This document shows, piece after piece, positions 1 through 64,000 of a stretch of DNA of 64,000 nucleotides (position 1 is its first letter; every line of letters begins with the position of its first letter). The notes under the pieces are model-generated. The model did no database searches. It was not told the DNA's origin and worked only from the letters and a program-made list of their open reading frames with translations. The stretch is from contig NZ_CP029488.1 in assembly GCF_003177035.1 (NCBI RefSeq), forward strand, positions 2,790,001-2,854,000, given 5' to 3'. The DNA comes from Salinisphaera sp. LB1. Lineage in GTDB: Bacteria > Pseudomonadota > Gammaproteobacteria > Nevskiales > Salinisphaeraceae. The position numbers and the translations under genes were made by a program.

Positions 1-1182
1 TTTATCGATCTCGATCAGTTCAAGAACGTCAACGACGCCGAAGGGCACACTGCTGGCGACCAACTGCTCAAGCATGCTGCCACACGAATTACCGGCGCGT
101 TGCACGAGGCCGATATCGCCGCGCGCTGGGGCGGCGATGAGTTCGTGGTACTGCTTTCCGATAGTCAGCAGATGGCGGACATTGACGGGCCGTGCGAGCG
201 TTTGATTGAGGGCCTGGGCGAAAATTTTGTGATCGGCTCGATCGAATATCACGTGGGCGCGAGTATCGGTATCGCGGTGTACCCGGACGACGGCGAAACC
301 ATCGAGGCCTTGCTGGCCAACGCAGATGCCGCGATGTACGAGGCCAAGGCCGCCGGGCGCGGCTGCTATGTTTTTTTCGAGCCACGAATGAATGAAGCCG
401 TGCGGCGCCGGGTTCAGCTCGAAACCGAATTACGCCAAGCAGTGGCACGCCAGGAGTTCTTTCTTGAATACCAGCCGCTCATCCGACCCGCGGACGGCGA
501 AGTCGGCGGTGCCGAGGCGCTGCTGCGCTGGTGCCACCCAACGCGCGGAATCGTTCCACCGGGGGAGTTCATCGCTGCACTTGAACAGACCGGACTCATC
601 GTCGAAGTCGGCGCCTGGGTGCTTGCCGAGGCATGCCGGCAAGTGGCTTCGGGGTTCACGCAAGACGGCCGCGCGCCGGATCAGGTCATGGTTAACGTAT
701 CGCCACGCCAGTTCTGGGCGTCGGATTTTGTGGCCACGGTCGATCGCGTATTGGCAGACAGTGGCGTCGATGCCTCGCGGCTGGAGATCGAAATCACGGA
801 AAATCTGCTGCTATCGGATCTCGATGCCGCCTGTGATGTGGCGGAGCAACTGCGCGCGCGGGGCCTACAGCTTGCGATGGACGATTTCGGTACCGGCTAT
901 TCGTCGCTCAGCTACCTGCGGCGTCTGCCGGTGGATACGGTCAAGATAGACCAAGCCTTCGCTACCGGCATTGAAATTACGGACAGCGAAGCGAGTACGG
1001 TTGTCCGTGCCATGATTGAGATGCTGCATGCGCTGAATCGACGTGTCGTGGTGGAAGGCATTGAGAATGAACAGCAGTTTGCCTTTGTTCGCGCGGCCGG
1101 CTGCGATCTGGCTCAGGGCTTCTACATGAGCCGCCCCGTCGCTCCCGAAGCTCTCTACGATTTCCAGCGTCCCGGGGCATGA
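1..1182 (+). CDS. GGDEF-EAL c-di-GMP protein, 5' end cut by the window
   Basis: The reading frame is open from base 1, so the N-terminus and any sensor domain lie outside the window. The visible part begins inside a GGDEF domain with RWGGDEF at 124-144. The position of the inhibitory RxxD site reads HEAD, so product inhibition is probably absent. An EAL domain follows: the EAL triplet is at 514-522, then MVNVSPRQF, ITENLL, the DDFGTGYSSL motif from 880, VKID, VEGIE and QGFYMSRP. All usual metal and catalytic residues of an active c-di-GMP phosphodiesterase are therefore present. The GGDEF core is also intact, so it may be bifunctional, or the GGDEF half may act as a GTP sensor. It is a cytoplasmic or membrane-anchored signalling enzyme; which cannot be told from this fragment. 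Confidence 0.93.
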   Translation, partial: FIDLDQFKNVNDAEGHTAGDQLLKHAATRITGALHEADIAARWGGDEFVVLLSDSQQMADIDGPCERLIEGLGENFVIGSIEYHVGASIGIAVYPDDGETIEALLANADAAMYEAKAAGRGCYVFFEPRMNEAVRRRVQLETELRQAVARQEFFLEYQPLIRPADGEVGGAEALLRWCHPTRGIVPPGEFIAALEQTGLIVEVGAWVLAEACRQVASGFTQDGRAPDQVMVNVSPRQFWASDFVATVDRVLADSGVDASRLEIEITENLLLSDLDAACDVAEQLRARGLQLAMDDFGTGYSSLSYLRRLPVDTVKIDQAFATGIEITDSEASTVVRAMIEMLHALNRRVVVEGIENEQQFAFVRAAGCDLAQGFYMSRPVAPEALYDFQRPGA

Positions 1183-1329
1183 TCTTGCGCCCAATCGCTG
1201 GCGCCGACGCGTACGGAACCTCGACAGGTCCTCGAGCCTATTTCAATAAGGCGACGCGGTCTGCGCATGCTCAGACCGGCCCTTCGGGGCGCTCGCCGCC
1301 CTGGAATAGGCGCTTAGGACGGCACTCAA

Positions 1330-2712
1330 TCAGCCGGTACGGCGCATCATTGGCGTATACAAGGCCGCGGCAATGATGAAGCCGGCCAGGAAGGTGATAT
1401 CCCCGATTTGGGGGGCTTGCCGCACGATCCAGCCGGTGAACATCTCCTGGTTGGAGAAAAGCAGGATGGAAATCGCCATGGCGAGGACCATGGCGACCGC
1501 ACCGGCCGCGCCGCGATGGCGGCGGTCGTAGAGCAGGCCATCGACGGCTTGACCGCCGCGCAGGATCTGGTCGGCGAAGATAACCCCCAGCCAGGGGCCG
1601 ATCCAGTAGGCGATGATCAGTAAAAACTGGGTGTATTCGTCGCCGGCGTCGCCGAGCGCCGACCACGCCAGCAAAAACCCGAGTGCGCCGAAAACCAGGG
1701 CGACGGCGGCCCGGCGCAACCGCAGCGGCAGGCGAATGCCGATGGTTAAAAAGGCCATGGCACCGGAATAGGTGTTCAGTATATTGGCGGCGATCGCGCC
1801 GATCGCGATCGCCAGCAGTGTCAGCCCGGCCACGGGCTGCGGCAGCTGGCTGGTGAAGGCGCCTGCCGGATTGCTCAGCGAGGTGCCGCCGGCGGTGACC
1901 GAGGCGGCGCCGGCGACCTCCATGACCAGGCAGGCGACAAACAGGCCGCTGCCGGCGAAAAGGCCGACCGCGCGCGGGCTCGTGTTGCGCGGCAGATAGC
2001 GGGTATAGTCGGCGGCATAGGGGTTCCAGCCGGCGCTGTAGCCGAAGGCCGTGCCGACCGTCAACAAAAAGGCACCCGGAACCGGGTGGGACGGGCTGCC
2101 GGGCTGTGCTTTGGCGAACAAGATAACGGCGGCGATAGCAAAGATCAGACCCAGCGCGAGCACGGCGTAGCGTTCAAAGGCTTGCACCAGATTGTGGCCG
2201 AAGAAAGCGATGGTGATCTGCAGGGCCACGATCAGGACCAGGCTGGCGAGGGTGGAAAGGCCGGTCAGGGCGTTCACAGCGAATGCCGCGCTCACGCTGT
2301 TGACGGCGAACCAGCCGATACCGGCGGTGACCGCCATGAGTGCCGAGGGCAGGAGGTTGCCCCAGTAGCCGAATGCGGCGCGTCCCAGCACCATTTGCGG
2401 GGCCCCGTAGCGTGGTCCGCGGGCCGATAGAAAACCGTGGGCGATGGCCCCGAGTCCGGTGCCCAGCGCCAGAGCGAGTACCGCCGACCAGAAAGAAAGG
2501 CCAAACACCGCGATCGCGAGCACGCCGATAAACGCGGTGGCGAATTCCAGATTCGGCGAGGCCCAGGTCCAGAAGAGTTGCAGCGGGCGGCCATGCCGCT
2601 CGCTGTCGGCGATGCGTTCGATGCCGCCGGGCTCGACGGCCAGGACCCGGTCGCCGTATTGGCCGGGGCGAAGAGGGCCGAGTTCGGTGTCGGCGTTGTG
2701 GAGATCGGTCAC
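1330..2712 (-). CDS. NCS1-family nucleobase:cation symporter
   Basis: A 460-residue polytopic membrane protein with about 12 hydrophobic segments. It has the NCS1 signature early on (GPRYGAPQM, then RAAFGYWGNLLP) and a later helix with NPYAADYTRYLP. The family imports cytosine, purines, allantoin, hydantoins or thiamine precursors with H+ or Na+; the substrate here cannot be named. The frame is open further upstream to 2889, but that extension is arginine/proline-rich and not NCS1-like. I therefore place the start at GTG 2712, preceded by GAGG. No catabolic gene is adjacent, so it looks like a stand-alone salvage transporter. Confidence 0.85.
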   Translation of the reverse strand: MTDLHNADTELGPLRPGQYGDRVLAVEPGGIERIADSERHGRPLQLFWTWASPNLEFATAFIGVLAIAVFGLSFWSAVLALALGTGLGAIAHGFLSARGPRYGAPQMVLGRAAFGYWGNLLPSALMAVTAGIGWFAVNSVSAAFAVNALTGLSTLASLVLIVALQITIAFFGHNLVQAFERYAVLALGLIFAIAAVILFAKAQPGSPSHPVPGAFLLTVGTAFGYSAGWNPYAADYTRYLPRNTSPRAVGLFAGSGLFVACLVMEVAGAASVTAGGTSLSNPAGAFTSQLPQPVAGLTLLAIAIGAIAANILNTYSGAMAFLTIGIRLPLRLRRAAVALVFGALGFLLAWSALGDAGDEYTQFLLIIAYWIGPWLGVIFADQILRGGQAVDGLLYDRRHRGAAGAVAMVLAMAISILLFSNQEMFTGWIVRQAPQIGDITFLAGFIIAAALYTPMMRRTG

Positions 2713-3261
2713 GGCAGCCTCGCGGCAGTGGCGGTCGGAACAGGAGAGGCGCAGCAAGTTTCGGGCCAGCGCGCCCGGCGGGTGGTGGCGTCCCGGTTGT
2801 ATACATGACCGTGGCGCGGAGGGCGGCAGGCGCGTCCGCCGCCGGCATGTCCGCCCGCCAGGCGCCGGCCCGGACAGGCATCGTCGCACGCCGGGCCGAA
2901 CCCGTCAGGCGAAGGCTTTGTATGCCTTGCTGTGCGTTTGTCGGAATCCGGCGGCATGTACACGCGTGTTGCCGCGGGTCCGCACGGATTGAGGCCATAC
3001 CAATAGGTCGGTTTTACCCGGCGTTGCTTTACGCTTGTCATGGGCGACAGTCTGCCATCGTTCGCGCGGTTGCCTGCAGTGTCCTGTAACTTCAATGTCC
3101 CGCCCTGTGGCCCGGGCGAGCGCCTCGAAGGGCGGGCCTGAGTGCAGGCCGCGTCGCCCTATTGGCATAGGCTTTCAAGCGAATGCTGCACGAATCTTCT
3201 AGCCCGCTGGGCCGGGGCCGGTTAGCTTGACCTGGATTTCCATGCCACACCATGTGCCGAG
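2713..3261. other. 549-bp intergenic region, no gene supported
   Basis: This is the divergent space between the NCS1 permease and the AraC regulator. Open frames here are short, arginine/proline-rich and without a recognisable domain. I found no riboswitch core (I looked for TPP-like elements because of the permease). The only notable string is GTGTCCTGTAAC at 3079-3090, identical to the tip of the MITE-like element near 29 kb. Confidence 0.5.
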
Positions 3262-4116
3262 ATGTCGCTCAAGTCCGCTACCGCCAACGACTGGGTCGAA
3301 CTGCGCCGCGATACCGAGACCGGCATCGAGACGCTGCGCGCCCATTTCGAAGGCCACGCCTACGATCCGCACTGGCACGATGTGTATCTCGTGGGGGCGA
3401 CCGAAGCCGGTGTGCAACAGTTCCGTTGCCGTGGGCGCCGCAATGTGAGTACGCCGGGGCAGGCGTTTCTGCTCACCCCGGGCGAGATTCACGATGGCGA
3501 TGCGCCGGAGGCCGCTGGTTTCACTTATCGCACGATGTACATTGAGCCGGCCTGGTTCGAAGGCTGGCTGGCCCGGCTGGTGGATGATGCGCCGTCGGCC
3601 GGGGAGCCCATGTTCGAGGCCACGCTGGCCAGCGATGCCCGGCTGGTGACGGCCATCGGCCGGGCGGTCGGCGCGCTGCACGACGCCGACCTGCGCATGG
3701 TGCGCCATGCCGCTCTCGACGATCTGTTGTTGGCCCTCGGCCGTCACGTCGACTGGCGCCTGGCCGATACGCGGGCCGACGATCCGCCGTCGCTGGCGGG
3801 CCGGGCGCGGGATTATCTGCATGCGCACGCAACCGACGACATCGGCCTGGACGATCTGGCCGATGCGCTCGGTGTGAGCCGGTTTCGCGCGACGCGCTTG
3901 TTCAAGGCCGCTTATGGCATGCCGCCGCATGCGTATCTCGTCCAGTTGCGGCTGGTTCGCGCCCGCCGTCGCTTGATGGCCGGCGAAGAGCCGGCCGAGA
4001 CCGCGGCCGCGCTCGGCTTCGCTGATCAATCGCATCTCGGGCGCTGGTTCCAGCGCGCCTATCGTCTGAGTCCGGCGGCGTATCGCCGGCGCTGCACGAA
4101 TATTCCAGACGCTTAG
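3262..4116 (+). CDS. AraC-family transcriptional regulator
   Basis: A 284-residue protein. The N-terminal ~130 residues form an AraC-type cupin ligand-binding domain (HWHD, then TPGEIHDG). The C-terminal ~100 residues carry two helix-turn-helix units (DIGLDDLADALGVSRFRATRLF, in part, and AAALGFADQSHLGRWF), the normal AraC/XylS DNA-binding pair. A LysE-type exporter follows about 100 bp downstream on the same strand. AraC plus LysE/RhtB is a recurrent pair in which the regulator controls the exporter, probably in response to an amino acid. The ligand is unknown. Confidence 0.88.
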   Translation: MSLKSATANDWVELRRDTETGIETLRAHFEGHAYDPHWHDVYLVGATEAGVQQFRCRGRRNVSTPGQAFLLTPGEIHDGDAPEAAGFTYRTMYIEPAWFEGWLARLVDDAPSAGEPMFEATLASDARLVTAIGRAVGALHDADLRMVRHAALDDLLLALGRHVDWRLADTRADDPPSLAGRARDYLHAHATDDIGLDDLADALGVSRFRATRLFKAAYGMPPHAYLVQLRLVRARRRLMAGEEPAETAAALGFADQSHLGRWFQRAYRLSPAAYRRRCTNIPDA

Positions 4117-4218
4117 CCGGGCCGCGGGCATCCTCGCCGAACGTTTTTGTTCGAGTCGAGAAGTCATGCGTGCATCGACAAGCCAGGGGCCGGAGATGCC
4201 GCGCCGGGCGCGGGCCTC

Positions 4219-4806
4219 ATGATCGGTTTCACACTGTTCGCCATCGTGGCGTCGTTTACCCCGGGGCCGACCAATATCCTGGTTATGGCGAGTAGCGCGC
4301 AGCGCGGGCTGGGCGCGACCATGCCGCTGGTGATGGGGGCGGCGCTGGGCGTGGCCGGCATGGTCTGGGCCGCCGGACTGGGCCTGGCCGCGCCGCTCGT
4401 CGCGTATCCGGCCATTCACCATGTACTGACTGCGATCGGCATGGGCTGGCTTGGGTGGCTGGCGTGGCAGCTGTTTCGCAGCGCTGGCGAGCCGGTGGCC
4501 GCCGACAGCACGCCCGAGGTCGCGCCCGGCCTGTTGACTGGCGCCGGCTTGCAACTGGTCAACCCCAAGGCCTGGATGATGGCGCTCGCCGTGGTCGGCG
4601 TATTCGCGCCCGGCGATACAGGTGCGGGCGGCGCGAGCCTGCGTGCCCTGGTGTTCCTAATTGTGGCGATGGCCGGCTTGGCCACCTGGGGCGTGCTGGG
4701 GCGCTATGGTATCGGCAGCCTGGGCCAGGCTCGCCATCGCCGCCTGTTCAATCGGGCGATGGCATTATTGCTGGTGGTCGCGGCCGGGTTGTCGATTCTG
4801 GTTTGA
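4219..4806 (+). CDS. LysE/RhtB-family amino-acid exporter
   Basis: A 195-residue membrane protein with about six hydrophobic helices. It shows the family start MIGFTLFAIVASFTPGPTN, and the SFTPGPTN loop is diagnostic of LysE/RhtB exporters. Later LQLVNPKAW matches the conserved NPK motif. I use ATG 4219 rather than an upstream TTG at 4147, because family alignment begins there and the extra 24 residues are not membrane-like. Such proteins export an amino acid or derivative (threonine, homoserine, cysteine, lysine and others). The adjacent AraC gene probably regulates it. Confidence 0.85.
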   Translation: MIGFTLFAIVASFTPGPTNILVMASSAQRGLGATMPLVMGAALGVAGMVWAAGLGLAAPLVAYPAIHHVLTAIGMGWLGWLAWQLFRSAGEPVAADSTPEVAPGLLTGAGLQLVNPKAWMMALAVVGVFAPGDTGAGGASLRALVFLIVAMAGLATWGVLGRYGIGSLGQARHRRLFNRAMALLLVVAAGLSILV

Positions 4807-4834
4807 GACGGCGTCCGGGCGCCGGGGTCCGTGT

Positions 4835-5524
4835 TTACGCCGATACGGCCGGCGGTTCGCCCGGCACGCACTGTACGAAGGTCACGACCGGCTTCAAGCG
4901 GTCCGGGTAGCCGGAGGCCTGGTACGCCGTCAGCGGCATGCCGAAGTCTGGACGATCGAATGGCCAGGGCGCGAATCGGATCACGCCGTCGGCTGCGATC
5001 TCGTAGCTGATCTCGGTCTCGTTGCGGGCGTCGCGATGGGCCGGGACCCGCACGCGGCGTGGTTCGCGATTCTCAAAACCCAGATCGAAGGCGACCGTAT
5101 CGCAAAACCGGGTGATGTGATCGGCCCGTTCGAAGTCGGCGTCTGAAAAAGGGGTTTCGCCGCGTCGATCCGCGATTGCTTCCTTCAACCGATTGACCAG
5201 CGCCTGAACCGCGGGCGTTTCCGGCGTGCCGATCAGGCGGCGCAGATGCCGTTTGGCCACCGCATCGGTGACTGGATCGTCGTGGCGCGTGGCCACGCCA
5301 CGCTCGGTGAGCGCATGCCATTCCGCATCGCCGTAGGCGCCGAGCGGGTGGTTGTCGAGCGGGCCGTAGTGCCAGTCGTGCAGGGCAACGCCGCGGGCGA
5401 ATGCCTCGAAGTCGAGCGCGGGGCGGTCGAAGTGCGCGTTGCCCCAGTGCATCGCGAGCAGACCGCTGAAAAGCGAATGCTCGAGCTGCGGCAGGATGCG
5501 GTCGCGATGGCGGGATCGGAACAT
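4835..5524 (-). CDS. DUF3891-family protein
   Basis: A 229-residue soluble protein. It has the DUF3891 pattern: HSLFSGLLAMHWG near the N-terminus, a histidine/aspartate-rich HDWHYGP segment, and FCDTVAFDLGFEN in the C-terminal half. The conserved His and Asp residues recall an HD-type fold, but no reaction is established for the family. Start chosen at ATG 5524, where family similarity begins; the frame continues upstream without recognisable content. It is convergent with the LysE gene, with a 28-bp gap. Confidence 0.65.
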   Translation of the reverse strand: MFRSRHRDRILPQLEHSLFSGLLAMHWGNAHFDRPALDFEAFARGVALHDWHYGPLDNHPLGAYGDAEWHALTERGVATRHDDPVTDAVAKRHLRRLIGTPETPAVQALVNRLKEAIADRRGETPFSDADFERADHITRFCDTVAFDLGFENREPRRVRVPAHRDARNETEISYEIAADGVIRFAPWPFDRPDFGMPLTAYQASGYPDRLKPVVTFVQCVPGEPPAVSA

Positions 5525-5729
5525 GGGCGGACTCGGGCGCGGCGCGCGACGGGGCCAATGGCCCGACGATAACGTGTCGTGCCCGCGCTGTGCAGGGCGG
5601 GGGCGGCACTCGACCAATTAACGACACACCAATCGCGATCCCGACGTGAATTTGTCAACGGTATCGCCGATATTGGCTGAAAATAAGTGTATTCCACATA
5701 GAGCGGCTAGCGCCCTTAGTGAAACCATC

Positions 5730-6956
5730 ATGATCGGGGATTCAATCAGGCGTGGCTACGCCGCGCTGGTCCGTTGGCTCGGGCAGTTCAGCTTGCGGTT
5801 CGAGCCGGCTCTGGAGGCCGAATTCGAGCGCGCGACCGTGCGTGCCCGGCGCTATCGGTTCCGACGTATCGGCTATTTGCAGCTGGCGATGACCCATCTC
5901 GGGGCGGTCGGGCTGTATGTACTGCTCGACAACGCGGCGGTCGTGATTCTCGCCACGCTGGCCGTCGATCTGTTCAGCCTCGGTTGCTTTGTCATCCTGC
6001 GACGCAAGCCCGATGTATTCGTGCGCGAAAGCGTGATGATGGCGGGGGTTCTGTGCTGGGTGCTCATGGCCGAAACCGTGAGTCTGTATGCCGAGCCGCG
6101 TTATCTGTGGATCATCCAGACCGCCATCGCCTTGCAGCCGTTTCTGATGGCCGCCGGCATCCAGCTGCGTTTCCCTTATTGTGTGGTGGGCTGCATCGCG
6201 ACTGTGGCCACGGTGGTCGTCGGCAACGCGCTGTTTACGCATGCGGCGCCGAGCGAGCAGTTGTGGATGGCGCTGGTGCAAACCGTGGCCGCGATCTATG
6301 CGTTGTTCGGTTGCTGGCGGTTGGAAGAACGCGAGCGCGCGAATTATCGGGCGATCCGCGAGAGCGAACGCAATGCACGCGACCTGGATCGTGCAAACGC
6401 CCATCTCGCCCGGCTGACCCATCACGATGAGATGACCGGTGTGCTGAATCGCCGCGGCTTGCGGCGCGCGCTGGCCAAGGCGCCCGGCGCGCGCGTCGCG
6501 GTGCTGGTCGATGTCGATTATTTCAAACGCTACAACGATCATTATGGTCATCTTGCGGGCGATCGGTGTCTGTGTCAGGTCGCCGACTGTCTGAGCGATG
6601 CGCTGGCGCCCGGTGGCGACTTGTTGGCGCGCTGGGGTGGCGAAGAGTTCCTGGTGATCGTCGATACCGATCGGTCCGAGGTGGGGGCCGAACGTGGCGA
6701 GCGGGTGCGGGCGGCGGTTCGCGCGCTGGGTATCGCCCACGAAGCGTCGCCGGTGGGCGCGGTGGTGAGTATTTCGGCCGGCTATGCGGTAGGGCCCCGG
6801 GATGCGAGCGCCAACCTCGACGAATGGGTGCATCGTGCCGACCAGGCGCTTTATTCGGCCAAGCAGGCCGGGCGTAATTGCGTTCGTGGTTGGCCGCAGG
6901 GCCGTAGGGCGGCCGGCCCGGAAAGACGGGACCGGTTCGGCAGCGAACCGCTTTGA
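5730..6956 (+). CDS. Membrane-bound diguanylate cyclase (GGDEF)
   Basis: A 408-residue protein. Residues ~50-205 contain about five to six hydrophobic segments forming a membrane sensor region. A short linker rich in Glu and Arg follows, then a C-terminal GGDEF domain with RWGGEEF at residues 301-307, the active-site signature for making c-di-GMP from two GTP. The RxxD inhibitory site reads PGGD, so the key arginine is missing. Start placed at ATG 5730; the frame is open upstream to 5646 but the extra residues are not conserved-looking. It stands alone and is convergent with the DUF4396 gene. Confidence 0.88.
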   Translation: MIGDSIRRGYAALVRWLGQFSLRFEPALEAEFERATVRARRYRFRRIGYLQLAMTHLGAVGLYVLLDNAAVVILATLAVDLFSLGCFVILRRKPDVFVRESVMMAGVLCWVLMAETVSLYAEPRYLWIIQTAIALQPFLMAAGIQLRFPYCVVGCIATVATVVVGNALFTHAAPSEQLWMALVQTVAAIYALFGCWRLEERERANYRAIRESERNARDLDRANAHLARLTHHDEMTGVLNRRGLRRALAKAPGARVAVLVDVDYFKRYNDHYGHLAGDRCLCQVADCLSDALAPGGDLLARWGGEEFLVIVDTDRSEVGAERGERVRAAVRALGIAHEASPVGAVVSISAGYAVGPRDASANLDEWVHRADQALYSAKQAGRNCVRGWPQGRRAAGPERRDRFGSEPL

Positions 6957-6958
6957 AT

Positions 6959-6996
6959 GGCGCTGGCCATGCGGCGATGCGGGCACGGCCAGCGCC
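6959..6996. terminator. Inverted repeat between convergent genes
   Basis: A perfect 10-bp inverted repeat (GGCGCTGGCC at 6959-6968, GGCCAGCGCC at 6987-6996) fills the gap between the diguanylate cyclase and the convergent DUF4396 gene. No T-tract follows on either strand, so termination is plausible but not certain. Confidence 0.4.
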
Positions 6997-7007
6997 CGTA
7001 TCGTGCT

Positions 7008-7736
7008 TCACATGCCGTGTTTTATGCCGCGGTCGATCAACCACCAGTTGGCCGGATAGGCGGTGGCAAAGCCTATGGCCATGGCGATCTGCATCATGAA
7101 CCAGAACACCGCCGAGCCGGCGTCGGGTTCTTGTGGCAGAAGCACGAGCGAGGCCAATGCCATCCACCCGTACATGCCGATCTGGAAGGCGATCAATGAC
7201 AGCGTATCGGCCTTGACAGCGTTGACGAGCGCCTTGACCGGGTTGGTCTCGCCCATGCTCATGGCCGGCAGGAACTGGAACAGGATGCCGAACAGATAGG
7301 CGGCCACGAACTCGGCGGTGAAATGTCCGAGCAGGGTGGAGCCGAGCACGGTGAAGCCGGTCAGCGCCACGACCGGAATGGCTACCGAATCACCCAGCGT
7401 ACAGCCGCCGCCGCAGTGGGTCACACCGACGAACACGCTCTGCCAATGGGGCTTGGGTGCGTGATGATGACCGCCGCCGCCATCGTCGCCATGGCCGTGA
7501 CCGTGATGCGAATCGTGATGCGCGTGAGCGTGGCCGCCGCCGCGCGGCATGCCGTCGGGTTGGCCCATCGCCTTGTAAATCCACCAGCCGACGACCGGGA
7601 AATACAGGCCGGTGATCGGCCAGGTGACGTTCATGACGTTCATGTGCTGCGGGCGTTGATAACAATCGATCGCGATGGCGGCGCCGGTGACGATTCCCAG
7701 CGCGATGACGATCCAGGACAGGGCAGTGAGTGTCAT
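7008..7736 (-). CDS. DUF4396 membrane protein with histidine-rich loop
   Basis: A 242-residue integral membrane protein. Two N-terminal helices are followed by a His-rich loop at residues ~66-97 (runs such as HAHAHHDSHHGHGHG), then THCGGGCTLGD, the hallmark of DUF4396, and about four more helices. The His-rich loop and the CGGGC motif suggest contact with a transition metal. The gene is divergent from the copper operon that starts 160 bp away, which supports, but does not prove, a role in metal handling. No transport reaction has been established for the family that I know of. Confidence 0.75.
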   Translation of the reverse strand: MTLTALSWIVIALGIVTGAAIAIDCYQRPQHMNVMNVTWPITGLYFPVVGWWIYKAMGQPDGMPRGGGHAHAHHDSHHGHGHGDDGGGGHHHAPKPHWQSVFVGVTHCGGGCTLGDSVAIPVVALTGFTVLGSTLLGHFTAEFVAAYLFGILFQFLPAMSMGETNPVKALVNAVKADTLSLIAFQIGMYGWMALASLVLLPQEPDAGSAVFWFMMQIAMAIGFATAYPANWWLIDRGIKHGM

Positions 7737-7810
7737 AAGCGGTTGATCCTTATCCAGTCGAGCCCAGATTCAATACCGGGATCGCGGCGCCGTTTCCACG
7801 GTCGCACGAT

Positions 7811-7839
7811 TTGACGATGCCCGGCAGCGGGCATAAGCT
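7811..7839 (+). promoter_or_regulatory. Promoter of the copZ-csoR-copA operon
   Basis: A -35 box TTGACG (7811-7816) and a -10 box TAAGCT (7834-7839) are separated by 17 bp. The predicted start near 7846 lies just upstream of the CsoR-like operator, so the repressor would sit over the start site and early transcribed region. Confidence 0.6.
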
Positions 7840-7850
7840 TTGTATTGAGC

Positions 7851-7873
7851 ATACCCCACCCCCGGAGGGGTGG
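7851..7873. promoter_or_regulatory. CsoR-like operator
   Basis: A perfect 7-bp inverted repeat CCACCCC-N4-GGGGTGG (7856-7873), preceded by ATACC, closely resembles GC-rich CsoR operators described in other bacteria. It lies between the promoter and copZ, and a CsoR-family gene is the second gene of the operon, so autoregulation is the simple reading. Confidence 0.7.
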
Positions 7874-7894
7874 ATCAAGCCAAGGAGAACCCGT

Positions 7895-8095
7895 ATGACA
7901 CGACTCAGGATTGAAGGCATGAGTTGTCAGCATTGCGTGGCGGCTGTCAACGAGGCGCTGGCCGAGGTCGACGGCGTGGAACGCGTGGTGCAGGTCGATC
8001 TGGATTCCGGTGTGGCCGAAGTCGAGGGCGACGCGGATACGCAGGCGTTGCTGGCCGCGGTGCGCGAGGAAGGCTACGAAGCCACGATGGCGTAA
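7895..8095 (+). CDS. copZ: CopZ-like copper chaperone (HMA domain)
   Basis: A 66-residue protein that is a single heavy-metal-associated domain. It has the metal-binding loop GMSCQHC (Cys11, Cys14) near the N-terminus, the usual place, and the typical VDGVERVVQVDL and EEGYEA segments. It would carry Cu(I) in the cytosol and hand it to CopA. The AAGGAG ribosome site (7882-7887) fixes ATG 7895 as the start. The stop codon overlaps the csoR start (TAATG), so the two are translationally coupled. Confidence 0.9.
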   Translation: MTRLRIEGMSCQHCVAAVNEALAEVDGVERVVQVDLDSGVAEVEGDADTQALLAAVREEGYEATMA

Positions 8096-8397
8096 TGGCC
8101 GATACCACCCAGCAGCCTTGTAATCATCTGGCGATCGAGCCGGGCGTGCGCGAGGACGCCACGGCCCGGCTGCGATCGATTCGCGGCCACGTCGACGGCG
8201 TGTTGCGCATGCTCGAGCGCGACGACGTCTACTGCGTCGACGCCCTCAAGCAGATCAAGGCGGTGCAGGGCGCGCTCGCCAAGACCGGCGATCTGATCCT
8301 GCGCGGTCATCTCAAGCATCACGTGGTCACCGCCCATGAGCGTGGCGACGAGGACGCCATCGTCGCGGAATTGATGGACGTTCTGAAATACCGTTGA
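8095..8397 (+). CDS. csoR: CsoR-family metal-sensing repressor, C-H-H ligand set
   Basis: A 100-residue all-helical protein of the CsoR/RcnR/FrmR family (former DUF156), with the core RLRSIRGHVDGVLRML. In copper-sensing CsoR the Cu(I) ligands are Cys-His-Cys. Here the aligned residues are Cys47, His72 and His76, so the third cysteine is histidine, as at the same position in nickel/cobalt sensor RcnR. Context (copZ before, copA after, CsoR-like operator upstream) argues for copper. The start overlaps the copZ stop. The protein is expected to bind the operator as a tetramer and release on metal binding. Confidence 0.85.
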   Translation: MADTTQQPCNHLAIEPGVREDATARLRSIRGHVDGVLRMLERDDVYCVDALKQIKAVQGALAKTGDLILRGHLKHHVVTAHERGDEDAIVAELMDVLKYR

Positions 8398-8419
8398 TTC
8401 AACGACAGCCGAGGGCGGC

Positions 8420-10951
8420 ATGAGCGAAGCTCAACACGACCAAACCCTGGAATTCGGCATCGACGGCATGATGTGCGGCGCCTGCGTCGCCCGCGTCGAG
8501 AAGAAAATCCGCAAGGTCGCGGGCGTCACCGAGGCCTCGGTGAATCTCGCCACCGAGCGTGCGAAGGTGACGCTCGAGGCCGGCTCCGACGACCCCGCGG
8601 CCGTGTTCGAGGCGGTCGAGAGCGCCGGTTACACGCCGGTGGCGGAAGAGATGGAGTTCCGTGTCGACGGCATGACCTGCGGCGCCTGCGTGGCCCGGGT
8701 GGAGAAGAAACTGGCGCGGCTCGACGGCGTGCTCGAGGCCACGGTGAATCTCACCACCGAGCGGGCGCGCGTTCGCTATCTGCCCGGGCAGGTTGACCGG
8801 TCGGCGATGTTCGCCTGTGTGGAAAAAGCGGGCTATACGCCGGTCGCGCTGGACGACCAGGATGCTGGCGAGGCCGAAAGCGAGGACTCGGAAACGGACG
8901 AGCTCAAGCACGCATTGCTTTTGTCCGCGGTGTTCACCGTGCCGCTGTTCGTGATCGCCATGGCCCGCATGCTGCCCGGCGTGGGCGCCGCGATGAACGC
9001 GCTGGCGCCGCCGTTCGCATGGACCATCATCGAGTTGGTTCTGGCGACGCCGGTGCAGTTCTATGCGGGCTCGCGTTTCTATCGACTGGGCTGGGGCGAA
9101 CTCAAGCATGCGGCGCCCGGCATGAACAGCCTGGTGCTGATCGGCTCGAATGCGGCGTATTTCTATTCGCTGGTGGCGTTTGCGCTACCCTCGATTTTTC
9201 CGGCCGGCTCCGCGCATACCTATTTCGATGCCGCCGGCATGATCGTCACCCTGATCCTGCTTGGACGCTATCTCGAGGCCCTGGCCCGCGGGCGTACCTC
9301 GCAGGCGGTCCAGGGCCTGATGAAACTCCAGGCGAGGACGGCGCGCGTCAAGCGCGAGGGCGAATGGCGGGAAATCGATGTCGGTGAACTCGTCCGGGGC
9401 GACCGTATTGCGGTGCGCCCCGGCGAGCGCGTGCCGGTCGACGGTACGGTCGTCGCGGGCGAAAGCTATGTCGACGAATCCATGATCTCGGGCGAGCCGG
9501 TGCCGGTCGCCAAGCAGGGCCAGGCGAAGGTGATCGGCGGCACGGTGAACGGCGACGGCGCGCTGGAAATCGAGGCGACCCGCGTCGGCGGCGATACCGT
9601 GCTGGCGGGCATCATCCGCATGGTCGAACAGGCGCAGGGCGAAAAACCGGCGATCCAGGCCGTGGCCGACCGCATCGCCGGGGTGTTCGTGCCCATCGTG
9701 ATGGCGGTGTCGGTGGCCACGTTCATCGGCTGGCTGGTCTTCGGGCCGAGCCCGGCGCTGGCGCTGGCCTTCGTGGCGGCCGTTTCCGTGCTCTTGATCG
9801 CCTGCCCCTGTGCCATGGGTCTGGCGACGCCGACCGCGATCATGGTCGGTACCGGCCGCGGTGCGGCCATGGGTGTGCTGTTTCGGCGTGGCACGGCGCT
9901 GGAGCAGCTGGCGCGCGTGGATACCGTCGTGTTGGACAAGACCGGCACGCTGACCGAGGGCGCACCGTCGCTGACCGAGTTCGAGACCTGCGCCGGTTTC
10001 GATACCGACGACGTGCTGCGGCAGATTGCCGCCGTTGAAGCGGTTAGCGAGCATCCGATCGGACGGGCGATCGTGAAAGCGGCCGCGGACCGCGGCCTGG
10101 CTGTGCCCGAGGCTCGGGATTTCAAGACCCACACCGGCCAGGGCGTGGCCGCCGTGGTCGACGGCCGGAAAATCCAGGTCGGGGCGGCGCGCTTCATGGA
10201 CAGCCTGGGCGTTGATCATGCGCCCCTGACCGAGCGTGCCGATGCGCTGGCCGCGGCCGCGCGTACACCGCTGTACGTGGCGATCGACGGTGAACTCGCC
10301 GCGTTGGTGGCCGTGGCCGATCCGGCGCGCGGCGAGGCGGCCGACATGATCGCCGCGCTGCATGACCGGGGTATTGAAGTGGCCATGCTCACCGGCGACA
10401 ACGCGGCGACCGCACAGGCGATTGCGGCGGAGCTGGGCATCGATCGTGTGGTGGCCGGCGTCATGCCGCAGGCCAAGGCGGACGAAATCAAGCGCCTGCA
10501 GGGTGACGCGCGTACCGTGGCGTTCGTCGGCGACGGCATCAACGATGCGCCGGCGCTGACGCAGGCGGATGTCGGCATCGCGGTTGGCTCGGGCACGGAT
10601 ATCGCTATCGAGGCGGGCGACGTGGTGCTCATGCGGGCGGATCTGTCCGGTGTGGTCAACGCGCTGGCGCTGGCCAGCCGTACGATGCGGACTATTCGCA
10701 TCAACTTCGGCTGGGCGTACGGCTACAATGTTTTGCTGATTCCGCTCGCCGCCGGGGTGTTCTACCCGCTGACGGGCTGGTTGCTCAACCCGGCCATAGC
10801 GGCCGCGGCGATGAGCGTTTCGAGTATCTTCGTGCTGACGAACTCGCTGCGCCTGCGGCGCTTTTCGGCAGTACTGGCGCCGGTGGCCACCGCCGCTTCG
10901 GCGCAACCGCAGGCCGCGGCGAAGACGGGGGATATGCCGAACGCGGCCTGA
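8420..10951 (+). CDS. copA: Cu(I)-exporting P1B-type ATPase
   Basis: An 843-residue copper efflux ATPase. Two N-terminal HMA domains carry GMMCGAC (Cys19, Cys22) and GMTCGAC (Cys87, Cys90). Eight membrane helices include the intramembrane CPC metal site (residues 462-464). The actuator loop SGEPVPV, phosphorylation site DKTGTLT (Asp506), SEHPIG of the nucleotide domain, and GDGINDAPAL (from ~704) are all present, so it should be fully active. It pumps Cu(I) from cytosol to periplasm using ATP. It is the last gene of copZ-csoR-copA, 22 bp after csoR. The HMA pair and CPC favour copper or silver over zinc or cadmium. Confidence 0.96.
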   Translation: MSEAQHDQTLEFGIDGMMCGACVARVEKKIRKVAGVTEASVNLATERAKVTLEAGSDDPAAVFEAVESAGYTPVAEEMEFRVDGMTCGACVARVEKKLARLDGVLEATVNLTTERARVRYLPGQVDRSAMFACVEKAGYTPVALDDQDAGEAESEDSETDELKHALLLSAVFTVPLFVIAMARMLPGVGAAMNALAPPFAWTIIELVLATPVQFYAGSRFYRLGWGELKHAAPGMNSLVLIGSNAAYFYSLVAFALPSIFPAGSAHTYFDAAGMIVTLILLGRYLEALARGRTSQAVQGLMKLQARTARVKREGEWREIDVGELVRGDRIAVRPGERVPVDGTVVAGESYVDESMISGEPVPVAKQGQAKVIGGTVNGDGALEIEATRVGGDTVLAGIIRMVEQAQGEKPAIQAVADRIAGVFVPIVMAVSVATFIGWLVFGPSPALALAFVAAVSVLLIACPCAMGLATPTAIMVGTGRGAAMGVLFRRGTALEQLARVDTVVLDKTGTLTEGAPSLTEFETCAGFDTDDVLRQIAAVEAVSEHPIGRAIVKAAADRGLAVPEARDFKTHTGQGVAAVVDGRKIQVGAARFMDSLGVDHAPLTERADALAAAARTPLYVAIDGELAALVAVADPARGEAADMIAALHDRGIEVAMLTGDNAATAQAIAAELGIDRVVAGVMPQAKADEIKRLQGDARTVAFVGDGINDAPALTQADVGIAVGSGTDIAIEAGDVVLMRADLSGVVNALALASRTMRTIRINFGWAYGYNVLLIPLAAGVFYPLTGWLLNPAIAAAAMSVSSIFVLTNSLRLRRFSAVLAPVATAASAQPQAAAKTGDMPNAA

Positions 10952-10975
10952 GTGGCCGGCGCCTCGGCAGGGGCA

Positions 10976-12055
10976 TCAGGCCGGTAAGAACCGATAGACC
11001 GTGGTTTGGGTGTATTTCTCGCCCGCGGCCAGCCGGGTGTCGGGGAATTCCGGCTGGTTGGGCCCGTCCGGGAAATGCTGGGCTTCGAGGGTGAAGGCGG
11101 CGTACCGGTCGTAGGTGGCGCCGCGCTTACCGGTCATGGTGCCGTCGAGCCCGTTACTCGTATACACCTGCACACCGGGCTCGGTGGAATACATTTCCAG
11201 CGCGCGGCCCGATGCCGGATCGACCACGCGCACCGCGAGACGGTTCGGATCGCCGGCGCTGGCCAGCACCCAATTGTGATCGTAGCCGCCAATGTCTTCC
11301 AGAGCCGAATCGGCAAGGTCCCGCCCGAACGGTTTCGGCCGGGTGAAGTCCAGGGCGCTGTCGGCCACCGGTGTCAGTTCGCCGGTGGGAATGAGGGCTT
11401 CATCCACGGCGGTGACGTGGTTGGCGTGGATCATCGCCAGCTGGTCCTGGATGCCGCCACTGCCGGCGCCAGCGAGATTGAAGAAGGCGTGGTTGGTGAG
11501 ATTGATCACCGTCTCCGCGTCGGCCACGGCGGAATAATGCAGCCGGAGATTGTTGGCGTTATCGAGCGTGTAGCGCAGGGTGACGGCGAGATTGCCGGGA
11601 AAGCCCATGTCGCCATCGGGCGAGACCAGCGTGAGCTCGACGCCCACGGCATCGCCCTCGTCGATCGACGTAGCGGCCCAGATGTGTCGATCGAAACCGC
11701 GCTCGCCGCCGTGCAGCGTGTTCCCGCCTTCGTTCGTCGACAGTTGATGGCGCCGGTCGCCGAGCTCGAACGTACCGCCGGCGATGCGGTTGCCGTAGCG
11801 GCCGATGGTGGCGCCGAAATAACTGGGGCCGGGTTGGAGATAGTCGTCGACGCGGTCGAAGCCGAGCACGACATCGGCCAGCCGCCCGTTCTTGTCCGGT
11901 ACTTCCAGCGCCTGAATGCGGGCGCCGTGGGTGAGAATCGCCACCCGCATGCCGCAGCGGTTGGTCAACTGATAGCGATCGACGCGTTCGCCGTCGGGCG
12001 TGGTGCCGAATTCGTGGCAGGTGACGGCCAGACAGGCGGGCAGGGCATGGGGCAT
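10976..12055 (-). CDS. galM: Aldose 1-epimerase (galactose mutarotase), cytoplasmic
   Basis: A 359-residue GalM-family protein. Visible motifs include TIGRYGNRIAGG, NTLHGG, LTNHAFFNL, the GGYDHNWVL segment with a catalytic His, and TLEAQHFPDGPN with the catalytic Glu. It interconverts alpha and beta anomers of an aldose and so supplies the anomer used by sugar 1-dehydrogenases. There is no signal peptide, in contrast to the second copy at 17589-18803. Start at ATG 12055; an upstream in-frame extension overlaps the neighbouring coding region. It is the last gene of the sugar operon, 55 bp after the dehydrogenase gene. Confidence 0.9.
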   Translation of the reverse strand: MPHALPACLAVTCHEFGTTPDGERVDRYQLTNRCGMRVAILTHGARIQALEVPDKNGRLADVVLGFDRVDDYLQPGPSYFGATIGRYGNRIAGGTFELGDRRHQLSTNEGGNTLHGGERGFDRHIWAATSIDEGDAVGVELTLVSPDGDMGFPGNLAVTLRYTLDNANNLRLHYSAVADAETVINLTNHAFFNLAGAGSGGIQDQLAMIHANHVTAVDEALIPTGELTPVADSALDFTRPKPFGRDLADSALEDIGGYDHNWVLASAGDPNRLAVRVVDPASGRALEMYSTEPGVQVYTSNGLDGTMTGKRGATYDRYAAFTLEAQHFPDGPNQPEFPDTRLAAGEKYTQTTVYRFLPA

Positions 12056-12110
12056 GACGAATCTCGCGGTGGTTTCGATGAATGGACGGCCGTACGGATC
12101 GAGGGGCTGT

Positions 12111-13043
12111 TTATTCGTGAAACGCGTCGACGATACGTCGCTCGCCGAGCATGAACGCATCCGCTACATGAGTGAATGGCCGGACGTCAGTATCCGACCG
12201 GCGCTCCTTGATGAGTGTGCTGAACAGAGCGTAAACGCCGCCGTACTCGTCCTTTTCCTCGTCGATACGAATTTCTCCGTCAATTCGCATGCGCGCACCG
12301 CCTTCTTCCAGCCGGAGTTCGCCGGTCTCGGTCTCCACGACGATCTGCCAGACCGGGTCACCCTCGTGGCGCCAGTCCATGACCGCGCGGATCGGCGCGC
12401 CGGCGCTATCGGTGAACGAGAGGTCGGCGGCGATGGGGGTCGCGCAGTTGCTGGGCACCTCCAGGGTGGCTGCGCCCAGAGCGAATGGCCGAGCCAGGAT
12501 ATGCGTTGCGATGGATAGGGCATTGATGCCCGGATCGAACACGCCCAGGCCGCCCGGCTCCCAGATCCAGGCCTGGCCGGGATGAAACACGGTCACATCC
12601 TCGCACCAGTCGATCCGGACCGCGGTCACGTTCTGGGTGGACAGCCACTCGCGGGCCGCTTCTACCCCCGGGGCATGGCGCGAATGCCAACTGGCGTAGA
12701 GCGTGATGCCGGCGCTGGCGGCGCGCTGCTCAAGGTGGCTGACCTCCGACAACGTCATCCCGGGCGGCTTTTCCAGCAGCACGTGCAGCCCTGCGTCCAC
12801 GGCCCGGCAGGCCAACTCGAAGCGATGCTGGGGTGGGACGCACAGGGCCACGGCATCCAGGGCCATGCCTGAATCGAGCAACGCATCCAGGCTGGTGAAG
12901 CGGGCGGGTTGGGCCTGGCGGTCGGCGTCGAAGCTGCGGGCCACGGTCGCGACCAGTTCGAAGTCGGGGTTTGCGTCCAGCGTTGGATGATGCGCGTCGC
13001 GAGCGATCTTGCCGTACCCGATCAGGGCGATACGAATACTCAT
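12111..13043 (-). CDS. L-arabinose/D-galactose 1-dehydrogenase (Gfo/Idh/MocA family)
   Basis: A 310-residue NAD(P)-dependent oxidoreductase. An N-terminal Rossmann fold begins ALIGYGKIARD, and the active-site EKPPG lysine motif lies near residue 92. The C-terminal half includes HPGQAWIWEPGGLGVFDPG and VRPFTHVADAFMLG. From memory this pattern closely follows Azospirillum brasilense L-arabinose 1-dehydrogenase, which oxidises L-arabinose and D-galactose to the 1,4-lactone. The upstream lactonase gene ends 5 bp before this start (ATG 13043), so lactone formation and hydrolysis are coupled in one transcript. Which sugar is preferred cannot be read from sequence. Confidence 0.85.
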   Translation of the reverse strand: MSIRIALIGYGKIARDAHHPTLDANPDFELVATVARSFDADRQAQPARFTSLDALLDSGMALDAVALCVPPQHRFELACRAVDAGLHVLLEKPPGMTLSEVSHLEQRAASAGITLYASWHSRHAPGVEAAREWLSTQNVTAVRIDWCEDVTVFHPGQAWIWEPGGLGVFDPGINALSIATHILARPFALGAATLEVPSNCATPIAADLSFTDSAGAPIRAVMDWRHEGDPVWQIVVETETGELRLEEGGARMRIDGEIRIDEEKDEYGGVYALFSTLIKERRSDTDVRPFTHVADAFMLGERRIVDAFHE

Positions 13044-13048
13044 GATGT

Positions 13049-13930
13049 CTACCTGGGATTGAAGGCGGCGAGGGTGTGGCCGGGCACGTCCACGGCCATG
13101 GAAAATACCGAGCCGGATTGCGGCCATTCGGCCAGCGTGGTGGCGTCCATGTTCTCGCGCGCGGTGGTCACGAACAGCGTGCGCTGGTCAGGGCCGCCGA
13201 ATGCCGGCATGGTCGGCTGCAATGCGGCCAGCGGATAGCGTGCCACGAGCCGTCCTTCGGGATCGAAACGGGCAACCGCCGCGCCGCCGAACAGGGCGGT
13301 CCAGTAGTGATCCTCGACATCGACGGCCGCGCCGTCCGGGTTGCCCTCGATATCGAGCGTGTTCAGATCGACCCATGTCTCGCCCGGCCCGATGTCGCCG
13401 GTGGCCGGATCGAAGGTATGCCGGCGAATGACGCGGGTGGGTGTATCGGTGTGGTACATCCAGCGCCCGTCGGTCGAGAACGCCAGGCCGTTGGTGATCG
13501 TCATGCCGCCGATGCGCGGTACAAGGGCGTGGCCGTCGTAGCAGTAGAGCGATGCATCGGCGGCGCTCTGTGTTTCATTCATCGTGCCGATCCAGAAACG
13601 CCCCGCCGGATCGCAACCGCCGTCGTTGAAACGATGATCGTGGGTGTCTTCGGGCGCCTGTGCCAGACAGGCCTGCCGGTCGCCCGCCGCGTCGAGCCGC
13701 CACAAGCCGGATCGCAGGGCAGCCACCAGGCCGCCGTCGGCATGCCGCACCACGCAGGTGATGGCCTCGTCGTATTCGACCACGCTGTGTTCGTCGGTGG
13801 CGAAATCGAGCCGGTGCAGGGCGGCGCCGAGGATGTCCACCCAGTAAAGGGCATTGTATTCGGGGTGCCAGAGTGGGCCCTCGCCGAGTCCCATTTCCAG
13901 TGTCAGATGCGGGGTGAGCGTATCGCTCAT
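13049..13930 (-). CDS. SMP-30/gluconolactonase-family sugar lactonase
   Basis: A 293-residue beta-propeller protein of the SMP-30/gluconolactonase/LRE family. It has GEGPLWHP with the first metal-binding Glu, HRFNDGGCDPAGRFWIGTM with Asn and Asp ligands, TNGLAFSTDG, and GNPDGAAVDVEDHYW. These enzymes hydrolyse aldonolactones to free aldonic acids with a divalent metal. Placed between a sugar 1-dehydrogenase and a gluconokinase, it most likely opens L-arabinono-, galactono- or gluconolactone. It overlaps the gluconokinase gene by 4 bp. Confidence 0.88.
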   Translation of the reverse strand: MSDTLTPHLTLEMGLGEGPLWHPEYNALYWVDILGAALHRLDFATDEHSVVEYDEAITCVVRHADGGLVAALRSGLWRLDAAGDRQACLAQAPEDTHDHRFNDGGCDPAGRFWIGTMNETQSAADASLYCYDGHALVPRIGGMTITNGLAFSTDGRWMYHTDTPTRVIRRHTFDPATGDIGPGETWVDLNTLDIEGNPDGAAVDVEDHYWTALFGGAAVARFDPEGRLVARYPLAALQPTMPAFGGPDQRTLFVTTARENMDATTLAEWPQSGSVFSMAVDVPGHTLAAFNPR

Positions 13931-14484
13931 GAAAGCTGGTCCTGTTCAAGGCGAGTGCGTAGCGCCGCGGTGCTCTGATCGATGACGTCGGCGAAATTCT
14001 GATCGATATCGACGCGGATCGCTTCGTCCGCGTCGGGCGTTTCGAGGGTATCGAACTGCGAGGTGAGCATATCCGAGGAGAAGAAATGCTTGCGTCGCTG
14101 CATACGTCCCAGAATGACATCGAAGCTGCCGTCCAGATATAAGAACAGCAAACCAGGGTCGGCCTCGCGGAGCTGGTCGCGATAGATCCGCTTGAGCGAA
14201 GAACAGCCGATCAGCAAGGCTCGGTCTTTGTCGTGGTTTTCACGAATCAGTTCGGTGAGCACCGCGAGCCAGTCGGCCCGGTCGTCGTCGTTCAGGGGTT
14301 CGCCGCGCGACATCTTGTCGATGTTGGCCTGTGGATGGTACTTGTCGCCGTCGATGTACGGCACGCCAAGCGCGCTGCCGACCGCTTCGCCGACGGTGGA
14401 CTTGCCGCTGCCCGACACACCCATGACGACCACGCGTCGATCGAATTTGGCAGAAGCGGTCTCGGTGGTCGGGGTTTCGTTCAT
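13927..14484 (-). CDS. gntK: Gluconokinase (GntK family)
   Basis: A 185-residue P-loop kinase: VVVMGVSGSGKSTVG at residues ~18-32, DGDKYHPQANIDKMSRGEPL, DDDRADWL, and LIGCSSLKRIYRDQLR, all characteristic of GntK. It phosphorylates D-gluconate to 6-phosphogluconate with ATP. Its presence is odd in a pentose route that otherwise avoids phosphorylation. It probably lets the operon's dehydrogenase and lactonase channel D-glucose, via gluconate, into the pentose phosphate or Entner-Doudoroff pathway. Start at ATG 14484; the stop overlaps the lactonase start (ATGA). Confidence 0.92.
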   Translation of the reverse strand: MNETPTTETASAKFDRRVVVMGVSGSGKSTVGEAVGSALGVPYIDGDKYHPQANIDKMSRGEPLNDDDRADWLAVLTELIRENHDKDRALLIGCSSLKRIYRDQLREADPGLLFLYLDGSFDVILGRMQRRKHFFSSDMLTSQFDTLETPDADEAIRVDIDQNFADVIDQSTAALRTRLEQDQLS

Positions 14485-14538
14485 GCGTGCATCCCGTCGG
14501 GAGCATGGGGAAATCAACCGGGCATTTTTCCAAAGCCC

Positions 14539-14563
14539 CCGGCCCGCGGCAAGCGCGGGCCGG
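14539..14563 (-). terminator. GC-rich hairpin after the ABC ATPase gene
   Basis: A perfect 10-bp inverted repeat CCGGCCCGCG-N5-CGCGGGCCGG lies in the 88-bp gap between the sugar ABC ATPase and gluconokinase genes. Only a weak T-stretch follows on the minus strand. It may attenuate transcription or protect the 3' end of the importer mRNA. Confidence 0.45.
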
Positions 14564-14572
14564 ACCGTCAGT

Positions 14573-15349
14573 TCAGGCGTTGGCTTGCTTGGCGGCGTTG
14601 CGATATTCGTTGACCACGATATCGGTCAGCTCCTGGACCGATGTGTCTTCGGTAGCCTTGTTGAAGGTGATACGGCCGTTCTGCAGCAGATTGACACGAT
14701 CGCAGACGTCGAAGATCTGGCCGTAGTTGTGCGCGATGATGATGATCGAGACCTCGCCCTTGGCTCGAAGCCGGTTGATCACATCGAGGATCATCGCCCC
14801 CTCCTTGGCGCCCATGGCGGCGGTCGGCTCGTCCAGCAGCAGCAGGCGTGAGTTCGAGTAGACCGAACGCGCGACCGCGACTGCTTGCCGCTGGCCGCCG
14901 GAAAGCTGTTCGACCGGGACGTCCACCGAGGGAATGTTGACGCCGATATCGAGCAATGCTTCGCGTGCCTTGTCACGCATCGGCTTGTTATTGAGGATCG
15001 CGAGGGGGCCGCCCTTAAGCGATTCCCGCTGCAGGAACATGTTGTGGTAGACATTGAGCTGCGGGATCAGCGCGAGATCCTGATGTACGCAGTCGATGCC
15101 CAGTGATCGCGCGTATGTGACCGACGGCAGGCGCACCTCTTTGCCGTCGTAGACGATGCGGCCGCGGCTCGGTTGATGAAGCCCGCAGAGGATTTTCATC
15201 AACGTCGACTTGCCGGCCCCGTTGTCGCCGAGCAGGCCCAGCACTTCGCCCTTGCCGACTGTGAGATTGACCTCTTCGAGGGCGGTGACGTGGCCGAACT
15301 CCTTGGCTACGTTCTCGACCTGCAGCAATGGTTGGTTGTTCTCCGTCAT
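14573..15349 (-). CDS. Sugar ABC transporter, ATP-binding protein (single domain)
   Basis: A 258-residue ATPase of the CUT2 (ribose/xylose-type) class. Walker A is GDNGAGKST, the signature is LSGGQRQAVAVA, Walker B is LLLLDEPTAAMG, and a switch His sits in IIAHN. Most CUT2 ATPases (RbsA, XylG) have two fused domains; this one has one, like fructose-type FrcA, so it should work as a homodimer. Start at ATG 15349, overlapping the permease stop (ATGA). It powers uptake through the permease and binding protein just upstream. Confidence 0.92.
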   Translation of the reverse strand: MTENNQPLLQVENVAKEFGHVTALEEVNLTVGKGEVLGLLGDNGAGKSTLMKILCGLHQPSRGRIVYDGKEVRLPSVTYARSLGIDCVHQDLALIPQLNVYHNMFLQRESLKGGPLAILNNKPMRDKAREALLDIGVNIPSVDVPVEQLSGGQRQAVAVARSVYSNSRLLLLDEPTAAMGAKEGAMILDVINRLRAKGEVSIIIIAHNYGQIFDVCDRVNLLQNGRITFNKATEDTSVQELTDIVVNEYRNAAKQANA

Positions 15350-16398
15350 GATTGCTTCCCGAAGAATTTGAAGAAGTATTTGAAGCGGCCGACATGGACG
15401 TTGACCATCATGGTCACGAGGATCGCGCCGCCCAGAATCATGTCGAAGGTGTAGGCCGAGACACCGGCCAGGGTGAAGCCGTCCTTGAGCATGCCGATGA
15501 CCACTGCGCCAAAGAATGCGCCCATGATGGTGCCGACACCGCCGGCCAGCAGGGTGCCGCCGATGACGGCCGAGGCGATGCACATGAACATGATCTGAGT
15601 ACCGCCAGCCAACGGCGTGATCGAGCCGGTCTGGAAACTGTCCAGAATGCCGCCGAAGCCGGCGAGCATGCTGCAGACCGTGAAATTACGGATCTTGACG
15701 AATGTCACCTTGATGCCGGCCTCGGTCGCCCCGTTCAGGTTGCCGCCGACGGCGATCGTATGCAGCCCCCAGCGCGTGCGTGTGAGGATGAACTGGAACA
15801 CGATGGCGATGAGCAGAGCCCAACCAAGTTGCGCGAAGGGGCTGCCACCGAAGATCGTGGTTACGAACGCCCCGGCCTGTGGCTGGACCGGATAGCCGCC
15901 GGAGATGGTCAGCGTGAACCCGTTGAGCAGGAACAGCATGCCCATCGTGGTCACGAACGAATGGATCTTGAGCACTTCGGTGATCAGGCCGTTGAGCAGG
16001 CCCACTACGCCGCAGGCCAGCAGCGCCAGGATGATCGCGCCCACGACGGGGATGCCGGCGCCGTGGGCGTAGAACATCACGAACGGCGCCATCGCATAGA
16101 CCATGCCCACGGACAGGTCGAGTTCGCCGCTGATCAGAACCAGCACCTCCCCGGCTGCCAGAACGGCGGTCGCCGCGGTGTATTGGCCGAGCGTGCCGAT
16201 ATTGTCGTGCGAGAGGAAAATGCCACCGGTGGTGGACTGGAAATAGATGGCGAGCAGGATGCCCGCAATGACGATGCTGGCTTCGCGACGCGCGAATGTG
16301 GCGATGACCGCACGACGCCAGAAACTCTGGCGTCGTGCAGCTTCATCGGACCGCCCCTTCGGTCGATGCGTCGGATCAGCTTTGGATTGTTTTGCCAT
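15346..16398 (-). CDS. Sugar ABC transporter permease (CUT2/RbsC-like)
   Basis: A 350-residue inner-membrane protein with about ten hydrophobic helices. It has the CUT2 permease motifs GELDLSVG, SFVTTMGMLFLLNG and AVGGNLNGATEAGIKV. It forms the membrane channel for an ABC importer of a monosaccharide. The N-terminal ~35 residues are basic and cytoplasmic. The gene is 15 bp after the binding-protein gene and overlaps the ATPase gene by 4 bp, so the three form one transcription unit. Xylose, arabinose or galactose are likely substrates from context. Confidence 0.92.
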   Translation of the reverse strand: MAKQSKADPTHRPKGRSDEAARRQSFWRRAVIATFARREASIVIAGILLAIYFQSTTGGIFLSHDNIGTLGQYTAATAVLAAGEVLVLISGELDLSVGMVYAMAPFVMFYAHGAGIPVVGAIILALLACGVVGLLNGLITEVLKIHSFVTTMGMLFLLNGFTLTISGGYPVQPQAGAFVTTIFGGSPFAQLGWALLIAIVFQFILTRTRWGLHTIAVGGNLNGATEAGIKVTFVKIRNFTVCSMLAGFGGILDSFQTGSITPLAGGTQIMFMCIASAVIGGTLLAGGVGTIMGAFFGAVVIGMLKDGFTLAGVSAYTFDMILGGAILVTMMVNVHVGRFKYFFKFFGKQS

Positions 16399-16413
16399 AG
16401 ATTACACTTACAC

Positions 16414-17499
16414 TCAGCTCGAGATGGGGCCGGACCGGGACAGGACTTTTTCCTTGCTTGAGTTGCCCTCGAAACGGCTCTTGGTGTTCAGGTACTCACC
16501 GACGTTGTCCTTGGTCACGAATTTGAGGCCGGTGTTGACGTTGGCGATACCGCTGAGCCCACCCGAGAGCTGATACAGATACAGTTCCATGACCGGGATG
16601 AAGCCCTGCAGGTAGGGCTGCTGGTCGATGGTGAAGCTGAGATCGCCGCTCTCGATGCCGTCGAGCGTGCCGGGAAGCATGTCGAAGCCGCCGGCCTTGA
16701 TGCCTTTCTGGGCCAGATTGTGCTTCTTCATGGTCTTGGCCACACCTTCGGTACTGCCGGCATCGACCGCGAACATGCCCTTGATGTTGCGGTGCCCGAG
16801 ATAGAACGACTCGATGCGGGAGAACTCCTCGTTGACCGTCGGCCCGCTGGCGACCTCGTGCAGCGTGATGTTCTTGCCGGACTCCTTGATCGCCTGCTTG
16901 GCGCCGTTCAGACGCGGCTGGATGTTGAGCTGGCCCGGTGTGGCGATGAAGCCCACCACGTCGCCCGAGCCGACTTCGTCGACGATCCGCTGGCCGAGCG
17001 CCTTGCCTGCATCGAACAACTTCTGCCCGATATACGCCAGCCGATCGTTGTTGACATCGGCGTTATAGGAGACCACCGGGATACCGGCCTTGAGCGCGCG
17101 ATCGACCGGCTTGTTGAACGCGTGCTGGTCGACCAGCGCCACGGCGATACCGTCGACGCCGGAAGAGATCGCGGCGTCCATGGCGTTGACCATGACGCTG
17201 GCCTCCGATTTCTGCGATCCCGTCCATTGATAGGTACAGCCGAAGGCCGCACAGGCATCCGCGGCGCCGTACTGGGTCGGCACGAAGAACGGATTGGTGG
17301 TCACATGGTTGATGAATACGAACTTGTATTTCGGATGATTCGGCAGGTTCGTATTGTGTTTGCCCGCGGCGAACGCCGCAGGTGAAATCCCCATTCCGGT
17401 CAGCGCGGCCAGGCCGGCGCCGCCGCTCAGGGCCCCGTGCAGGATTCGGCGACGGCTGACGTCGATGTTTTTGTCGTTGTGGTCTGATGAATCGCTCAT
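16414..17499 (-). CDS. Sugar ABC transporter, Tat-exported substrate-binding protein
   Basis: A 361-residue periplasmic binding protein of the ribose-type fold (Peripla_BP_4). It begins with a twin-arginine signal (SRRRILHGALSGG, cleavage probably after AFAA near residue 45), so it is exported folded. Motifs include VMVNAMDAAISSGVDGIAVALV, TPGQLNIQPRLNGAKQAI and FAVDAGSTEGVAKTM. It delivers the sugar to the permease encoded next. GGAGGAAG sits just before ATG 17499. A very strong hairpin lies upstream between this gene and the exported mutarotase gene. Confidence 0.92.
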   Translation of the reverse strand: MSDSSDHNDKNIDVSRRRILHGALSGGAGLAALTGMGISPAAFAAGKHNTNLPNHPKYKFVFINHVTTNPFFVPTQYGAADACAAFGCTYQWTGSQKSEASVMVNAMDAAISSGVDGIAVALVDQHAFNKPVDRALKAGIPVVSYNADVNNDRLAYIGQKLFDAGKALGQRIVDEVGSGDVVGFIATPGQLNIQPRLNGAKQAIKESGKNITLHEVASGPTVNEEFSRIESFYLGHRNIKGMFAVDAGSTEGVAKTMKKHNLAQKGIKAGGFDMLPGTLDGIESGDLSFTIDQQPYLQGFIPVMELYLYQLSGGLSGIANVNTGLKFVTKDNVGEYLNTKSRFEGNSSKEKVLSRSGPISS

Positions 17500-17546
17500 T
17501 TTTTTCTTCCTCCGGTTTGACGCATGTATTCCTGGCCAGGGCCAGA

Positions 17547-17577
17547 ATCGGCCGGCCGCGGGTCGCGGCCGGCCGAT
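17547..17577. repeat. Perfect 14-bp inverted repeat ahead of the binding-protein gene
   Basis: Arms at 17547-17560 and 17564-17577 (ATCGGCCGGCCGCG and its complement) are separated by only 3 bp. It lies in the gap between the exported mutarotase and the ABC binding-protein gene. There is no T-tract, so an mRNA-stability or processing hairpin is more likely than a classical terminator. Confidence 0.7.
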
Positions 17578-17588
17578 CGCCGCTGACT

Positions 17589-18803
17589 TTACTCGGGCAG
17601 GAACTTGAAGATAGTAGTGGACGTGAACTTCTTGCCCGCTTTCAGTTCGGTGGTCGGATACGACGGGTGATTCGGCGAATCCGGATAATGCTGGGTCTCC
17701 ATGGTGAAGGCGCTCCAGTGGTGATAGGTCTTGCCACCTTTACCCTCGTATTTACCGTGGATGAAGTTCGAGGTATAGACCTGAACGCCCGGCTGGGTCG
17801 TGTAGACCTCCAGCTCGCGGCCGGACTTGGGATCGGTGACCCGGGCGGCCAATTCGTCGAGATTGCCGTTGGTGTTCAGGATCCAGTTATGGTCATAGCC
17901 GCCCTGGCTGGGTTCCGCGCGCATCAGCTGGGTGGTCTTGGCGTGAATGCGGTCGCCAAAGGTGTGCGGGGTGGTGAAGTCGAACGGGGTGCCCTTGACC
18001 GAACGGGCCTTGCCGAGCGGAATTTCGGTCTTGTCGATCGGGCTGTACTTATCGGCATTGATCATCGCGACCTCGTTGAGGATCGGACCGCTGCCTGCAC
18101 CTTCCAGATTGAAATAAGTGTGGTTGGTGAGGTTGATCACCGTGTCTTTATCACTGACCGCCGAATAGTGGATCCGCAGATCGTTGTCGTTATCCAGCGT
18201 ATAGCGCACCGTCGTCACGAGATCGCCCGGGAACCCCATTTGTCCGTCCGGCGACAGGTAGGTCATCTCCACCCCGACCGTGCCGTGCGGGTGGATTTCC
18301 TTGGCCTGCCAGACCTGCTTTTGGAACCCCTCGGGGCCGCCGTGCAATGTATTCGGGCCGTTGTTTTTCGGCAGGTTATAGGTATGGCCGTCGAGGGTGA
18401 ACTGGCCATTGGCGATGCGGTTGGCGTATCGCCCGATGGTCGCGCCCATATACGGGTTGTTCTGGATATAGCCCTTGACGTTATCGAAGCCCAACGCCAC
18501 GTCAGTTACGTTGCCGTCCTTGTCGGGGACCTTGATGGACTGAACGCGGGCGCCGAAGGTAATGATGTCCACCGACATACCATTTCGATTGGTCAGCCGG
18601 TAACGCTTGACCTGTTGCCCCTGTGGCGTTTTGCCGAAATCGCTTTCGGTGACGGCCAGATGCGAGTTCTGGCTACCGCTGTCGCTGCTCGCGCTGCTGC
18701 TGTCATTGGAAGCCAGGGCCGGGCCGGCGACCAGCAGGGCCGCCAGTACGGTGGCCCTGCCCCCCAGCCCAAGGCCTCGGGCGAGTTTTGATTCATGTGT
18801 CAT
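17589..18803 (-). CDS. Exported aldose 1-epimerase
   Basis: A 404-residue GalM-family mutarotase with an N-terminal signal peptide (hydrophobic VLAALLVAGPALA, cleavage near residue 32) and a Ser/Asn-rich linker. The family core follows: IGRYANRIANGQF, NTLHGG, LTNHTYFNLEG, GGYDHNWILN and TMETQHYPDSPNH, with catalytic His and Glu present. It should equilibrate sugar anomers in the periplasm, ahead of the ABC importer encoded directly downstream. It is a diverged paralogue of the cytoplasmic copy at 10976-12055, so both compartments have a mutarotase. Confidence 0.9.
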   Translation of the reverse strand: MTHESKLARGLGLGGRATVLAALLVAGPALASNDSSSASSDSGSQNSHLAVTESDFGKTPQGQQVKRYRLTNRNGMSVDIITFGARVQSIKVPDKDGNVTDVALGFDNVKGYIQNNPYMGATIGRYANRIANGQFTLDGHTYNLPKNNGPNTLHGGPEGFQKQVWQAKEIHPHGTVGVEMTYLSPDGQMGFPGDLVTTVRYTLDNDNDLRIHYSAVSDKDTVINLTNHTYFNLEGAGSGPILNEVAMINADKYSPIDKTEIPLGKARSVKGTPFDFTTPHTFGDRIHAKTTQLMRAEPSQGGYDHNWILNTNGNLDELAARVTDPKSGRELEVYTTQPGVQVYTSNFIHGKYEGKGGKTYHHWSAFTMETQHYPDSPNHPSYPTTELKAGKKFTSTTIFKFLPE

Positions 18804-18912
18804 GGTCTTCTCCTCCGTGTTGTCGTCGCGAATAACGCCTTTTCAGGCGAAGACGAACTTTTGTTATATCGACGGCGCGCATGGCGCCGCCGTTTTTTTG
18901 GGGTGGGGCTCG

Positions 18913-19920
18913 TCAGTCCAGGACTTGAACGGCCCCGGGGGCGAGCGCCGGTCGGGCGCTGCCCACGGTATTGCGCAGCGGTGCGCCGAAGATCGGTGAC
19001 TCAATCTCGAACACGTCGCCGGCGCGGGTGGAAATATTGTCGGCAAATGACAGCGTGGCGGTGCCGAAGAAATGCACGTGCACATCACCCGCGCCGAGAA
19101 ATTGTCGATACTTGAAGTGGTGGTACTCGAGGTTTTCGAGGCTGTGGCACATATGCGCCTCGCCCGAGAGGAAGGGTTTTTCCCACAGTACCGCGCCGTC
19201 GCGCCGGATGCGGCTCATGCCTTCCACCGACTGCGGCAGTTCACCGGTCAGCAGGATCGGGCCAAAGCTGCAATAGCGCAGCTTGGAATGCGCCAGATAG
19301 AGATAGTTCTCGCGTTCGGTGACGTGGTCCGAGGTTTCATTGCCGAGCGCATAGCCGACCCGCCATGGGGTGCCGTCATCGGCCACCACGTACAACCCGG
19401 CGATCTCCGGCTCCTCGCCCAGATCCTTGCCGAAATCCGGCGCCGGAATCTCGCCGCCCGGGCGGGCGACGATCCGGCCGTCGCCCTTGTAGAACCACTC
19501 CGGCTGTACGCCGGGCTGCCCCGGCGCCGGGCGGCCGCCTTCGAGCCCCCAGTTGAACACCTTCATCGAGTCGGTGAGCTTGTCCGGATCGGGCTGGGCC
19601 TGGCCGGCCTGGTGCATGGCGTTGCGCGTATCGGCGCTGCCGGTATGCGTCAGCCCGGTGCCGGTGATCAGGCAATGCGCCGGATCGTCATGATCCAGCG
19701 GCGGCAGCACGCGGCCGGCCGCCAGTAACGCCTCCAGGCTGTCCAGGCCATCGGCCATGCCGCGGGCCTCGGCTTCGGCGGCCAGACCGTGGCCGGCGGC
19801 GATCGCCGCCAGTGCGAGTTCGCGTACGCTGGCGGTCTCGGCGATCGTGCTGACGCGATCGGCATCCACCACGCCCACACGGCGCTGGCCGGAAACGGTT
19901 TCGTATTGAATCAACTGCAT
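18913..19920 (-). CDS. AraD1/GguC-family protein (FAH superfamily)
   Basis: A 335-residue protein beginning MQLIQYETVSGQRRVGVV, the typical start of the GguC/AraD1 family. It belongs to the fumarylacetoacetate hydrolase superfamily; GNETSDHVTERENYLYLAH and FGPILLTGELP are visible. GguC sits beside chvE-gguAB sugar-uptake genes in Agrobacterium. AraD1-type proteins are assigned to the 2-keto-3-deoxy-L-arabonate step of non-phosphorylative arabinose or galactose catabolism. That is a likely role here too, which would duplicate the FAH half of the fused enzyme upstream. It follows that gene by 17 bp. Confidence 0.8.
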   Translation of the reverse strand: MQLIQYETVSGQRRVGVVDADRVSTIAETASVRELALAAIAAGHGLAAEAEARGMADGLDSLEALLAAGRVLPPLDHDDPAHCLITGTGLTHTGSADTRNAMHQAGQAQPDPDKLTDSMKVFNWGLEGGRPAPGQPGVQPEWFYKGDGRIVARPGGEIPAPDFGKDLGEEPEIAGLYVVADDGTPWRVGYALGNETSDHVTERENYLYLAHSKLRYCSFGPILLTGELPQSVEGMSRIRRDGAVLWEKPFLSGEAHMCHSLENLEYHHFKYRQFLGAGDVHVHFFGTATLSFADNISTRAGDVFEIESPIFGAPLRNTVGSARPALAPGAVQVLD

Positions 19921-19937
19921 CGTGTGCTCCCGTTAGC

Positions 19938-22712
19938 CTACAGGCCGGCGGTGGTCATATCGCCGTTGACCAGGCGCCGGATGCCCAGCGGATTGCCATC
20001 GGCGAGGGCTTTCGGCAGGACTGCGGCGGGTGCATTCTGGAAACACACCGCACGCAGATAGCGATTGATCGCCAGCGTGCCCACCGACGTGCTGTGGAAA
20101 TCGGTGGTCGCCGGGTACGGTCCGCCGTGCACCATGGCATCGTTGACCGCCACGCCGGTCGGGAAGCCGTTGAACAACACCCGGCCGGCGCGCCGCGACA
20201 GGGCCGTGACGAGTGGCTGGTGCCGGGCGATCTCGGCGTCGTCGCCGGTCACCGTCGCCGTCAGCTGGCCGTTGATCGCCCGTGCGGCGGCCTCGAGCTC
20301 ATCGGCGCTGTCCAACTCGACCACCACCGTGCTCGGGCCGAACACCTCTTCCATCAACGGCTGGGCGTCGTCGAACAACACCGACTTGTCGGCCATGAAC
20401 AGCCGCGCCGCCGCCTGGTTCGATGCGGCGGAGCTGGCCACGACTTCCCGTACGCCGTTCAGGCCCTTGAGCCGTTCCACGCCGTGCTGGTAGTTGTCCA
20501 GCAGGCCGTGGTTCAGCATCACCTGGCCCGGCTTGTTCTTGAGCGCTTCGCCGAGGGTTTCGATGAAGGCCGTCATCGCGGGCGACTTCACCCCGATGAT
20601 CACCCCGGGCCCGGTACAGAACTGGCCGGCCCCGAGACAGACCGAGCCGGCCAGACCCTCGGCGAGTTCGTTGCCGCGGGCCGCGATCGCTTCCGGCAGC
20701 ATGAACATCGGGTTCACGCTCGACATTTCGGCATAGACCGGAATCGGCTCCTCACGCTGCGAGGCCAGATCGAACAGGGCCCGACCGCCGGTCTTGGAGC
20801 CCGTGAAGCCGACTGCCTTGATTGCCGGTTCCTGTACCAACTGCGCGCCGACCATGCCGCCGAAGATCATATTGAAAGTGCCGGCCGGCATGCCGGATTT
20901 TTTCACCGCCGCCTCGATGGCGTTGCCCACCATCTCCGAGGTGACCATATGCCCCGGATGGGCCTTGACCACCACCGGGCAGCCGGCGGCGAAGGCCGAG
21001 GCGGTATCGCCGCCGGCGACCGAGAAGGCGAACGGGAAATTGGAGGCGCCGAACACCGCCACCGGGCCGAGCGCCTGCTGCATCTGGCGCAGATCCGGCG
21101 CCGCGTCGGTGGCGGTATCGATGCGCACGCCGAGATAATCACCGCGGCGCAGGACTTTCGCGAACAGGCGCAACTGGCCGGTGGTGCGGCCGACTTCGCC
21201 GGTCAGGCGTTTCTCGGGCAGGGCGGTCTCGCGCATGGCTTCACGAATGACCGTCTCGCCGAGGGCCTCGATCTCGTCGGCACAGGCTTCGAGAAACGCC
21301 GCGCGGGTTTCCGGATCGGTGGTGGCGAAGGTATCGAAGGCGTCGTGCGCGGCTTCGGCAGCGGCGCTGACTTCCTCGGGCGTCGCTTCGAAGAAGTCCT
21401 GCTTGTAGGGGGTGTTGTCCTCGGCCGATTTGCTCGCAAGCGTATCCTGGCCGGCCGCCACGCGGGTGCCGCCGATGAATTGCTGGCCGGTGATTTCGGG
21501 CATGGATGACTCCTGATTGAAAGCGTTGTCGAGCGATGGCGACGCGGTCTGACGACCGCGTGCAAGATGTTCGAACAGACGCCGTGCGCCGAAGGTCCAA
21601 GGCGGGATCGCATCGCTGCGATTCACCCGATTGACCAGCGCGCCGAGCGTCGGCGTGGCAATGGTTACGCGATCGCCGATGTGATGGGTAAAGCCTTGCC
21701 CCTCGCCGTCGCGGTCGAGGGTGGGCGAGAACATCGTGCCGAGATAGAGCACGAAGCCGTCCGGATACTGGTGATGCGAACCATGCGCCTGCGAGACCAG
21801 ATCCAGCGGGTCGCGGCTGATCTCGCGCATGTCGGAGGCGTCGTCGAGGCGAAAGCCGTCGTCGGCGCCCTCGATGACCAGCCGCACGCGTGCGGCGCGG
21901 ACGTCGTCGATATCGAAATGCTCGTCGAACAGGCGAATGAACGGGCCGAGCGATGCCGAGCCGTTGTTGTCCTTGGCCTTGGACAGCAGCAGGGCACTGC
22001 GGCCCTCCAGATCGCGCAGGTTGACGTCGTTGCCGAGCGTCGCACCCCGGGTCCGGCCGGTGGAATCCACCGCCAGCACGATCTCCGGCTCGGGATTGTT
22101 CCAGGCCGAGGACGGATGCAGACCGACCTCGGCGCCGAAACCCACCGCCGCCATTGGCTGGCATTTGGAAAACACCTCGGCGTCCGGACCGATGCCGACT
22201 TCGAGATACTGCGACCAGGCGTTGCGTTCGATCAACGCCTTCTTCAGTTCCATGGCGGCTTCGGAGCCGGGCACGATCTGCGACAGATCCTCGCCGATCA
22301 GTTCGTGCAGCTGGGTACGGACCTCGGCGGCCTTGGCCGGATCGCCGCCGGCCTGTTCCTCGATCACGCGCTCGAGCAGACTGACGGCAAAGGTCACGCC
22401 GCAGGCCTTGACCGCCGCCAGGTCCACCGGCGCGAGCAGACGCTCGCCGGAATCGGTTTCCAGCGACTGGGCGAGCCAGTCGCGTACGTTGCCGAGTTTC
22501 TCGCCGGGCGCCTGGACCGCGATATCCAGCAGGTCGTCGCGATCGAGCAGGTCGGTCATGGTCGGCCCGTGCGCGCTGATATCGACGACCTCGCCGCCAC
22601 GCACGGCGATCAGCGCGGGGCCATCGATCGGCGCCGTACGCCACACGCGACCGAGCAATACGGCGCGGTCGAGATCTTCGGGAAGACAATCGGACAATTC
22701 GATCAAATCCAT
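19938..22712 (-). CDS. Fused 2-keto-3-deoxypentonate dehydratase / alpha-ketoglutarate semialdehyde dehydrogenase
   Basis: One uninterrupted 924-codon frame holds two enzymes usually encoded separately. Residues ~1-385 match XylX-type FAH proteins (GVTFAVSLLERVIEE, WNNPEPEIVLAVDSTG, GNDVNLRDLEGRSALLLSKA), which dehydrate 2-keto-3-deoxypentonate to alpha-ketoglutarate semialdehyde. A 17-residue linker follows. Residues 404-924 are an aldehyde dehydrogenase of the KGSADH class with catalytic Glu662 (VYAEM) and Cys699 (GQFCTGPG), which oxidises that semialdehyde to 2-oxoglutarate. ATG 21503 inside the frame has CAGGAG 7 bp upstream, so separate internal initiation is possible. Start taken at ATG 22712, 1 bp after the SDR stop; ATG 22745 is an alternative. 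Confidence 0.88.
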   Translation of the reverse strand: MDLIELSDCLPEDLDRAVLLGRVWRTAPIDGPALIAVRGGEVVDISAHGPTMTDLLDRDDLLDIAVQAPGEKLGNVRDWLAQSLETDSGERLLAPVDLAAVKACGVTFAVSLLERVIEEQAGGDPAKAAEVRTQLHELIGEDLSQIVPGSEAAMELKKALIERNAWSQYLEVGIGPDAEVFSKCQPMAAVGFGAEVGLHPSSAWNNPEPEIVLAVDSTGRTRGATLGNDVNLRDLEGRSALLLSKAKDNNGSASLGPFIRLFDEHFDIDDVRAARVRLVIEGADDGFRLDDASDMREISRDPLDLVSQAHGSHHQYPDGFVLYLGTMFSPTLDRDGEGQGFTHHIGDRVTIATPTLGALVNRVNRSDAIPPWTFGARRLFEHLARGRQTASPSLDNAFNQESSMPEITGQQFIGGTRVAAGQDTLASKSAEDNTPYKQDFFEATPEEVSAAAEAAHDAFDTFATTDPETRAAFLEACADEIEALGETVIREAMRETALPEKRLTGEVGRTTGQLRLFAKVLRRGDYLGVRIDTATDAAPDLRQMQQALGPVAVFGASNFPFAFSVAGGDTASAFAAGCPVVVKAHPGHMVTSEMVGNAIEAAVKKSGMPAGTFNMIFGGMVGAQLVQEPAIKAVGFTGSKTGGRALFDLASQREEPIPVYAEMSSVNPMFMLPEAIAARGNELAEGLAGSVCLGAGQFCTGPGVIIGVKSPAMTAFIETLGEALKNKPGQVMLNHGLLDNYQHGVERLKGLNGVREVVASSAASNQAAARLFMADKSVLFDDAQPLMEEVFGPSTVVVELDSADELEAAARAINGQLTATVTGDDAEIARHQPLVTALSRRAGRVLFNGFPTGVAVNDAMVHGGPYPATTDFHSTSVGTLAINRYLRAVCFQNAPAAVLPKALADGNPLGIRRLVNGDMTTAGL

Positions 22713-22713
22713 A

Positions 22714-23484
22714 TCAACCCCAGCCGGCGTCAATGAAATATTCATGGGCCGTGCAACCGGCGCTGTCGTCGGCGGCGAGAAACAGCACCGTGGGCGCTAC
22801 GTGTTCGGGCAGCAGTCGTTGCTTGAGGCATTGATTGGCCTGGATGCGCGCCTCATCCTCGGGCGTGATCCACTTATCGAGCTGGCGCTCGGTGATGATC
22901 GCGCCGGGGATGATGGTGTTGACCCGGATATTCGATTCGCCGAGATCGCGCGCCATGCCGCGGGTCAGACCATGGATGGCCGCCTTGGCGGTCGTATAAC
23001 CCGGCATGCCGCCGAGCGCGACCTTCCAGCTGATCGACCCGAAGTTGATGATCGAGCCGCCGCCGGCCTCGGCCATGCCGGGGGCGGCGGCCTGAATGGC
23101 GAAGAACTGCGGCCGCAGGTTGATCGCCATGCGCTCGTCCCAGTAGTCGGCCGTGACCGACTGCCAATCGTGGCGGTCGTCGCTGGCGGCGTTGTTGACC
23201 AGCACCCGAATGGCGCCGTGGCGAGCCTCGATGTCGTGAATCGTGGCCTGCAGCTTGTCGACGTCGCGGATATCGCAGGGCGTGAACGACACCGGGTGTG
23301 CGTTCGATTCCGCCTGGAGGCGGGTCACCAGGGCCTGGCTGGCGGCCTCGTCGATATCGACGAAATGCACGTTCGCCTTCTGGCGGGCCAGGGCGGACAC
23401 CAGTTCGGCCCCGATGCCGCTGCCGCCGCCAGTGACGAATGCCGTCCGGCCCTCGAGACTGGGATAGATCGCGGATTGACTCAT
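22714..23484 (-). CDS. XylB-like sugar 1-dehydrogenase (SDR family)
   Basis: A 256-residue short-chain dehydrogenase. The NAD-binding TGGGSGIG is at residues ~18-25, NNAA at 97-100, the serine region GSISW at 149-153, and Tyr163-x3-Lys167. The start AIYPSLEG and the end HEYFIDAGWG match my memory of Caulobacter XylB, the D-xylose 1-dehydrogenase of the Weimberg pathway. It would oxidise D-xylose, or L-arabinose, to the lactone. It is a second, unrelated sugar dehydrogenase beside the Gfo/Idh/MocA one. It lies 10 bp after the dehydratase gene and 1 bp before the fused gene. Confidence 0.87.
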   Translation of the reverse strand: MSQSAIYPSLEGRTAFVTGGGSGIGAELVSALARQKANVHFVDIDEAASQALVTRLQAESNAHPVSFTPCDIRDVDKLQATIHDIEARHGAIRVLVNNAASDDRHDWQSVTADYWDERMAINLRPQFFAIQAAAPGMAEAGGGSIINFGSISWKVALGGMPGYTTAKAAIHGLTRGMARDLGESNIRVNTIIPGAIITERQLDKWITPEDEARIQANQCLKQRLLPEHVAPTVLFLAADDSAGCTAHEYFIDAGWG

Positions 23485-23494
23485 GGCCGACCGA

Positions 23495-25228
<1,734 letters not shown>

Positions 25229-25259
25229 CATCTAACTCCTGTAGCAGACAACTAATGTC

Positions 25260-25293
25260 AAACATGTTGGAGATATGTTCAACATAGACTTTC
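25260..25293 (-). promoter_or_regulatory. Operator-like ATGTT/AACAT repeats before the catabolic operon
   Basis: AACATGTT (25261-25268) and ATGTTCAACAT (25275-25285), followed by AGACTTTCG, lie 30-60 bp upstream of the dehydratase start. The same ATGTTCAACAT-N-GACTTT string occurs at 28707-28723, ahead of the transporter/arabinofuranosidase operon. A shared binding site for the cluster regulator, perhaps the GntR protein at 29353-30108, is the likely explanation. Confidence 0.6.
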
Positions 25294-25394
25294 GTTTTAA
25301 TGCAGGGGGCTCGCTTGATGTGGCGAGCATCGTGGCGAGCCTGGGAACGATTGTCCCGGTGGCGCTCTGCCGTTTCGTTGCGGCTGGCGCTCGT

Positions 25395-26918
25395 TCACGG
25401 CTGATCAGCGCAAACTTCGACCCGAATCAGGTGGTAGGTCAGCGGCTCGATACGGCCGGTGAGGCGCGATCTATCGCAGGAAATTCCCTCGCCGGGCGCC
25501 GGGGCCACCTCGTGCGGTCGTTCGGCCGTATTGAAGGCCTTGGTATCGGTGTGGCGCAGTACCTGGTGTTCGATCAGCCCGATCGAGCCGAAAGCTCTCA
25601 AATCGAGGTCGATGTCGAGCGCGTCGTCAGGCGATCGGTTGACGGCGAAAAAAGTGATCGTGCTCTCGTCCGGGTTGTGCACTCCGGTGATGTCGAGTGC
25701 GGCCACGTTGCGTTCGTCGGTGGTGTCGTATCGGGGGGCCTCGACGTCCAGGTCGAGCACCACACCGCGACCATAGCGTGCTGCGAAGTAGTAGGGGTAG
25801 AAGATGGTCTGGCGCCAGGCGCGGCCGCCAGTCTCCGTCATGATTGGGGCGATCACGTTGACCAGCTGGGCGATGCAGGCGATTTTGACCCGATCGGCAC
25901 GGCGGATGAGCGTGTTCAGAACGCAGCCGATTAACAGGGCATCCTCGAAGTTGTAGACATCCTCAAGCAGCGGTGGGGCGAATGGCCAGTCATCGCCTTC
26001 CAGCACCTTCTTGTCCTGTTCGGTGCTGTGGTACCAGACGTTCCACTCATCGAAACAGATTGCGACCTGATGCCGCGATCGCTTCTTGGCCTTGATGTAG
26101 TCGATCACCCCGGCGATTGATCCGATATACCGATCCATCTTTTCCGACAGGGCGAGATAGTCGACCACATCGTCGGCGTAGTTGGTGAAATACATGTGCA
26201 GGGAAATGTAGTCGACCGACTCGTAGCAGCGATCGAGCACCTTGGCTTCCCATTCGGGATAGCTTGGCATCTCGGCGTTGGACGAGCCGCAGGCCACCAG
26301 TTCCAGCGATGGATCGAAGGCGCGCAGCGCCTTGGCGGTTTCGTTGGCCAGATGGCCGTATTCGTCAGCCGTCTTGTGTCCGATCTGCCACGGCCCGTCC
26401 ATTTCGTTGCCGAGGCACCACAGTTTGACGTTCCAGGGCTCGGCCCGACCGTTGGCAATACGCCGATCGCTCCAGTGACTGCCGCCGGGATGATTGACGT
26501 ACTCAACGAAATTGCGGGCGGCGTCGATACCTCGCGAGCCGAGATTGACGGCCAGCATCATGTCCATGCCGGCGGCATCGCACCAGTCGGCGAACTCGTG
26601 GATGCCGACTTCGTTGGACTCGCGCGTGTGCCAGGCCAGATCGAGCCGAGTGGGGCGTTGCTCGACCGGCCCGATGCCGTCCTCCCAGTTGTAGGCGGAC
26701 ACGAAGTTGCCGCCAGGGTAACGCACCACGGGCGCGCCGATCTCGCGTACGAGATCGAGTACGTCGGTGCGAAAGCCACGGGCATCCGCCGTTGGATGAT
26801 CGGGCTCGTAGATGCCGCCGTAGACCGCGCGGCCGAGATGTTCGATAAAGGCACCATAGAGCCGGTCATCGATGCGTGCCCGGATGAATCGCGGATGGGC
26901 CGTAATCTTCGCTTGCAT
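25395..26918 (-). CDS. abfA: Alpha-L-arabinofuranosidase, GH51
   Basis: A 507-residue intracellular glycoside hydrolase (no signal peptide). It has the GH51 hallmarks: RYPGGNFVSAYNWEDGIGP, acid/base Glu172 in WCLGNEMDGPWQIGH, and nucleophile Glu291 in FDEWNVWYH, in an (alpha/beta)8 barrel followed by a C-terminal beta domain. It releases L-arabinose from short arabino-oligosaccharides or arabinosides. The GPH transporter gene lies 54 bp upstream in the same direction and would supply the substrate. Its product feeds the arabinose oxidation genes downstream. Confidence 0.95.
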   Translation of the reverse strand: MQAKITAHPRFIRARIDDRLYGAFIEHLGRAVYGGIYEPDHPTADARGFRTDVLDLVREIGAPVVRYPGGNFVSAYNWEDGIGPVEQRPTRLDLAWHTRESNEVGIHEFADWCDAAGMDMMLAVNLGSRGIDAARNFVEYVNHPGGSHWSDRRIANGRAEPWNVKLWCLGNEMDGPWQIGHKTADEYGHLANETAKALRAFDPSLELVACGSSNAEMPSYPEWEAKVLDRCYESVDYISLHMYFTNYADDVVDYLALSEKMDRYIGSIAGVIDYIKAKKRSRHQVAICFDEWNVWYHSTEQDKKVLEGDDWPFAPPLLEDVYNFEDALLIGCVLNTLIRRADRVKIACIAQLVNVIAPIMTETGGRAWRQTIFYPYYFAARYGRGVVLDLDVEAPRYDTTDERNVAALDITGVHNPDESTITFFAVNRSPDDALDIDLDLRAFGSIGLIEHQVLRHTDTKAFNTAERPHEVAPAPGEGISCDRSRLTGRIEPLTYHLIRVEVCADQP

Positions 26919-26972
26919 GCTCGAACTCCTCGAAAAGGCTGTTTACAGTGTTTTGTGTCGCTGTGGTGGGTT

Positions 26973-28370
26973 TCAGCGTCCGGGCGAATCGTAGGCCAGA
27001 TCGCCATAGTCGCTCGGGTCCGTGTCGGACGAGGCGGTATTCAGATCGGTGCGGATTCGCGCCACCAGCCGGTCGTCGACCTTGAAGGCCCAGATCGCAG
27101 CGGCCAGAAGGACGTTGACCGCAGCGGGGATGAGGGTGAGCAGCAGCACAATCGCGAAGATCGCCGAGTCGCCCTGCTGGGCAGCGTCTGCGTGATAGCC
27201 GCCCAGCGACAGCAAGTAGCCCGTGATGCCGCCACTGATTGCAAGCGCGAGCTTGAGAAAGAAGAGATTGCCGGCGATGGTGGTCCCGGTGTTCTTTTCG
27301 CCGCTCTGCCATTCGCCGTAGTCGTCGGCGTCCGACATCATCGCCCAGGAGATCGGCGCGCCGATGCCGTGGAGATAATTGATGATGAAGAACAGGCCTC
27401 CCATCAGCACGGGACTGGTGCCGGTCGCGAGGTAGAGCACGACGGAGAATCCCGCCAACAGCAACGAGCTGAAGCAGAACACCCATTTCTTCTGCAGTCG
27501 ACGTGTATAGAAGCCGGAGGTCGCGGTGCCGAGAATGCTGGCGACCACGCCGCCGGTCATGAAGACCGAGATCAGCGTCGTGCCGAACCCCATCACATAC
27601 TGCGCGTAGTAGATGGCGGCTCCTTGGCGCACGAAGAACTGCAGCGCTTCGAAGAAAGTGATCGCCAGGATGATCAGCCACTGCCGGTTGCGCACGACGC
27701 TGGCCAGCGAGGCTCGAAACGAACGTCGTTTTTCGTGAGTCGGCACGATCCGTTCCCGCACATTGCTGAAACAGAACATGAACATGCCCAGCGCCGCCAC
27801 GCTGATGATCGTCATCGTGATCTGAAACCCGGTGGCATCGTTGCCGCCGCCGAAGAATTGAGTCAGGGGCAGTACACAGGTGGTCAGGAAGATATAGACG
27901 AGGCCGACCATCACGAACCGATACGACTGGCAGGAGACACGCTCCTGGTTGTCGTCGGTAATCACGCTCCCGAGCGAGCAGTAGGGGATGTTCACAGCCG
28001 TGTACAGCAGCGACATCACCGAGTACGTGCCCGCGGCGTAGATCACCTTGGCGGTATTGCCCCAGTCGGGCGTGGTAAACATCAGGATGCAGCTGGCCGT
28101 AAGCGGCAGCGGAAACCATAGAAGATAAGGCCGGAATCGGCCCCAGCGGCTGCGCGTACGGTCGGCGATCATGCCCATGAAGGGGTCAGTGATCGCGTCG
28201 ATCGCCCGCATGGATATGAAGATCGTGCCGACCGCCGCTGGCGATATGCCGTAGATGTTGGTGTAGAAATAGGACAGATACATGACGACGGCAGCGAACG
28301 ACATATTGTTCGCAGCATCGCCCATGCCGAAGCCGAGTTTCTCCCGGCGCGTAATCGGCTCGCGGGTCAT
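26973..28370 (-). CDS. GPH-family glycoside/pentoside:cation symporter
   Basis: A 465-residue membrane protein with twelve hydrophobic helices. Family marks are EKLGFGMGDAANN at the N-terminus, RAIDAITDPFMGMIADRTRSRWGRFRPY (in part) after helix 2, and NIPYCSLGSVIT in the next segment. GPH transporters (MelB, XynP, YicJ) import glycosides, pentosides or hexuronides with H+ or Na+. Followed by an intracellular arabinofuranosidase, it most likely imports arabino-oligosaccharides or another arabinoside. The operon's leader upstream holds a 16-bp palindrome and the shared ATGTTCAACAT site. Confidence 0.92.
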   Translation of the reverse strand: MTREPITRREKLGFGMGDAANNMSFAAVVMYLSYFYTNIYGISPAAVGTIFISMRAIDAITDPFMGMIADRTRSRWGRFRPYLLWFPLPLTASCILMFTTPDWGNTAKVIYAAGTYSVMSLLYTAVNIPYCSLGSVITDDNQERVSCQSYRFVMVGLVYIFLTTCVLPLTQFFGGGNDATGFQITMTIISVAALGMFMFCFSNVRERIVPTHEKRRSFRASLASVVRNRQWLIILAITFFEALQFFVRQGAAIYYAQYVMGFGTTLISVFMTGGVVASILGTATSGFYTRRLQKKWVFCFSSLLLAGFSVVLYLATGTSPVLMGGLFFIINYLHGIGAPISWAMMSDADDYGEWQSGEKNTGTTIAGNLFFLKLALAISGGITGYLLSLGGYHADAAQQGDSAIFAIVLLLTLIPAAVNVLLAAAIWAFKVDDRLVARIRTDLNTASSDTDPSDYGDLAYDSPGR

Positions 28371-28471
28371 GGTTCTCCTCCATCTCGAAATCTTGAAGTG
28401 TGGCCGGTCTTGAAATGCCGGCTTGCATTGAGAGCTAGGCGTCGCAATTCACGACCACGCGTCGCCGCGAT

Positions 28472-28621
28472 CTATCGGTCGGTGAAACGGGAATCGTCGC
28501 CGCTTGACCAGCGGTTCGCCGGTTGCCATGCCAGCTGGCGAGTTCGGCCGGCGTTGAATGACAACGTTGTCATTTTTGACGCAAAATAATTGATGCTGAG
28601 GTGTATTGTAGAAATAGGCAT
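28472..28621 (-). other. Possible 49-codon leader ORF upstream of the transporter gene
   Basis: CAGGAG lies 6 bp before an ATG at 28621, giving a 49-codon frame that ends about 100 bp before the transporter. It has no recognisable domain and runs through the palindrome at 28558-28573. It may be a leader peptide, the stump of a lost gene, or chance; I lean to one of the last two. Confidence 0.2.
28558..28573. promoter_or_regulatory. 16-bp palindrome, LacI-type operator candidate
   Basis: ATGACAACGTTGTCAT is a perfect palindrome with a central CG, the usual architecture of LacI/GalR-family operators. It lies about 185 bp upstream of the GPH transporter start. No LacI-family gene is in the window, so its regulator would be encoded elsewhere. 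Confidence 0.5.
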
Positions 28622-28685
28622 TGCGGTCTCCTGCGAGCGGCGCGCCGCTGCATTCGATTCAAGACACAGTGCACGACTGCTAAAA

Positions 28686-28728
28686 ATGTTCAAACATTAA
28701 TCAGTAATGTTCAACATGGACTTTTGTC
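28686..28728. promoter_or_regulatory. Second copy of the ATGTTCAACAT-N-GACTTT element
   Basis: ATGTTCAAACAT (28686-28697) and ATGTTCAACAT (28707-28717), followed by GGACTTTTGTC, repeat the arrangement found before the dehydratase operon at 25275. Two palindromic ATGTT/AACAT units in tandem suggest a dimeric regulator such as a GntR/FadR protein. Confidence 0.55.
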
Positions 28729-28840
28729 TTACGCCCATTCATGAAAACAAGGCGTTACGATAATGACGCAGTAGCGGATCAGCGATCACGACCGGAAACG
28801 CCATACCCAAGGCTTGGCTGTTGCGAGATGATCAGGCCCT

Positions 28841-28989
28841 AGAGTGCCGATGAGTTACGCGAACTCGCGTGCCAGACTCGTGATGCGAACCGGGCGCGGC
28901 GCTTACTGGCGGTGGCCGGCGTGTGCGAGGGCTTGTGCCGTAGCGAGACCGCGCGTCTGGGCGCTATGGATGGCCGGGCCCTGCGCAGC
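28841..28989 (+). pseudogene. IS630-like transposase remnant (N-terminal fragment)
   Basis: In one frame the sequence reads DELRELACQTRD, then RARRLLAVAGVCEGL and GAMDGRALRS, before a stop at 28989-28991. This matches the first helix-turn-helix of IS630-family transposases (typically LRALA.., RRLLA.., GMDRQTLRDW). An in-frame stop upstream and the abrupt end show it is a dead fragment of some 45 codons. The adjacent MITE-like element starts exactly at its 3' end. Confidence 0.55.
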
Positions 28990-29152
28990 TAGTGTCCTGT
29001 AACGTAAGTTCGCGCCATGGATTTCGCGTGATTTTTTGTGCCAGGCAAGGCGCGGCGATGAGCCGTATCAGGGAATACGGCGAATCGGCGCAACGCCGCA
29101 TGGTGCGAAAAAGCGCCGAAATAATGCGATGAATTTGCGTTACAGGGCACTA
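28990..29152. mobile_element. MITE-like element, 159 bp, flanked by TA
   Basis: Terminal inverted repeats GTGTCCTGTAACGTAA (28992-29007) and TTGCGTTACAGGGCAC (29135-29150) match at 14 of 16 positions. TA lies directly outside each end, as expected for a Tc1/IS630-type target duplication. The interior has no coding capacity and contains a nested hairpin around GCCGTAT/ATACGGC (about 29060-29080), so the whole element can fold. It abuts an IS630-like transposase fragment, the family that typically mobilises TA-duplicating MITEs. Confidence 0.65.
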
Positions 29153-29352
29153 AGCTTCTCGTATTCAATGCCGATGGCTCGGACTGCTGGGTCAACACAT
29201 GGCCGCCGCGCCGACCGTCCAAGCTCAGCCCTAATAAGAAGCTGTACGGGCCCACTGTGGAAGGGCCGGTTCGTTATCCGGGAATCACGCACCCGATCAC
29301 GCGATGGCTGGCAGCCCCCGAGCTAGGGGCTGGATAACGAACCTGATGTCGT
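29153..29352. repeat. 200-bp gap with a 12-bp inverted repeat and hairpin
   Basis: GGTTCGTTATCC (29268-29279) and GGATAACGAACC (29332-29343) form a perfect inverted repeat. Inside it CAGCCCC-N7-GGGGCTG forms a second hairpin. It lies just beyond the stop of the GntR gene. It may serve as its terminator, although no T-tract follows, or it may be the scar of another small element. No gene is visible. Confidence 0.45.
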
Positions 29353-30108
29353 TCAGTCGCTGAGACTGACCGGAATGACTTCCGGGCGCGTGTGCGCAAG
29401 TCCCAGTGCGAGGCTCGTGCCTTCCAGAATCGCATGGGCGGCGTAGAAGGCATCCTCGACCTTGCGCATCCGGATCGCTTCCATCAGCCGCCGATGACGC
29501 TCGAGACTGTCTTCGGGATCGCTTGCGCTGACGTTCGACTCGACCACGAGGAGGTGAATCGAGGGGCGGAGGATATGCGACAGCTGAGACCAGACGATGT
29601 TGTGCGTCGCACGGAAGATAGCGACATGAAAGGCCACGTCCGACTCGCTATCCAGGCGTCGCCGTTCGCCGCTCTTGGCTTCCTTGAGCGTGCGGGCCAT
29701 GCCGTTGAAGGCTTCCTCGATCGCGACCAGATCGTGGGCGTTGGCCTGGCGGGTGGCGGCCATGGCCACATGGGGTTCAACGCTCAGGCGAAATGACAGC
29801 ACCTCGCGCTGAATTTCCTCATTGGGGGCGGCAAAGCGCGTCATCCAATCCGTGACGAGCGGATCGAGGATGTGCCACTCCGAGTACTCGCGAACGCGCG
29901 ATCCATAGCCGGATATCCGCTCGATGATGCCGCCGTCCACAAGCTGGGAAAGATGGCGCCGCACCACCGTTCGGCTCAGGCTGAACTGCTCACAGATCTG
30001 CATTTCCTTGGGAATGAAATCGCCCGGCTTGTAGCGCCCCGAGAAAATATCGGACACGAGCCGATCGGTCAGGTTGAAGTCGCTGCGAGGCAAACGGGTC
30101 GTACTCAT
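29353..30108 (-). CDS. GntR-family (FadR-type) transcriptional regulator
   Basis: A 251-residue regulator. The N-terminal winged helix (FIPKEMQICEQFSLSRTVVRRHLSQL, in part) is the GntR DNA-binding domain. Residues ~95-230 are an all-helical FCD ligand domain with a DVAFHVAIF..THN metal/ligand motif typical of the FadR/UxuR/LldR branch, whose effectors are usually sugar acids or other carboxylates. Placed beside the sugar-acid cluster, it is the best candidate to bind the repeated ATGTTCAACAT elements and respond to an aldonate or keto-acid intermediate. That link is inference. Confidence 0.88.
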   Translation of the reverse strand: MSTTRLPRSDFNLTDRLVSDIFSGRYKPGDFIPKEMQICEQFSLSRTVVRRHLSQLVDGGIIERISGYGSRVREYSEWHILDPLVTDWMTRFAAPNEEIQREVLSFRLSVEPHVAMAATRQANAHDLVAIEEAFNGMARTLKEAKSGERRRLDSESDVAFHVAIFRATHNIVWSQLSHILRPSIHLLVVESNVSASDPEDSLERHRRLMEAIRMRKVEDAFYAAHAILEGTSLALGLAHTRPEVIPVSLSD

Positions 30109-30273
30109 GAAGTGTCGGGCGAGCAGTTGAGCGGGCGATGAGTTCGCGAAGCTTGGCGTAGGATATTAGCACGCCATGCACCCGTCACCGGCGTGCCAGC
30201 CCTTGTAGAGCCGGCCCGCGTGAACGATTCCGGCGCGCCCAGAAGCTCGACTGGGCGGCCGTGGCCCCCGTTG

Positions 30274-31512
30274 TCAGCAACTGCTGTCACTCAGCTTTGG
30301 AACGCCCATGCCGAACACGGGCCGCAACTTGATACCGACCACGGTGCCCAGCAAACCGACCGCGCCCCAAAGCCAGCCGTGCAGCGAAAACGAGGCGATG
30401 CCGCCGAAGTAGGCGCCAATATTGCACCCGAAGGCGATCCGCGCGCCGTAGCCCATGAGCACGCCGCCGATCAGGCGGGCGAGGATGATGCGCCAGGGCA
30501 GGTCGGTAGCGATCCTGAACGTGCCGCCCCAGGCCGAGGCGGCCATCGCGCCGAAGATGATGCCGATATCCATTACGCTCGTCCGGTCGGCGAGGATCGG
30601 CGTATGCAGCCCGCCGGCATGCGGGCCGGACCAGTAATACCAGCTGCCGACATCCACGCCCAGCGCCGACAGTGCCTGCGACCCCCAGAGCGCGAACGCA
30701 CTGGTTATGCCCCACGGTTTGCCGGACAGCCAGAGCGTGGCCGCGTTGAGCACGGCGAGCGCGAGGGCGCCGCCCCAGAGCGGCCAGGCGCCGCGCAGTA
30801 CGCGCTTAAGCCCCCGTTCGCTTGGCGGACCCTTGCGTGGCGGCGGATTCAGCCGGCGCTCGACCAGCCAGGTCGCGGCCACGATCGCGCCGATGATGAT
30901 GAACTGCAGAATCACCGCGCCGGTATAACCCCAGGACGTATCGGCCAGGGAGATCTTCTTCCAGACGAAGTCCGGTTGCAGCCAGAAGCCGAAATCGTGG
31001 GCGCCCCAGACCGAGCCGAGAATGAAGCCGAACAGGGTGATCAGGATCGAGGTCTGGCCCGAGCCGACCGTATACAGCGAGCCCGAGGCGCAGGCGCCGC
31101 CGAGCTGCATGCCGATACAGAAGATGAACCCGCCGAAGGCGACCGACAGCCCCACCGGAAAGACATAACCCGACAACGGGCCGCCGAAGGCGGTGGTGCC
31201 GAGCGCCATCAGCGGCGCGAACAACAGGCTCGCCACAGCCAGCATGAGCATGTGCGCGCGCAGCGTCTGCCCCTGGCCGACGGCCATGAGCTGGCGGAAT
31301 GCCGAGGTGAAGCCGAAACGCGCATGGTAGAGCGCGACGCCCAGGCCGAGCGCCACGACATAAAGAACGCCCTGCGCGAAGCCATAGCCGGCAAACAGCA
31401 CGGCGAGCAGCACGAGACTGATGCCGCCGGCGATGGCGGTGGTGCCCGTACGGGGCGCAGGCGGTATTTCGAGCGCGCGCGCCGGGCGCTCGGGATTGCG
31501 AATATCCGACAT
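30274..31512 (-). CDS. YeeE/YedE-family sulfur-compound transporter
   Basis: A 412-residue membrane protein with about ten helices and the repeated motifs of the YeeE/YedE (TsuA) family: IGMQLGGACASGSLYTVGSG in the first half and FGCNIGAYFGG in the second, each with the key cysteine. Characterised members take up thiosulfate; others move selenium or sulfur species. The usual partner, a TusA-like sulfur carrier, is not adjacent, and the protein ends in a Cys. It is divergent from the sigma-54 activator, with 152 bp between them. Confidence 0.85.
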   Translation of the reverse strand: MSDIRNPERPARALEIPPAPRTGTTAIAGGISLVLLAVLFAGYGFAQGVLYVVALGLGVALYHARFGFTSAFRQLMAVGQGQTLRAHMLMLAVASLLFAPLMALGTTAFGGPLSGYVFPVGLSVAFGGFIFCIGMQLGGACASGSLYTVGSGQTSILITLFGFILGSVWGAHDFGFWLQPDFVWKKISLADTSWGYTGAVILQFIIIGAIVAATWLVERRLNPPPRKGPPSERGLKRVLRGAWPLWGGALALAVLNAATLWLSGKPWGITSAFALWGSQALSALGVDVGSWYYWSGPHAGGLHTPILADRTSVMDIGIIFGAMAASAWGGTFRIATDLPWRIILARLIGGVLMGYGARIAFGCNIGAYFGGIASFSLHGWLWGAVGLLGTVVGIKLRPVFGMGVPKLSDSSC

Positions 31513-31664
31513 GATCCAATCGATTGCACATGATGGAATTATTGTATCGTTGCGGCCAACCCCGGGCCTTGCCGTCGATGTAAAAAGTACCCGGGCGGCG
31601 GCCGACTAACGTCGGGTAGCACGCGCGCCGCGCACGGTGACATCGTCGGGCCGGAGGTGAGGCC

Positions 31665-33539
31665 ATGTCAGCGATCAGTGCCCATCTGAAGGAAATCGAG
31701 CGCGTTGCGGCCGGACAGCCATCCAGTCGCGACGGTCTGGTGGTCAATTCCTGGCTGCGTTGCCTGCACGAATATCGACTCGACCCGAGCCAGCGGGGCA
31801 ATGCCTATATCGTGCCGGGCTCCGAACTGCGCGAGCACCAGCAGCAGGCCGAGGAGTTGATCCGCATCAGCAGCGCTGCGCTGGATCATCTTTACGAGCA
31901 GGTGGCGGGGCATAACTACGTGCTGTTGTTGTCCGATGCACGCGGCGTGTCCGTGGCGCACTACCGCAACCCCAAGCTCGATCCGGCGCTGCGCGATGCC
32001 GGCCTGTACCTGGGCGCGGACTGGGCCGAGGATCGAAGCGGGACGTGCGCGGTAGGCGCCTGCCTGGTCTCGCGTCAGCCGATCACCGTGCACCGGGACG
32101 ATCATTTCGACCCGGCCCATATCGGGCTCACCTGTTCCGCCGCGCCCGTGTTCGACACCCTGGGCGAGCTGGTGGCGGTAGTGGATATTTCGCAGCTGCG
32201 CTCGGCCGTGCCGCGCTCGAGCCAGCAGCTGGCGCGGCACCTGGTGATCGCCACCGCGCGGCGGGTGGAACTGGCCAACCTGATGAGTCAGGCCGAAGGT
32301 CATTGGCTGCTGCGCCTGTCGCGTTCGCCCGATTTCATCGACAGCGATCCGGAAGCCGCGATCGCCGTGGATGGCGACGGGCAGATCCGCGGCATGACGC
32401 ATGCGGCGTTCGGTGCATTGTCACAGCGTATCGGCCTGACCGAGCGCAGTAGCGTGGAACTCATCGGCCAGGCGATCGATACCCTGTTCGATCTGGATGC
32501 CGATACGCTCGATCAGTACATGCGCGGCCAGTCGGCCCGCGACCGGCTCCTGTTCGCCGGCGGCCAGCCGCGCCTGTTCGCCAGTGCCGAGCCGCCGGCG
32601 ACGCGTACGCCGCGAACCATTCGTGCCACCGTGCCGGCGCCGCGTGATGACATGCCGGACTCGCTCGCTCGCCTGGCCGGCGCGGATGAAACGATGACGC
32701 GCCTGGCACGCCGCGCTGCCCGGTTCGCCCAGCGTGATCTACCGGTGCTGATCCAGGGCGAAACCGGCACCGGCAAGGAGGTATTCGCCCGCGCCGTGCA
32801 TGCCGCGCGCCCCGACCCGGGCCCGTTCGTCGCGGTGAACTGCGCAGCGATCCCCGAGCATCTGATCGAATCCGAGTTGTTCGGCTATGCGCCCAATGCC
32901 TTCACCGGTGCGGCCAAAGGGGGCAAGCGCGGGCTGATCGACGCCGCCAACGGCGGCACGCTGTTTCTCGACGAGATCGGTGATATGCCGCTGGCGCTGC
33001 AGAGCCGGTTGCTGCGCGTGCTGGCCGAGCGCTGCGTGACCCCGGTGGGCGCGCTGGAGTCTCGTCCTGTGGATATTCATCTGATCTCCGCAACCCATGC
33101 GCCACTGGCCGACCGGGTGGCGACCGGCGATTTTCGCGAGGATCTGTACTACCGGCTCAACGCCGCCGTGCTGAAACTGCCGCCACTGCGCGAGCGCGGC
33201 GACTTCAATACCTTGGCCGATACGATCCTGGTCGAGCTCGGTGCCGAGCACGGCGAGCGATATCGTCTTTCCGGGCCGGCGCGGCGCCGGCTGGCGGCGC
33301 ATCATTGGCCCGGCAACGTGCGCGAACTGCATAACGCGCTGGCGGTGGCCGCGGCCCTGTGCGAGCCGCCGACCATAGAAATGCACGACCTGCCCGACGA
33401 GATCGGCGTGTCGTCGGCGTGTGCCGGCCTGGAAGCCCAGCTGGCCGACTGCGGCGGTAATGTTTCGGAACTCGCGCGCCGGCTCGGCGTGGATCGCACC
33501 ACGGTTCATCGCCGCCTCAAGCGCCTGCGTACGCACTGA
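31665..33539 (+). CDS. AcoR-like sigma-54-dependent activator
   Basis: A 624-residue enhancer-binding protein. Residues ~60-210 are a GAF-type sensor like AcoR's (SRTW-like NSWLRC start, YLGADWAEDRSGTCAVG). The AAA+ core has Walker A GETGTGKE (from residue 365) and Walker B LFLDEIGD. The sigma-54 contact loop reads NAFTGA (411-416) instead of GAFTGA. A Fis-type helix-turn-helix ends the protein (GGNVSELARRLGVDRTTVHRRL). It should activate -24/-12 promoters; two candidates with a shared upstream site lie at 33651 and 42493. The effector may be an alcohol, ketone or acetoin-like compound. Confidence 0.92.
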   Translation: MSAISAHLKEIERVAAGQPSSRDGLVVNSWLRCLHEYRLDPSQRGNAYIVPGSELREHQQQAEELIRISSAALDHLYEQVAGHNYVLLLSDARGVSVAHYRNPKLDPALRDAGLYLGADWAEDRSGTCAVGACLVSRQPITVHRDDHFDPAHIGLTCSAAPVFDTLGELVAVVDISQLRSAVPRSSQQLARHLVIATARRVELANLMSQAEGHWLLRLSRSPDFIDSDPEAAIAVDGDGQIRGMTHAAFGALSQRIGLTERSSVELIGQAIDTLFDLDADTLDQYMRGQSARDRLLFAGGQPRLFASAEPPATRTPRTIRATVPAPRDDMPDSLARLAGADETMTRLARRAARFAQRDLPVLIQGETGTGKEVFARAVHAARPDPGPFVAVNCAAIPEHLIESELFGYAPNAFTGAAKGGKRGLIDAANGGTLFLDEIGDMPLALQSRLLRVLAERCVTPVGALESRPVDIHLISATHAPLADRVATGDFREDLYYRLNAAVLKLPPLRERGDFNTLADTILVELGAEHGERYRLSGPARRRLAAHHWPGNVRELHNALAVAAALCEPPTIEMHDLPDEIGVSSACAGLEAQLADCGGNVSELARRLGVDRTTVHRRLKRLRTH

Positions 33540-33558
33540 TTTTGGCCCGCCATCGACC

Positions 33559-33587
33559 TGCCACACCTGTGGCAACACCCTGTGGCA
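33559..33587. promoter_or_regulatory. Upstream activator site for the alcohol dehydrogenase promoter
   Basis: TGCCACA-CC-TGTGGCA (33559-33574) is a palindrome, followed 6 bp later by a further half-site TGTGGCA (33581-33587). The palindrome centre is about 86 bp from the -24 GG. A nearly identical site lies before the aldehyde dehydrogenase gene at 42584-42613, so this is probably where the AcoR-like activator binds. Confidence 0.65.
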
Positions 33588-33650
33588 CGCGCCGCGGCCG
33601 TGGCTGCATGCCCCGATGAATAATTGTTTTAAAACAAGGTGATGAATTAA

Positions 33651-33666
33651 CGGCACGGCGCTTGCC
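33651..33666 (+). promoter_or_regulatory. Sigma-54 (-24/-12) promoter
   Basis: CGGCACG-N4-TTGCC matches the TGGCACG-N4-TTGCW consensus except at the first and last base. The invariant GG (33652-33653) and GC (33664-33665) are exactly 10 bp apart. Transcription would start near 33677 and read the alcohol dehydrogenase and monooxygenase genes. Confidence 0.8.
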
Positions 33667-33734
33667 ATATCTTCTCCAGAGCGCGTTTGCGCGCCACGTC
33701 AACGACACGGTCCATCGTGCGAATGAGGAGATAG

Positions 33735-34814
33735 ATGAAAGCACTGCGATTCCACGCCGCCCGGGATTTGCGGATCGAGGAAGTCGAGCCCCCGCATGAT
33801 CCGGCACCAGGGCAGGTCGTCGTCGCCAACCGCTTTTGCGGCATCTGCGGCACCGATCTGCATGAATACGCCTACGGGCCCATTTTCATTCCGACCGCGC
33901 CCCATCCCTACTCGAAAGCGCAGCTACCGCAGACGCTGGGCCACGAATTCGGCGGGGTGGTGACCGCCGTGGGCGAGGGCGTGACCAGCGCCGCGGTCGG
34001 CGATCGGGTTTCGATCCAACCGCTGATCATGCCGCGTGCCGGCGATTATTTCGCGGATCGCGGGTTGTTTCATTTGTCCGAGCGGTTGGCGCTGGTGGGC
34101 CTGTCCTGGGATTACGGCGGTATGTCGGGTGGCGCGCTGGTCAACGACTACAACGTGCAGGTGATCCCGGACGACATGAGCGACGAGCAGGCTGCGCTGG
34201 TCGAGCCGACTGCCGTGGCTGTTTATGCCTGCGACCGGGGCGGCGTGGCCGCCGGTTCCAGTGTGCTGGTCGCCGGGGCCGGCCCGATTGGCATTCTGGT
34301 GCTGCTTGTCGCACGCGCGGCGGGCGCCACGCAGTTGTTCATCTCGGATGTGAATCCGACCCGGCTCAAGCTGGCAGAGACCGCGGTGCCCGGGGTGGTC
34401 GCCATCAACGCGAAGAGCGAACCGGTGGGCGATGTCGTGCGCGACCATAGCGAAGGCCATGTCGGCTGCGACGTCGCCATCGAATGCGCCGGCAACGAGC
34501 AGACGCTGAAATCGGCGTTGGACGCCGTGCGCAAGCAGGGCGTGATCGTGCAGACCGGGCTGCATGCGGGCGAAAACCCGCTCAACTGGTTCGATGTGAC
34601 GTTCAAGGACATCGACGTACGCGGCTCGTGGTGCTACCCGACCTGGTACTGGCCGCGTGTCTGCCGGCTGATCGCCAGCGGGCAGATCCCGTCGGAACGG
34701 GCGGTGACGCGCCGTATCCCACTCGACGAGGCGGTCGCACACGGCTTCGACGCGCTGCTCGACCCGGCCGGCACCGAACTCAAGATCCTGATTGATCTCG
34801 AGAACGCGGCCTGA
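33735..34814 (+). CDS. Zinc-dependent alcohol dehydrogenase (2,3-butanediol dehydrogenase-like)
   Basis: A 359-residue medium-chain dehydrogenase. Catalytic zinc ligands Cys38 (GICGTD) and His70-Glu71 (GHEF) and the family's Glu157 (VEPTAVAV) are present. The NAD-binding VLVAGAGPIG lies at ~175. The four-cysteine structural zinc lobe is absent: that region reads IMPRAGDYFADRG. Overall closest in feel to (R,R)-butanediol/sorbitol-type enzymes that oxidise secondary alcohols. It follows a sigma-54 promoter and precedes a flavin monooxygenase by 41 bp, so alcohol to ketone and then ketone oxygenation is an attractive reading. Confidence 0.88.
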   Translation: MKALRFHAARDLRIEEVEPPHDPAPGQVVVANRFCGICGTDLHEYAYGPIFIPTAPHPYSKAQLPQTLGHEFGGVVTAVGEGVTSAAVGDRVSIQPLIMPRAGDYFADRGLFHLSERLALVGLSWDYGGMSGGALVNDYNVQVIPDDMSDEQAALVEPTAVAVYACDRGGVAAGSSVLVAGAGPIGILVLLVARAAGATQLFISDVNPTRLKLAETAVPGVVAINAKSEPVGDVVRDHSEGHVGCDVAIECAGNEQTLKSALDAVRKQGVIVQTGLHAGENPLNWFDVTFKDIDVRGSWCYPTWYWPRVCRLIASGQIPSERAVTRRIPLDEAVAHGFDALLDPAGTELKILIDLENAA

Positions 34815-34855
34815 CCCGATTATTCCGACAACAGCGAAACACAGAGGAGAAAACC

Positions 34856-36658
34856 ATGCTGGACACTGCCGCAGGCACCAAGATCCAGAACGTGCTGTCG
34901 GCGCTCAACAAGGCGCTTATCAATCGAAATATCGACGAGGCGCTGGAGCTTTTCGCCGAGGACTGCTACTGGCGCGATCTCGTTGCCTTCACCTGGAACA
35001 TCAAGACGGTCGAAGGCAAGGCACAAATTCGCGACATGCTGGAAAACCGGCTCGACGACGTACAGCCTGCCGACTGGACCGTGGACGACAACGAGGAGCC
35101 CGCGCATGCCGACGGCATCACCGAGGGCTTCATCGAATTCGATACGGGCGTGGCGCGTGGTTACGGCTATATCCGGCTCAAGAACGGCCTGATTTGGACC
35201 TTGCTCACGACGATGCACGAACTGAAGGGTTACGAGGAGCCGAAAGGCCATTCGCGTCCCTTGGGTGCCAAACACGGCGAACACCAGGGCGAGCCCACCT
35301 GGGCCGAGGAGCGGGAGGCCGAGCTGGCTGAACTGGGCGTAACGACCCAGCCCTATGTGCTGATCATCGGCGGCGGGCAGGGGGGCATTGCGCTCGCCGC
35401 ACGCCTGCGCCAGCACGGCGTGCCGGCGCTCATCGTCGAGAAGAACGAACGTCCTGGGGATTCCTGGCGCAAGCGTTACAAGTCGCTGTGTCTGCACGAC
35501 CCGGTGTGGTACGACCATCTGCCGTACATCAAATTCCCCGATAACTGGCCGGTGTTCTCGCCCAAGGACAAGGTCGGCGACTGGCTGGAAATGTACGCCA
35601 GGGTCATGGAATTGAACTTCTGGGGTTCGACCGAGGCCAGGCGGGCCAGCTACGACGAGAACACCCAGACCTGGACCGTGGTCGTCGACCGGGACGGAGA
35701 AGAAATCACGCTCCATCCCAAACAGCTGGTCCTTGCCACTGGCATGTCGGCCAAGCCGAATAGGCCGACCATTGCGGGCCAGGATCGCTTCGAGGGCATC
35801 CAGCAACACTCGTCCGAGCACCCCGGGCCGGACGGCATGGAGGGCAAGCAGGTCGTGGTGATCGGTGCCAACAACTCGGCGCACGACATCTGTGCGGCGC
35901 TTGCCGAACACGGGGTCGATGTGACCATGGTGCAACGATCGTCCACGCACATCTCGCGCTCTGAATCGCTGATGAAGCATGCGCTGGGCCCGCTGTATTC
36001 GGAGGAGGCCGTGGCCAACGGCATCACCACCGAAAAGGCCGATCTGCTGTTTGCCTCCATTCCCTACGCGATCATGGCCGACTTCCAGAAGCCGATCTTT
36101 GATGCCATCCGCGAGGAAGACGCCGAGTTCTATCGACAGTTGGAAGACGCTGGCTTCATGCTTGATTTCGGTCCGGACGATTCCGGCCTGTTCATGAAGT
36201 ATCTGCGGCGTGCGTCCGGCTACTACATCGACGTCGGCGCGTCCCAGCTCATCATCGATGGCCGGATCAAGCTGGCCAGCGGCGCCGATGTGAAGGAACT
36301 GACCGAGCACAGTGTCGTGCTCGAGGATGGCCGTGAACTGCCGGCCGATGTCGTCATCTATGCCACCGGTTATGGTTCGATGAATGGCTGGGCGGCCGAT
36401 CTGATCTCACAGGAGGTGGCCGACAAGGTCGGCAAGGTCTGGGGTTTGGGCTCCGATACGCCCAAGGATCCCGGGCCGTGGGAAGGCGAACAGCGCAACA
36501 TGTGGAAACCGACCCAGCAGGAAGGCCTGTGGTTCCACGGTGGCAACCTGGCCCAGTCGCGCCACTACTCGCACTACCTCGCGTTACAACTCAAAGCGCG
36601 AATGGAAGGTATTCCCACGCCGGTCTATGGCCTGCAGGAAACGCATCACCTGAGCTGA
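34856..36658 (+). CDS. Flavin-dependent monooxygenase with N-terminal NTF2/SnoaL-like domain
   Basis: A 600-residue protein. Residues ~1-125 resemble an NTF2/SnoaL-like cone (LFAEDCYWRDLVAFTW). From ~165 an FAD-binding GGGQGG motif begins, then DPVWYDHLPY, a second nucleotide fold GANNSAHD near residue 340, and the C-terminal ATGYGS motif of flavin monooxygenases. It probably uses NADPH, FAD and O2 to oxygenate a small organic substrate such as a ketone, aldehyde or heteroatom compound. RBS AGAGGAG precedes ATG 34856. Substrate not deducible; the paired alcohol dehydrogenase suggests a ketone. Confidence 0.85.
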   Translation: MLDTAAGTKIQNVLSALNKALINRNIDEALELFAEDCYWRDLVAFTWNIKTVEGKAQIRDMLENRLDDVQPADWTVDDNEEPAHADGITEGFIEFDTGVARGYGYIRLKNGLIWTLLTTMHELKGYEEPKGHSRPLGAKHGEHQGEPTWAEEREAELAELGVTTQPYVLIIGGGQGGIALAARLRQHGVPALIVEKNERPGDSWRKRYKSLCLHDPVWYDHLPYIKFPDNWPVFSPKDKVGDWLEMYARVMELNFWGSTEARRASYDENTQTWTVVVDRDGEEITLHPKQLVLATGMSAKPNRPTIAGQDRFEGIQQHSSEHPGPDGMEGKQVVVIGANNSAHDICAALAEHGVDVTMVQRSSTHISRSESLMKHALGPLYSEEAVANGITTEKADLLFASIPYAIMADFQKPIFDAIREEDAEFYRQLEDAGFMLDFGPDDSGLFMKYLRRASGYYIDVGASQLIIDGRIKLASGADVKELTEHSVVLEDGRELPADVVIYATGYGSMNGWAADLISQEVADKVGKVWGLGSDTPKDPGPWEGEQRNMWKPTQQEGLWFHGGNLAQSRHYSHYLALQLKARMEGIPTPVYGLQETHHLS

Positions 36659-36677
36659 CTCCGGCTCCTCCGGACTT

Positions 36678-36703
36678 TGCGGGGCTCCGGCCCCGCATTT
36701 TTT
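36678..36703 (+). terminator. Rho-independent terminator after the monooxygenase gene
   Basis: An 8-bp stem TGCGGGGC/GCCCCGCA with a 4-base loop (36678-36697) is followed by six T. It closes the alcohol dehydrogenase-monooxygenase operon. Confidence 0.9.
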
Positions 36704-36742
36704 CGACCGTCCCTGGGCGCGCAGCCGGCGGGCAAGGCCCGC

Positions 36743-37696
36743 TCAGCCCCCGGTCCAGCGCACAATGAACGCCGCGCCATAGCCGCACAGGAATCCGGCG
36801 CCCGGCCCCACCAGCCAGCCTTTCAAAATCCCCTTCACCGCCGGCCACTGTACGGTGTCGCGTCCGCGGGCCAGGCCGGCGCCCGCCATGGCCCCCACCA
36901 GGGCCTGATTCATCGACGTCAGGTAGCCGAACGCCACCGCCGCGAGTACCACCAGCGCCTGGACACCCTGTGCGGCGGTGGCCATCGGCAGGTCCATCTT
37001 TACGACATCGAATGCCACTTTTTCCAGCAGCGGCTTGCCCCAGGTCAGCACGCCCAGCGCCAGGCCCAGGCCGCCCACGAAGGCGGCCGCGAATACACCG
37101 AACAGATGCGTGCTGAGAAACACGGCAGTGGCGTTGGACACATCGTTGGCGCCCATGGTCAGCGAGGCGAGGACACCGACCGCCACCAGGGCGCGCGCGA
37201 TGGCCGGCTGACTTTTGCTCCGGGCCGCGGGCCAACGGCTCAGGATATGCGTGAAGACGAACCCCAACACCAGGGCCACCAGCGGCGCGGCCGCCCATAG
37301 CACCACCAGGCGCTCAATCGTGCCCCAACGGATGGGCAGACCGAGCGACATGCCGACACCGGCCACCGCGAACACGAGAATCTGAATGGTGGAGGTGGGG
37401 ATGCGCAACAGGTTGAAGCAGGTCGTGAGCGCGAAGGCGACGGCGACGATGCACAACGCCGCGCCAACGCTGATTCGTGGCGCGCCGACGATGCCGTGAC
37501 CGACCGTGGTGAGTACGGCGTGACTCAGGAAGGTCGCGCCGAGCAGGGTGAAGAGTGCCATCAGCAGCAGCGCTGGCCGCAGGCGAATCGTGTTCGCCGC
37601 ATACGGCATGCCCATGCAGGCGCCGGTGTAGTGCGCGCCCATGCTCCAGGCAAAGGCGAACGCCACGACAATCAACGCGATCGCGATCAGGCTCAT
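36743..37696 (-). CDS. PiT-family inorganic phosphate transporter
   Basis: A 317-residue membrane protein with about ten helices. It shows the duplicated PiT signature: GANDVSNATAV in the second half and a degenerate copy (GAHYTGACMGMPYAANT) near the N-terminus, plus RIPTSTIQI. It should carry metal-phosphate with H+. It is shorter than E. coli PitA (about 500 residues), as in many PHO-4 proteins. A phosphate importer next to the ars genes may matter because arsenate enters through PiT systems, but the 240-bp gap suggests it is not in the ars operon. Confidence 0.88.
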   Translation of the reverse strand: MSLIAIALIVVAFAFAWSMGAHYTGACMGMPYAANTIRLRPALLLMALFTLLGATFLSHAVLTTVGHGIVGAPRISVGAALCIVAVAFALTTCFNLLRIPTSTIQILVFAVAGVGMSLGLPIRWGTIERLVVLWAAAPLVALVLGFVFTHILSRWPAARSKSQPAIARALVAVGVLASLTMGANDVSNATAVFLSTHLFGVFAAAFVGGLGLALGVLTWGKPLLEKVAFDVVKMDLPMATAAQGVQALVVLAAVAFGYLTSMNQALVGAMAGAGLARGRDTVQWPAVKGILKGWLVGPGAGFLCGYGAAFIVRWTGG

Positions 37697-37937
37697 GTGG
37701 CCTCCGTTCTATGGTTGGCAATGATCCCGGCCGAAGGGGTCAAGCGGGCCCGTGCCCGCAGGCCGCGCCTGCAGCGACGGTCAGTCTGCGGGCCGGCGAT
37801 GATTTTTTCATGACCAAGGGGCAGCGCCATGGTGGCGGCGGGCCTTGTCACGGGTGCGGGGCTGCGCCGCCTGGTGCTTCGCCCGCGTGAGGCCGACTGC
37901 GAACCGGGCTGGCGCGGAAGCGGTCGACCGGTTTCGT

Positions 37938-39248
37938 TCACGGTGACGCCACCAGCGGCAGCCAGATCGCCAGAGCCATGAGTGTGGCCAGCAGTACGGG
38001 CGGTGTGAGCACCAGACCCACCTTCATGTATTGACCCCAGCCGATGCGGTGGCCCTTGTTGGCCAGCACATGCAGCCACAACAGGGTGGCCAGACTGCCG
38101 ATCGGGGTAAATTTGGGGCCGAGGTCGTTGCCGATCACATTGGCGTAGAGCATCAGCTCGCGGGTGAGCTCCGGCACCTGGGCCTGCTTGATGGCCAGCG
38201 CGCCGACGAGCGTCGACGGCAGATTGTTCATCACCGAGGCCACGAAGGCCGATAAAAACCCCGTACCCAGCGTGGCCACGATCGGGCCTTGCGCCCCCAG
38301 CCAGTGGAGCACGGTCGCGCCGTAATCGGTCAGTCCGGCCCGGCCCAGCCCGTAGACCACCAGATACATGCCGATCGAGAACAGCACGATCTGCCAGGGC
38401 GCGTTCCGCATGACCGGGCCGAGCGGAACACGGGCCCCGCGCCCGCCGCGCCACCAGCGTCCGGCGATGGCGAGCAAGGCCAGGGCGCCGCTACCGGTCA
38501 CGAGGCAGTAAGGCACATGCCACGGCGCAAGGACGAAATAAGCCGCGAGCAGCGCTGCCAGCACGGGCATGGCCGCGCGGAATACCTGCGGATCGATGAT
38601 CGCGCTGGCCGGCGTCGTCAGTGCGTCGAGCGGATAGCGCCGTGGAATCCGGCGGCCGAAGGCCAGCCAGAGCACGGCCAACGTGGCGGTGATCGATACC
38701 AGGTCGACCGGCACCATCACGATGGCATAGCGATCGAACGAGACGCCGAAAAAATTGGCGCTGACGATATTCACCAGATTGGAGATCACCAGCGGCAGGC
38801 TGGCGGTATCGGCGATGAAGCCGGTGGCGATGATGAAGGCAAGGGCCGCCGAGGCGGAGAATTCGAGCCGGACCAGGATCGCGATCACGATCGGCGTGAG
38901 CAGCAGTGCGGCCCCATCATTGGCGAAAAAGGCCGCGATCACCGCACCCAGCAGCACGATGAGCGGGAACAGTAAATGCCCGCGTCCGTTGCCCCAGCGC
39001 GCGATATGCAGCGCCGCCCAGGAGAAAAAGCCGGCTTCGTCGAGAATCAGCGAAATGATGATCAGCGCGACGAAGGTGAACGTGGCATCCCAGACGATAT
39101 GCCAGACCACGGCAACGTCGGACCCGTGCACGACGCCGGTGGCCAGTGCCACGGCGGCACCGCCCAGCGCGCTCCAGCCGATGCCGAGATTCTTTGGCTG
39201 CCAGATGACGAGCACGAGGGTGACGATGAAGATGGCGAGCGCCAGCAT
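37938..39248 (-). CDS. arsB: ArsB arsenite efflux transporter
   Basis: A 436-residue membrane protein with about twelve helices, near-identical in length and layout to E. coli ArsB (429). Motifs include [65 protein letters not shown] and [20 protein letters not shown]. It expels arsenite in exchange for protons. It is the last gene of arsRCHB, 28 bp after arsH. No arsA is present, so efflux is driven by the membrane potential alone. Confidence 0.95.
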
Positions 39249-39276
39249 GACGGGAACTCCGGGGGAGAAAAGCGGT

Positions 39277-40005
39277 TCAGTGCGCGACTTGATTGACGCG
39301 TTTGGACGTCTGTTCGGCGCTTTCCACGCGTTCGGAGTAGCGGCGGGTCAGATAATCGCCGCGGTCGCGCATCAGCCAGGTGAATTTCACGAGTTCCTCG
39401 CAGACGTCGACCACTCGCCGATACAGCGGCGAATCCTGCATGCGGCCATCGTCGTCGAACTCGCCGAATGCCTTGGGCACCGAGGATTGGTTGGGAATCG
39501 TGACCATGCGCATCCAGCGGCCCAGAACCCGGAGTTGATTGACCGCATTGAAGCTCTGGCTGCCGCCGGATACTTCCATGACCGCCAGTGTCTTGCCCTG
39601 GGTGGGCCGGACCCCGCCCAGCGACAGCGGAATCCAGTCGATCTGGGTTTTCATGATGCCGGTCATCGCGCCGTGACGTTCCGGGCTGACCCACACCATG
39701 CCTTCCGACCAGGTGGCCAGTTCGCGCGGCGCCTGCACCTTCGGATGATCGGCCTCGGCATCGTCCGGTAGTGGCAGGCCGGCCGGGTCGAACAACCGCA
39801 CCTCGCAGCCGAACCAGCGCAGCAGGCGGGCCGCTTCCTCGGCCAGAAAGCGGGAATAGGAGCGCGCTCTGAGCGAGCCGTAAAGGATCAGAATGCGCGG
39901 CGCGTGCCGAGCCGTATCCTGGCCGACCAGGGCGTCGATATCGATGGGGTGCAGCGCGTTCGGATCGATATTCGGCAGATCGTGAAGACTGAAACGATCG
40001 ACCAT
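39277..40005 (-). CDS. arsH: ArsH NADPH-dependent FMN reductase
   Basis: A 242-residue flavoprotein with the ArsH pattern: [23 protein letters not shown] (FMN phosphate loop, in part), [20 protein letters not shown], and [18 protein letters not shown]. ArsH proteins oxidise methyl- and aryl-arsenite to the pentavalent forms and reduce quinones using NADPH. ATG 40005 overlaps the arsC stop (TAATG), and that fixes the start; the frame is open further upstream only as a shadow of arsC. It extends resistance to organoarsenicals. Confidence 0.95.
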
Positions 40006-40415
40006 TACGCGCCCTGCGAGTGCGTGACGACTTCGCCGTCTTCCTTCGTGAAGCGGGCGACCGGCGCATCCAGCAGTTCCAGCACGCGCTCGGATGGCCG
40101 GCACAGGCGCACACCCTTGTCGGTCACTACGATCGGCCGGTTGATCAGGATCGGATGGGCCAGCATGGCGTCGATCAGTTGCGCGTCGGTGAGGGCGGGA
40201 TCGTCCAGGCCGAGGTCGTCGTAGGGTGTGCCCTTGCGGCGCAGCAGATCGCGCGGGGGCATGTTCATTTGCTCCAGCAGCCAGAGCAGGCGTGCCCGCG
40301 ACGGGGGGTTATCGACATATTCGACGATCTCGGGCGTCTCGCCGGAGGCCTCGATCATCGCCAGCGTATTGCGCGAGGTGCCGCAGTTGGGGTTGTGGTA
40401 AATCATCGGTTGCAT
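40005..40415 (-). CDS. arsC: ArsC arsenate reductase (glutaredoxin-dependent)
   Basis: A 136-residue protein of the E. coli-type ArsC family. [14 protein letters not shown] carries the catalytic cysteine (Cys11), and [18 protein letters not shown] holds the arginines that bind arsenate. It reduces arsenate to arsenite with glutathione and glutaredoxin. ATG 40415 overlaps the end of arsR by 13 bp; ATG 40406 would also give a family-length protein. Its end overlaps arsH, so arsR, arsC and arsH are tightly coupled. Confidence 0.95.
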
Positions 40416-40774
40416 GGCGGGTCCTTGCGGTTGTCGGGCGCCGGAGCGGATTCGGCCAGCGAATCCAGCAACGGATCGCAGATTTCGGGGCGGCCGCCGC
40501 AGCAGTCGCGCACGAGAAAGCGCACGGTCTCCTGCATGTGCGGCAGATCGGCGCGGTAGATGATCGATCGGCTGTGGCGTTGCGATAGGGTCAAACCGGC
40601 CCGCGTCAGTACCGCCAGATGCGCCGACATCGTGTTGTGGGGCACGTCCAGCAGGCGCGCGATTTCGCCCGCCGGCAGGCCATTCGGTTCGTGCCGGACC
40701 AGCAGGCGAAAGGCCGCGAGCCGCGTTTGCTGGGCGAGCGCCGAGAAACACTCGATGGCGTTGAGTTCGTCCAT
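40403..40774 (-). CDS. arsR: ArsR arsenite-responsive repressor
   Basis: A 123-residue ArsR/SmtB winged-helix repressor (AGEIARLLDVPHNTMSAHLAVL). The recognition helix lacks the CVC metal site of E. coli ArsR. Instead Cys91, Cys92 and Cys99 lie near the C-terminus (RDCCGGRPEICDP), resembling the Acidithiobacillus ferrooxidans type of site. ATG 40774 is inside the operator palindrome, has no Shine-Dalgarno sequence, and sits 7 bp after a -10 box, so the mRNA is probably leaderless. It should repress arsRCHB until arsenite or antimonite binds. Confidence 0.93.
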   Translation of the reverse strand: MDELNAIECFSALAQQTRLAAFRLLVRHEPNGLPAGEIARLLDVPHNTMSAHLAVLTRAGLTLSQRHSRSIIYRADLPHMQETVRFLVRDCCGGRPEICDPLLDSLAESAPAPDNRKDPPCNR

Positions 40775-40817
40775 ATGTCCAATAATATGGACATATAAAT
40801 CAGAGCGCAATGCCCGC
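40772..40817 (-). promoter_or_regulatory. ars promoter and ArsR operator over the start codon
   Basis: On the minus strand TTGCGC (-35) and TATTAT (-10) are 17 bp apart. The -10 box ends 7 bp before the arsR ATG. A perfect 8-bp inverted repeat ATATGTCC-N8-GGACATAT (40773-40796) spans the -10 box and the start codon, so bound ArsR would block polymerase directly. Confidence 0.75.
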
Positions 40818-40844
40818 TGATCCCGGCGCCCGGCGCCGGGCACG

Positions 40845-40876
40845 AAAAAAGCCGGCCCCCGAAGGAGCCGGCCGAT
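40845..40876 (-). terminator. Rho-independent terminator after the aldehyde dehydrogenase gene
   Basis: On the minus strand a GCCGGC-based stem with a TTCG loop is followed by six T. It lies 20 bp past the aldehyde dehydrogenase stop and separates it from the ars promoter. Confidence 0.85.
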
Positions 40877-40895
40877 TGGTGCGCGAAGCGAGGTG

Positions 40896-42407
40896 TCAGA
40901 GCGACACGGCGACGGCCTTGGTTTCGGTGTAGTTGTTCAGCACCTGCTCGCCCATCTCGCGGCCCCAGCCGGACTGCTTGAAGCCGCCGAAGGGCAGGGC
41001 AGCGTCGAAGATGTTGTAGCAGTTGACCCAGACCGTGCCGGCGCGGATCTTGGCGGCGAGTTGGTGTGCCTTGCCGATGTCCTGGGTCCAGACGCCTGAA
41101 GCCAGACCGAACACGGTGTCGTTGGCGCGCTTGATCAGGTCGGTGTCCACGTCCTTGAACTTCGTGGCCGTCACCACCGGCCCGAATATTTCTTCCTGAT
41201 AGACGCTCATCTCGTCGGATACGTCGACCAGCACCGTCGGCTTGACGAAGTAGCCCTCGCCCTCGGCGCGTTCACCGCCCGCGGCAGCCGTCGCGCCCTG
41301 TTTCCGGCCGGCTTCGAGATAACCGGTGACGCGTTCGAGCTGGGTCCGGGAGACGAGCGGGCCCATCTGGGTTTCCGGATCGAGGCCCGGGCCGAGCTTG
41401 ATGTTGCGAGCGTACTCAGCCACGCCTTCGACCACCTGGTCGTAGACTTTTTCGTGTACGAACAGGCGTGAGCCGGCGGCACAGCACTGGCCGTGGTTGA
41501 AGAAGATGGCATTGGCCGCGCCTGGAATGGCTTTGTCCAGATCGGCGTCGTCGAGCACGATGTTCGGCGACTTGCCGCCCAGCTCGAGTGAAACCTTCTT
41601 GAGGTTGCCCTTGGCCGCGTCCACGATCAGGCGGCCGACCTCAGTCGAGCCGGTGAAGGCGATCTTGTCGACCATCGGGTGGGCCGCGATCGGCGCGCCG
41701 GCCTCCTCGCCGAAGCCGGTGAGCATGTTGACCACGCCGTCGGGTACGCCGGCTTCCTGCATGATTTCGGCGAGCTTCAGGCCGGATAGCGGTGTTTCCT
41801 CGGCCAGTTTCATGACCACCGTATTCCCGCAGGCCAGGGCCGGGCCGAGTTTCCAGGCCGCCATCAGCAACGGGAAGTTCCAGGGAATGATCTGCCCGCA
41901 CACACCGACCGGCTCGCGGCGGGTGTAGGCATGCCACTGGGCCCCGGGCGCGTAGGGCACGGTAATGCCGATCTGCTCGCCGTTGAGCTTGGTCGCCCAG
42001 CCAGCCATGTACTGGAACAGTTCGGCCGCCAGCGGTACATCGGCCGCCCGGGCAATGGAAATGGGCTTGCCGTTGTCGAGTGCTTCCAGTTGGGCGAGCT
42101 CTTCCTGGTGTTCCATGATCAGGTCGCCGATCTTCCAGACGATGCGGCCGCGCTCGGCCGGCGACATCTGGGTCCACGGCCCATCATCGAAGGCCTTGCG
42201 GGCCGCCTTCACGGCCTTGTCGACATCGGCCTTCTCGGCGGACTGGGCATGGGCGACGACTTCGTCCGTCGCGGGATTGTAGACCTCGAAGGTCTTGCCC
42301 GATTCGGCGGCCACCCATTCGCCGCCGATAAGCATCTTGCGTGGGGTGTCGATGAATTGGCGGACACTGGATTCGAGTTGGACTTCACGGGCTGCGACTG
42401 CGCACAT
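40896..42407 (-). CDS. NAD(P)-dependent aldehyde dehydrogenase, sigma-54-controlled
   Basis: A 503-residue aldehyde dehydrogenase of the classical family. It has IPWNFPL, the FTGSTEVG cofactor loop, general base Glu275 (LELGGKSPN), catalytic Cys309 (NHGQCCAAGSR), and EEIFGPV. It oxidises an aldehyde to its acid, probably one arising from alcohol or ketone breakdown. GAGGAG before ATG 42407 fixes the start; the upstream frame is non-coding leader. Its promoter carries the same -24/-12 element and upstream palindrome as the alcohol dehydrogenase operon 7 kb away. AldB/AcoD-type enzymes are often controlled by sigma-54 or AcoR elsewhere. Confidence 0.92.
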   Translation of the reverse strand: MCAVAAREVQLESSVRQFIDTPRKMLIGGEWVAAESGKTFEVYNPATDEVVAHAQSAEKADVDKAVKAARKAFDDGPWTQMSPAERGRIVWKIGDLIMEHQEELAQLEALDNGKPISIARAADVPLAAELFQYMAGWATKLNGEQIGITVPYAPGAQWHAYTRREPVGVCGQIIPWNFPLLMAAWKLGPALACGNTVVMKLAEETPLSGLKLAEIMQEAGVPDGVVNMLTGFGEEAGAPIAAHPMVDKIAFTGSTEVGRLIVDAAKGNLKKVSLELGGKSPNIVLDDADLDKAIPGAANAIFFNHGQCCAAGSRLFVHEKVYDQVVEGVAEYARNIKLGPGLDPETQMGPLVSRTQLERVTGYLEAGRKQGATAAAGGERAEGEGYFVKPTVLVDVSDEMSVYQEEIFGPVVTATKFKDVDTDLIKRANDTVFGLASGVWTQDIGKAHQLAAKIRAGTVWVNCYNIFDAALPFGGFKQSGWGREMGEQVLNNYTETKAVAVSL

Positions 42408-42492
42408 AATCGATCTCCTCATTATGGTTTTGGATGCTCCGCTCACGGAGCGGGGCGGCGCGCGTTTCCTGAACGCCGGTTCCCCTGTGATA

Positions 42493-42511
42493 GCGCAAAT
42501 TTCGCGCCATT
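42493..42511 (-). promoter_or_regulatory. Sigma-54 (-24/-12) promoter of the aldehyde dehydrogenase gene
   Basis: On the minus strand TGGCGCG-N4-TTGCG matches the -24/-12 consensus at the invariant GG (42507-42508) and GC (42495-42496), spaced exactly 10 bp. The start would fall near 42483, about 75 bp before the ATG. Confidence 0.75.
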
Positions 42512-42583
42512 GGAATGGGGCGCCGCGATGCCCGGAAATCCGGCCTTGCACACATTGGCTGGGGTGTGAAGCTCTGCCTCGAT

Positions 42584-42613
42584 TGCCACAGGTGTTGCAG
42601 CCCGCGTGCCACA
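42584..42613. promoter_or_regulatory. Upstream activator site matching the alcohol dehydrogenase one
   Basis: TGCCACA-GG-TGTTGCA (42584-42599) plus a half-site TGCCACA (42607-42613) repeat the site at 33559-33587. The palindrome centre is 84 bp from the -24 GG, against 86 bp at the other promoter. Confidence 0.65.
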
Positions 42614-42797
42614 GTTTCGCGCCGCGGGGCGCGGCATGCTCAGGCCATCCAATGGCGGCCGGACGGCACGGCGCCGTCGATGGCAACGCGCTCACCGTCG
42701 CTCCGCCGGGCCAACCGCGGCTGCGGGGCGTTGAACAGGGCGGGGTGGCATGCGCTGCGGCGCCGGTATGGCCGACCGGCGCCGCCCCGGGCGCCGT

Positions 42798-43463
42798 TCA
42801 GAGTTCCATCCACATTCGGTACAGCCCGGTGCGCACGGATTCCATCAACAGGCGATCGGTTTCGTCGGCCTTGTGGCCCATGCGGGCGACGAGGTGATAA
42901 TAATGCGACAGGATCTGGCGGTGTTTGAGTTCGGGGATCTGGCTTTGTATCCAGGTAACCGCAGCATAGCGCGTGCCGCGGGTCACCGGCCGGACCTGGT
43001 GGATGAGGCCGGTGGGGTAGATCACCGCGTCGCCGGCATCGAGCTTGACGAGCTGCGGGTCGGTTCCGGTCCAGAGTTCGAGTTCGCCGCCGTCGTATTC
43101 GTCGGCGGCGGACAGAAACACCGTGACCGACAGATCCGTGCGCAACGGTTTCGGTTTGGTGTTCATGATCGCTTCGTCCATATGCAGCCCGTAGTACATG
43201 CCGGGCTGATAGCGGGAGAAGGTGGGGCCGGGGATGCCGCGAGGGAACGCGGTGTTGAGAACGTCGTCGTTATTCAGCAGGGCCTGGACCACCATCCTTC
43301 CGATATCGGATTGGTCCGAGTCGTTTTCACTGATCTGCTCGTTGTTTTTTACATTGGAGCCACGGTTGGTGGCCTTGCCCTCGACGAATTCGGCTTTTTC
43401 GACGAAAGCGCGTGCTTTCCTGGTCTGAGAATCGTCCAACAGTGCTCTGATCTGGGTAATCAT
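42798..43463 (-). CDS. piuC: PKHD-type Fe(II)/2-oxoglutarate hydroxylase (PiuC/YbiX-like)
   Basis: A 221-residue dioxygenase. Iron ligands His94 and Asp96 (YGLHMDEA) and His155 (GLIHQVRPV), and the 2-oxoglutarate-binding Arg165 (TRGTRYAAV), are visible. Length and the sequence PGPTFSRYQPGMYYG fit the PiuC/YbiX family. Such genes are usually linked to TonB siderophore receptors and iron control; no receptor is adjacent here and I see no clear Fur box. Start at ATG 43463. It lies between the aldehyde dehydrogenase and glycerol kinase genes but has its own space on each side. Confidence 0.9.
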   Translation of the reverse strand: MITQIRALLDDSQTRKARAFVEKAEFVEGKATNRGSNVKNNEQISENDSDQSDIGRMVVQALLNNDDVLNTAFPRGIPGPTFSRYQPGMYYGLHMDEAIMNTKPKPLRTDLSVTVFLSAADEYDGGELELWTGTDPQLVKLDAGDAVIYPTGLIHQVRPVTRGTRYAAVTWIQSQIPELKHRQILSHYYHLVARMGHKADETDRLLMESVRTGLYRMWMEL

Positions 43464-43631
43464 AGAGGCGCCCTCGAGTGGAGCTTTCGAGCGGAATCCA
43501 AGCATTCGCTGCGATCACGGTAGACATTACCGTATGCGGCTTCGACGCCGTGAACCCTTTCGGTCCCGCGCGTTGCGTGCATGGCCGCGAAAGTGGGTAT
43601 CAGTTTGCCCGTGTCGCTCCCGCGTGCTCGG

Positions 43632-43664
43632 AAAAAAGCCTCGCCGAGATCGTCTCGGCGAGGC
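43632..43664 (-). terminator. Rho-independent terminator after glpK
   Basis: A perfect 11-bp stem GCCTCGCCGAG/CTCGGCGAGGC with a 5-base loop, followed on the minus strand by six T. It lies 53 bp beyond the glpK stop. Confidence 0.92.
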
Positions 43665-43716
43665 AAGCGCATCGGAGGAGATGCGTTCCGACAAACGGAG
43701 TCGACTGACGGGTGTG

Positions 43717-46897
<3,181 letters not shown>

Positions 46898-46911
46898 ATC
46901 GGGATCGCCTT

Positions 46912-46970
46912 ATGTTCGGATTAAAACCTTAGAGTTCGAAAGCGAAAACAAAAATACAACAAAAGTTGTA
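46912..46970. promoter_or_regulatory. GlpR-like operators and palindrome before glpD
   Basis: ATGTTCG (46912-46918) and GTTCG-AAAG-CGAAAAC (46934-46949) are GlpR-type half and full sites. A separate perfect palindrome TACAAC-AAAA-GTTGTA (46955-46970) follows. They occupy the divergent glpD/glpR promoter region. Confidence 0.6.
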
Positions 46971-47170
46971 GAGGGCGATAGTTGAGCGGCCGGCTAACAT
47001 GCACTCTGGATTAGGTGTGCCGTGCGGCCCCGGCTTGAATGGATGCACGCCGGCGGTTTTTCCGGTCCCCGGCGGTTCCGGGGCCGGGCAGGACAAATAC
47101 GGGTGCGGCTTCGAAACATGGGCCGCGACAGCGCGGATCGCGTTGATCGGGTCCGAAAGGAGAGAGTGGA

Positions 47171-47968
47171 GTGACAACGCCCAATCGTTCGGCTTCGGAT
47201 GAACAAACGCCGACGGCGCGCCAGCGCGAGATCGTCGATCTGGTGGAGCAGCAGGGTTTCGTCGCCATCGAGGCGCTGGCTCGCAGTTTCGATATCACGC
47301 AACAGACCGCGCGTCGCGACGTGAATGCGCTGTGCGAAGCTGGATTGTTGCGGCGTTATCACGGCGGTGCGGGTTTGCCTTCGACCGTCGAAAATCTCGC
47401 CTACGAGGCCCGCCAGGTGCTCAATCTGGAAGGCAAGCGCAAGATCGCGGAACTGGTGGCGCGCGAGATTCCCGACCACGCGTCGTTGTTTCTCACGCTG
47501 GGGACTACGACCAAGGAAACCGCGCGGGCGCTGGCCGGGCACAAGGGGCTGCGCGTGATCACCAACAATCTGCAGATCGCCGGCATGCTATCGGCCTCGA
47601 AGGATGCCGAGGTCATGGTCGCCGGGGGCACGGTGCGCTCGATCGACGCTGGCGTGACCGGCGAGATGACGCTCGATTTCTTTAACAATTTCAAGGTCGA
47701 TTACGCGCTGATGAGCATCTCCGGAATCGAGTCGGACGGCACCTTGTTCGATTTCGATTATCGCGAAGTACGCCTGCTGCGCGTGATCATCGCCAACGCC
47801 CGGCGTGTGTTCCTGCTCGCCGATCAGACCAAGTACAACCGTCACGCGCTGGTGCGCGCCGGGAACATCGTGGACTGCATCGATGCGCTGTTTACCGATG
47901 TGGCGCCGCCCAAGCCGCTTGCCGACCTCCTGGCCGAAGCTGGTGTGTCGGTGCATGTTGCCGAATAG
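47171..47968 (+). CDS. glpR: GlpR, DeoR-family repressor of glycerol genes
   Basis: A 265-residue DeoR-family protein. The N-terminal helix-turn-helix reads FVAIEALARSFDITQQTARRDVNAL (in part). The sugar-phosphate-binding domain shows FLTLGTTTKETARAL, NNLQIA, GGTVRSIDAGVTGEMTLDFF and ADQTKYNRHA. It should repress the glp genes until glycerol 3-phosphate binds. The start is GTG 47171, preceded by AGGAGAGAG. It stands between the glpDK genes and the glpSTPQUV importer, with operator-like sites on both sides. Confidence 0.93.
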   Translation: MTTPNRSASDEQTPTARQREIVDLVEQQGFVAIEALARSFDITQQTARRDVNALCEAGLLRRYHGGAGLPSTVENLAYEARQVLNLEGKRKIAELVAREIPDHASLFLTLGTTTKETARALAGHKGLRVITNNLQIAGMLSASKDAEVMVAGGTVRSIDAGVTGEMTLDFFNNFKVDYALMSISGIESDGTLFDFDYREVRLLRVIIANARRVFLLADQTKYNRHALVRAGNIVDCIDALFTDVAPPKPLADLLAEAGVSVHVAE

Positions 47969-48030
47969 CCCGGTATTCGGTGGTTTGGGTCGGGTCGGTT
48001 CAGCGGTCTACGACTTTTGACTAGTTGTTC

Positions 48031-48048
48031 ATGTTCGGTTTCGAACAC
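48031..48048. promoter_or_regulatory. GlpR operator before glpSTPQUV
   Basis: ATGTTCG-GTTT-CGAACAC is a near-perfect match to the E. coli GlpR operator (ATGTTCG..CGAACAT type). It lies 135 bp upstream of glpS. A further CGAAACGAATAA half-site follows. Confidence 0.75.
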
Positions 48049-48182
48049 TAAGCTCGAAACGAATAACGGTTGGCGCGGTGTCAACGTGTATCGAAATCAA
48101 CGGGACAACTGGGGCATCGCTTGATGCATACGGATGAGGCAGCGGTCGGCAACCGCCGGCGGTATCTAGGAGGAGGGTGGCC

Positions 48183-49277
48183 ATGTCGCTAGTGCTCGAC
48201 AATGTGTCCAAGGTCGTGGGCGGTGAGACCCATATCGCACCGATGGATCTCGAGCTGGAAAGCGGTTCGCTGTCGCTGTTGCTCGGTCTGACGCTTTCGG
48301 GCAAGACGTCGCTTATGCGATTGATGGCTGGCCTGGACAAACCTTCGTCCGGACGCGTTCGCGTTGATGGCACCGATGTTACCGGGCTTTCGGTTCGCAA
48401 GCGCAACGTCGCGATGGTCTATCAGCAGTTCATCAACTACCCGTCTTTGACGGTCTACGAGAACATCGCCTCGCCCCTGCGCATTGCGGGCGTTTCGAGC
48501 TCGGAGATCGATCGACGCGTGCGCGCCGAGGCCGAGCGTCTGCGCATCGACGCCATGCTCGACCGCTTGCCGGCCGAGCTGTCCGGTGGGCAGCAGCAGC
48601 GAACGGCGATGGCGCGCGCGCTGGTTCGCGATGCCGAACTCGTGCTGCTGGACGAGCCGTTGGTGAACCTGGACTACAAGCTGCGCGAGACCCTGCGCGA
48701 AGAATTGCCTAAAGCGCTCGAGGGCCGTCGTTCGATCGTCGTGTATGCCACGACCGATCCCTGGGAAGCGCTTGCCTTCGGCGGTCGTACGGCTGTTCTG
48801 GAACAGGGACGCCTGCTGCAGTACGACTACGCGGCGAATGTCTACGCGGCCCCGGCCACGACGCACGTGGCGAGTGTGTTCAGCGACCCGCCGATGAACA
48901 TCATCAACGGTGAAATCCGGGGCGATGAGCTGCACGTGGGCGATACGCTTCGCACGGCGCGCCCGGCGGCGTTGTCCGGGCTGGCCGACGGTTCGTATCT
49001 GTTCGGTGTGCGCCCGCCGCATCTGAGCGTCAACGTCGAGTCCGATACCAGAGGTCAGCGCATCGATACGACCGTTGATGTCACCGAGATCAGTGGCTCG
49101 GATACCTACGTCCATTGCCAAGTGGAGGGCCGCGCCTGGGTGGCCGTGCAGCCGGGCGTGCACCAGCACGAGCTCGGCGCTGCTATCGCGTTGGGTTTCC
49201 ATCCGGACAAGTTGTTCGTGTTCAACCGCGATGATAAGCAGCTGGTCCATTCACCCGAAGCCGGCGCCGACCGCTAA
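48183..49277 (+). CDS. glpS: Glycerol ABC importer ATPase GlpS
   Basis: A 364-residue ABC ATPase with C-terminal TOBE-type regulatory domain. Its Walker A is unusual (GLTLSGKT, residues 35-42), the signature LSGGQQQR is intact, Walker B is VLLDEPL, and the switch histidine is replaced (YATTDPWEAL). This matches the GlpS member of the Rhizobium-type GlpSTPQUV glycerol importer, which pairs with GlpT to form an asymmetric dimer. AGGAGG at 48168 supports ATG 48183; a GTG at 48177 is the alternative. First gene of the importer operon. Confidence 0.92.
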   Translation: MSLVLDNVSKVVGGETHIAPMDLELESGSLSLLLGLTLSGKTSLMRLMAGLDKPSSGRVRVDGTDVTGLSVRKRNVAMVYQQFINYPSLTVYENIASPLRIAGVSSSEIDRRVRAEAERLRIDAMLDRLPAELSGGQQQRTAMARALVRDAELVLLDEPLVNLDYKLRETLREELPKALEGRRSIVVYATTDPWEALAFGGRTAVLEQGRLLQYDYAANVYAAPATTHVASVFSDPPMNIINGEIRGDELHVGDTLRTARPAALSGLADGSYLFGVRPPHLSVNVESDTRGQRIDTTVDVTEISGSDTYVHCQVEGRAWVAVQPGVHQHELGAAIALGFHPDKLFVFNRDDKQLVHSPEAGADR

Positions 49278-49296
49278 AACGAGGGAGCCAATCACT

Positions 49297-50397
49297 ATGG
49301 CCTTGATTCGTTTCGACGGAGTTGCGCATAGCTATTCTGGCCAGGCTGACCGGCCCGAGGACTATGCCCTGCTTCCGATGAACTTCAGCTGGGACGACGG
49401 CGGTGCTTATGCTCTGCTCGGGCCGTCCGGCTGTGGCAAGAGTACATTGTTGAATATTTGTTCGGGGTTGCTGAAGCCCTCGGAAGGGCGGGTGTTCTTC
49501 GGCGATCAGGACGTCACCGACCTGTCGCCCGAGCGCCGTAACATCGCACAGGTGTTCCAGTTTCCGGTGTTGTACGACTCCATGAGCGTGTACGACAACC
49601 TGGCGTTTCCATTGCGCAACCGCAAGGTCGAGCGTAGCCACATCGACCGGCGTGTTCGGGAAGTCGCCGAGATGCTTGATCTCGGCGACGTGCTGAAGCG
49701 CCGCGCGAGCGGGCTGGGCGCTGAACTCAAGCAGAAGATTTCCATGGGGCGCGGCCTGGTGCGCGACGACACCTCGGCCATCCTGTTCGATGAGCCGCTG
49801 ACGGTGATCGATCCGCAGCTTAAATGGCGTCTGAGGCGTCAGCTCAAGGAAGTCCACAAGCAGTTCAGCCACACCATGATCTATGTCACCCACGATCAGA
49901 TCGAGGCGCTGACATTCGCCGATAAAGTGGTGGTGATGTCGGATGGCGAGATCGTTCAGGTCGGCACCCCGCAGGCGCTTTTCGAGCGTCCGGAACATAC
50001 CTTCGTGGGCTACTTCATCGGTAGCCCGGGCATGAATTTTCTCCCCTGTAATATCGATGGCGGTACGGCGGTCGTCGGTTCGACCCGCATCCCGCTAACC
50101 GAGGCCCAGGCCGCGGCGGCGGCCGAACATGACGATGGCGATTACAAACTCGGAATCCGGCCTGAGTTTGTCATGCGCTCGGATGCAGCTGATGCGCTGA
50201 CCGTGTCCGTGCGGCGGCAGGCCGATATGGGCGAGTTTCGGCTGATCACCGCTGATCTCGAAGGGCATGACATCAAGATCCGGCTGCCGGTGGAGTCGAG
50301 CGAGATCGGCGGCGACGATCTGTCGATCGAATTCCCGCATGAGTGGCTGTGTCTTTATCGCAACGAGCGCCTGATTGGCAGTGAGGTGGCGGCATGA
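49297..50397 (+). CDS. glpT: Glycerol ABC importer ATPase GlpT
   Basis: A 366-residue ABC ATPase. Walker A is canonical (GPSGCGKST, residues 42-50), Walker B is AILFDEPL, and the switch His is present (YVTHDQIEAL). The ABC signature is degenerate: GAELKQKISMGRG in place of LSGGQ. It therefore complements GlpS, which has the good signature but lacks the switch His. Start at ATG 49297, 19 bp after glpS; the stop overlaps glpP (ATGA). It is not the glycerol-3-phosphate antiporter also called GlpT in E. coli. Confidence 0.92.
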   Translation: MALIRFDGVAHSYSGQADRPEDYALLPMNFSWDDGGAYALLGPSGCGKSTLLNICSGLLKPSEGRVFFGDQDVTDLSPERRNIAQVFQFPVLYDSMSVYDNLAFPLRNRKVERSHIDRRVREVAEMLDLGDVLKRRASGLGAELKQKISMGRGLVRDDTSAILFDEPLTVIDPQLKWRLRRQLKEVHKQFSHTMIYVTHDQIEALTFADKVVVMSDGEIVQVGTPQALFERPEHTFVGYFIGSPGMNFLPCNIDGGTAVVGSTRIPLTEAQAAAAAEHDDGDYKLGIRPEFVMRSDAADALTVSVRRQADMGEFRLITADLEGHDIKIRLPVESSEIGGDDLSIEFPHEWLCLYRNERLIGSEVAA

Positions 50398-51278
50398 GTG
50401 ACAATCGTTTTTCCGATAACCGGGCGTGGTTCCTGGTGCTGCCGGCCACATTGCTGGTGGCGTTTTCGTCGCTGATTCCGTTCATGGCGGTGGTCAATTA
50501 CAGCCTCCAGATCGTTTTCAGCATGCAAAACCACACGTTTGTCGGGTGGTCGACGTTCCACGATGCACTGACCAACGCGCAGTTCCGGGATGCCTTCGGG
50601 CGGCAGGTGCTGTTCACGGCCATCGTCCTGGCAATTGAGGTGCCGCTTGGCATCGGGGTGGCGCTTACCATGCCGCGCAGCGGGCGGGCTGTCGGTGCGG
50701 TGCTGGTGGTGCTGGCATTGCCGCTGCTGGTGCCCTGGAATGTCGTGGGTCTGATCTGGCAGATCTTCGCCCGTGGCGACATCGGCTTGTTCGGTGCGTT
50801 CGTCAACAACGTGTTGCACATCAACTACAACTACGCGACGGGCACCTTCTCCGCCTGGTTCACGGTGGTGCTGATGAGTGTATGGCACTGGACCTCGCTC
50901 ATCGCGTTGCTGTGCTATGCCGGGCTGTGCTCGATTCCGGGCGCGTTTTATCAGGCCGCGCGTATCGACGGCGCCTCGCGTTGGGCCGTATTCCGCTTCA
51001 TCGAGTTGCCCAAGCTTCGTGGTGTGCTGACCATCGCGATCCTGTTGCGCTTCGTCTACAGCTTCAAGGTCTATGCCGAGCCGTTGACGGTCACTGGCGG
51101 CGGCCCCGGTAGCTCAACGACCTTCATGACGGAGATGCTCACCAATACGGCGATCGGCCAGTTCGCCTACGGCAAGGCGGCTGCCTACGGGCTGCTCTAC
51201 TTCCTGATCATCCTTCTGGTCAGTTATGTGTTCTATATCGTGTTGACCCGCGTGGGCACCGGCGAAGGGGGCCAATAA
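50394..51278 (+). CDS. glpP: Glycerol ABC importer permease GlpP
   Basis: A 294-residue membrane protein with six helices. It has the permease EAA-type loop for ATPase contact (AARIDGASRWAVFRFIELPKL, in part). It matches the MalF-like half of sugar-type importers and is in the position of GlpP in glpSTPQUV. It overlaps glpT by 4 bp and is separated from glpQ by 1 bp. Confidence 0.92.
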   Translation: MSDNRFSDNRAWFLVLPATLLVAFSSLIPFMAVVNYSLQIVFSMQNHTFVGWSTFHDALTNAQFRDAFGRQVLFTAIVLAIEVPLGIGVALTMPRSGRAVGAVLVVLALPLLVPWNVVGLIWQIFARGDIGLFGAFVNNVLHINYNYATGTFSAWFTVVLMSVWHWTSLIALLCYAGLCSIPGAFYQAARIDGASRWAVFRFIELPKLRGVLTIAILLRFVYSFKVYAEPLTVTGGGPGSSTTFMTEMLTNTAIGQFAYGKAAAYGLLYFLIILLVSYVFYIVLTRVGTGEGGQ

Positions 51279-51279
51279 A

Positions 51280-52077
51280 ATGACGATCCGTCGTATCAGC
51301 CTGACGCTCTTCATCCTGTTTCTCATGATTCCGATCTATTGGTTGGTCATGATGTCGTTCAAGTCCAACACCGAGATCACGACGCAGCTGACGTTCTGGC
51401 CGAGCCATTGGACGCTCAGCCACTATCAGGATATTTTCAACAGCGGGAAATGGACGGGCTCGTTCCTGCATTCGCTGTCATACGTCGTGATCAACGTGGC
51501 GATCACGCTGCCCCTGGCGATACCGGCCGCGTACGCGTTTTCGCGCTACGATTTCATCGCTGACAAGCACTTGTTCTTCTGGTTCCTGACGAACCTGATG
51601 GCGCCGCCGGCAGTGTTCCTGATCCCGTATTTCCAGCTTTATCACAGCATCCATCTGTTCGACACGGTGTTTGCGGTGGCGCTCGCGCATACGCTGTTCA
51701 ATCTGCCGCTGGCGGTCTGGATCCTGGAAGGTTTCATGTCCGGCGTGCCCCGCGAGATCGACGAGACCGCGTATCTCGACGGTTATTCATTACCGCGTTT
51801 CTTCATCAAGATCTTCATACCCTTGATTGGCTCGGGGATCGGCGTCGCGGCGTTCTTCTGCTTCATGTTCAGCTGGATTGAGCTGCTGCTGGCCAACACG
51901 CTGACTTCCAGTAATGCCATGCCGTTCGCCACCAAGATGAGCAGCGCCTTCACCGCCTCGGGCACGGACTGGGGTATTCTTGCGGCGTCCGGCACGCTCA
52001 CTCTCATTCCGGGCATCCTCGTGATCTGGTTCGTGCGCCATCGTATTGCCTCCGGTTTCGCCCTGGGCCGGGTTTAG
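51280..52077 (+). CDS. glpQ: Glycerol ABC importer permease GlpQ
   Basis: A 265-residue membrane protein with six helices, the MalG-like half of the channel. The EAA loop reads DETAYLDGYSLPRFFIKIFIPL (in part). It pairs with GlpP. Despite the symbol it is unrelated to the glycerophosphodiesterase GlpQ of E. coli. glpU starts 14 bp after its stop. Confidence 0.92.
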   Translation: MTIRRISLTLFILFLMIPIYWLVMMSFKSNTEITTQLTFWPSHWTLSHYQDIFNSGKWTGSFLHSLSYVVINVAITLPLAIPAAYAFSRYDFIADKHLFFWFLTNLMAPPAVFLIPYFQLYHSIHLFDTVFAVALAHTLFNLPLAVWILEGFMSGVPREIDETAYLDGYSLPRFFIKIFIPLIGSGIGVAAFFCFMFSWIELLLANTLTSSNAMPFATKMSSAFTASGTDWGILAASGTLTLIPGILVIWFVRHRIASGFALGRV

Positions 52078-52091
52078 TTAGGAGTTCGACC

Positions 52092-52367
52092 ATGCAATGG
52101 ATGCTTTGGACCTTACCCACGGCTGCTTTTTTTGCCGGTATCGTGATCATATTGGCGATTATGACGGTCTGGCAGATCCTTCAACCGACGCGCGAGCGCC
52201 GTGGCTGGATCATTCCCATGCGCACCACGCGCGGCGACCGTCTTTTCATCGGCTTGTTGGCATCGGCCTATCTTAGTGCGCTCTGGGTGGCGCTCATCCC
52301 GCTGACCAGCTGGTTACTTTTACTCGCCGTCATCGTGCTCATGCTCACCTTGATGTTTGTGGGCTGA
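52092..52367 (+). CDS. glpU: GlpU, small DUF2160 membrane protein of the glycerol importer
   Basis: A 91-residue protein with an N-terminal helix (~residues 8-30), a short RTTRGDRLFIGLL segment typical of DUF2160, and two more hydrophobic stretches. In the Rhizobium glycerol system this small membrane protein is an operon member of unclear function. RBS AGGAG precedes ATG 52092. Its retention between glpQ and glpV supports the assignment of the whole importer. Confidence 0.88.
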   Translation: MQWMLWTLPTAAFFAGIVIILAIMTVWQILQPTRERRGWIIPMRTTRGDRLFIGLLASAYLSALWVALIPLTSWLLLLAVIVLMLTLMFVG

Positions 52368-52481
52368 CCTGAACGACGAGATGTTTCTCTATAGCCGCCG
52401 GGATCCTAGGTCGGGTTTCGTCGGGAAAATCCCGGTTCGTAGGCGCGAGCCGGTTCGCACAGCGATCGGAAGGAGATCGAC

Positions 52482-54404
52482 ATGACCAAAAAGAAAACAG
52501 ACGACGTCACCACGTCGGGCACATCGGATACCGAACAGGGATTCGATGTGAACCGGCGTCATTTCCTGCGCGGCGGCGCGGCTGCGGCGGTCGGTATGGC
52601 CGCGGTACCGTTTATCGGTTCGTCGGCGCAGGCGGCCACGTCTTCATCGGGAGGCATCAGTGATTTCCCGCCGCTCGGCCAGATCCCAAGCTATAAGGAC
52701 TATGGCAAAGGCAAATCCGGCATGGCCGCGGCCGAAAACTGGGTCACCGACTTCCTGCAACCGTCCACGTTGAACAAGGACGAGCAGATGAAGGAGATGA
52801 AGTTCCTGCACGAAGCAGCCAAACCTTATAGCGGCATGGAAATCAATGTCGTTACCGAGGTGACCGGCACGCATAACTTCGAGGCCAACATCCTGTCGAA
52901 GGCCTTTGAGCAGATCACCGGCATCAAGGTGAATCACGACACGATGCAGGAGGGCAAGACGGTCTCCAAGCTGGAGACGCAGATGGCCACGGGTCAGGAT
53001 GTCTATGACCTGTTCATCAATGACTCGGATTTCATCGGTACCCATCCGCGCATGGATGACGTGATTCCGATCACGGACTACATTACCGGCGAGGGCAAGG
53101 ACATCACGCTGCCGACGCTGGACGTGGATGATTTCATCGGCAAGAGCTTCGTCACCTGGCCGAAGAACAACAAGATGTACATGATCCCGGACGGCCAGTT
53201 CGCGAACCTGTACTGGTATCGCAAGGACTGGTTCGAGCGTCCGGATCTCAAGAAGAAGTTTAAGGACGAATACGGTTACGAGCTTGATGTGCCGGTGAAC
53301 TGGTCGGCCTATGAGGATATCGCCGACTTCTTTACCAACAAGGTCAAGCATCTGGACGGCAAGCGTATCTACGGTCATATGGATTACGGCAAGAAATCGC
53401 CGTCGCTGGGCTGGCGTATCCATGACTCCTGGCTGTCGATGGCAGGCATGAGCGATAAGGGCCTGCCGTTCGGCAAGCCGGTCGACGACTGGGGTATTCG
53501 CGTCAACGAGGACGAGAATCCGGTTGGGGCCAGCGTCGAGCGCGGCGGCGCCACCAACAGCCCGGCTGCCGTCTATGCCATTACCAAGTACAAGGAATGG
53601 CTGCAGAAATATGCGCCGCCGGAAGCGGCTGGCATGACGTTCTCCGAAGCTGGCCCGGTGCCGGCGCAAGGGCATATTGCGCAGCAGATCTTCTGGTATA
53701 CGGCGTTTGCCTCGAGCATGACCAAGCCCGGCCTGCCGGTGGTCAACGACGACGGTACGCCGAAATGGCGCATGGCGCCGTCGCCCCACGGGCCGTACTG
53801 GGAAGCCGGCATGAAGCTGGGCTATCAGGATTGCGGTTCCTGGATTCTGCCCAAGACGACGCCGCCGAAGAAACGGGCGGCCAGTTGGCTGTATGCCCAG
53901 TTCTGTATCTGCAAGTCGGTATCGCTGCGCAAGAGCTGGGCTGCGCTGACGCCGTTCCGGAAATCCGATATCGACTCGAAGCCAATGGGTCAGGCCGCGC
54001 CGTATCTGGGCGGTCTGGTCGAGTTCTTCCGGAGTCCGGCGCACAAGTACTGGACACCGACCGGGACCAACGTGCCGGCCTATGGCAAGATGACGTCGGC
54101 TTGGTGGACGAACATCGCGAAGATCAACAGCGGTTCGCTCACACCCCAGGAAGGCATGGACAAGGTGGCCGAGGAGCTGGACCAGGTCATGCACCGGATT
54201 CAGATTGCGGGCCTGGAAAAAGTGGCGCCGCCGAAGTTGAACCCGAAGAAGAGCAAGGAGTACTGGCTGAATCAGCCGGGCTCGCCGAAGCCCAAGCTTG
54301 CCAACGAGAATCCGCCTGGCCAAACGCTGCCCTATGAGGAGCTGCTCAAGGCCTTCAACGATCCCTCGTCGATTGGCAAGAAAGCCTCGAAGGGTGAGAG
54401 TTGA
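52482..54404 (+). CDS. glpV: GlpV, Tat-exported glycerol-binding protein
   Basis: A 640-residue periplasmic binding protein, long for the class as GlpV-type proteins are. It starts with a twin-arginine signal (NRRHFLRGGAAAAVGM, cleavage probably after AQA near residue 50). The mature part reads NEVTGTHNFE-like VTEVTGTHNFEANI, and GSWILPKTTPPKK later. It binds glycerol and presents it to GlpPQ. GGAAGGAG precedes ATG 52482; a small CGGGA/TCCCG hairpin sits in the 114-bp gap after glpU, perhaps tuning the level of this protein. Confidence 0.92.
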   Translation: MTKKKTDDVTTSGTSDTEQGFDVNRRHFLRGGAAAAVGMAAVPFIGSSAQAATSSSGGISDFPPLGQIPSYKDYGKGKSGMAAAENWVTDFLQPSTLNKDEQMKEMKFLHEAAKPYSGMEINVVTEVTGTHNFEANILSKAFEQITGIKVNHDTMQEGKTVSKLETQMATGQDVYDLFINDSDFIGTHPRMDDVIPITDYITGEGKDITLPTLDVDDFIGKSFVTWPKNNKMYMIPDGQFANLYWYRKDWFERPDLKKKFKDEYGYELDVPVNWSAYEDIADFFTNKVKHLDGKRIYGHMDYGKKSPSLGWRIHDSWLSMAGMSDKGLPFGKPVDDWGIRVNEDENPVGASVERGGATNSPAAVYAITKYKEWLQKYAPPEAAGMTFSEAGPVPAQGHIAQQIFWYTAFASSMTKPGLPVVNDDGTPKWRMAPSPHGPYWEAGMKLGYQDCGSWILPKTTPPKKRAASWLYAQFCICKSVSLRKSWAALTPFRKSDIDSKPMGQAAPYLGGLVEFFRSPAHKYWTPTGTNVPAYGKMTSAWWTNIAKINSGSLTPQEGMDKVAEELDQVMHRIQIAGLEKVAPPKLNPKKSKEYWLNQPGSPKPKLANENPPGQTLPYEELLKAFNDPSSIGKKASKGES

Positions 54405-54443
54405 TGTCGTAACGATCCGCACGGATCCTTCGTAATCGGAAAA

Positions 54444-54484
54444 GCGGCCCGGCGGAATACAACCCGTCGGGCCGCGTCTTTTTT
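54444..54484 (+). terminator. Rho-independent terminator after glpV
   Basis: A 12-bp stem with one mismatch (GCGGCCCGGCGG / CCGTCGGGCCGC) is followed by GTC and a run of six T. It closes the glpSTPQUV operon. Confidence 0.9.
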
Positions 54485-54556
54485 GGGGCGTGATATGTTG
54501 CCGGATCGGTGTTGCCGTAACGGCTTTTGCGTTTTGGTATGAGAGTCAGGACGAGC

Positions 54557-55210
54557 ATGAGCGATTCGGAACTTCAGATGCAGGTCGGGCATTTCTTTGC
54601 CACGCCGGTCGCCGCGACGCTTCTCGAGGACAGCGAGGCGCGCAACGCGGATCTCAAGCAGCGTATTTTCGCTGAGCGCGATCGTGAGGACTCAATCGCG
54701 GCGTCGAATCTTGGCGGATGGCATTCCGGTCGACCGATGGAACAATGGGGCGGGCCACGGGTCGAGGAGATTCTCTCGGCCGCGTGTCAGATGGCGGATC
54801 GTCTGACCCTGGATCGTTCCGGGCAATCGGTACGGATCAACTGGTCGACGCGTGCGTGGGCCAACATTAATGAAAAGGGGCACGGCAATGAGTTTCACTA
54901 TCATCCGGGCGTTTACTGGTCGGGCACCTACTATGTCGACGATGGGGGGCGCGCGACCGATGAGTCATGCGGCGGCGAGTTCGAGATCATGGATCCGCGT
55001 GGCCCGGGCGTGGCCATGTATGCGCCCTCACTCGTGTTCGACGAAGGGGGGCATAATACCGGGGGGACCAACGTGCGGTTTACGCCGCGCGCCGGTCTGC
55101 TGATTCTTTTTCCGGCCTGGCTCTATCATCAGGTGCGACCGTATCTCGGACCGACCCAGCGGATCTCGATCGCATTCAACTTGAGCGTCGACGACAGCCG
55201 TCAGCCGTGA
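54557..55210 (+). CDS. Putative 2OG-Fe(II) oxygenase, TIGR02466 type
   Basis: A 217-residue protein with the TIGR02466/PF13759 pattern: FATPVAATLLED near the start, WANINEKGHGNEFHYHPGVY (in part) with iron ligand candidates His114 and His116, and LFPAWLYHQVRPY with His191. RISIAFN near the C-terminus probably holds the 2-oxoglutarate arginine. The substrate is unknown; relatives occur in marine bacteria and phages. Start at ATG 54557 after AGGACGAG. The next gene begins 12 bp downstream and a TPR gene converges on it, so the three may work together. Confidence 0.82.
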   Translation: MSDSELQMQVGHFFATPVAATLLEDSEARNADLKQRIFAERDREDSIAASNLGGWHSGRPMEQWGGPRVEEILSAACQMADRLTLDRSGQSVRINWSTRAWANINEKGHGNEFHYHPGVYWSGTYYVDDGGRATDESCGGEFEIMDPRGPGVAMYAPSLVFDEGGHNTGGTNVRFTPRAGLLILFPAWLYHQVRPYLGPTQRISIAFNLSVDDSRQP

Positions 55211-55222
55211 GGGGCGGCCGAT

Positions 55223-55939
55223 ATGCGTGTGATCTTTCGCTGCGACCCGCATCTGAAAGGGCACTTGCCCGAGCCCCTGGCGGCGCGGGCGGCGCTACCG
55301 GACTGGCTGCGGCAGATGCCGAGTACGGCGCATTCCGAGACCCACGGCGGCGACATCCGCACGGTCAAGCAGTGCCCGCCATTCGTGGATGCCATGACGC
55401 ATGGTTTCGTGTTCACGTTGCCTTGCGACGTGCATGTCCGGAACGGGGTGTTTTCCTGGGACTGGTCGTTGCCGCAACCGGCGGCACGCATGCACCCGCG
55501 GGCGCCGCTGAGTTTCCATGTGCCGGCCCAGGTCGAGGGCACGCCGTTTCATGCCGACGATCGCGTGATCGTAAAGTTCAATAGTTTCTGGACCGTCGAA
55601 TTGCCCGACGGCTGGTCGTTGTTCGCCATGCCGCCGGCCAACCGAACCGATCTGCCGTTTCAGGCCTTGTCGGGGCTGGTCGATGCCGATCGATACCACG
55701 ATGTTGGCATCCTGTTTCCCGCGATCTGGACACAGCCCGATTTCGAAGGCGTTCTGGCGCGGGGCACGCCGGTGGTGCAGTGCTTTCCGGTGCAGCGTGA
55801 GCCGCTCGAATACGAGTTCCAGGCATTCAATGCCGAGGAAACGGCCGCCTACGACGCCCTGGGGCGGCGATTGCTGGACGACAAGGGCATCTACCGCAAG
55901 CAGTACCGGGCGCCGCGTTCACGCACGCCTGGCAAGTGA
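55223..55939 (+). CDS. Uncharacterised protein (possibly DUF6065)
   Basis: A 238-residue soluble protein with no signal peptide or membrane segment. Distinct parts are LPDWLRQMPS, TVKQCPPFVDAMTHGFVFTLPCDV, VKFNSFWTVELPDGWSLFAMPP and FPAIWTQPDFEG. I have a weak recollection of the DUF6065 family for this pattern and would not rely on it. It follows the TIGR02466 oxygenase by 12 bp, so it is probably its operon partner. Its last 21 bp overlap the convergent TPR gene. Confidence 0.6.
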   Translation: MRVIFRCDPHLKGHLPEPLAARAALPDWLRQMPSTAHSETHGGDIRTVKQCPPFVDAMTHGFVFTLPCDVHVRNGVFSWDWSLPQPAARMHPRAPLSFHVPAQVEGTPFHADDRVIVKFNSFWTVELPDGWSLFAMPPANRTDLPFQALSGLVDADRYHDVGILFPAIWTQPDFEGVLARGTPVVQCFPVQREPLEYEFQAFNAEETAAYDALGRRLLDDKGIYRKQYRAPRSRTPGK

Positions 55940-56671
55940 ACGCCGCAGCGCGCGCGGGTCGAGCCACAATTGCCCCGTCGGCGCCGAGGTCAGCGCCTGC
56001 GCCACTCGATTGAAGCACGCGGGCTTGATGCGCACCGCCCGGGCGTAGGCATCCAGCGCGGTCTCGATATCGCCGGTGTCCTGCAGGCTGATGCCGAGGT
56101 TGAGGGCCGCTTCGAACATGTCCGGTCCGGCGGACAACGCATGGCGATACGCCGCAGCCGCCGCGGCTGGCCGGTTCAGGTCCTGCTCGACCAACCCGAG
56201 ATGAAACCAGGCTTCGGCAAAATCCGGCGCCTTGTCTACCGTGGCCCGCAGTGCGGTACGCGCGGCCTCACAGTCACCGGCCGCGTAATGGGCGCGGCCC
56301 AGTTTGTGGTGAAGCCGGATATCGTCCGCGCCGCGGCGCTGAAATGTGGCCAGCCAGCGCGCCGCGGCCGCGGCGTCGCCGGTCGCGATCATGAGATCGG
56401 CTTTTTCGAGCAGGGCGGCCAGCGGTGGTTCCGGCGCCGCCAGGGCCTGATCGAATGCCACCATGGCCGCGTTCGATTGCCCCAGCTCGGTGAGCGTGCG
56501 CCCGAGTTGCAGCCAGCCCGGGCCATGGGCGGGATAGGCCTGCAGGCGCGGCAGCAGGGCGTTGGCGCGCTCATCGCCGCGCCGCAGCAGGTCGCAGACC
56601 GTATCGAACAGCGCCTGGGCGGCACTCGCCTGTCGCGCGGAGTCGCTGTTGCGGGCGGGGGGCTGTGACAT
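55919..56671 (-). CDS. TPR-repeat protein
   Basis: A 250-residue protein made of about five to six tetratricopeptide repeats (for example GWLQLGRTLTELGQSNAAMVAFDQAL in part, HHKLGRAHYAAGDCEAA, AWFHLGLVEQDLNRPAAAAAAY, ALNLGISLQDTGDIETAL). It has no catalytic domain. TPR modules are often fused or linked to 2OG oxygenases of the neighbouring type, so a scaffold role there is possible. Start at ATG 56671, after which family-like repeats begin; the upstream frame is low-complexity. Confidence 0.8.
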   Translation of the reverse strand: MSQPPARNSDSARQASAAQALFDTVCDLLRRGDERANALLPRLQAYPAHGPGWLQLGRTLTELGQSNAAMVAFDQALAAPEPPLAALLEKADLMIATGDAAAAARWLATFQRRGADDIRLHHKLGRAHYAAGDCEAARTALRATVDKAPDFAEAWFHLGLVEQDLNRPAAAAAAYRHALSAGPDMFEAALNLGISLQDTGDIETALDAYARAVRIKPACFNRVAQALTSAPTGQLWLDPRALRRSLARRA

Positions 56672-56853
56672 GGGCGATGGATTCCGGGGCGGTCGGTCTG
56701 TTCGGCAATATATCGCGCCTCGCCGGGCAGCCCAACAGGCCCCATGCCGCCGGCATGGCGGGCCGCCCGAGCGGTGCGGCCGGGTCATCGATCGGGGCGG
56801 CATCGCGCCCGCCCGAGGCCGGCATGCGCCGGGCGACATAATCGCGGGCGCCC

Positions 56854-57567
56854 TCAGGCGATGGCGCCGCCGCCGTCCACGCGAACCACCGAGCCGGTGG
56901 CAAAGCCGGTGATCATCAGATAATGCACGGCATTGGCGATATCGCCGGCGCGGCCGGCGCGGCCCACCGGCAGATGCTTCGCCGCGCCGGCCAGGAGTTC
57001 GCGTTTGCGCGTTTGCGGCATATCGTCCCAGAGCGGCGTATCGATCATACCCGGCGATACCGCATTCACACGTACCGGGGCCAGCTCCAGTGCCAACCCG
57101 CGCATCAGGCCTTCGATGGCCGCATTGATCGCCCCCTGGAGCGTGGCGCCCGCGGACGGGCGCTCCGACAGAAAGCCGGAGACGAGCGTAATGGTGCCGC
57201 CGTCGGCCATGCGGGCGGCTCGCACCGCACGATAGGCGCCCCAGAACTTGCTGTCCATGGAAGCGTAGGCATCTTCGAGCGTCATCGCGCGCATGCCGCC
57301 CCGGGCTGTAGCCGCGGACGACACGATCAGGTGATCCCAGCTCGCATTATCGTTGAAGAAACGCTCAACCGCACCATTGTCGCCGGTATCGAGCACGGCC
57401 GTGCGCACCCCGTGACCGATGCTTTCGGCCGCGTGCGCCAGCTTGTCCGCCGAGCGGGACGCGATGGTCACATCGGCGCCCGATTCGGCGCTGCGGCGGG
57501 CCACGGCCTCGCCAATGCCGGAACTGCCGCCAATGACCAGAACCCGGGTTTGTACCAGCGACGCCAT
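56854..57567 (-). CDS. Atypical SDR lacking the Tyr-x3-Lys motif
   Basis: A 237-residue Rossmann-fold protein. GGSSGIG (residues 13-19) and SSAA (83-86) show the SDR nucleotide-binding part, and VSGFLSERPS holds the serine. At the expected YxxxK position the sequence reads QGAIN (144-148), so both the catalytic Tyr and Lys are missing. The C-terminal NAVSPGMIDTPLWDDM is otherwise normal. This sub-group exists elsewhere, annotated only as SDR oxidoreductase. It may be a non-canonical reductase or a binding protein. GAGGAG precedes ATG 57567. Confidence 0.82.
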   Translation of the reverse strand: MASLVQTRVLVIGGSSGIGEAVARRSAESGADVTIASRSADKLAHAAESIGHGVRTAVLDTGDNGAVERFFNDNASWDHLIVSSAATARGGMRAMTLEDAYASMDSKFWGAYRAVRAARMADGGTITLVSGFLSERPSAGATLQGAINAAIEGLMRGLALELAPVRVNAVSPGMIDTPLWDDMPQTRKRELLAGAAKHLPVGRAGRAGDIANAVHYLMITGFATGSVVRVDGGGAIA

Positions 57568-57645
57568 GGTCGTCTCCTCACGTGGTTGCCTTGGATATAA
57601 CGATAAGCCCTGTGCCGTACGCGCGTGAAGGCCGGGGCGCAATAG

Positions 57646-58248
<603 letters not shown>

Positions 58249-58319
58249 GCGGCGAGCGGCCATGGCCTCATGCTTTCGGATGGATAGGCGCGGCCGGGCC
58301 GCGGTGGTAGCCTCGCCGC

Positions 58320-59483
58320 ATGACTACACGAAAGACATGGCGCGTCGCTGTTCTGCCCGGCGACGGCATCGGCCCCGAAGTGATCGCCCAGGCCACCCGT
58401 GCGCTCGATGCGCTGACCGAGGTCGAGCCCGATCTGGCGATCGATTACGACACGTTCGACTGGCCCTCGCATGCGTGGCACGAAGCGCATGGTGAATCGG
58501 CCCCGGCCGATTATCTGGCGCGGCTGGCCGGCTACGACGCGATCCTGCTGGGCGCGCTCGGCGACCCGGGCCCGACCACGGACCCGGATCGGTATCTGTT
58601 GTCCGATTCGGATTCGCTGGCGCCATTGCTGGAAATCCGCAAGGGCTTCGATCAATGGGTATGTGAACGGCCGGTGCGCCGGCTGGAAGGCGCGCCGCAG
58701 TATCTGGCTGATCCCCGGGCGGCCGATATCGACATGCTCGTCATTCGCGAGAACAGCGAGGGCGAGTACGTGAACCAGGGCGGCCGGCTGGCCGCCGGGA
58801 CGCCGAATGAAGTGGTCACCCAGACCGCGGTGTTCACCCATCGCGCCACCGATCGCATCATCCGGCATGCCTTCGAGCAGGCCCGGGCGCGCGCGGCTTT
58901 GCGCCTGAGCGAAGGCCGCGAACGCCAGTTCGGTGTCGACAAGCACGCCAGCCAGGTCTGCCTGGTCACCAAGCGCAACGCCCAGAAATTCTGGGGCGAC
59001 ATGTACACGGAAATGTTCGCGGCCATCGCGGAGGACTATCCGGATGTCGCCACCCATCACGAACTGGTGGATGCGGCCTGCATGAAGTTCGTCTCCCATC
59101 CGTGGATGTTCGACGTGGTGGCGGCCTCCAATCTGCACGGCGACATCCTCACCGACCTGGCGGCGGTGCTCAACGGTGGCATGGGGGTGTCGCCCTCGGC
59201 CAACCTGAACCCGTCCGATCGTTCGCGCCCGCCGATGTTCGAGCCCACCCACGGCAGCGCACCGGATATTGCCGGCCAGAACAAGGCGGGGCCGGCGGCC
59301 ATGCTGCTGACGGCGGCCATGATGCTCGACTGGATGGGCGAGGAGGACGCGGTGGCGGCGCGCGCGGGCGTGCGCCTGCGTAACGCGGTTGCGGCCGACC
59401 TGGCCGCTCATGCCGGCGATGCGCGCGCCACCGATGCGATCGGCGACGCTGTACTGGCGGCGCTTCGCGAGGCGCGTACGTAA
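58320..59483 (+). CDS. Tartrate/D-malate dehydrogenase-type enzyme (isocitrate/isopropylmalate DH family)
   Basis: A 387-residue NAD-dependent beta-decarboxylating dehydrogenase. It has LPGDGIGPEVIAQA at the N-terminus, IRKGFDQWVCERPVR, RENSEGEY, VDAACMKFVSHPWMFDVVAASNLHGDILTDL (in part, metal Asp residues) and PTHGSAPDIAGQN. The RENSEGEY motif and length favour the tartrate dehydrogenase/decarboxylase (D-malate) branch over LeuB. It would convert D-malate, tartrate or a related hydroxy acid. It is followed 130 bp later by an aminotransferase gene in the same direction. Confidence 0.85.
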   Translation: MTTRKTWRVAVLPGDGIGPEVIAQATRALDALTEVEPDLAIDYDTFDWPSHAWHEAHGESAPADYLARLAGYDAILLGALGDPGPTTDPDRYLLSDSDSLAPLLEIRKGFDQWVCERPVRRLEGAPQYLADPRAADIDMLVIRENSEGEYVNQGGRLAAGTPNEVVTQTAVFTHRATDRIIRHAFEQARARAALRLSEGRERQFGVDKHASQVCLVTKRNAQKFWGDMYTEMFAAIAEDYPDVATHHELVDAACMKFVSHPWMFDVVAASNLHGDILTDLAAVLNGGMGVSPSANLNPSDRSRPPMFEPTHGSAPDIAGQNKAGPAAMLLTAAMMLDWMGEEDAVAARAGVRLRNAVAADLAAHAGDARATDAIGDAVLAALREART

Positions 59484-59613
59484 GACTGGAGGAGATCGGC
59501 CGGAGGCGAACGACAAGCACGGATTGCAACCGCTTCGCAACAGGTCTAGCCTCGCCGCCAGCTACGATTGCCAACCCACCAGAAAACGTTCCAACACAGT
59601 CAGGAGAACAGCC

Positions 59614-60876
59614 ATGACGGCCAATCGCCCGGGTCACCTGTCCCCACTGCTCAAGCAGGCCACCGACGTCTACGCCGAGCGAGGCGAGGGCTGCTATCTG
59701 TTCGACACCGAAGGTCGCCGTTACATCGATTTCACCTCCGGGATCGGCGTGACCAGCACCGGCCATTGTCATCCCAAGGTCGTGGCCGCCGCCCAGGCGC
59801 AGGTCGGCAAACTGATCCACGGTCAGTACACCACGATCATGCACAAGCCGATTCAGGATCTCTCGGCGCGTCTGGCCGAGAAGATGCCGGGCGACATCGA
59901 TACCATGTTCTACGCCAGCGCCGGCACCGAGGCCGCCGAAGGCGCGATGCGCCTGATGCGCCACGCCACCGGCCGCCCGAACATCGTGGTATTCCATGGC
60001 GGCTTCCACGGTCGCACCATGGGCGCGGCCTCGATGACCACCTCCGGCACCGCGTATACCGCCGGCCTGCAGCCGATCATGGGCGGCGTGGTGGTGGCAC
60101 CGTTCCCCAATGCCTTCCGCTACGGTTGGTCGGAAGACGAGGCGACCGATTTCTGCCTGCGTGAACTGGATCATATCTTCGACACGATCAGCTCGCCGAA
60201 GGACACGGCCGGCTTCCTGATCGAGCCGATCCAGGGCGAGGGCGGTTTCGTGCCGGCCAACACCCGCTTCATGCAGGGGCTGCGCGAGCGTGCGGATCGG
60301 CACGGCCTGGTGCTCGGCGTGGACGAAGTCCAGGCGGGCTATGGTCGCACCGGCAAGTTCTGGTCGCATAGCCACTTCGATGTGCAGCCGGATATCGTGA
60401 TGACCGCCAAGGGACTGGCCTCGGGCTTCCCGCTGTCCGGTTTCGGCGCCTCGCGTGCGCTGATGGAAAAAGGCTGGCCGGGCTCTCAGGGCGGGACGTA
60501 TGGCGGCAACGCCGTGGCCTGCGCGGCGGCGCTGGCGACCCTGGATGTAATCGAAGAGGAAGGCCTGGTGGAGAACGCGGCCGAGCAGGGCGCGCATCTC
60601 AAGCAGCGCCTGGAATCGCTGGCGGCCGATCACGAGTGCATCGCCGATGTGCGCGGCAAGGGCTTCATGATCGGTTGCGAGATCCAAAAGGACGGCGAGC
60701 CCGACGGCAGCGGCGCCGATCATATCGTCAAGGCCTGCGAGGCCTCGGGACTGCTGCTGCTGCGCTGTGGTCCGCGCAAGCAGGTGATCCGCTGGCTGCC
60801 GCCGCTGGTCGCCAACCGCGATCAGATCGATGAGGCGCTGGATATCTTCGCCAAGGCGCTGAACGCCACCGCTTGA
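59614..60876 (+). CDS. Class III aminotransferase (4-aminobutyrate aminotransferase-like)
   Basis: A 420-residue PLP enzyme. GTEAAEGAMRLMRHATGR, FHGGFHGRTMGA, EPIQGEGG, Asp237 (VDEVQ) that binds the pyridine nitrogen, and Lys266 (TAKGLASG) for the Schiff base are all present, so it should be active. The pattern fits GabT-like omega-aminotransferases, which move an amino group from GABA or another omega-amine to 2-oxoglutarate. CAGGAG precedes ATG 59614. The exact amine is not certain. Confidence 0.9.
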   Translation: MTANRPGHLSPLLKQATDVYAERGEGCYLFDTEGRRYIDFTSGIGVTSTGHCHPKVVAAAQAQVGKLIHGQYTTIMHKPIQDLSARLAEKMPGDIDTMFYASAGTEAAEGAMRLMRHATGRPNIVVFHGGFHGRTMGAASMTTSGTAYTAGLQPIMGGVVVAPFPNAFRYGWSEDEATDFCLRELDHIFDTISSPKDTAGFLIEPIQGEGGFVPANTRFMQGLRERADRHGLVLGVDEVQAGYGRTGKFWSHSHFDVQPDIVMTAKGLASGFPLSGFGASRALMEKGWPGSQGGTYGGNAVACAAALATLDVIEEEGLVENAAEQGAHLKQRLESLAADHECIADVRGKGFMIGCEIQKDGEPDGSGADHIVKACEASGLLLLRCGPRKQVIRWLPPLVANRDQIDEALDIFAKALNATA

Positions 60877-60897
60877 TCGCCTGATCGGGCAGGACAG

Positions 60898-60932
60898 GCC
60901 GTCGATCGCGCCCCGCGGTCGACGGCTTTTTT
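60898..60932 (+). terminator. Rho-independent terminator after the aminotransferase gene
   Basis: GCCGTCGA and TCGACGGC form an 8-bp stem, with an additional inner CGCG/CGCG pairing, followed by six T. Confidence 0.9.
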
Positions 60933-60988
60933 ACGGGGGACGCCGCACCTGATCCGCGGCGGATCGCCGGGGACAGCAGGAGCCGTGT

Positions 60989-62317
60989 ATGCGCGCACGA
61001 GTCCACGAATTCTGGGAGCTGGCCCGCTCCAGTTTCTGGTTTCTGCCCTCGCTGATGATGCTGGCCGGGCTGATCCTGTTCGCGATTACGCTGACGATCG
61101 ACGAACTGCATCCGGCCGGCGGCGTGCTGCAGGCCCTGTTCTATTCCGGCGGCACCACCAACGCCACCAACCTGCTGCAGACGCTTACCGGCGCGATGGT
61201 GGCGATCGCGACGGTGGTGTTCTCGACCATGATGGTCGTGCTCACGCTGGCCACCAGCCAGTTCGGTCATCGCCTGATCCGCAGTTTCATGCGCGACCGG
61301 GCCAATCAGACCGTGCTGGGTATCTTCCTGGCCACCTTCGTCTACTGCATGCTCGTCTTCCACATGGTCGGCAACGATCCGGAGAACCGGTTCGTGCCGG
61401 ACGTGTCGCTGAGCGTGGGCTTCGTGCTGGCGCTGTTCGCGACCTGCACGCTGATCTATTTCACCCACCACATGGCCCAGCTGTTCGCTGCGCCGGAGGT
61501 ACTGGAGACGGTGGGGGTGGAATTCGACCAGGCCATCGACCGCATGTATCCCGACCACGCAGGCGATGACGGCATGTCGGCGCCCGAACTCGGCCATGGC
61601 ACGCAGGATCTGCTCGCGCACGACGGCGGGTATGTGCAGGCGATCGGGATCGAGGCGCTGCTCGAGATCGCGCAGCGCCACGACATCGTGATCGAATCGC
61701 GCGTGAGCTACGGCGATTACGTGTTGCCCGGCGGCGTGCTGGCCCGCCTGCACGGTGCCGGGCTCGACCAGGATACGGCCGGTCATGCCGCCCGCGAATA
61801 CATCCTCGGGCGCAGCCGCATGACCGATCACGATCTGTTGTTCGCGCTGAACCAGATGGCCGAGATCGGGGTGCGGGCGCTGTCACCGGCGCTCAACAAT
61901 CCGTTCACGGCACTGGACTGTGTTAATCGCATCGGCCGGTCGCTGGCGGTATTGATTGCGCGGCCCATGCCCACCGAGGTGGTGACCGATCCGGGCGGCG
62001 AGATGCGGCTGATCATTCGCGTGCCGAATTTTCACGACCTGCTCGATGCGGCGTTCATGCCCATTCGCAACTATGGCCGGACCAGCGTGATCACCATGCG
62101 GGAAATGCTCCGCGTGATCGAGAAGCTGGCGCCGTTGACCCGGCGCGATCTCGAACGCCGGGCGCTGGCGAGGCACGCCGAGACGATTCTCGAAGCCGCG
62201 GGGCACGGTTTGTCCGAAAGCAGCGACCTCGAGCGGATTCGGTGTTGTTTCTTCGATACCCGACGGGCGCTGGCGCGGGTCGGCACCATCGTGCCGTCGG
62301 AGCCTGCGGACGATTGA
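60989..62317 (+). CDS. DUF2254 membrane protein
   Basis: A 442-residue protein with four membrane helices in its first ~170 residues and a soluble C-terminal part. The DUF2254 hallmarks are FSTMMVVLTLATSQFGHRLIRSFMRD (in part) and LGIFLATFVYCMLV, then the conserved SPALNNPFTALDC region. No function is established for the family. RBS-like AGGAG lies before ATG 60989. It stands between two unrelated units and probably has its own promoter. Confidence 0.85.
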   Translation: MRARVHEFWELARSSFWFLPSLMMLAGLILFAITLTIDELHPAGGVLQALFYSGGTTNATNLLQTLTGAMVAIATVVFSTMMVVLTLATSQFGHRLIRSFMRDRANQTVLGIFLATFVYCMLVFHMVGNDPENRFVPDVSLSVGFVLALFATCTLIYFTHHMAQLFAAPEVLETVGVEFDQAIDRMYPDHAGDDGMSAPELGHGTQDLLAHDGGYVQAIGIEALLEIAQRHDIVIESRVSYGDYVLPGGVLARLHGAGLDQDTAGHAAREYILGRSRMTDHDLLFALNQMAEIGVRALSPALNNPFTALDCVNRIGRSLAVLIARPMPTEVVTDPGGEMRLIIRVPNFHDLLDAAFMPIRNYGRTSVITMREMLRVIEKLAPLTRRDLERRALARHAETILEAAGHGLSESSDLERIRCCFFDTRRALARVGTIVPSEPADD

Positions 62318-62624
62318 CCCGCCGCACAGCCCGCGAAACGGCCGAGGTGGCGCGCCCCGATTGTCTGCGCCACGGCCGGTCGCGATAGCCCGGCGTGTCC
62401 GGCACGCGATCGTGCGCAGCGCCCACGTCGAACGGGGCAGGCGGGCGCCAATGCCGGCCACATCGGCGCGATTCGGGGCGGTATCTCGGTCGTGCGCGAT
62501 TGTTTGATGACCCACGGGACGGCATCATGGAGCGCTGGAGTCTGGGGTCCCGGCGCTCGCATGTTTCGCCATGACGGCCTCAGGCGTGATCTCCACGGAT
62601 AAATCGCCACAAGGTAGAACGCCC
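62318..62624. other. 307-bp intergenic region
   Basis: No gene, clear promoter or terminator is visible here. Minus-strand open frames are low-complexity shadows of the flanking genes. Confidence 0.5.
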
Positions 62625-64000
62625 ATGGATCCATACCGAGCGCTGTGTTCGAGAGCCGGCCTCATGCCGGCCTTTCTCGCTTGCGCCCTGATTTGTCTGT
62701 TCGCCCTCGCGCCGCTGGTTCAGGCCGATGCCGCTGCACCGCAGAGCCAGAATGCCGCTAAGAGTGACTCGGGTCAGTCGGTGTCGCTGAACCAGCTGGC
62801 CAATCTGCTGGAGAACGACAAGACGCGCAAGCAGCTGATCCATGAGCTGAGACAGGCCGCCAAGGCCGAGTCGGGTGCCAAGGGCAGCGCGTCCGGGCCA
62901 GCCGCCACGGGTCGGAAACAGCCGGTATCGAAGCAGAGCGCCTCGTTCGCCCGTCGCTTCGCACAGATCACTTCGTCCTGGTCGGAGGCCATCAGCGCCC
63001 ATATCGTCGGCGCCTGGCACACGGTGGTGGCGCTGGCGCACAAGGGCAATGGCAAGCACAGTGCAGGCGTGTTCAATGCGAGCGTCTTCTTCGGCGCGTT
63101 GCTGATATTCGCCGAGGTGGTTGCGGCCACCATCGTGGCGTTCCTGGTGCTACGCCTGGTGGCCACGGTGCTGTTTTCCGGGATCAGTCGCTTTGCCACT
63201 GCCGGGGCGAAAGGTCGCGGGCTCTTCCGCCGGGCGGCGGGCGTCCTGGTCGGCATCGCCGTTGATACGGCTGTCGTGCTGGCTGCTGGCAGCGCCGGCT
63301 ATTTTGTCGGGCTGTACGCCGTCGGCGACCATGGCAGCATGGGCACGCGGGAATCGCTGTTCATCAACGCCTTCGTGCTGGTGGAGTTGATCAAGGTCGC
63401 GATTCGGGCATTGTTCGCCGAACGTTACGATAGCCTGCGACTGATCCAGGTCGACGCCGATGTGGCCCGCTGGTGGAGCCTGCGACTGCGCTGGTTCGTC
63501 GGCGTGGTCGGTTACGGACTGCTGGTGGCCGTGCCTATTGTCAATGCCCAGCTGTCGCTGTTCATGGGGGCGGTGTTGACTTTTCTCATCATGGGGGCGG
63601 CCTATGTGTATGCGCTCAAGGTCATCTTCGCCAATCGCCGTGTGCTTACCGAACGCCTGATTCACAAGGCAGAGACCGCGTCCATCGGTTTTTTCGCGGT
63701 GCTTTACCGACTGTTCGCCCGGCTATGGGTCCTGATCGCAGTCGTGTATTTTTCCGTGCTGTTCTTTGCCAGCCAGGCCGATCCGGCGGGCGCATTACCG
63801 TTCATGCTCTCGGCCACCGCGCAGAGCCTGGTCGCCGCCGGGATCGGCATTGGCCTGTCGGGGCTTTTATCCCGCGCCATCGGCCATCGCATTACCTTCC
63901 CCGAGTCGCTGCATGACAAGTTGCCGTTGCTGGAGGCGCGGGTGAACTCCTACGTGCCGGCCGCGCTCAAGGCCGTCCGGGTTGTCATTCTCTTGATCTT
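62625..64000 (+). CDS. MscS-family mechanosensitive channel, 3' end cut by the window
   Basis: The frame is open from ATG 62625 to the end of the window (458 codons). A signal peptide (hydrophobic LACALICLFALAPLVQA, cleavage near residue 35) is followed by a Ser/Lys-rich periplasmic stretch with a LENDKTRKQLIHELRQ coiled segment, then about eight membrane helices. This domain order (exported N-terminus, many helices, pore beyond) is that of large MscS-type channels such as YbiO. The pore helix and C-terminal beta domain lie outside the window, so the call rests on the N-terminal half. It would relieve turgor during osmotic down-shock. Confidence 0.75.
   Translation, partial: MDPYRALCSRAGLMPAFLACALICLFALAPLVQADAAAPQSQNAAKSDSGQSVSLNQLANLLENDKTRKQLIHELRQAAKAESGAKGSASGPAATGRKQPVSKQSASFARRFAQITSSWSEAISAHIVGAWHTVVALAHKGNGKHSAGVFNASVFFGALLIFAEVVAATIVAFLVLRLVATVLFSGISRFATAGAKGRGLFRRAAGVLVGIAVDTAVVLAAGSAGYFVGLYAVGDHGSMGTRESLFINAFVLVELIKVAIRALFAERYDSLRLIQVDADVARWWSLRLRWFVGVVGYGLLVAVPIVNAQLSLFMGAVLTFLIMGAAYVYALKVIFANRRVLTERLIHKAETASIGFFAVLYRLFARLWVLIAVVYFSVLFFASQADPAGALPFMLSATAQSLVAAGIGIGLSGLLSRAIGHRITFPESLHDKLPLLEARVNSYVPAALKAVRVVILLI

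Follow-up and report, generated by a model that had tools for sequence, protein, structure and literature searches.

The closest described relatives of the two enzymes considered here are separate proteins. PMC6336799 describes the separate FAH/MhpD-superfamily proteins C785_RS13680 and C785_RS13710, which convert D-/L-2-keto-3-deoxypentonate (KDP) to alpha-KGSA, and names a KDP-specific glutamate, Glu182 in C785_RS13680. Separate FAH dehydratases of this XylX / C785_RS13680 type are similar to the dehydratase half reported below in superfamily, full length and pathway neighbours, and also in a glutamate at the place where the structure 2q18 has one. They stop at their C-terminus, whereas the dehydratase half reported here runs on into a KGSADH.

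For the second enzyme, the closest types are the separate ALDHs of the 3v4c (NADP+) and 1eyy type, which are alike in full-length homology, in the active-site Cys and Glu and in the position of the start Met. In routes for pentoses and hexarates, ALDHs of this type fill the role of KGSADH. Unlike these separate enzymes, the KGSADH in this study makes up the C-terminal part of a longer chain, and two of the three species with the fusion also have a free twin of it at another genomic locus.

PutA and 10-formyltetrahydrofolate dehydrogenase likewise consist of an N-terminal enzyme and a C-terminal ALDH (902 aa in 7rlu, 924 aa here), and by sequence both domains lie in one frame in our case as well. 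PutA passes its intermediate on without release, and 10-formyltetrahydrofolate dehydrogenase has a carrier domain. However, these proteins have another partner family and belong to another pathway, and neither a tunnel nor a carrier domain is in evidence here. A FAH-KGSADH fusion was not found in print among the titles and opening parts of abstracts listed, and the words fusion, fused and channel are absent from the available part of PMC9795676.

The fused reading frame and its gene cluster

The window, i.e. the whole 64-kb stretch of DNA analysed, possesses a minus-strand frame of 924 codons, which starts with the ATG at 22712 and whose stop codon ends at 19938 (Table 1). An alternative in-frame ATG is present upstream, at 22745, and would give a product of 935 aa. 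The initial annotation described this frame as a complete FAH dehydratase joined to a complete KGSADH, which agrees with the full-length PDB matches of both halves and with the Pfam search, where both domains were above their cut-offs (PF00171 with 141.4 bits, cut-off 23; PF01557 barely, with 24.4 bits, cut-off 23.9). The joint, previously given as about 17 residues, was confirmed with a length of 18, as residue 385 is the last one with homology to FAH proteins and the KGSADH begins with the Met at 404.

Table 1. Coordinates of the fused gene, its parts and the neighbouring genes in the window.
Feature	Positions	Strand	Basis
Fused ORF, 924 aa, FAH-type dehydratase (probably of 2-keto-3-deoxypentonate) + KGSADH	19938..22712	-	ORF reading, Pfam
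Dehydratase half, residues 1-385	21558..22712	-	PDB 9kkt and 2q18 matches, alignment A1
Linker, residues 386-403, 18 residues	21504..21557	-	Codon alignment with unfused G014
Codon 399 (AAT) in place of G014 TAA stop	21516..21518	-	Codon alignment
CAGGAG, Shine-Dalgarno-like, read as Gln-Glu	21510..21515	-	Anti-SD duplex
Internal ATG, residue 404, start codon position of separate KGSADH genes	21501..21503	-	Alignment
KGSADH half, residues 404-924 plus stop	19938..21503	-	PDB 3v4c and 1eyy matches
GguC/AraD1 family protein	18913..19920	-	NF040903, 512.9 bits, cut-off 340
SDR ORF, D-xylose 1-dehydrogenase-like	22714..23670	-	NF053674, 363.6 bits, below cut-off 400
IlvD/Edd-type pentonate dehydratase	23495..25231	-	NF009559 (PRK13016, L-arabinonate dehydratase), 888.6 bits, cut-off 882

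The dehydratase half is a full-length member of the FAH family, with 9kkt as the best PDB match (E 8.5e-120, over residues 6-384); the 2-keto-3-deoxy-D-arabinonate dehydratase 2q18 also matches (E 5.1e-14). Its putative catalytic Glu179 aligns with a glutamate of the KDP dehydratase 2q18 and is a glutamate in all 17 FAH rows of the alignment. Matched through 2q18, Glu179 is probably the counterpart of the KDP-specific Glu182 of C785_RS13680.

The KGSADH half is a full-length ALDH (3v4c, E 2.5e-136; 1eyy, E 1.2e-118). Cys699 and Glu662 are at the conserved ALDH active-site positions and are kept in 17 out of 17 ALDH rows. The cut-offs of the NCBIfam KGSADH equivalogs were missed (NF052305, 90.6 of 750 bits; NF042993, 77 of 770 bits), and we take these two models to describe other KGSADH types. 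The initial view that both enzymes would be consecutive in one pathway is supported by the family assignments and by the catalytic residues in place.

The fused gene belongs to a cluster on one strand, encoding ArfA, the IlvD/Edd dehydratase, the SDR, the fusion and GguC/AraD1, and the SDR stop codon ends 1 nt ahead of the ATG of the fused gene. ArfA was assigned as arabinosylfuranosidase (NF051901, 856.9 bits, cut-off 625). Further members, assigned by family, are a gluconokinase-type kinase, a SMP-30 lactonase and a Gfo/Idh oxidoreductase, and ORF reading past GguC revealed an epimerase and parts of a sugar ABC transporter. GguC is presumably an L-KDP dehydratase. The gene content suggests a combined route from D-xylose and L-arabinose to 2-oxoglutarate, in which two KDP dehydratases (the fused FAH half and GguC) would be present with one KGSADH. 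The tRNA scan of the window found none.

Distribution and origin of the fusion

The family search covered 17 genomes, 14 of them of Salinisphaera. The FAH-KGSADH pair was found in three of the 14, and in each of these the frame runs through. Fusions in relatives, which the initial annotation had proposed to look for, are carried by two further Salinisphaera genomes. Salinisphaera sp. GH4 (G002, a MAG; L038) possesses the fused ORF as a whole, with 923 aa and 81% identity, and in S. hydrothermalis C41B8 (G006; L039) it is 93% identical over residues 1-656 and open up to the contig end inside KGSADH. The assembly of S. hydrothermalis breaks inside the fused KGSADH (L039/L011 on C21; L139 on C61), perhaps because of a similar second copy.

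The linkers have 18, 17 and 19 codons in the window species, strain GH4 and S. hydrothermalis, respectively, with strongly divergent sequences. A linker this long stays open in 57-68% of shuffles; openness by itself is unsurprising, and the strong evidence comes from the linker being open in three genomes. The dN/dS was low in both halves. That of the FAH half was 0.046 between the window species and S. hydrothermalis and 0.111 between the window species and strain GH4, and that of the KGSADH half between species was 0.10-0.13. In strain GH4 the pentonate dehydratase (IlvD) upstream of the fused gene is a fragment with stops (L142, 7282-7737), and no SDR match was detected in the 19 kb read around the locus. 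The pathway may therefore be decaying in this strain, though neither the fused gene nor GguC is damaged.

An unfused arrangement is present in G014, a genome of another genus of the same family, where genes for IlvD, SDR, FAH, KGSADH and GguC occur in identical order, with FAH and KGSADH as two genes in the same frame. The joint is in the same register (TAA GTG GAG TAC ACC ATG in G014; AAT CAG GAG TCA TCC ATG in the window), which places the stop at the codon aligned to codon 399 of the window. The unfused state is probably the older one, because of its spread in other taxa. Most simply, the fusion would have arisen inside the Salinisphaeraceae by loss of the TAA between adjacent same-frame genes, in agreement with the upstream stop loss proposed initially, and either a substitution or a small indel could have caused it. 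The linker would then consist of the former dehydratase tail and the translated old spacer, with codons 400-403 as the spacer with the Shine-Dalgarno sequence. As read from the sequence, the fusion is real and lineage-restricted, it joins two known enzymes of a known pathway, and its origin is legible. As a gene fusion the case is a clean one: the arrangement before fusion, the stop codon that disappeared and the ribosome site taken into the frame are each still recognisable.

Searches beyond the genus did not detect further fusions, neither at class level (15 of 369 genomes matching at E 1e-60, window genome included, best 2 candidates per genome) nor at phylum level (117 of 398 genomes at E 1e-100, window genome included, best 2 each, among the matches listed). 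The same was true in the order of G446 (37 of 244 genomes matching at E 1e-130, best 3 candidates per genome). One further genome search considered the best 8 candidates per genome among the matches listed, and another listing covered 80 of 463 relatives. Among plasmids, 1104 records matched (40 of the 1104 listed), and the best three one-piece matches are annotated as two genes. On the plasmid of Rhizobium sp. RCAM05350 (L138), the match to a FAH-KGSADH pair falls into four pieces, and this pair is unannotated and possibly broken. As far as seen, the fusion is confined to one genus, and a more distant one could be missed.

Fourteen high-ranking or long-frame candidates were checked for a stop codon, and all of them possess one 1-9 codons past the end of the FAH match. 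These are the suspected fusions G568/L147, G1017/L169, G809/L160, G711/L161, G446/L163, G607/L164, G591/L165 and G752/L166, the plasmid candidates H1-H3 and H11 (L135-L138), and those of P. domus (L040) and Vreelandella stevensii (L112). Candidate G560 (41%) was rejected for one TGA, as judged from its listing alone, and the long ALDH frames L162 and L167 have no FAH match above the thresholds.

A FAH gene followed by an ALDH as separate ORFs was found in 23 rows, corresponding to 22 distinct places (L010 is the same as L141). At 14 loci (L042, L043, L046, L048 and ten more), in genomes of two Pseudomonas, several Burkholderia, Paraburkholderia and Ralstonia, the neighbouring ALDH is only 25-31% like the KGSADH described here, which suggests that different ALDH families may serve the KGSADH step.

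Proposed function and the internal start site

We consider it likely that the fused gene encodes a bifunctional enzyme of non-phosphorylative pentose degradation, born by loss of the TAA. The N-terminal FAH half would dehydrate KDP to 2-oxoglutarate semialdehyde, and the C-terminal ALDH half would oxidise this semialdehyde with NAD(P)+ to 2-oxoglutarate. Both halves would be loosely tethered, independent modules, in which the fusion provides 1:1 stoichiometry and nearness and no tunnel, and the KGSADH half would also take the aldehyde made by the neighbouring GguC. The open frame in three genomes, the unfused same-frame genes of a relative, the catalytic residues and the cluster context are observed; the substrates, the activity and the tethering without channelling are what we infer. 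If active, the protein would catalyse the final two steps towards 2-oxoglutarate in one natural chain, with a use in the engineering of Weimberg-type pathways.

Alternatively, the gene could have two products, the full fusion and a free KGSADH started at the ATG at 21503, which would co-assemble and take the aldehyde from GguC. This is a genuine possibility, although not the one we favour. The Shine-Dalgarno-like CAGGAG reported in the initial annotation is indeed present ahead of this ATG, with a gap of 6 nt (TCATCC) instead of 7. In the window species this site is predicted to pair with the anti-SD at -6.9 kcal/mol, and the value is equal in S. hydrothermalis. Six other gene starts in the cluster span -3.1 to -9.5 kcal/mol (IlvD at -6.9, GguC at -6.6), so that the internal site lies within their range. 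For comparison, the pairing is -5.9 kcal/mol at the separate KGSADH of G014, -7.9 and -8.2 kcal/mol at the two free copies, and -5.4 kcal/mol at the first ATG of the fused gene itself. Among 115 internal in-frame ATGs of nine cluster CDSs, only three others match or beat this site in pairing (four out of 115, this site included), and GGAG or AGGA at -13 to -5 occurs at two, again including this one. The Gln-Glu of the Shine-Dalgarno codons and the Met persist in all three fusions amid an otherwise variable linker, and GguC would need a KGSADH too.

However, the pairing is weak in strain GH4 (-2.4 kcal/mol), the one species in which a separate free KGSADH copy was not detected at E 1e-60, and the window species and S. 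hydrothermalis already have a free KGSADH gene. Moreover, the conservation of Gln-Glu is thin, with three sequences. The free KGSADH from the internal start proposed initially is thus plausible, and chiefly so for the two of the three fusions with a good Shine-Dalgarno sequence, those of the window species and S. hydrothermalis; the sequence of the third is weak. The word fossil, given to this ribosome site in the same annotation, is doubtful because the site is intact in these two species. The cell may end up with mainly two separate proteins.

Returning to the bifunctional enzyme as the preferred reading, both KGSADH genes occur together with probable producers of alpha-KGSA. The fused one is joined to a probable KDP dehydratase and lies beside GguC, and the free twin occurs with KdgD.

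The free KGSADH copy, tethering and channelling

The free KGSADH gene of the window genome (G000:C1:526700-528277; L002) differs from the fused half at 18 positions in 1566 nt, i.e. it is 98.9% identical. The likeness is limited to the CDS and the ribosome site, while the flanks, including the linker, differ. Encoded at the twin locus are a KdgD of the DHDPS family (408.7 bits, cut-off 373.95), a GntR regulator, a TRAP solute-binding protein and one member each of the enolase family and the NAD-dependent epimerase family; a gene for uroporphyrinogen decarboxylase comes next. The product of KdgD is the same aldehyde, alpha-KGSA. The locus is probably an oxidative uronate locus, in which the epimerase-family protein, with no NCBIfam cut-off reached (best 137.5 of 400), would be the uronate dehydrogenase. 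S. hydrothermalis possesses the same twin locus with synteny on both sides. KdgD (E 1e-40) matched in the two species with the free copy, and no match was found in G002, G014 and G015.

Within a genome, the dS between the fused and the free copy was 0.03 for the window species and, for the two parts in S. hydrothermalis, 0.25 and 0.16, whereas between the two species it was 0.53 for the free copies and 0.54-0.55 for the fused copies. Among the sites splitting the four genes two-and-two, 172 group them by genome, one by orthology and one the other way. The simplest reading of this pattern would be gene conversion after one old duplication, with independent insertions into the same slot as an alternative. 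The more unusual aspect of the case is this concerted evolution with a free KGSADH gene. Tentatively, and with less conviction than for two products of the gene, it could be extended to one gene in two forms, the fusion and a free KGSADH, in which repeated gene conversion with the free KGSADH of the uronate pathway homogenises the 3' half of the gene, so that the domain is kept interchangeable, tethered or free, in two converging pathways.

The initial annotation suggested that the fused enzyme could hand over a reactive aldehyde, and the stronger form of this idea is channelling, in which the fusion holds the active sites face to face and the semialdehyde is passed on without release. The reactions are consecutive with a reactive aldehyde in between, and ALDHs with an N-terminal partner do exist, PutA (5kf6) and 10-formyltetrahydrofolate dehydrogenase (7rlu) being among the matches of the ALDH half. 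Nonetheless, the linker is variable, and GguC as a second dehydratase would presumably release the same aldehyde anyway. The fused KGSADH half stays nearly identical to the free copy, which leaves little room for docking and makes a specialised contact with the dehydratase doubtful. The AlphaFold2 model is poor (mean pLDDT 68.4, pTM 0.51; 231 of the 924 residues with pLDDT below 50, including 366-404 and active-site stretches) and says nothing on geometry or linker. The hand-over is thus unsupported, and channelling is improbable. For loose tethering, the preferred reading, the near-identical free half in the same genome offers a direct test of whether joining helps by tethering alone.

A sequencing or assembly artefact, i.e. 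an overlooked stop codon or a false join with the second KGSADH copy, which as a 98.9% repeat can mislead assembly, was rejected as having almost no likelihood, since the fusion occurs in three genomes with differing linkers, GguC follows in all three and in the unfused G014, and the linker and the downstream flank lie outside the similarity to the second copy. The window genome also possesses a third KGSADH-like gene (G000:C1:2159556-2161133; L003), 47% identical to the fused half.
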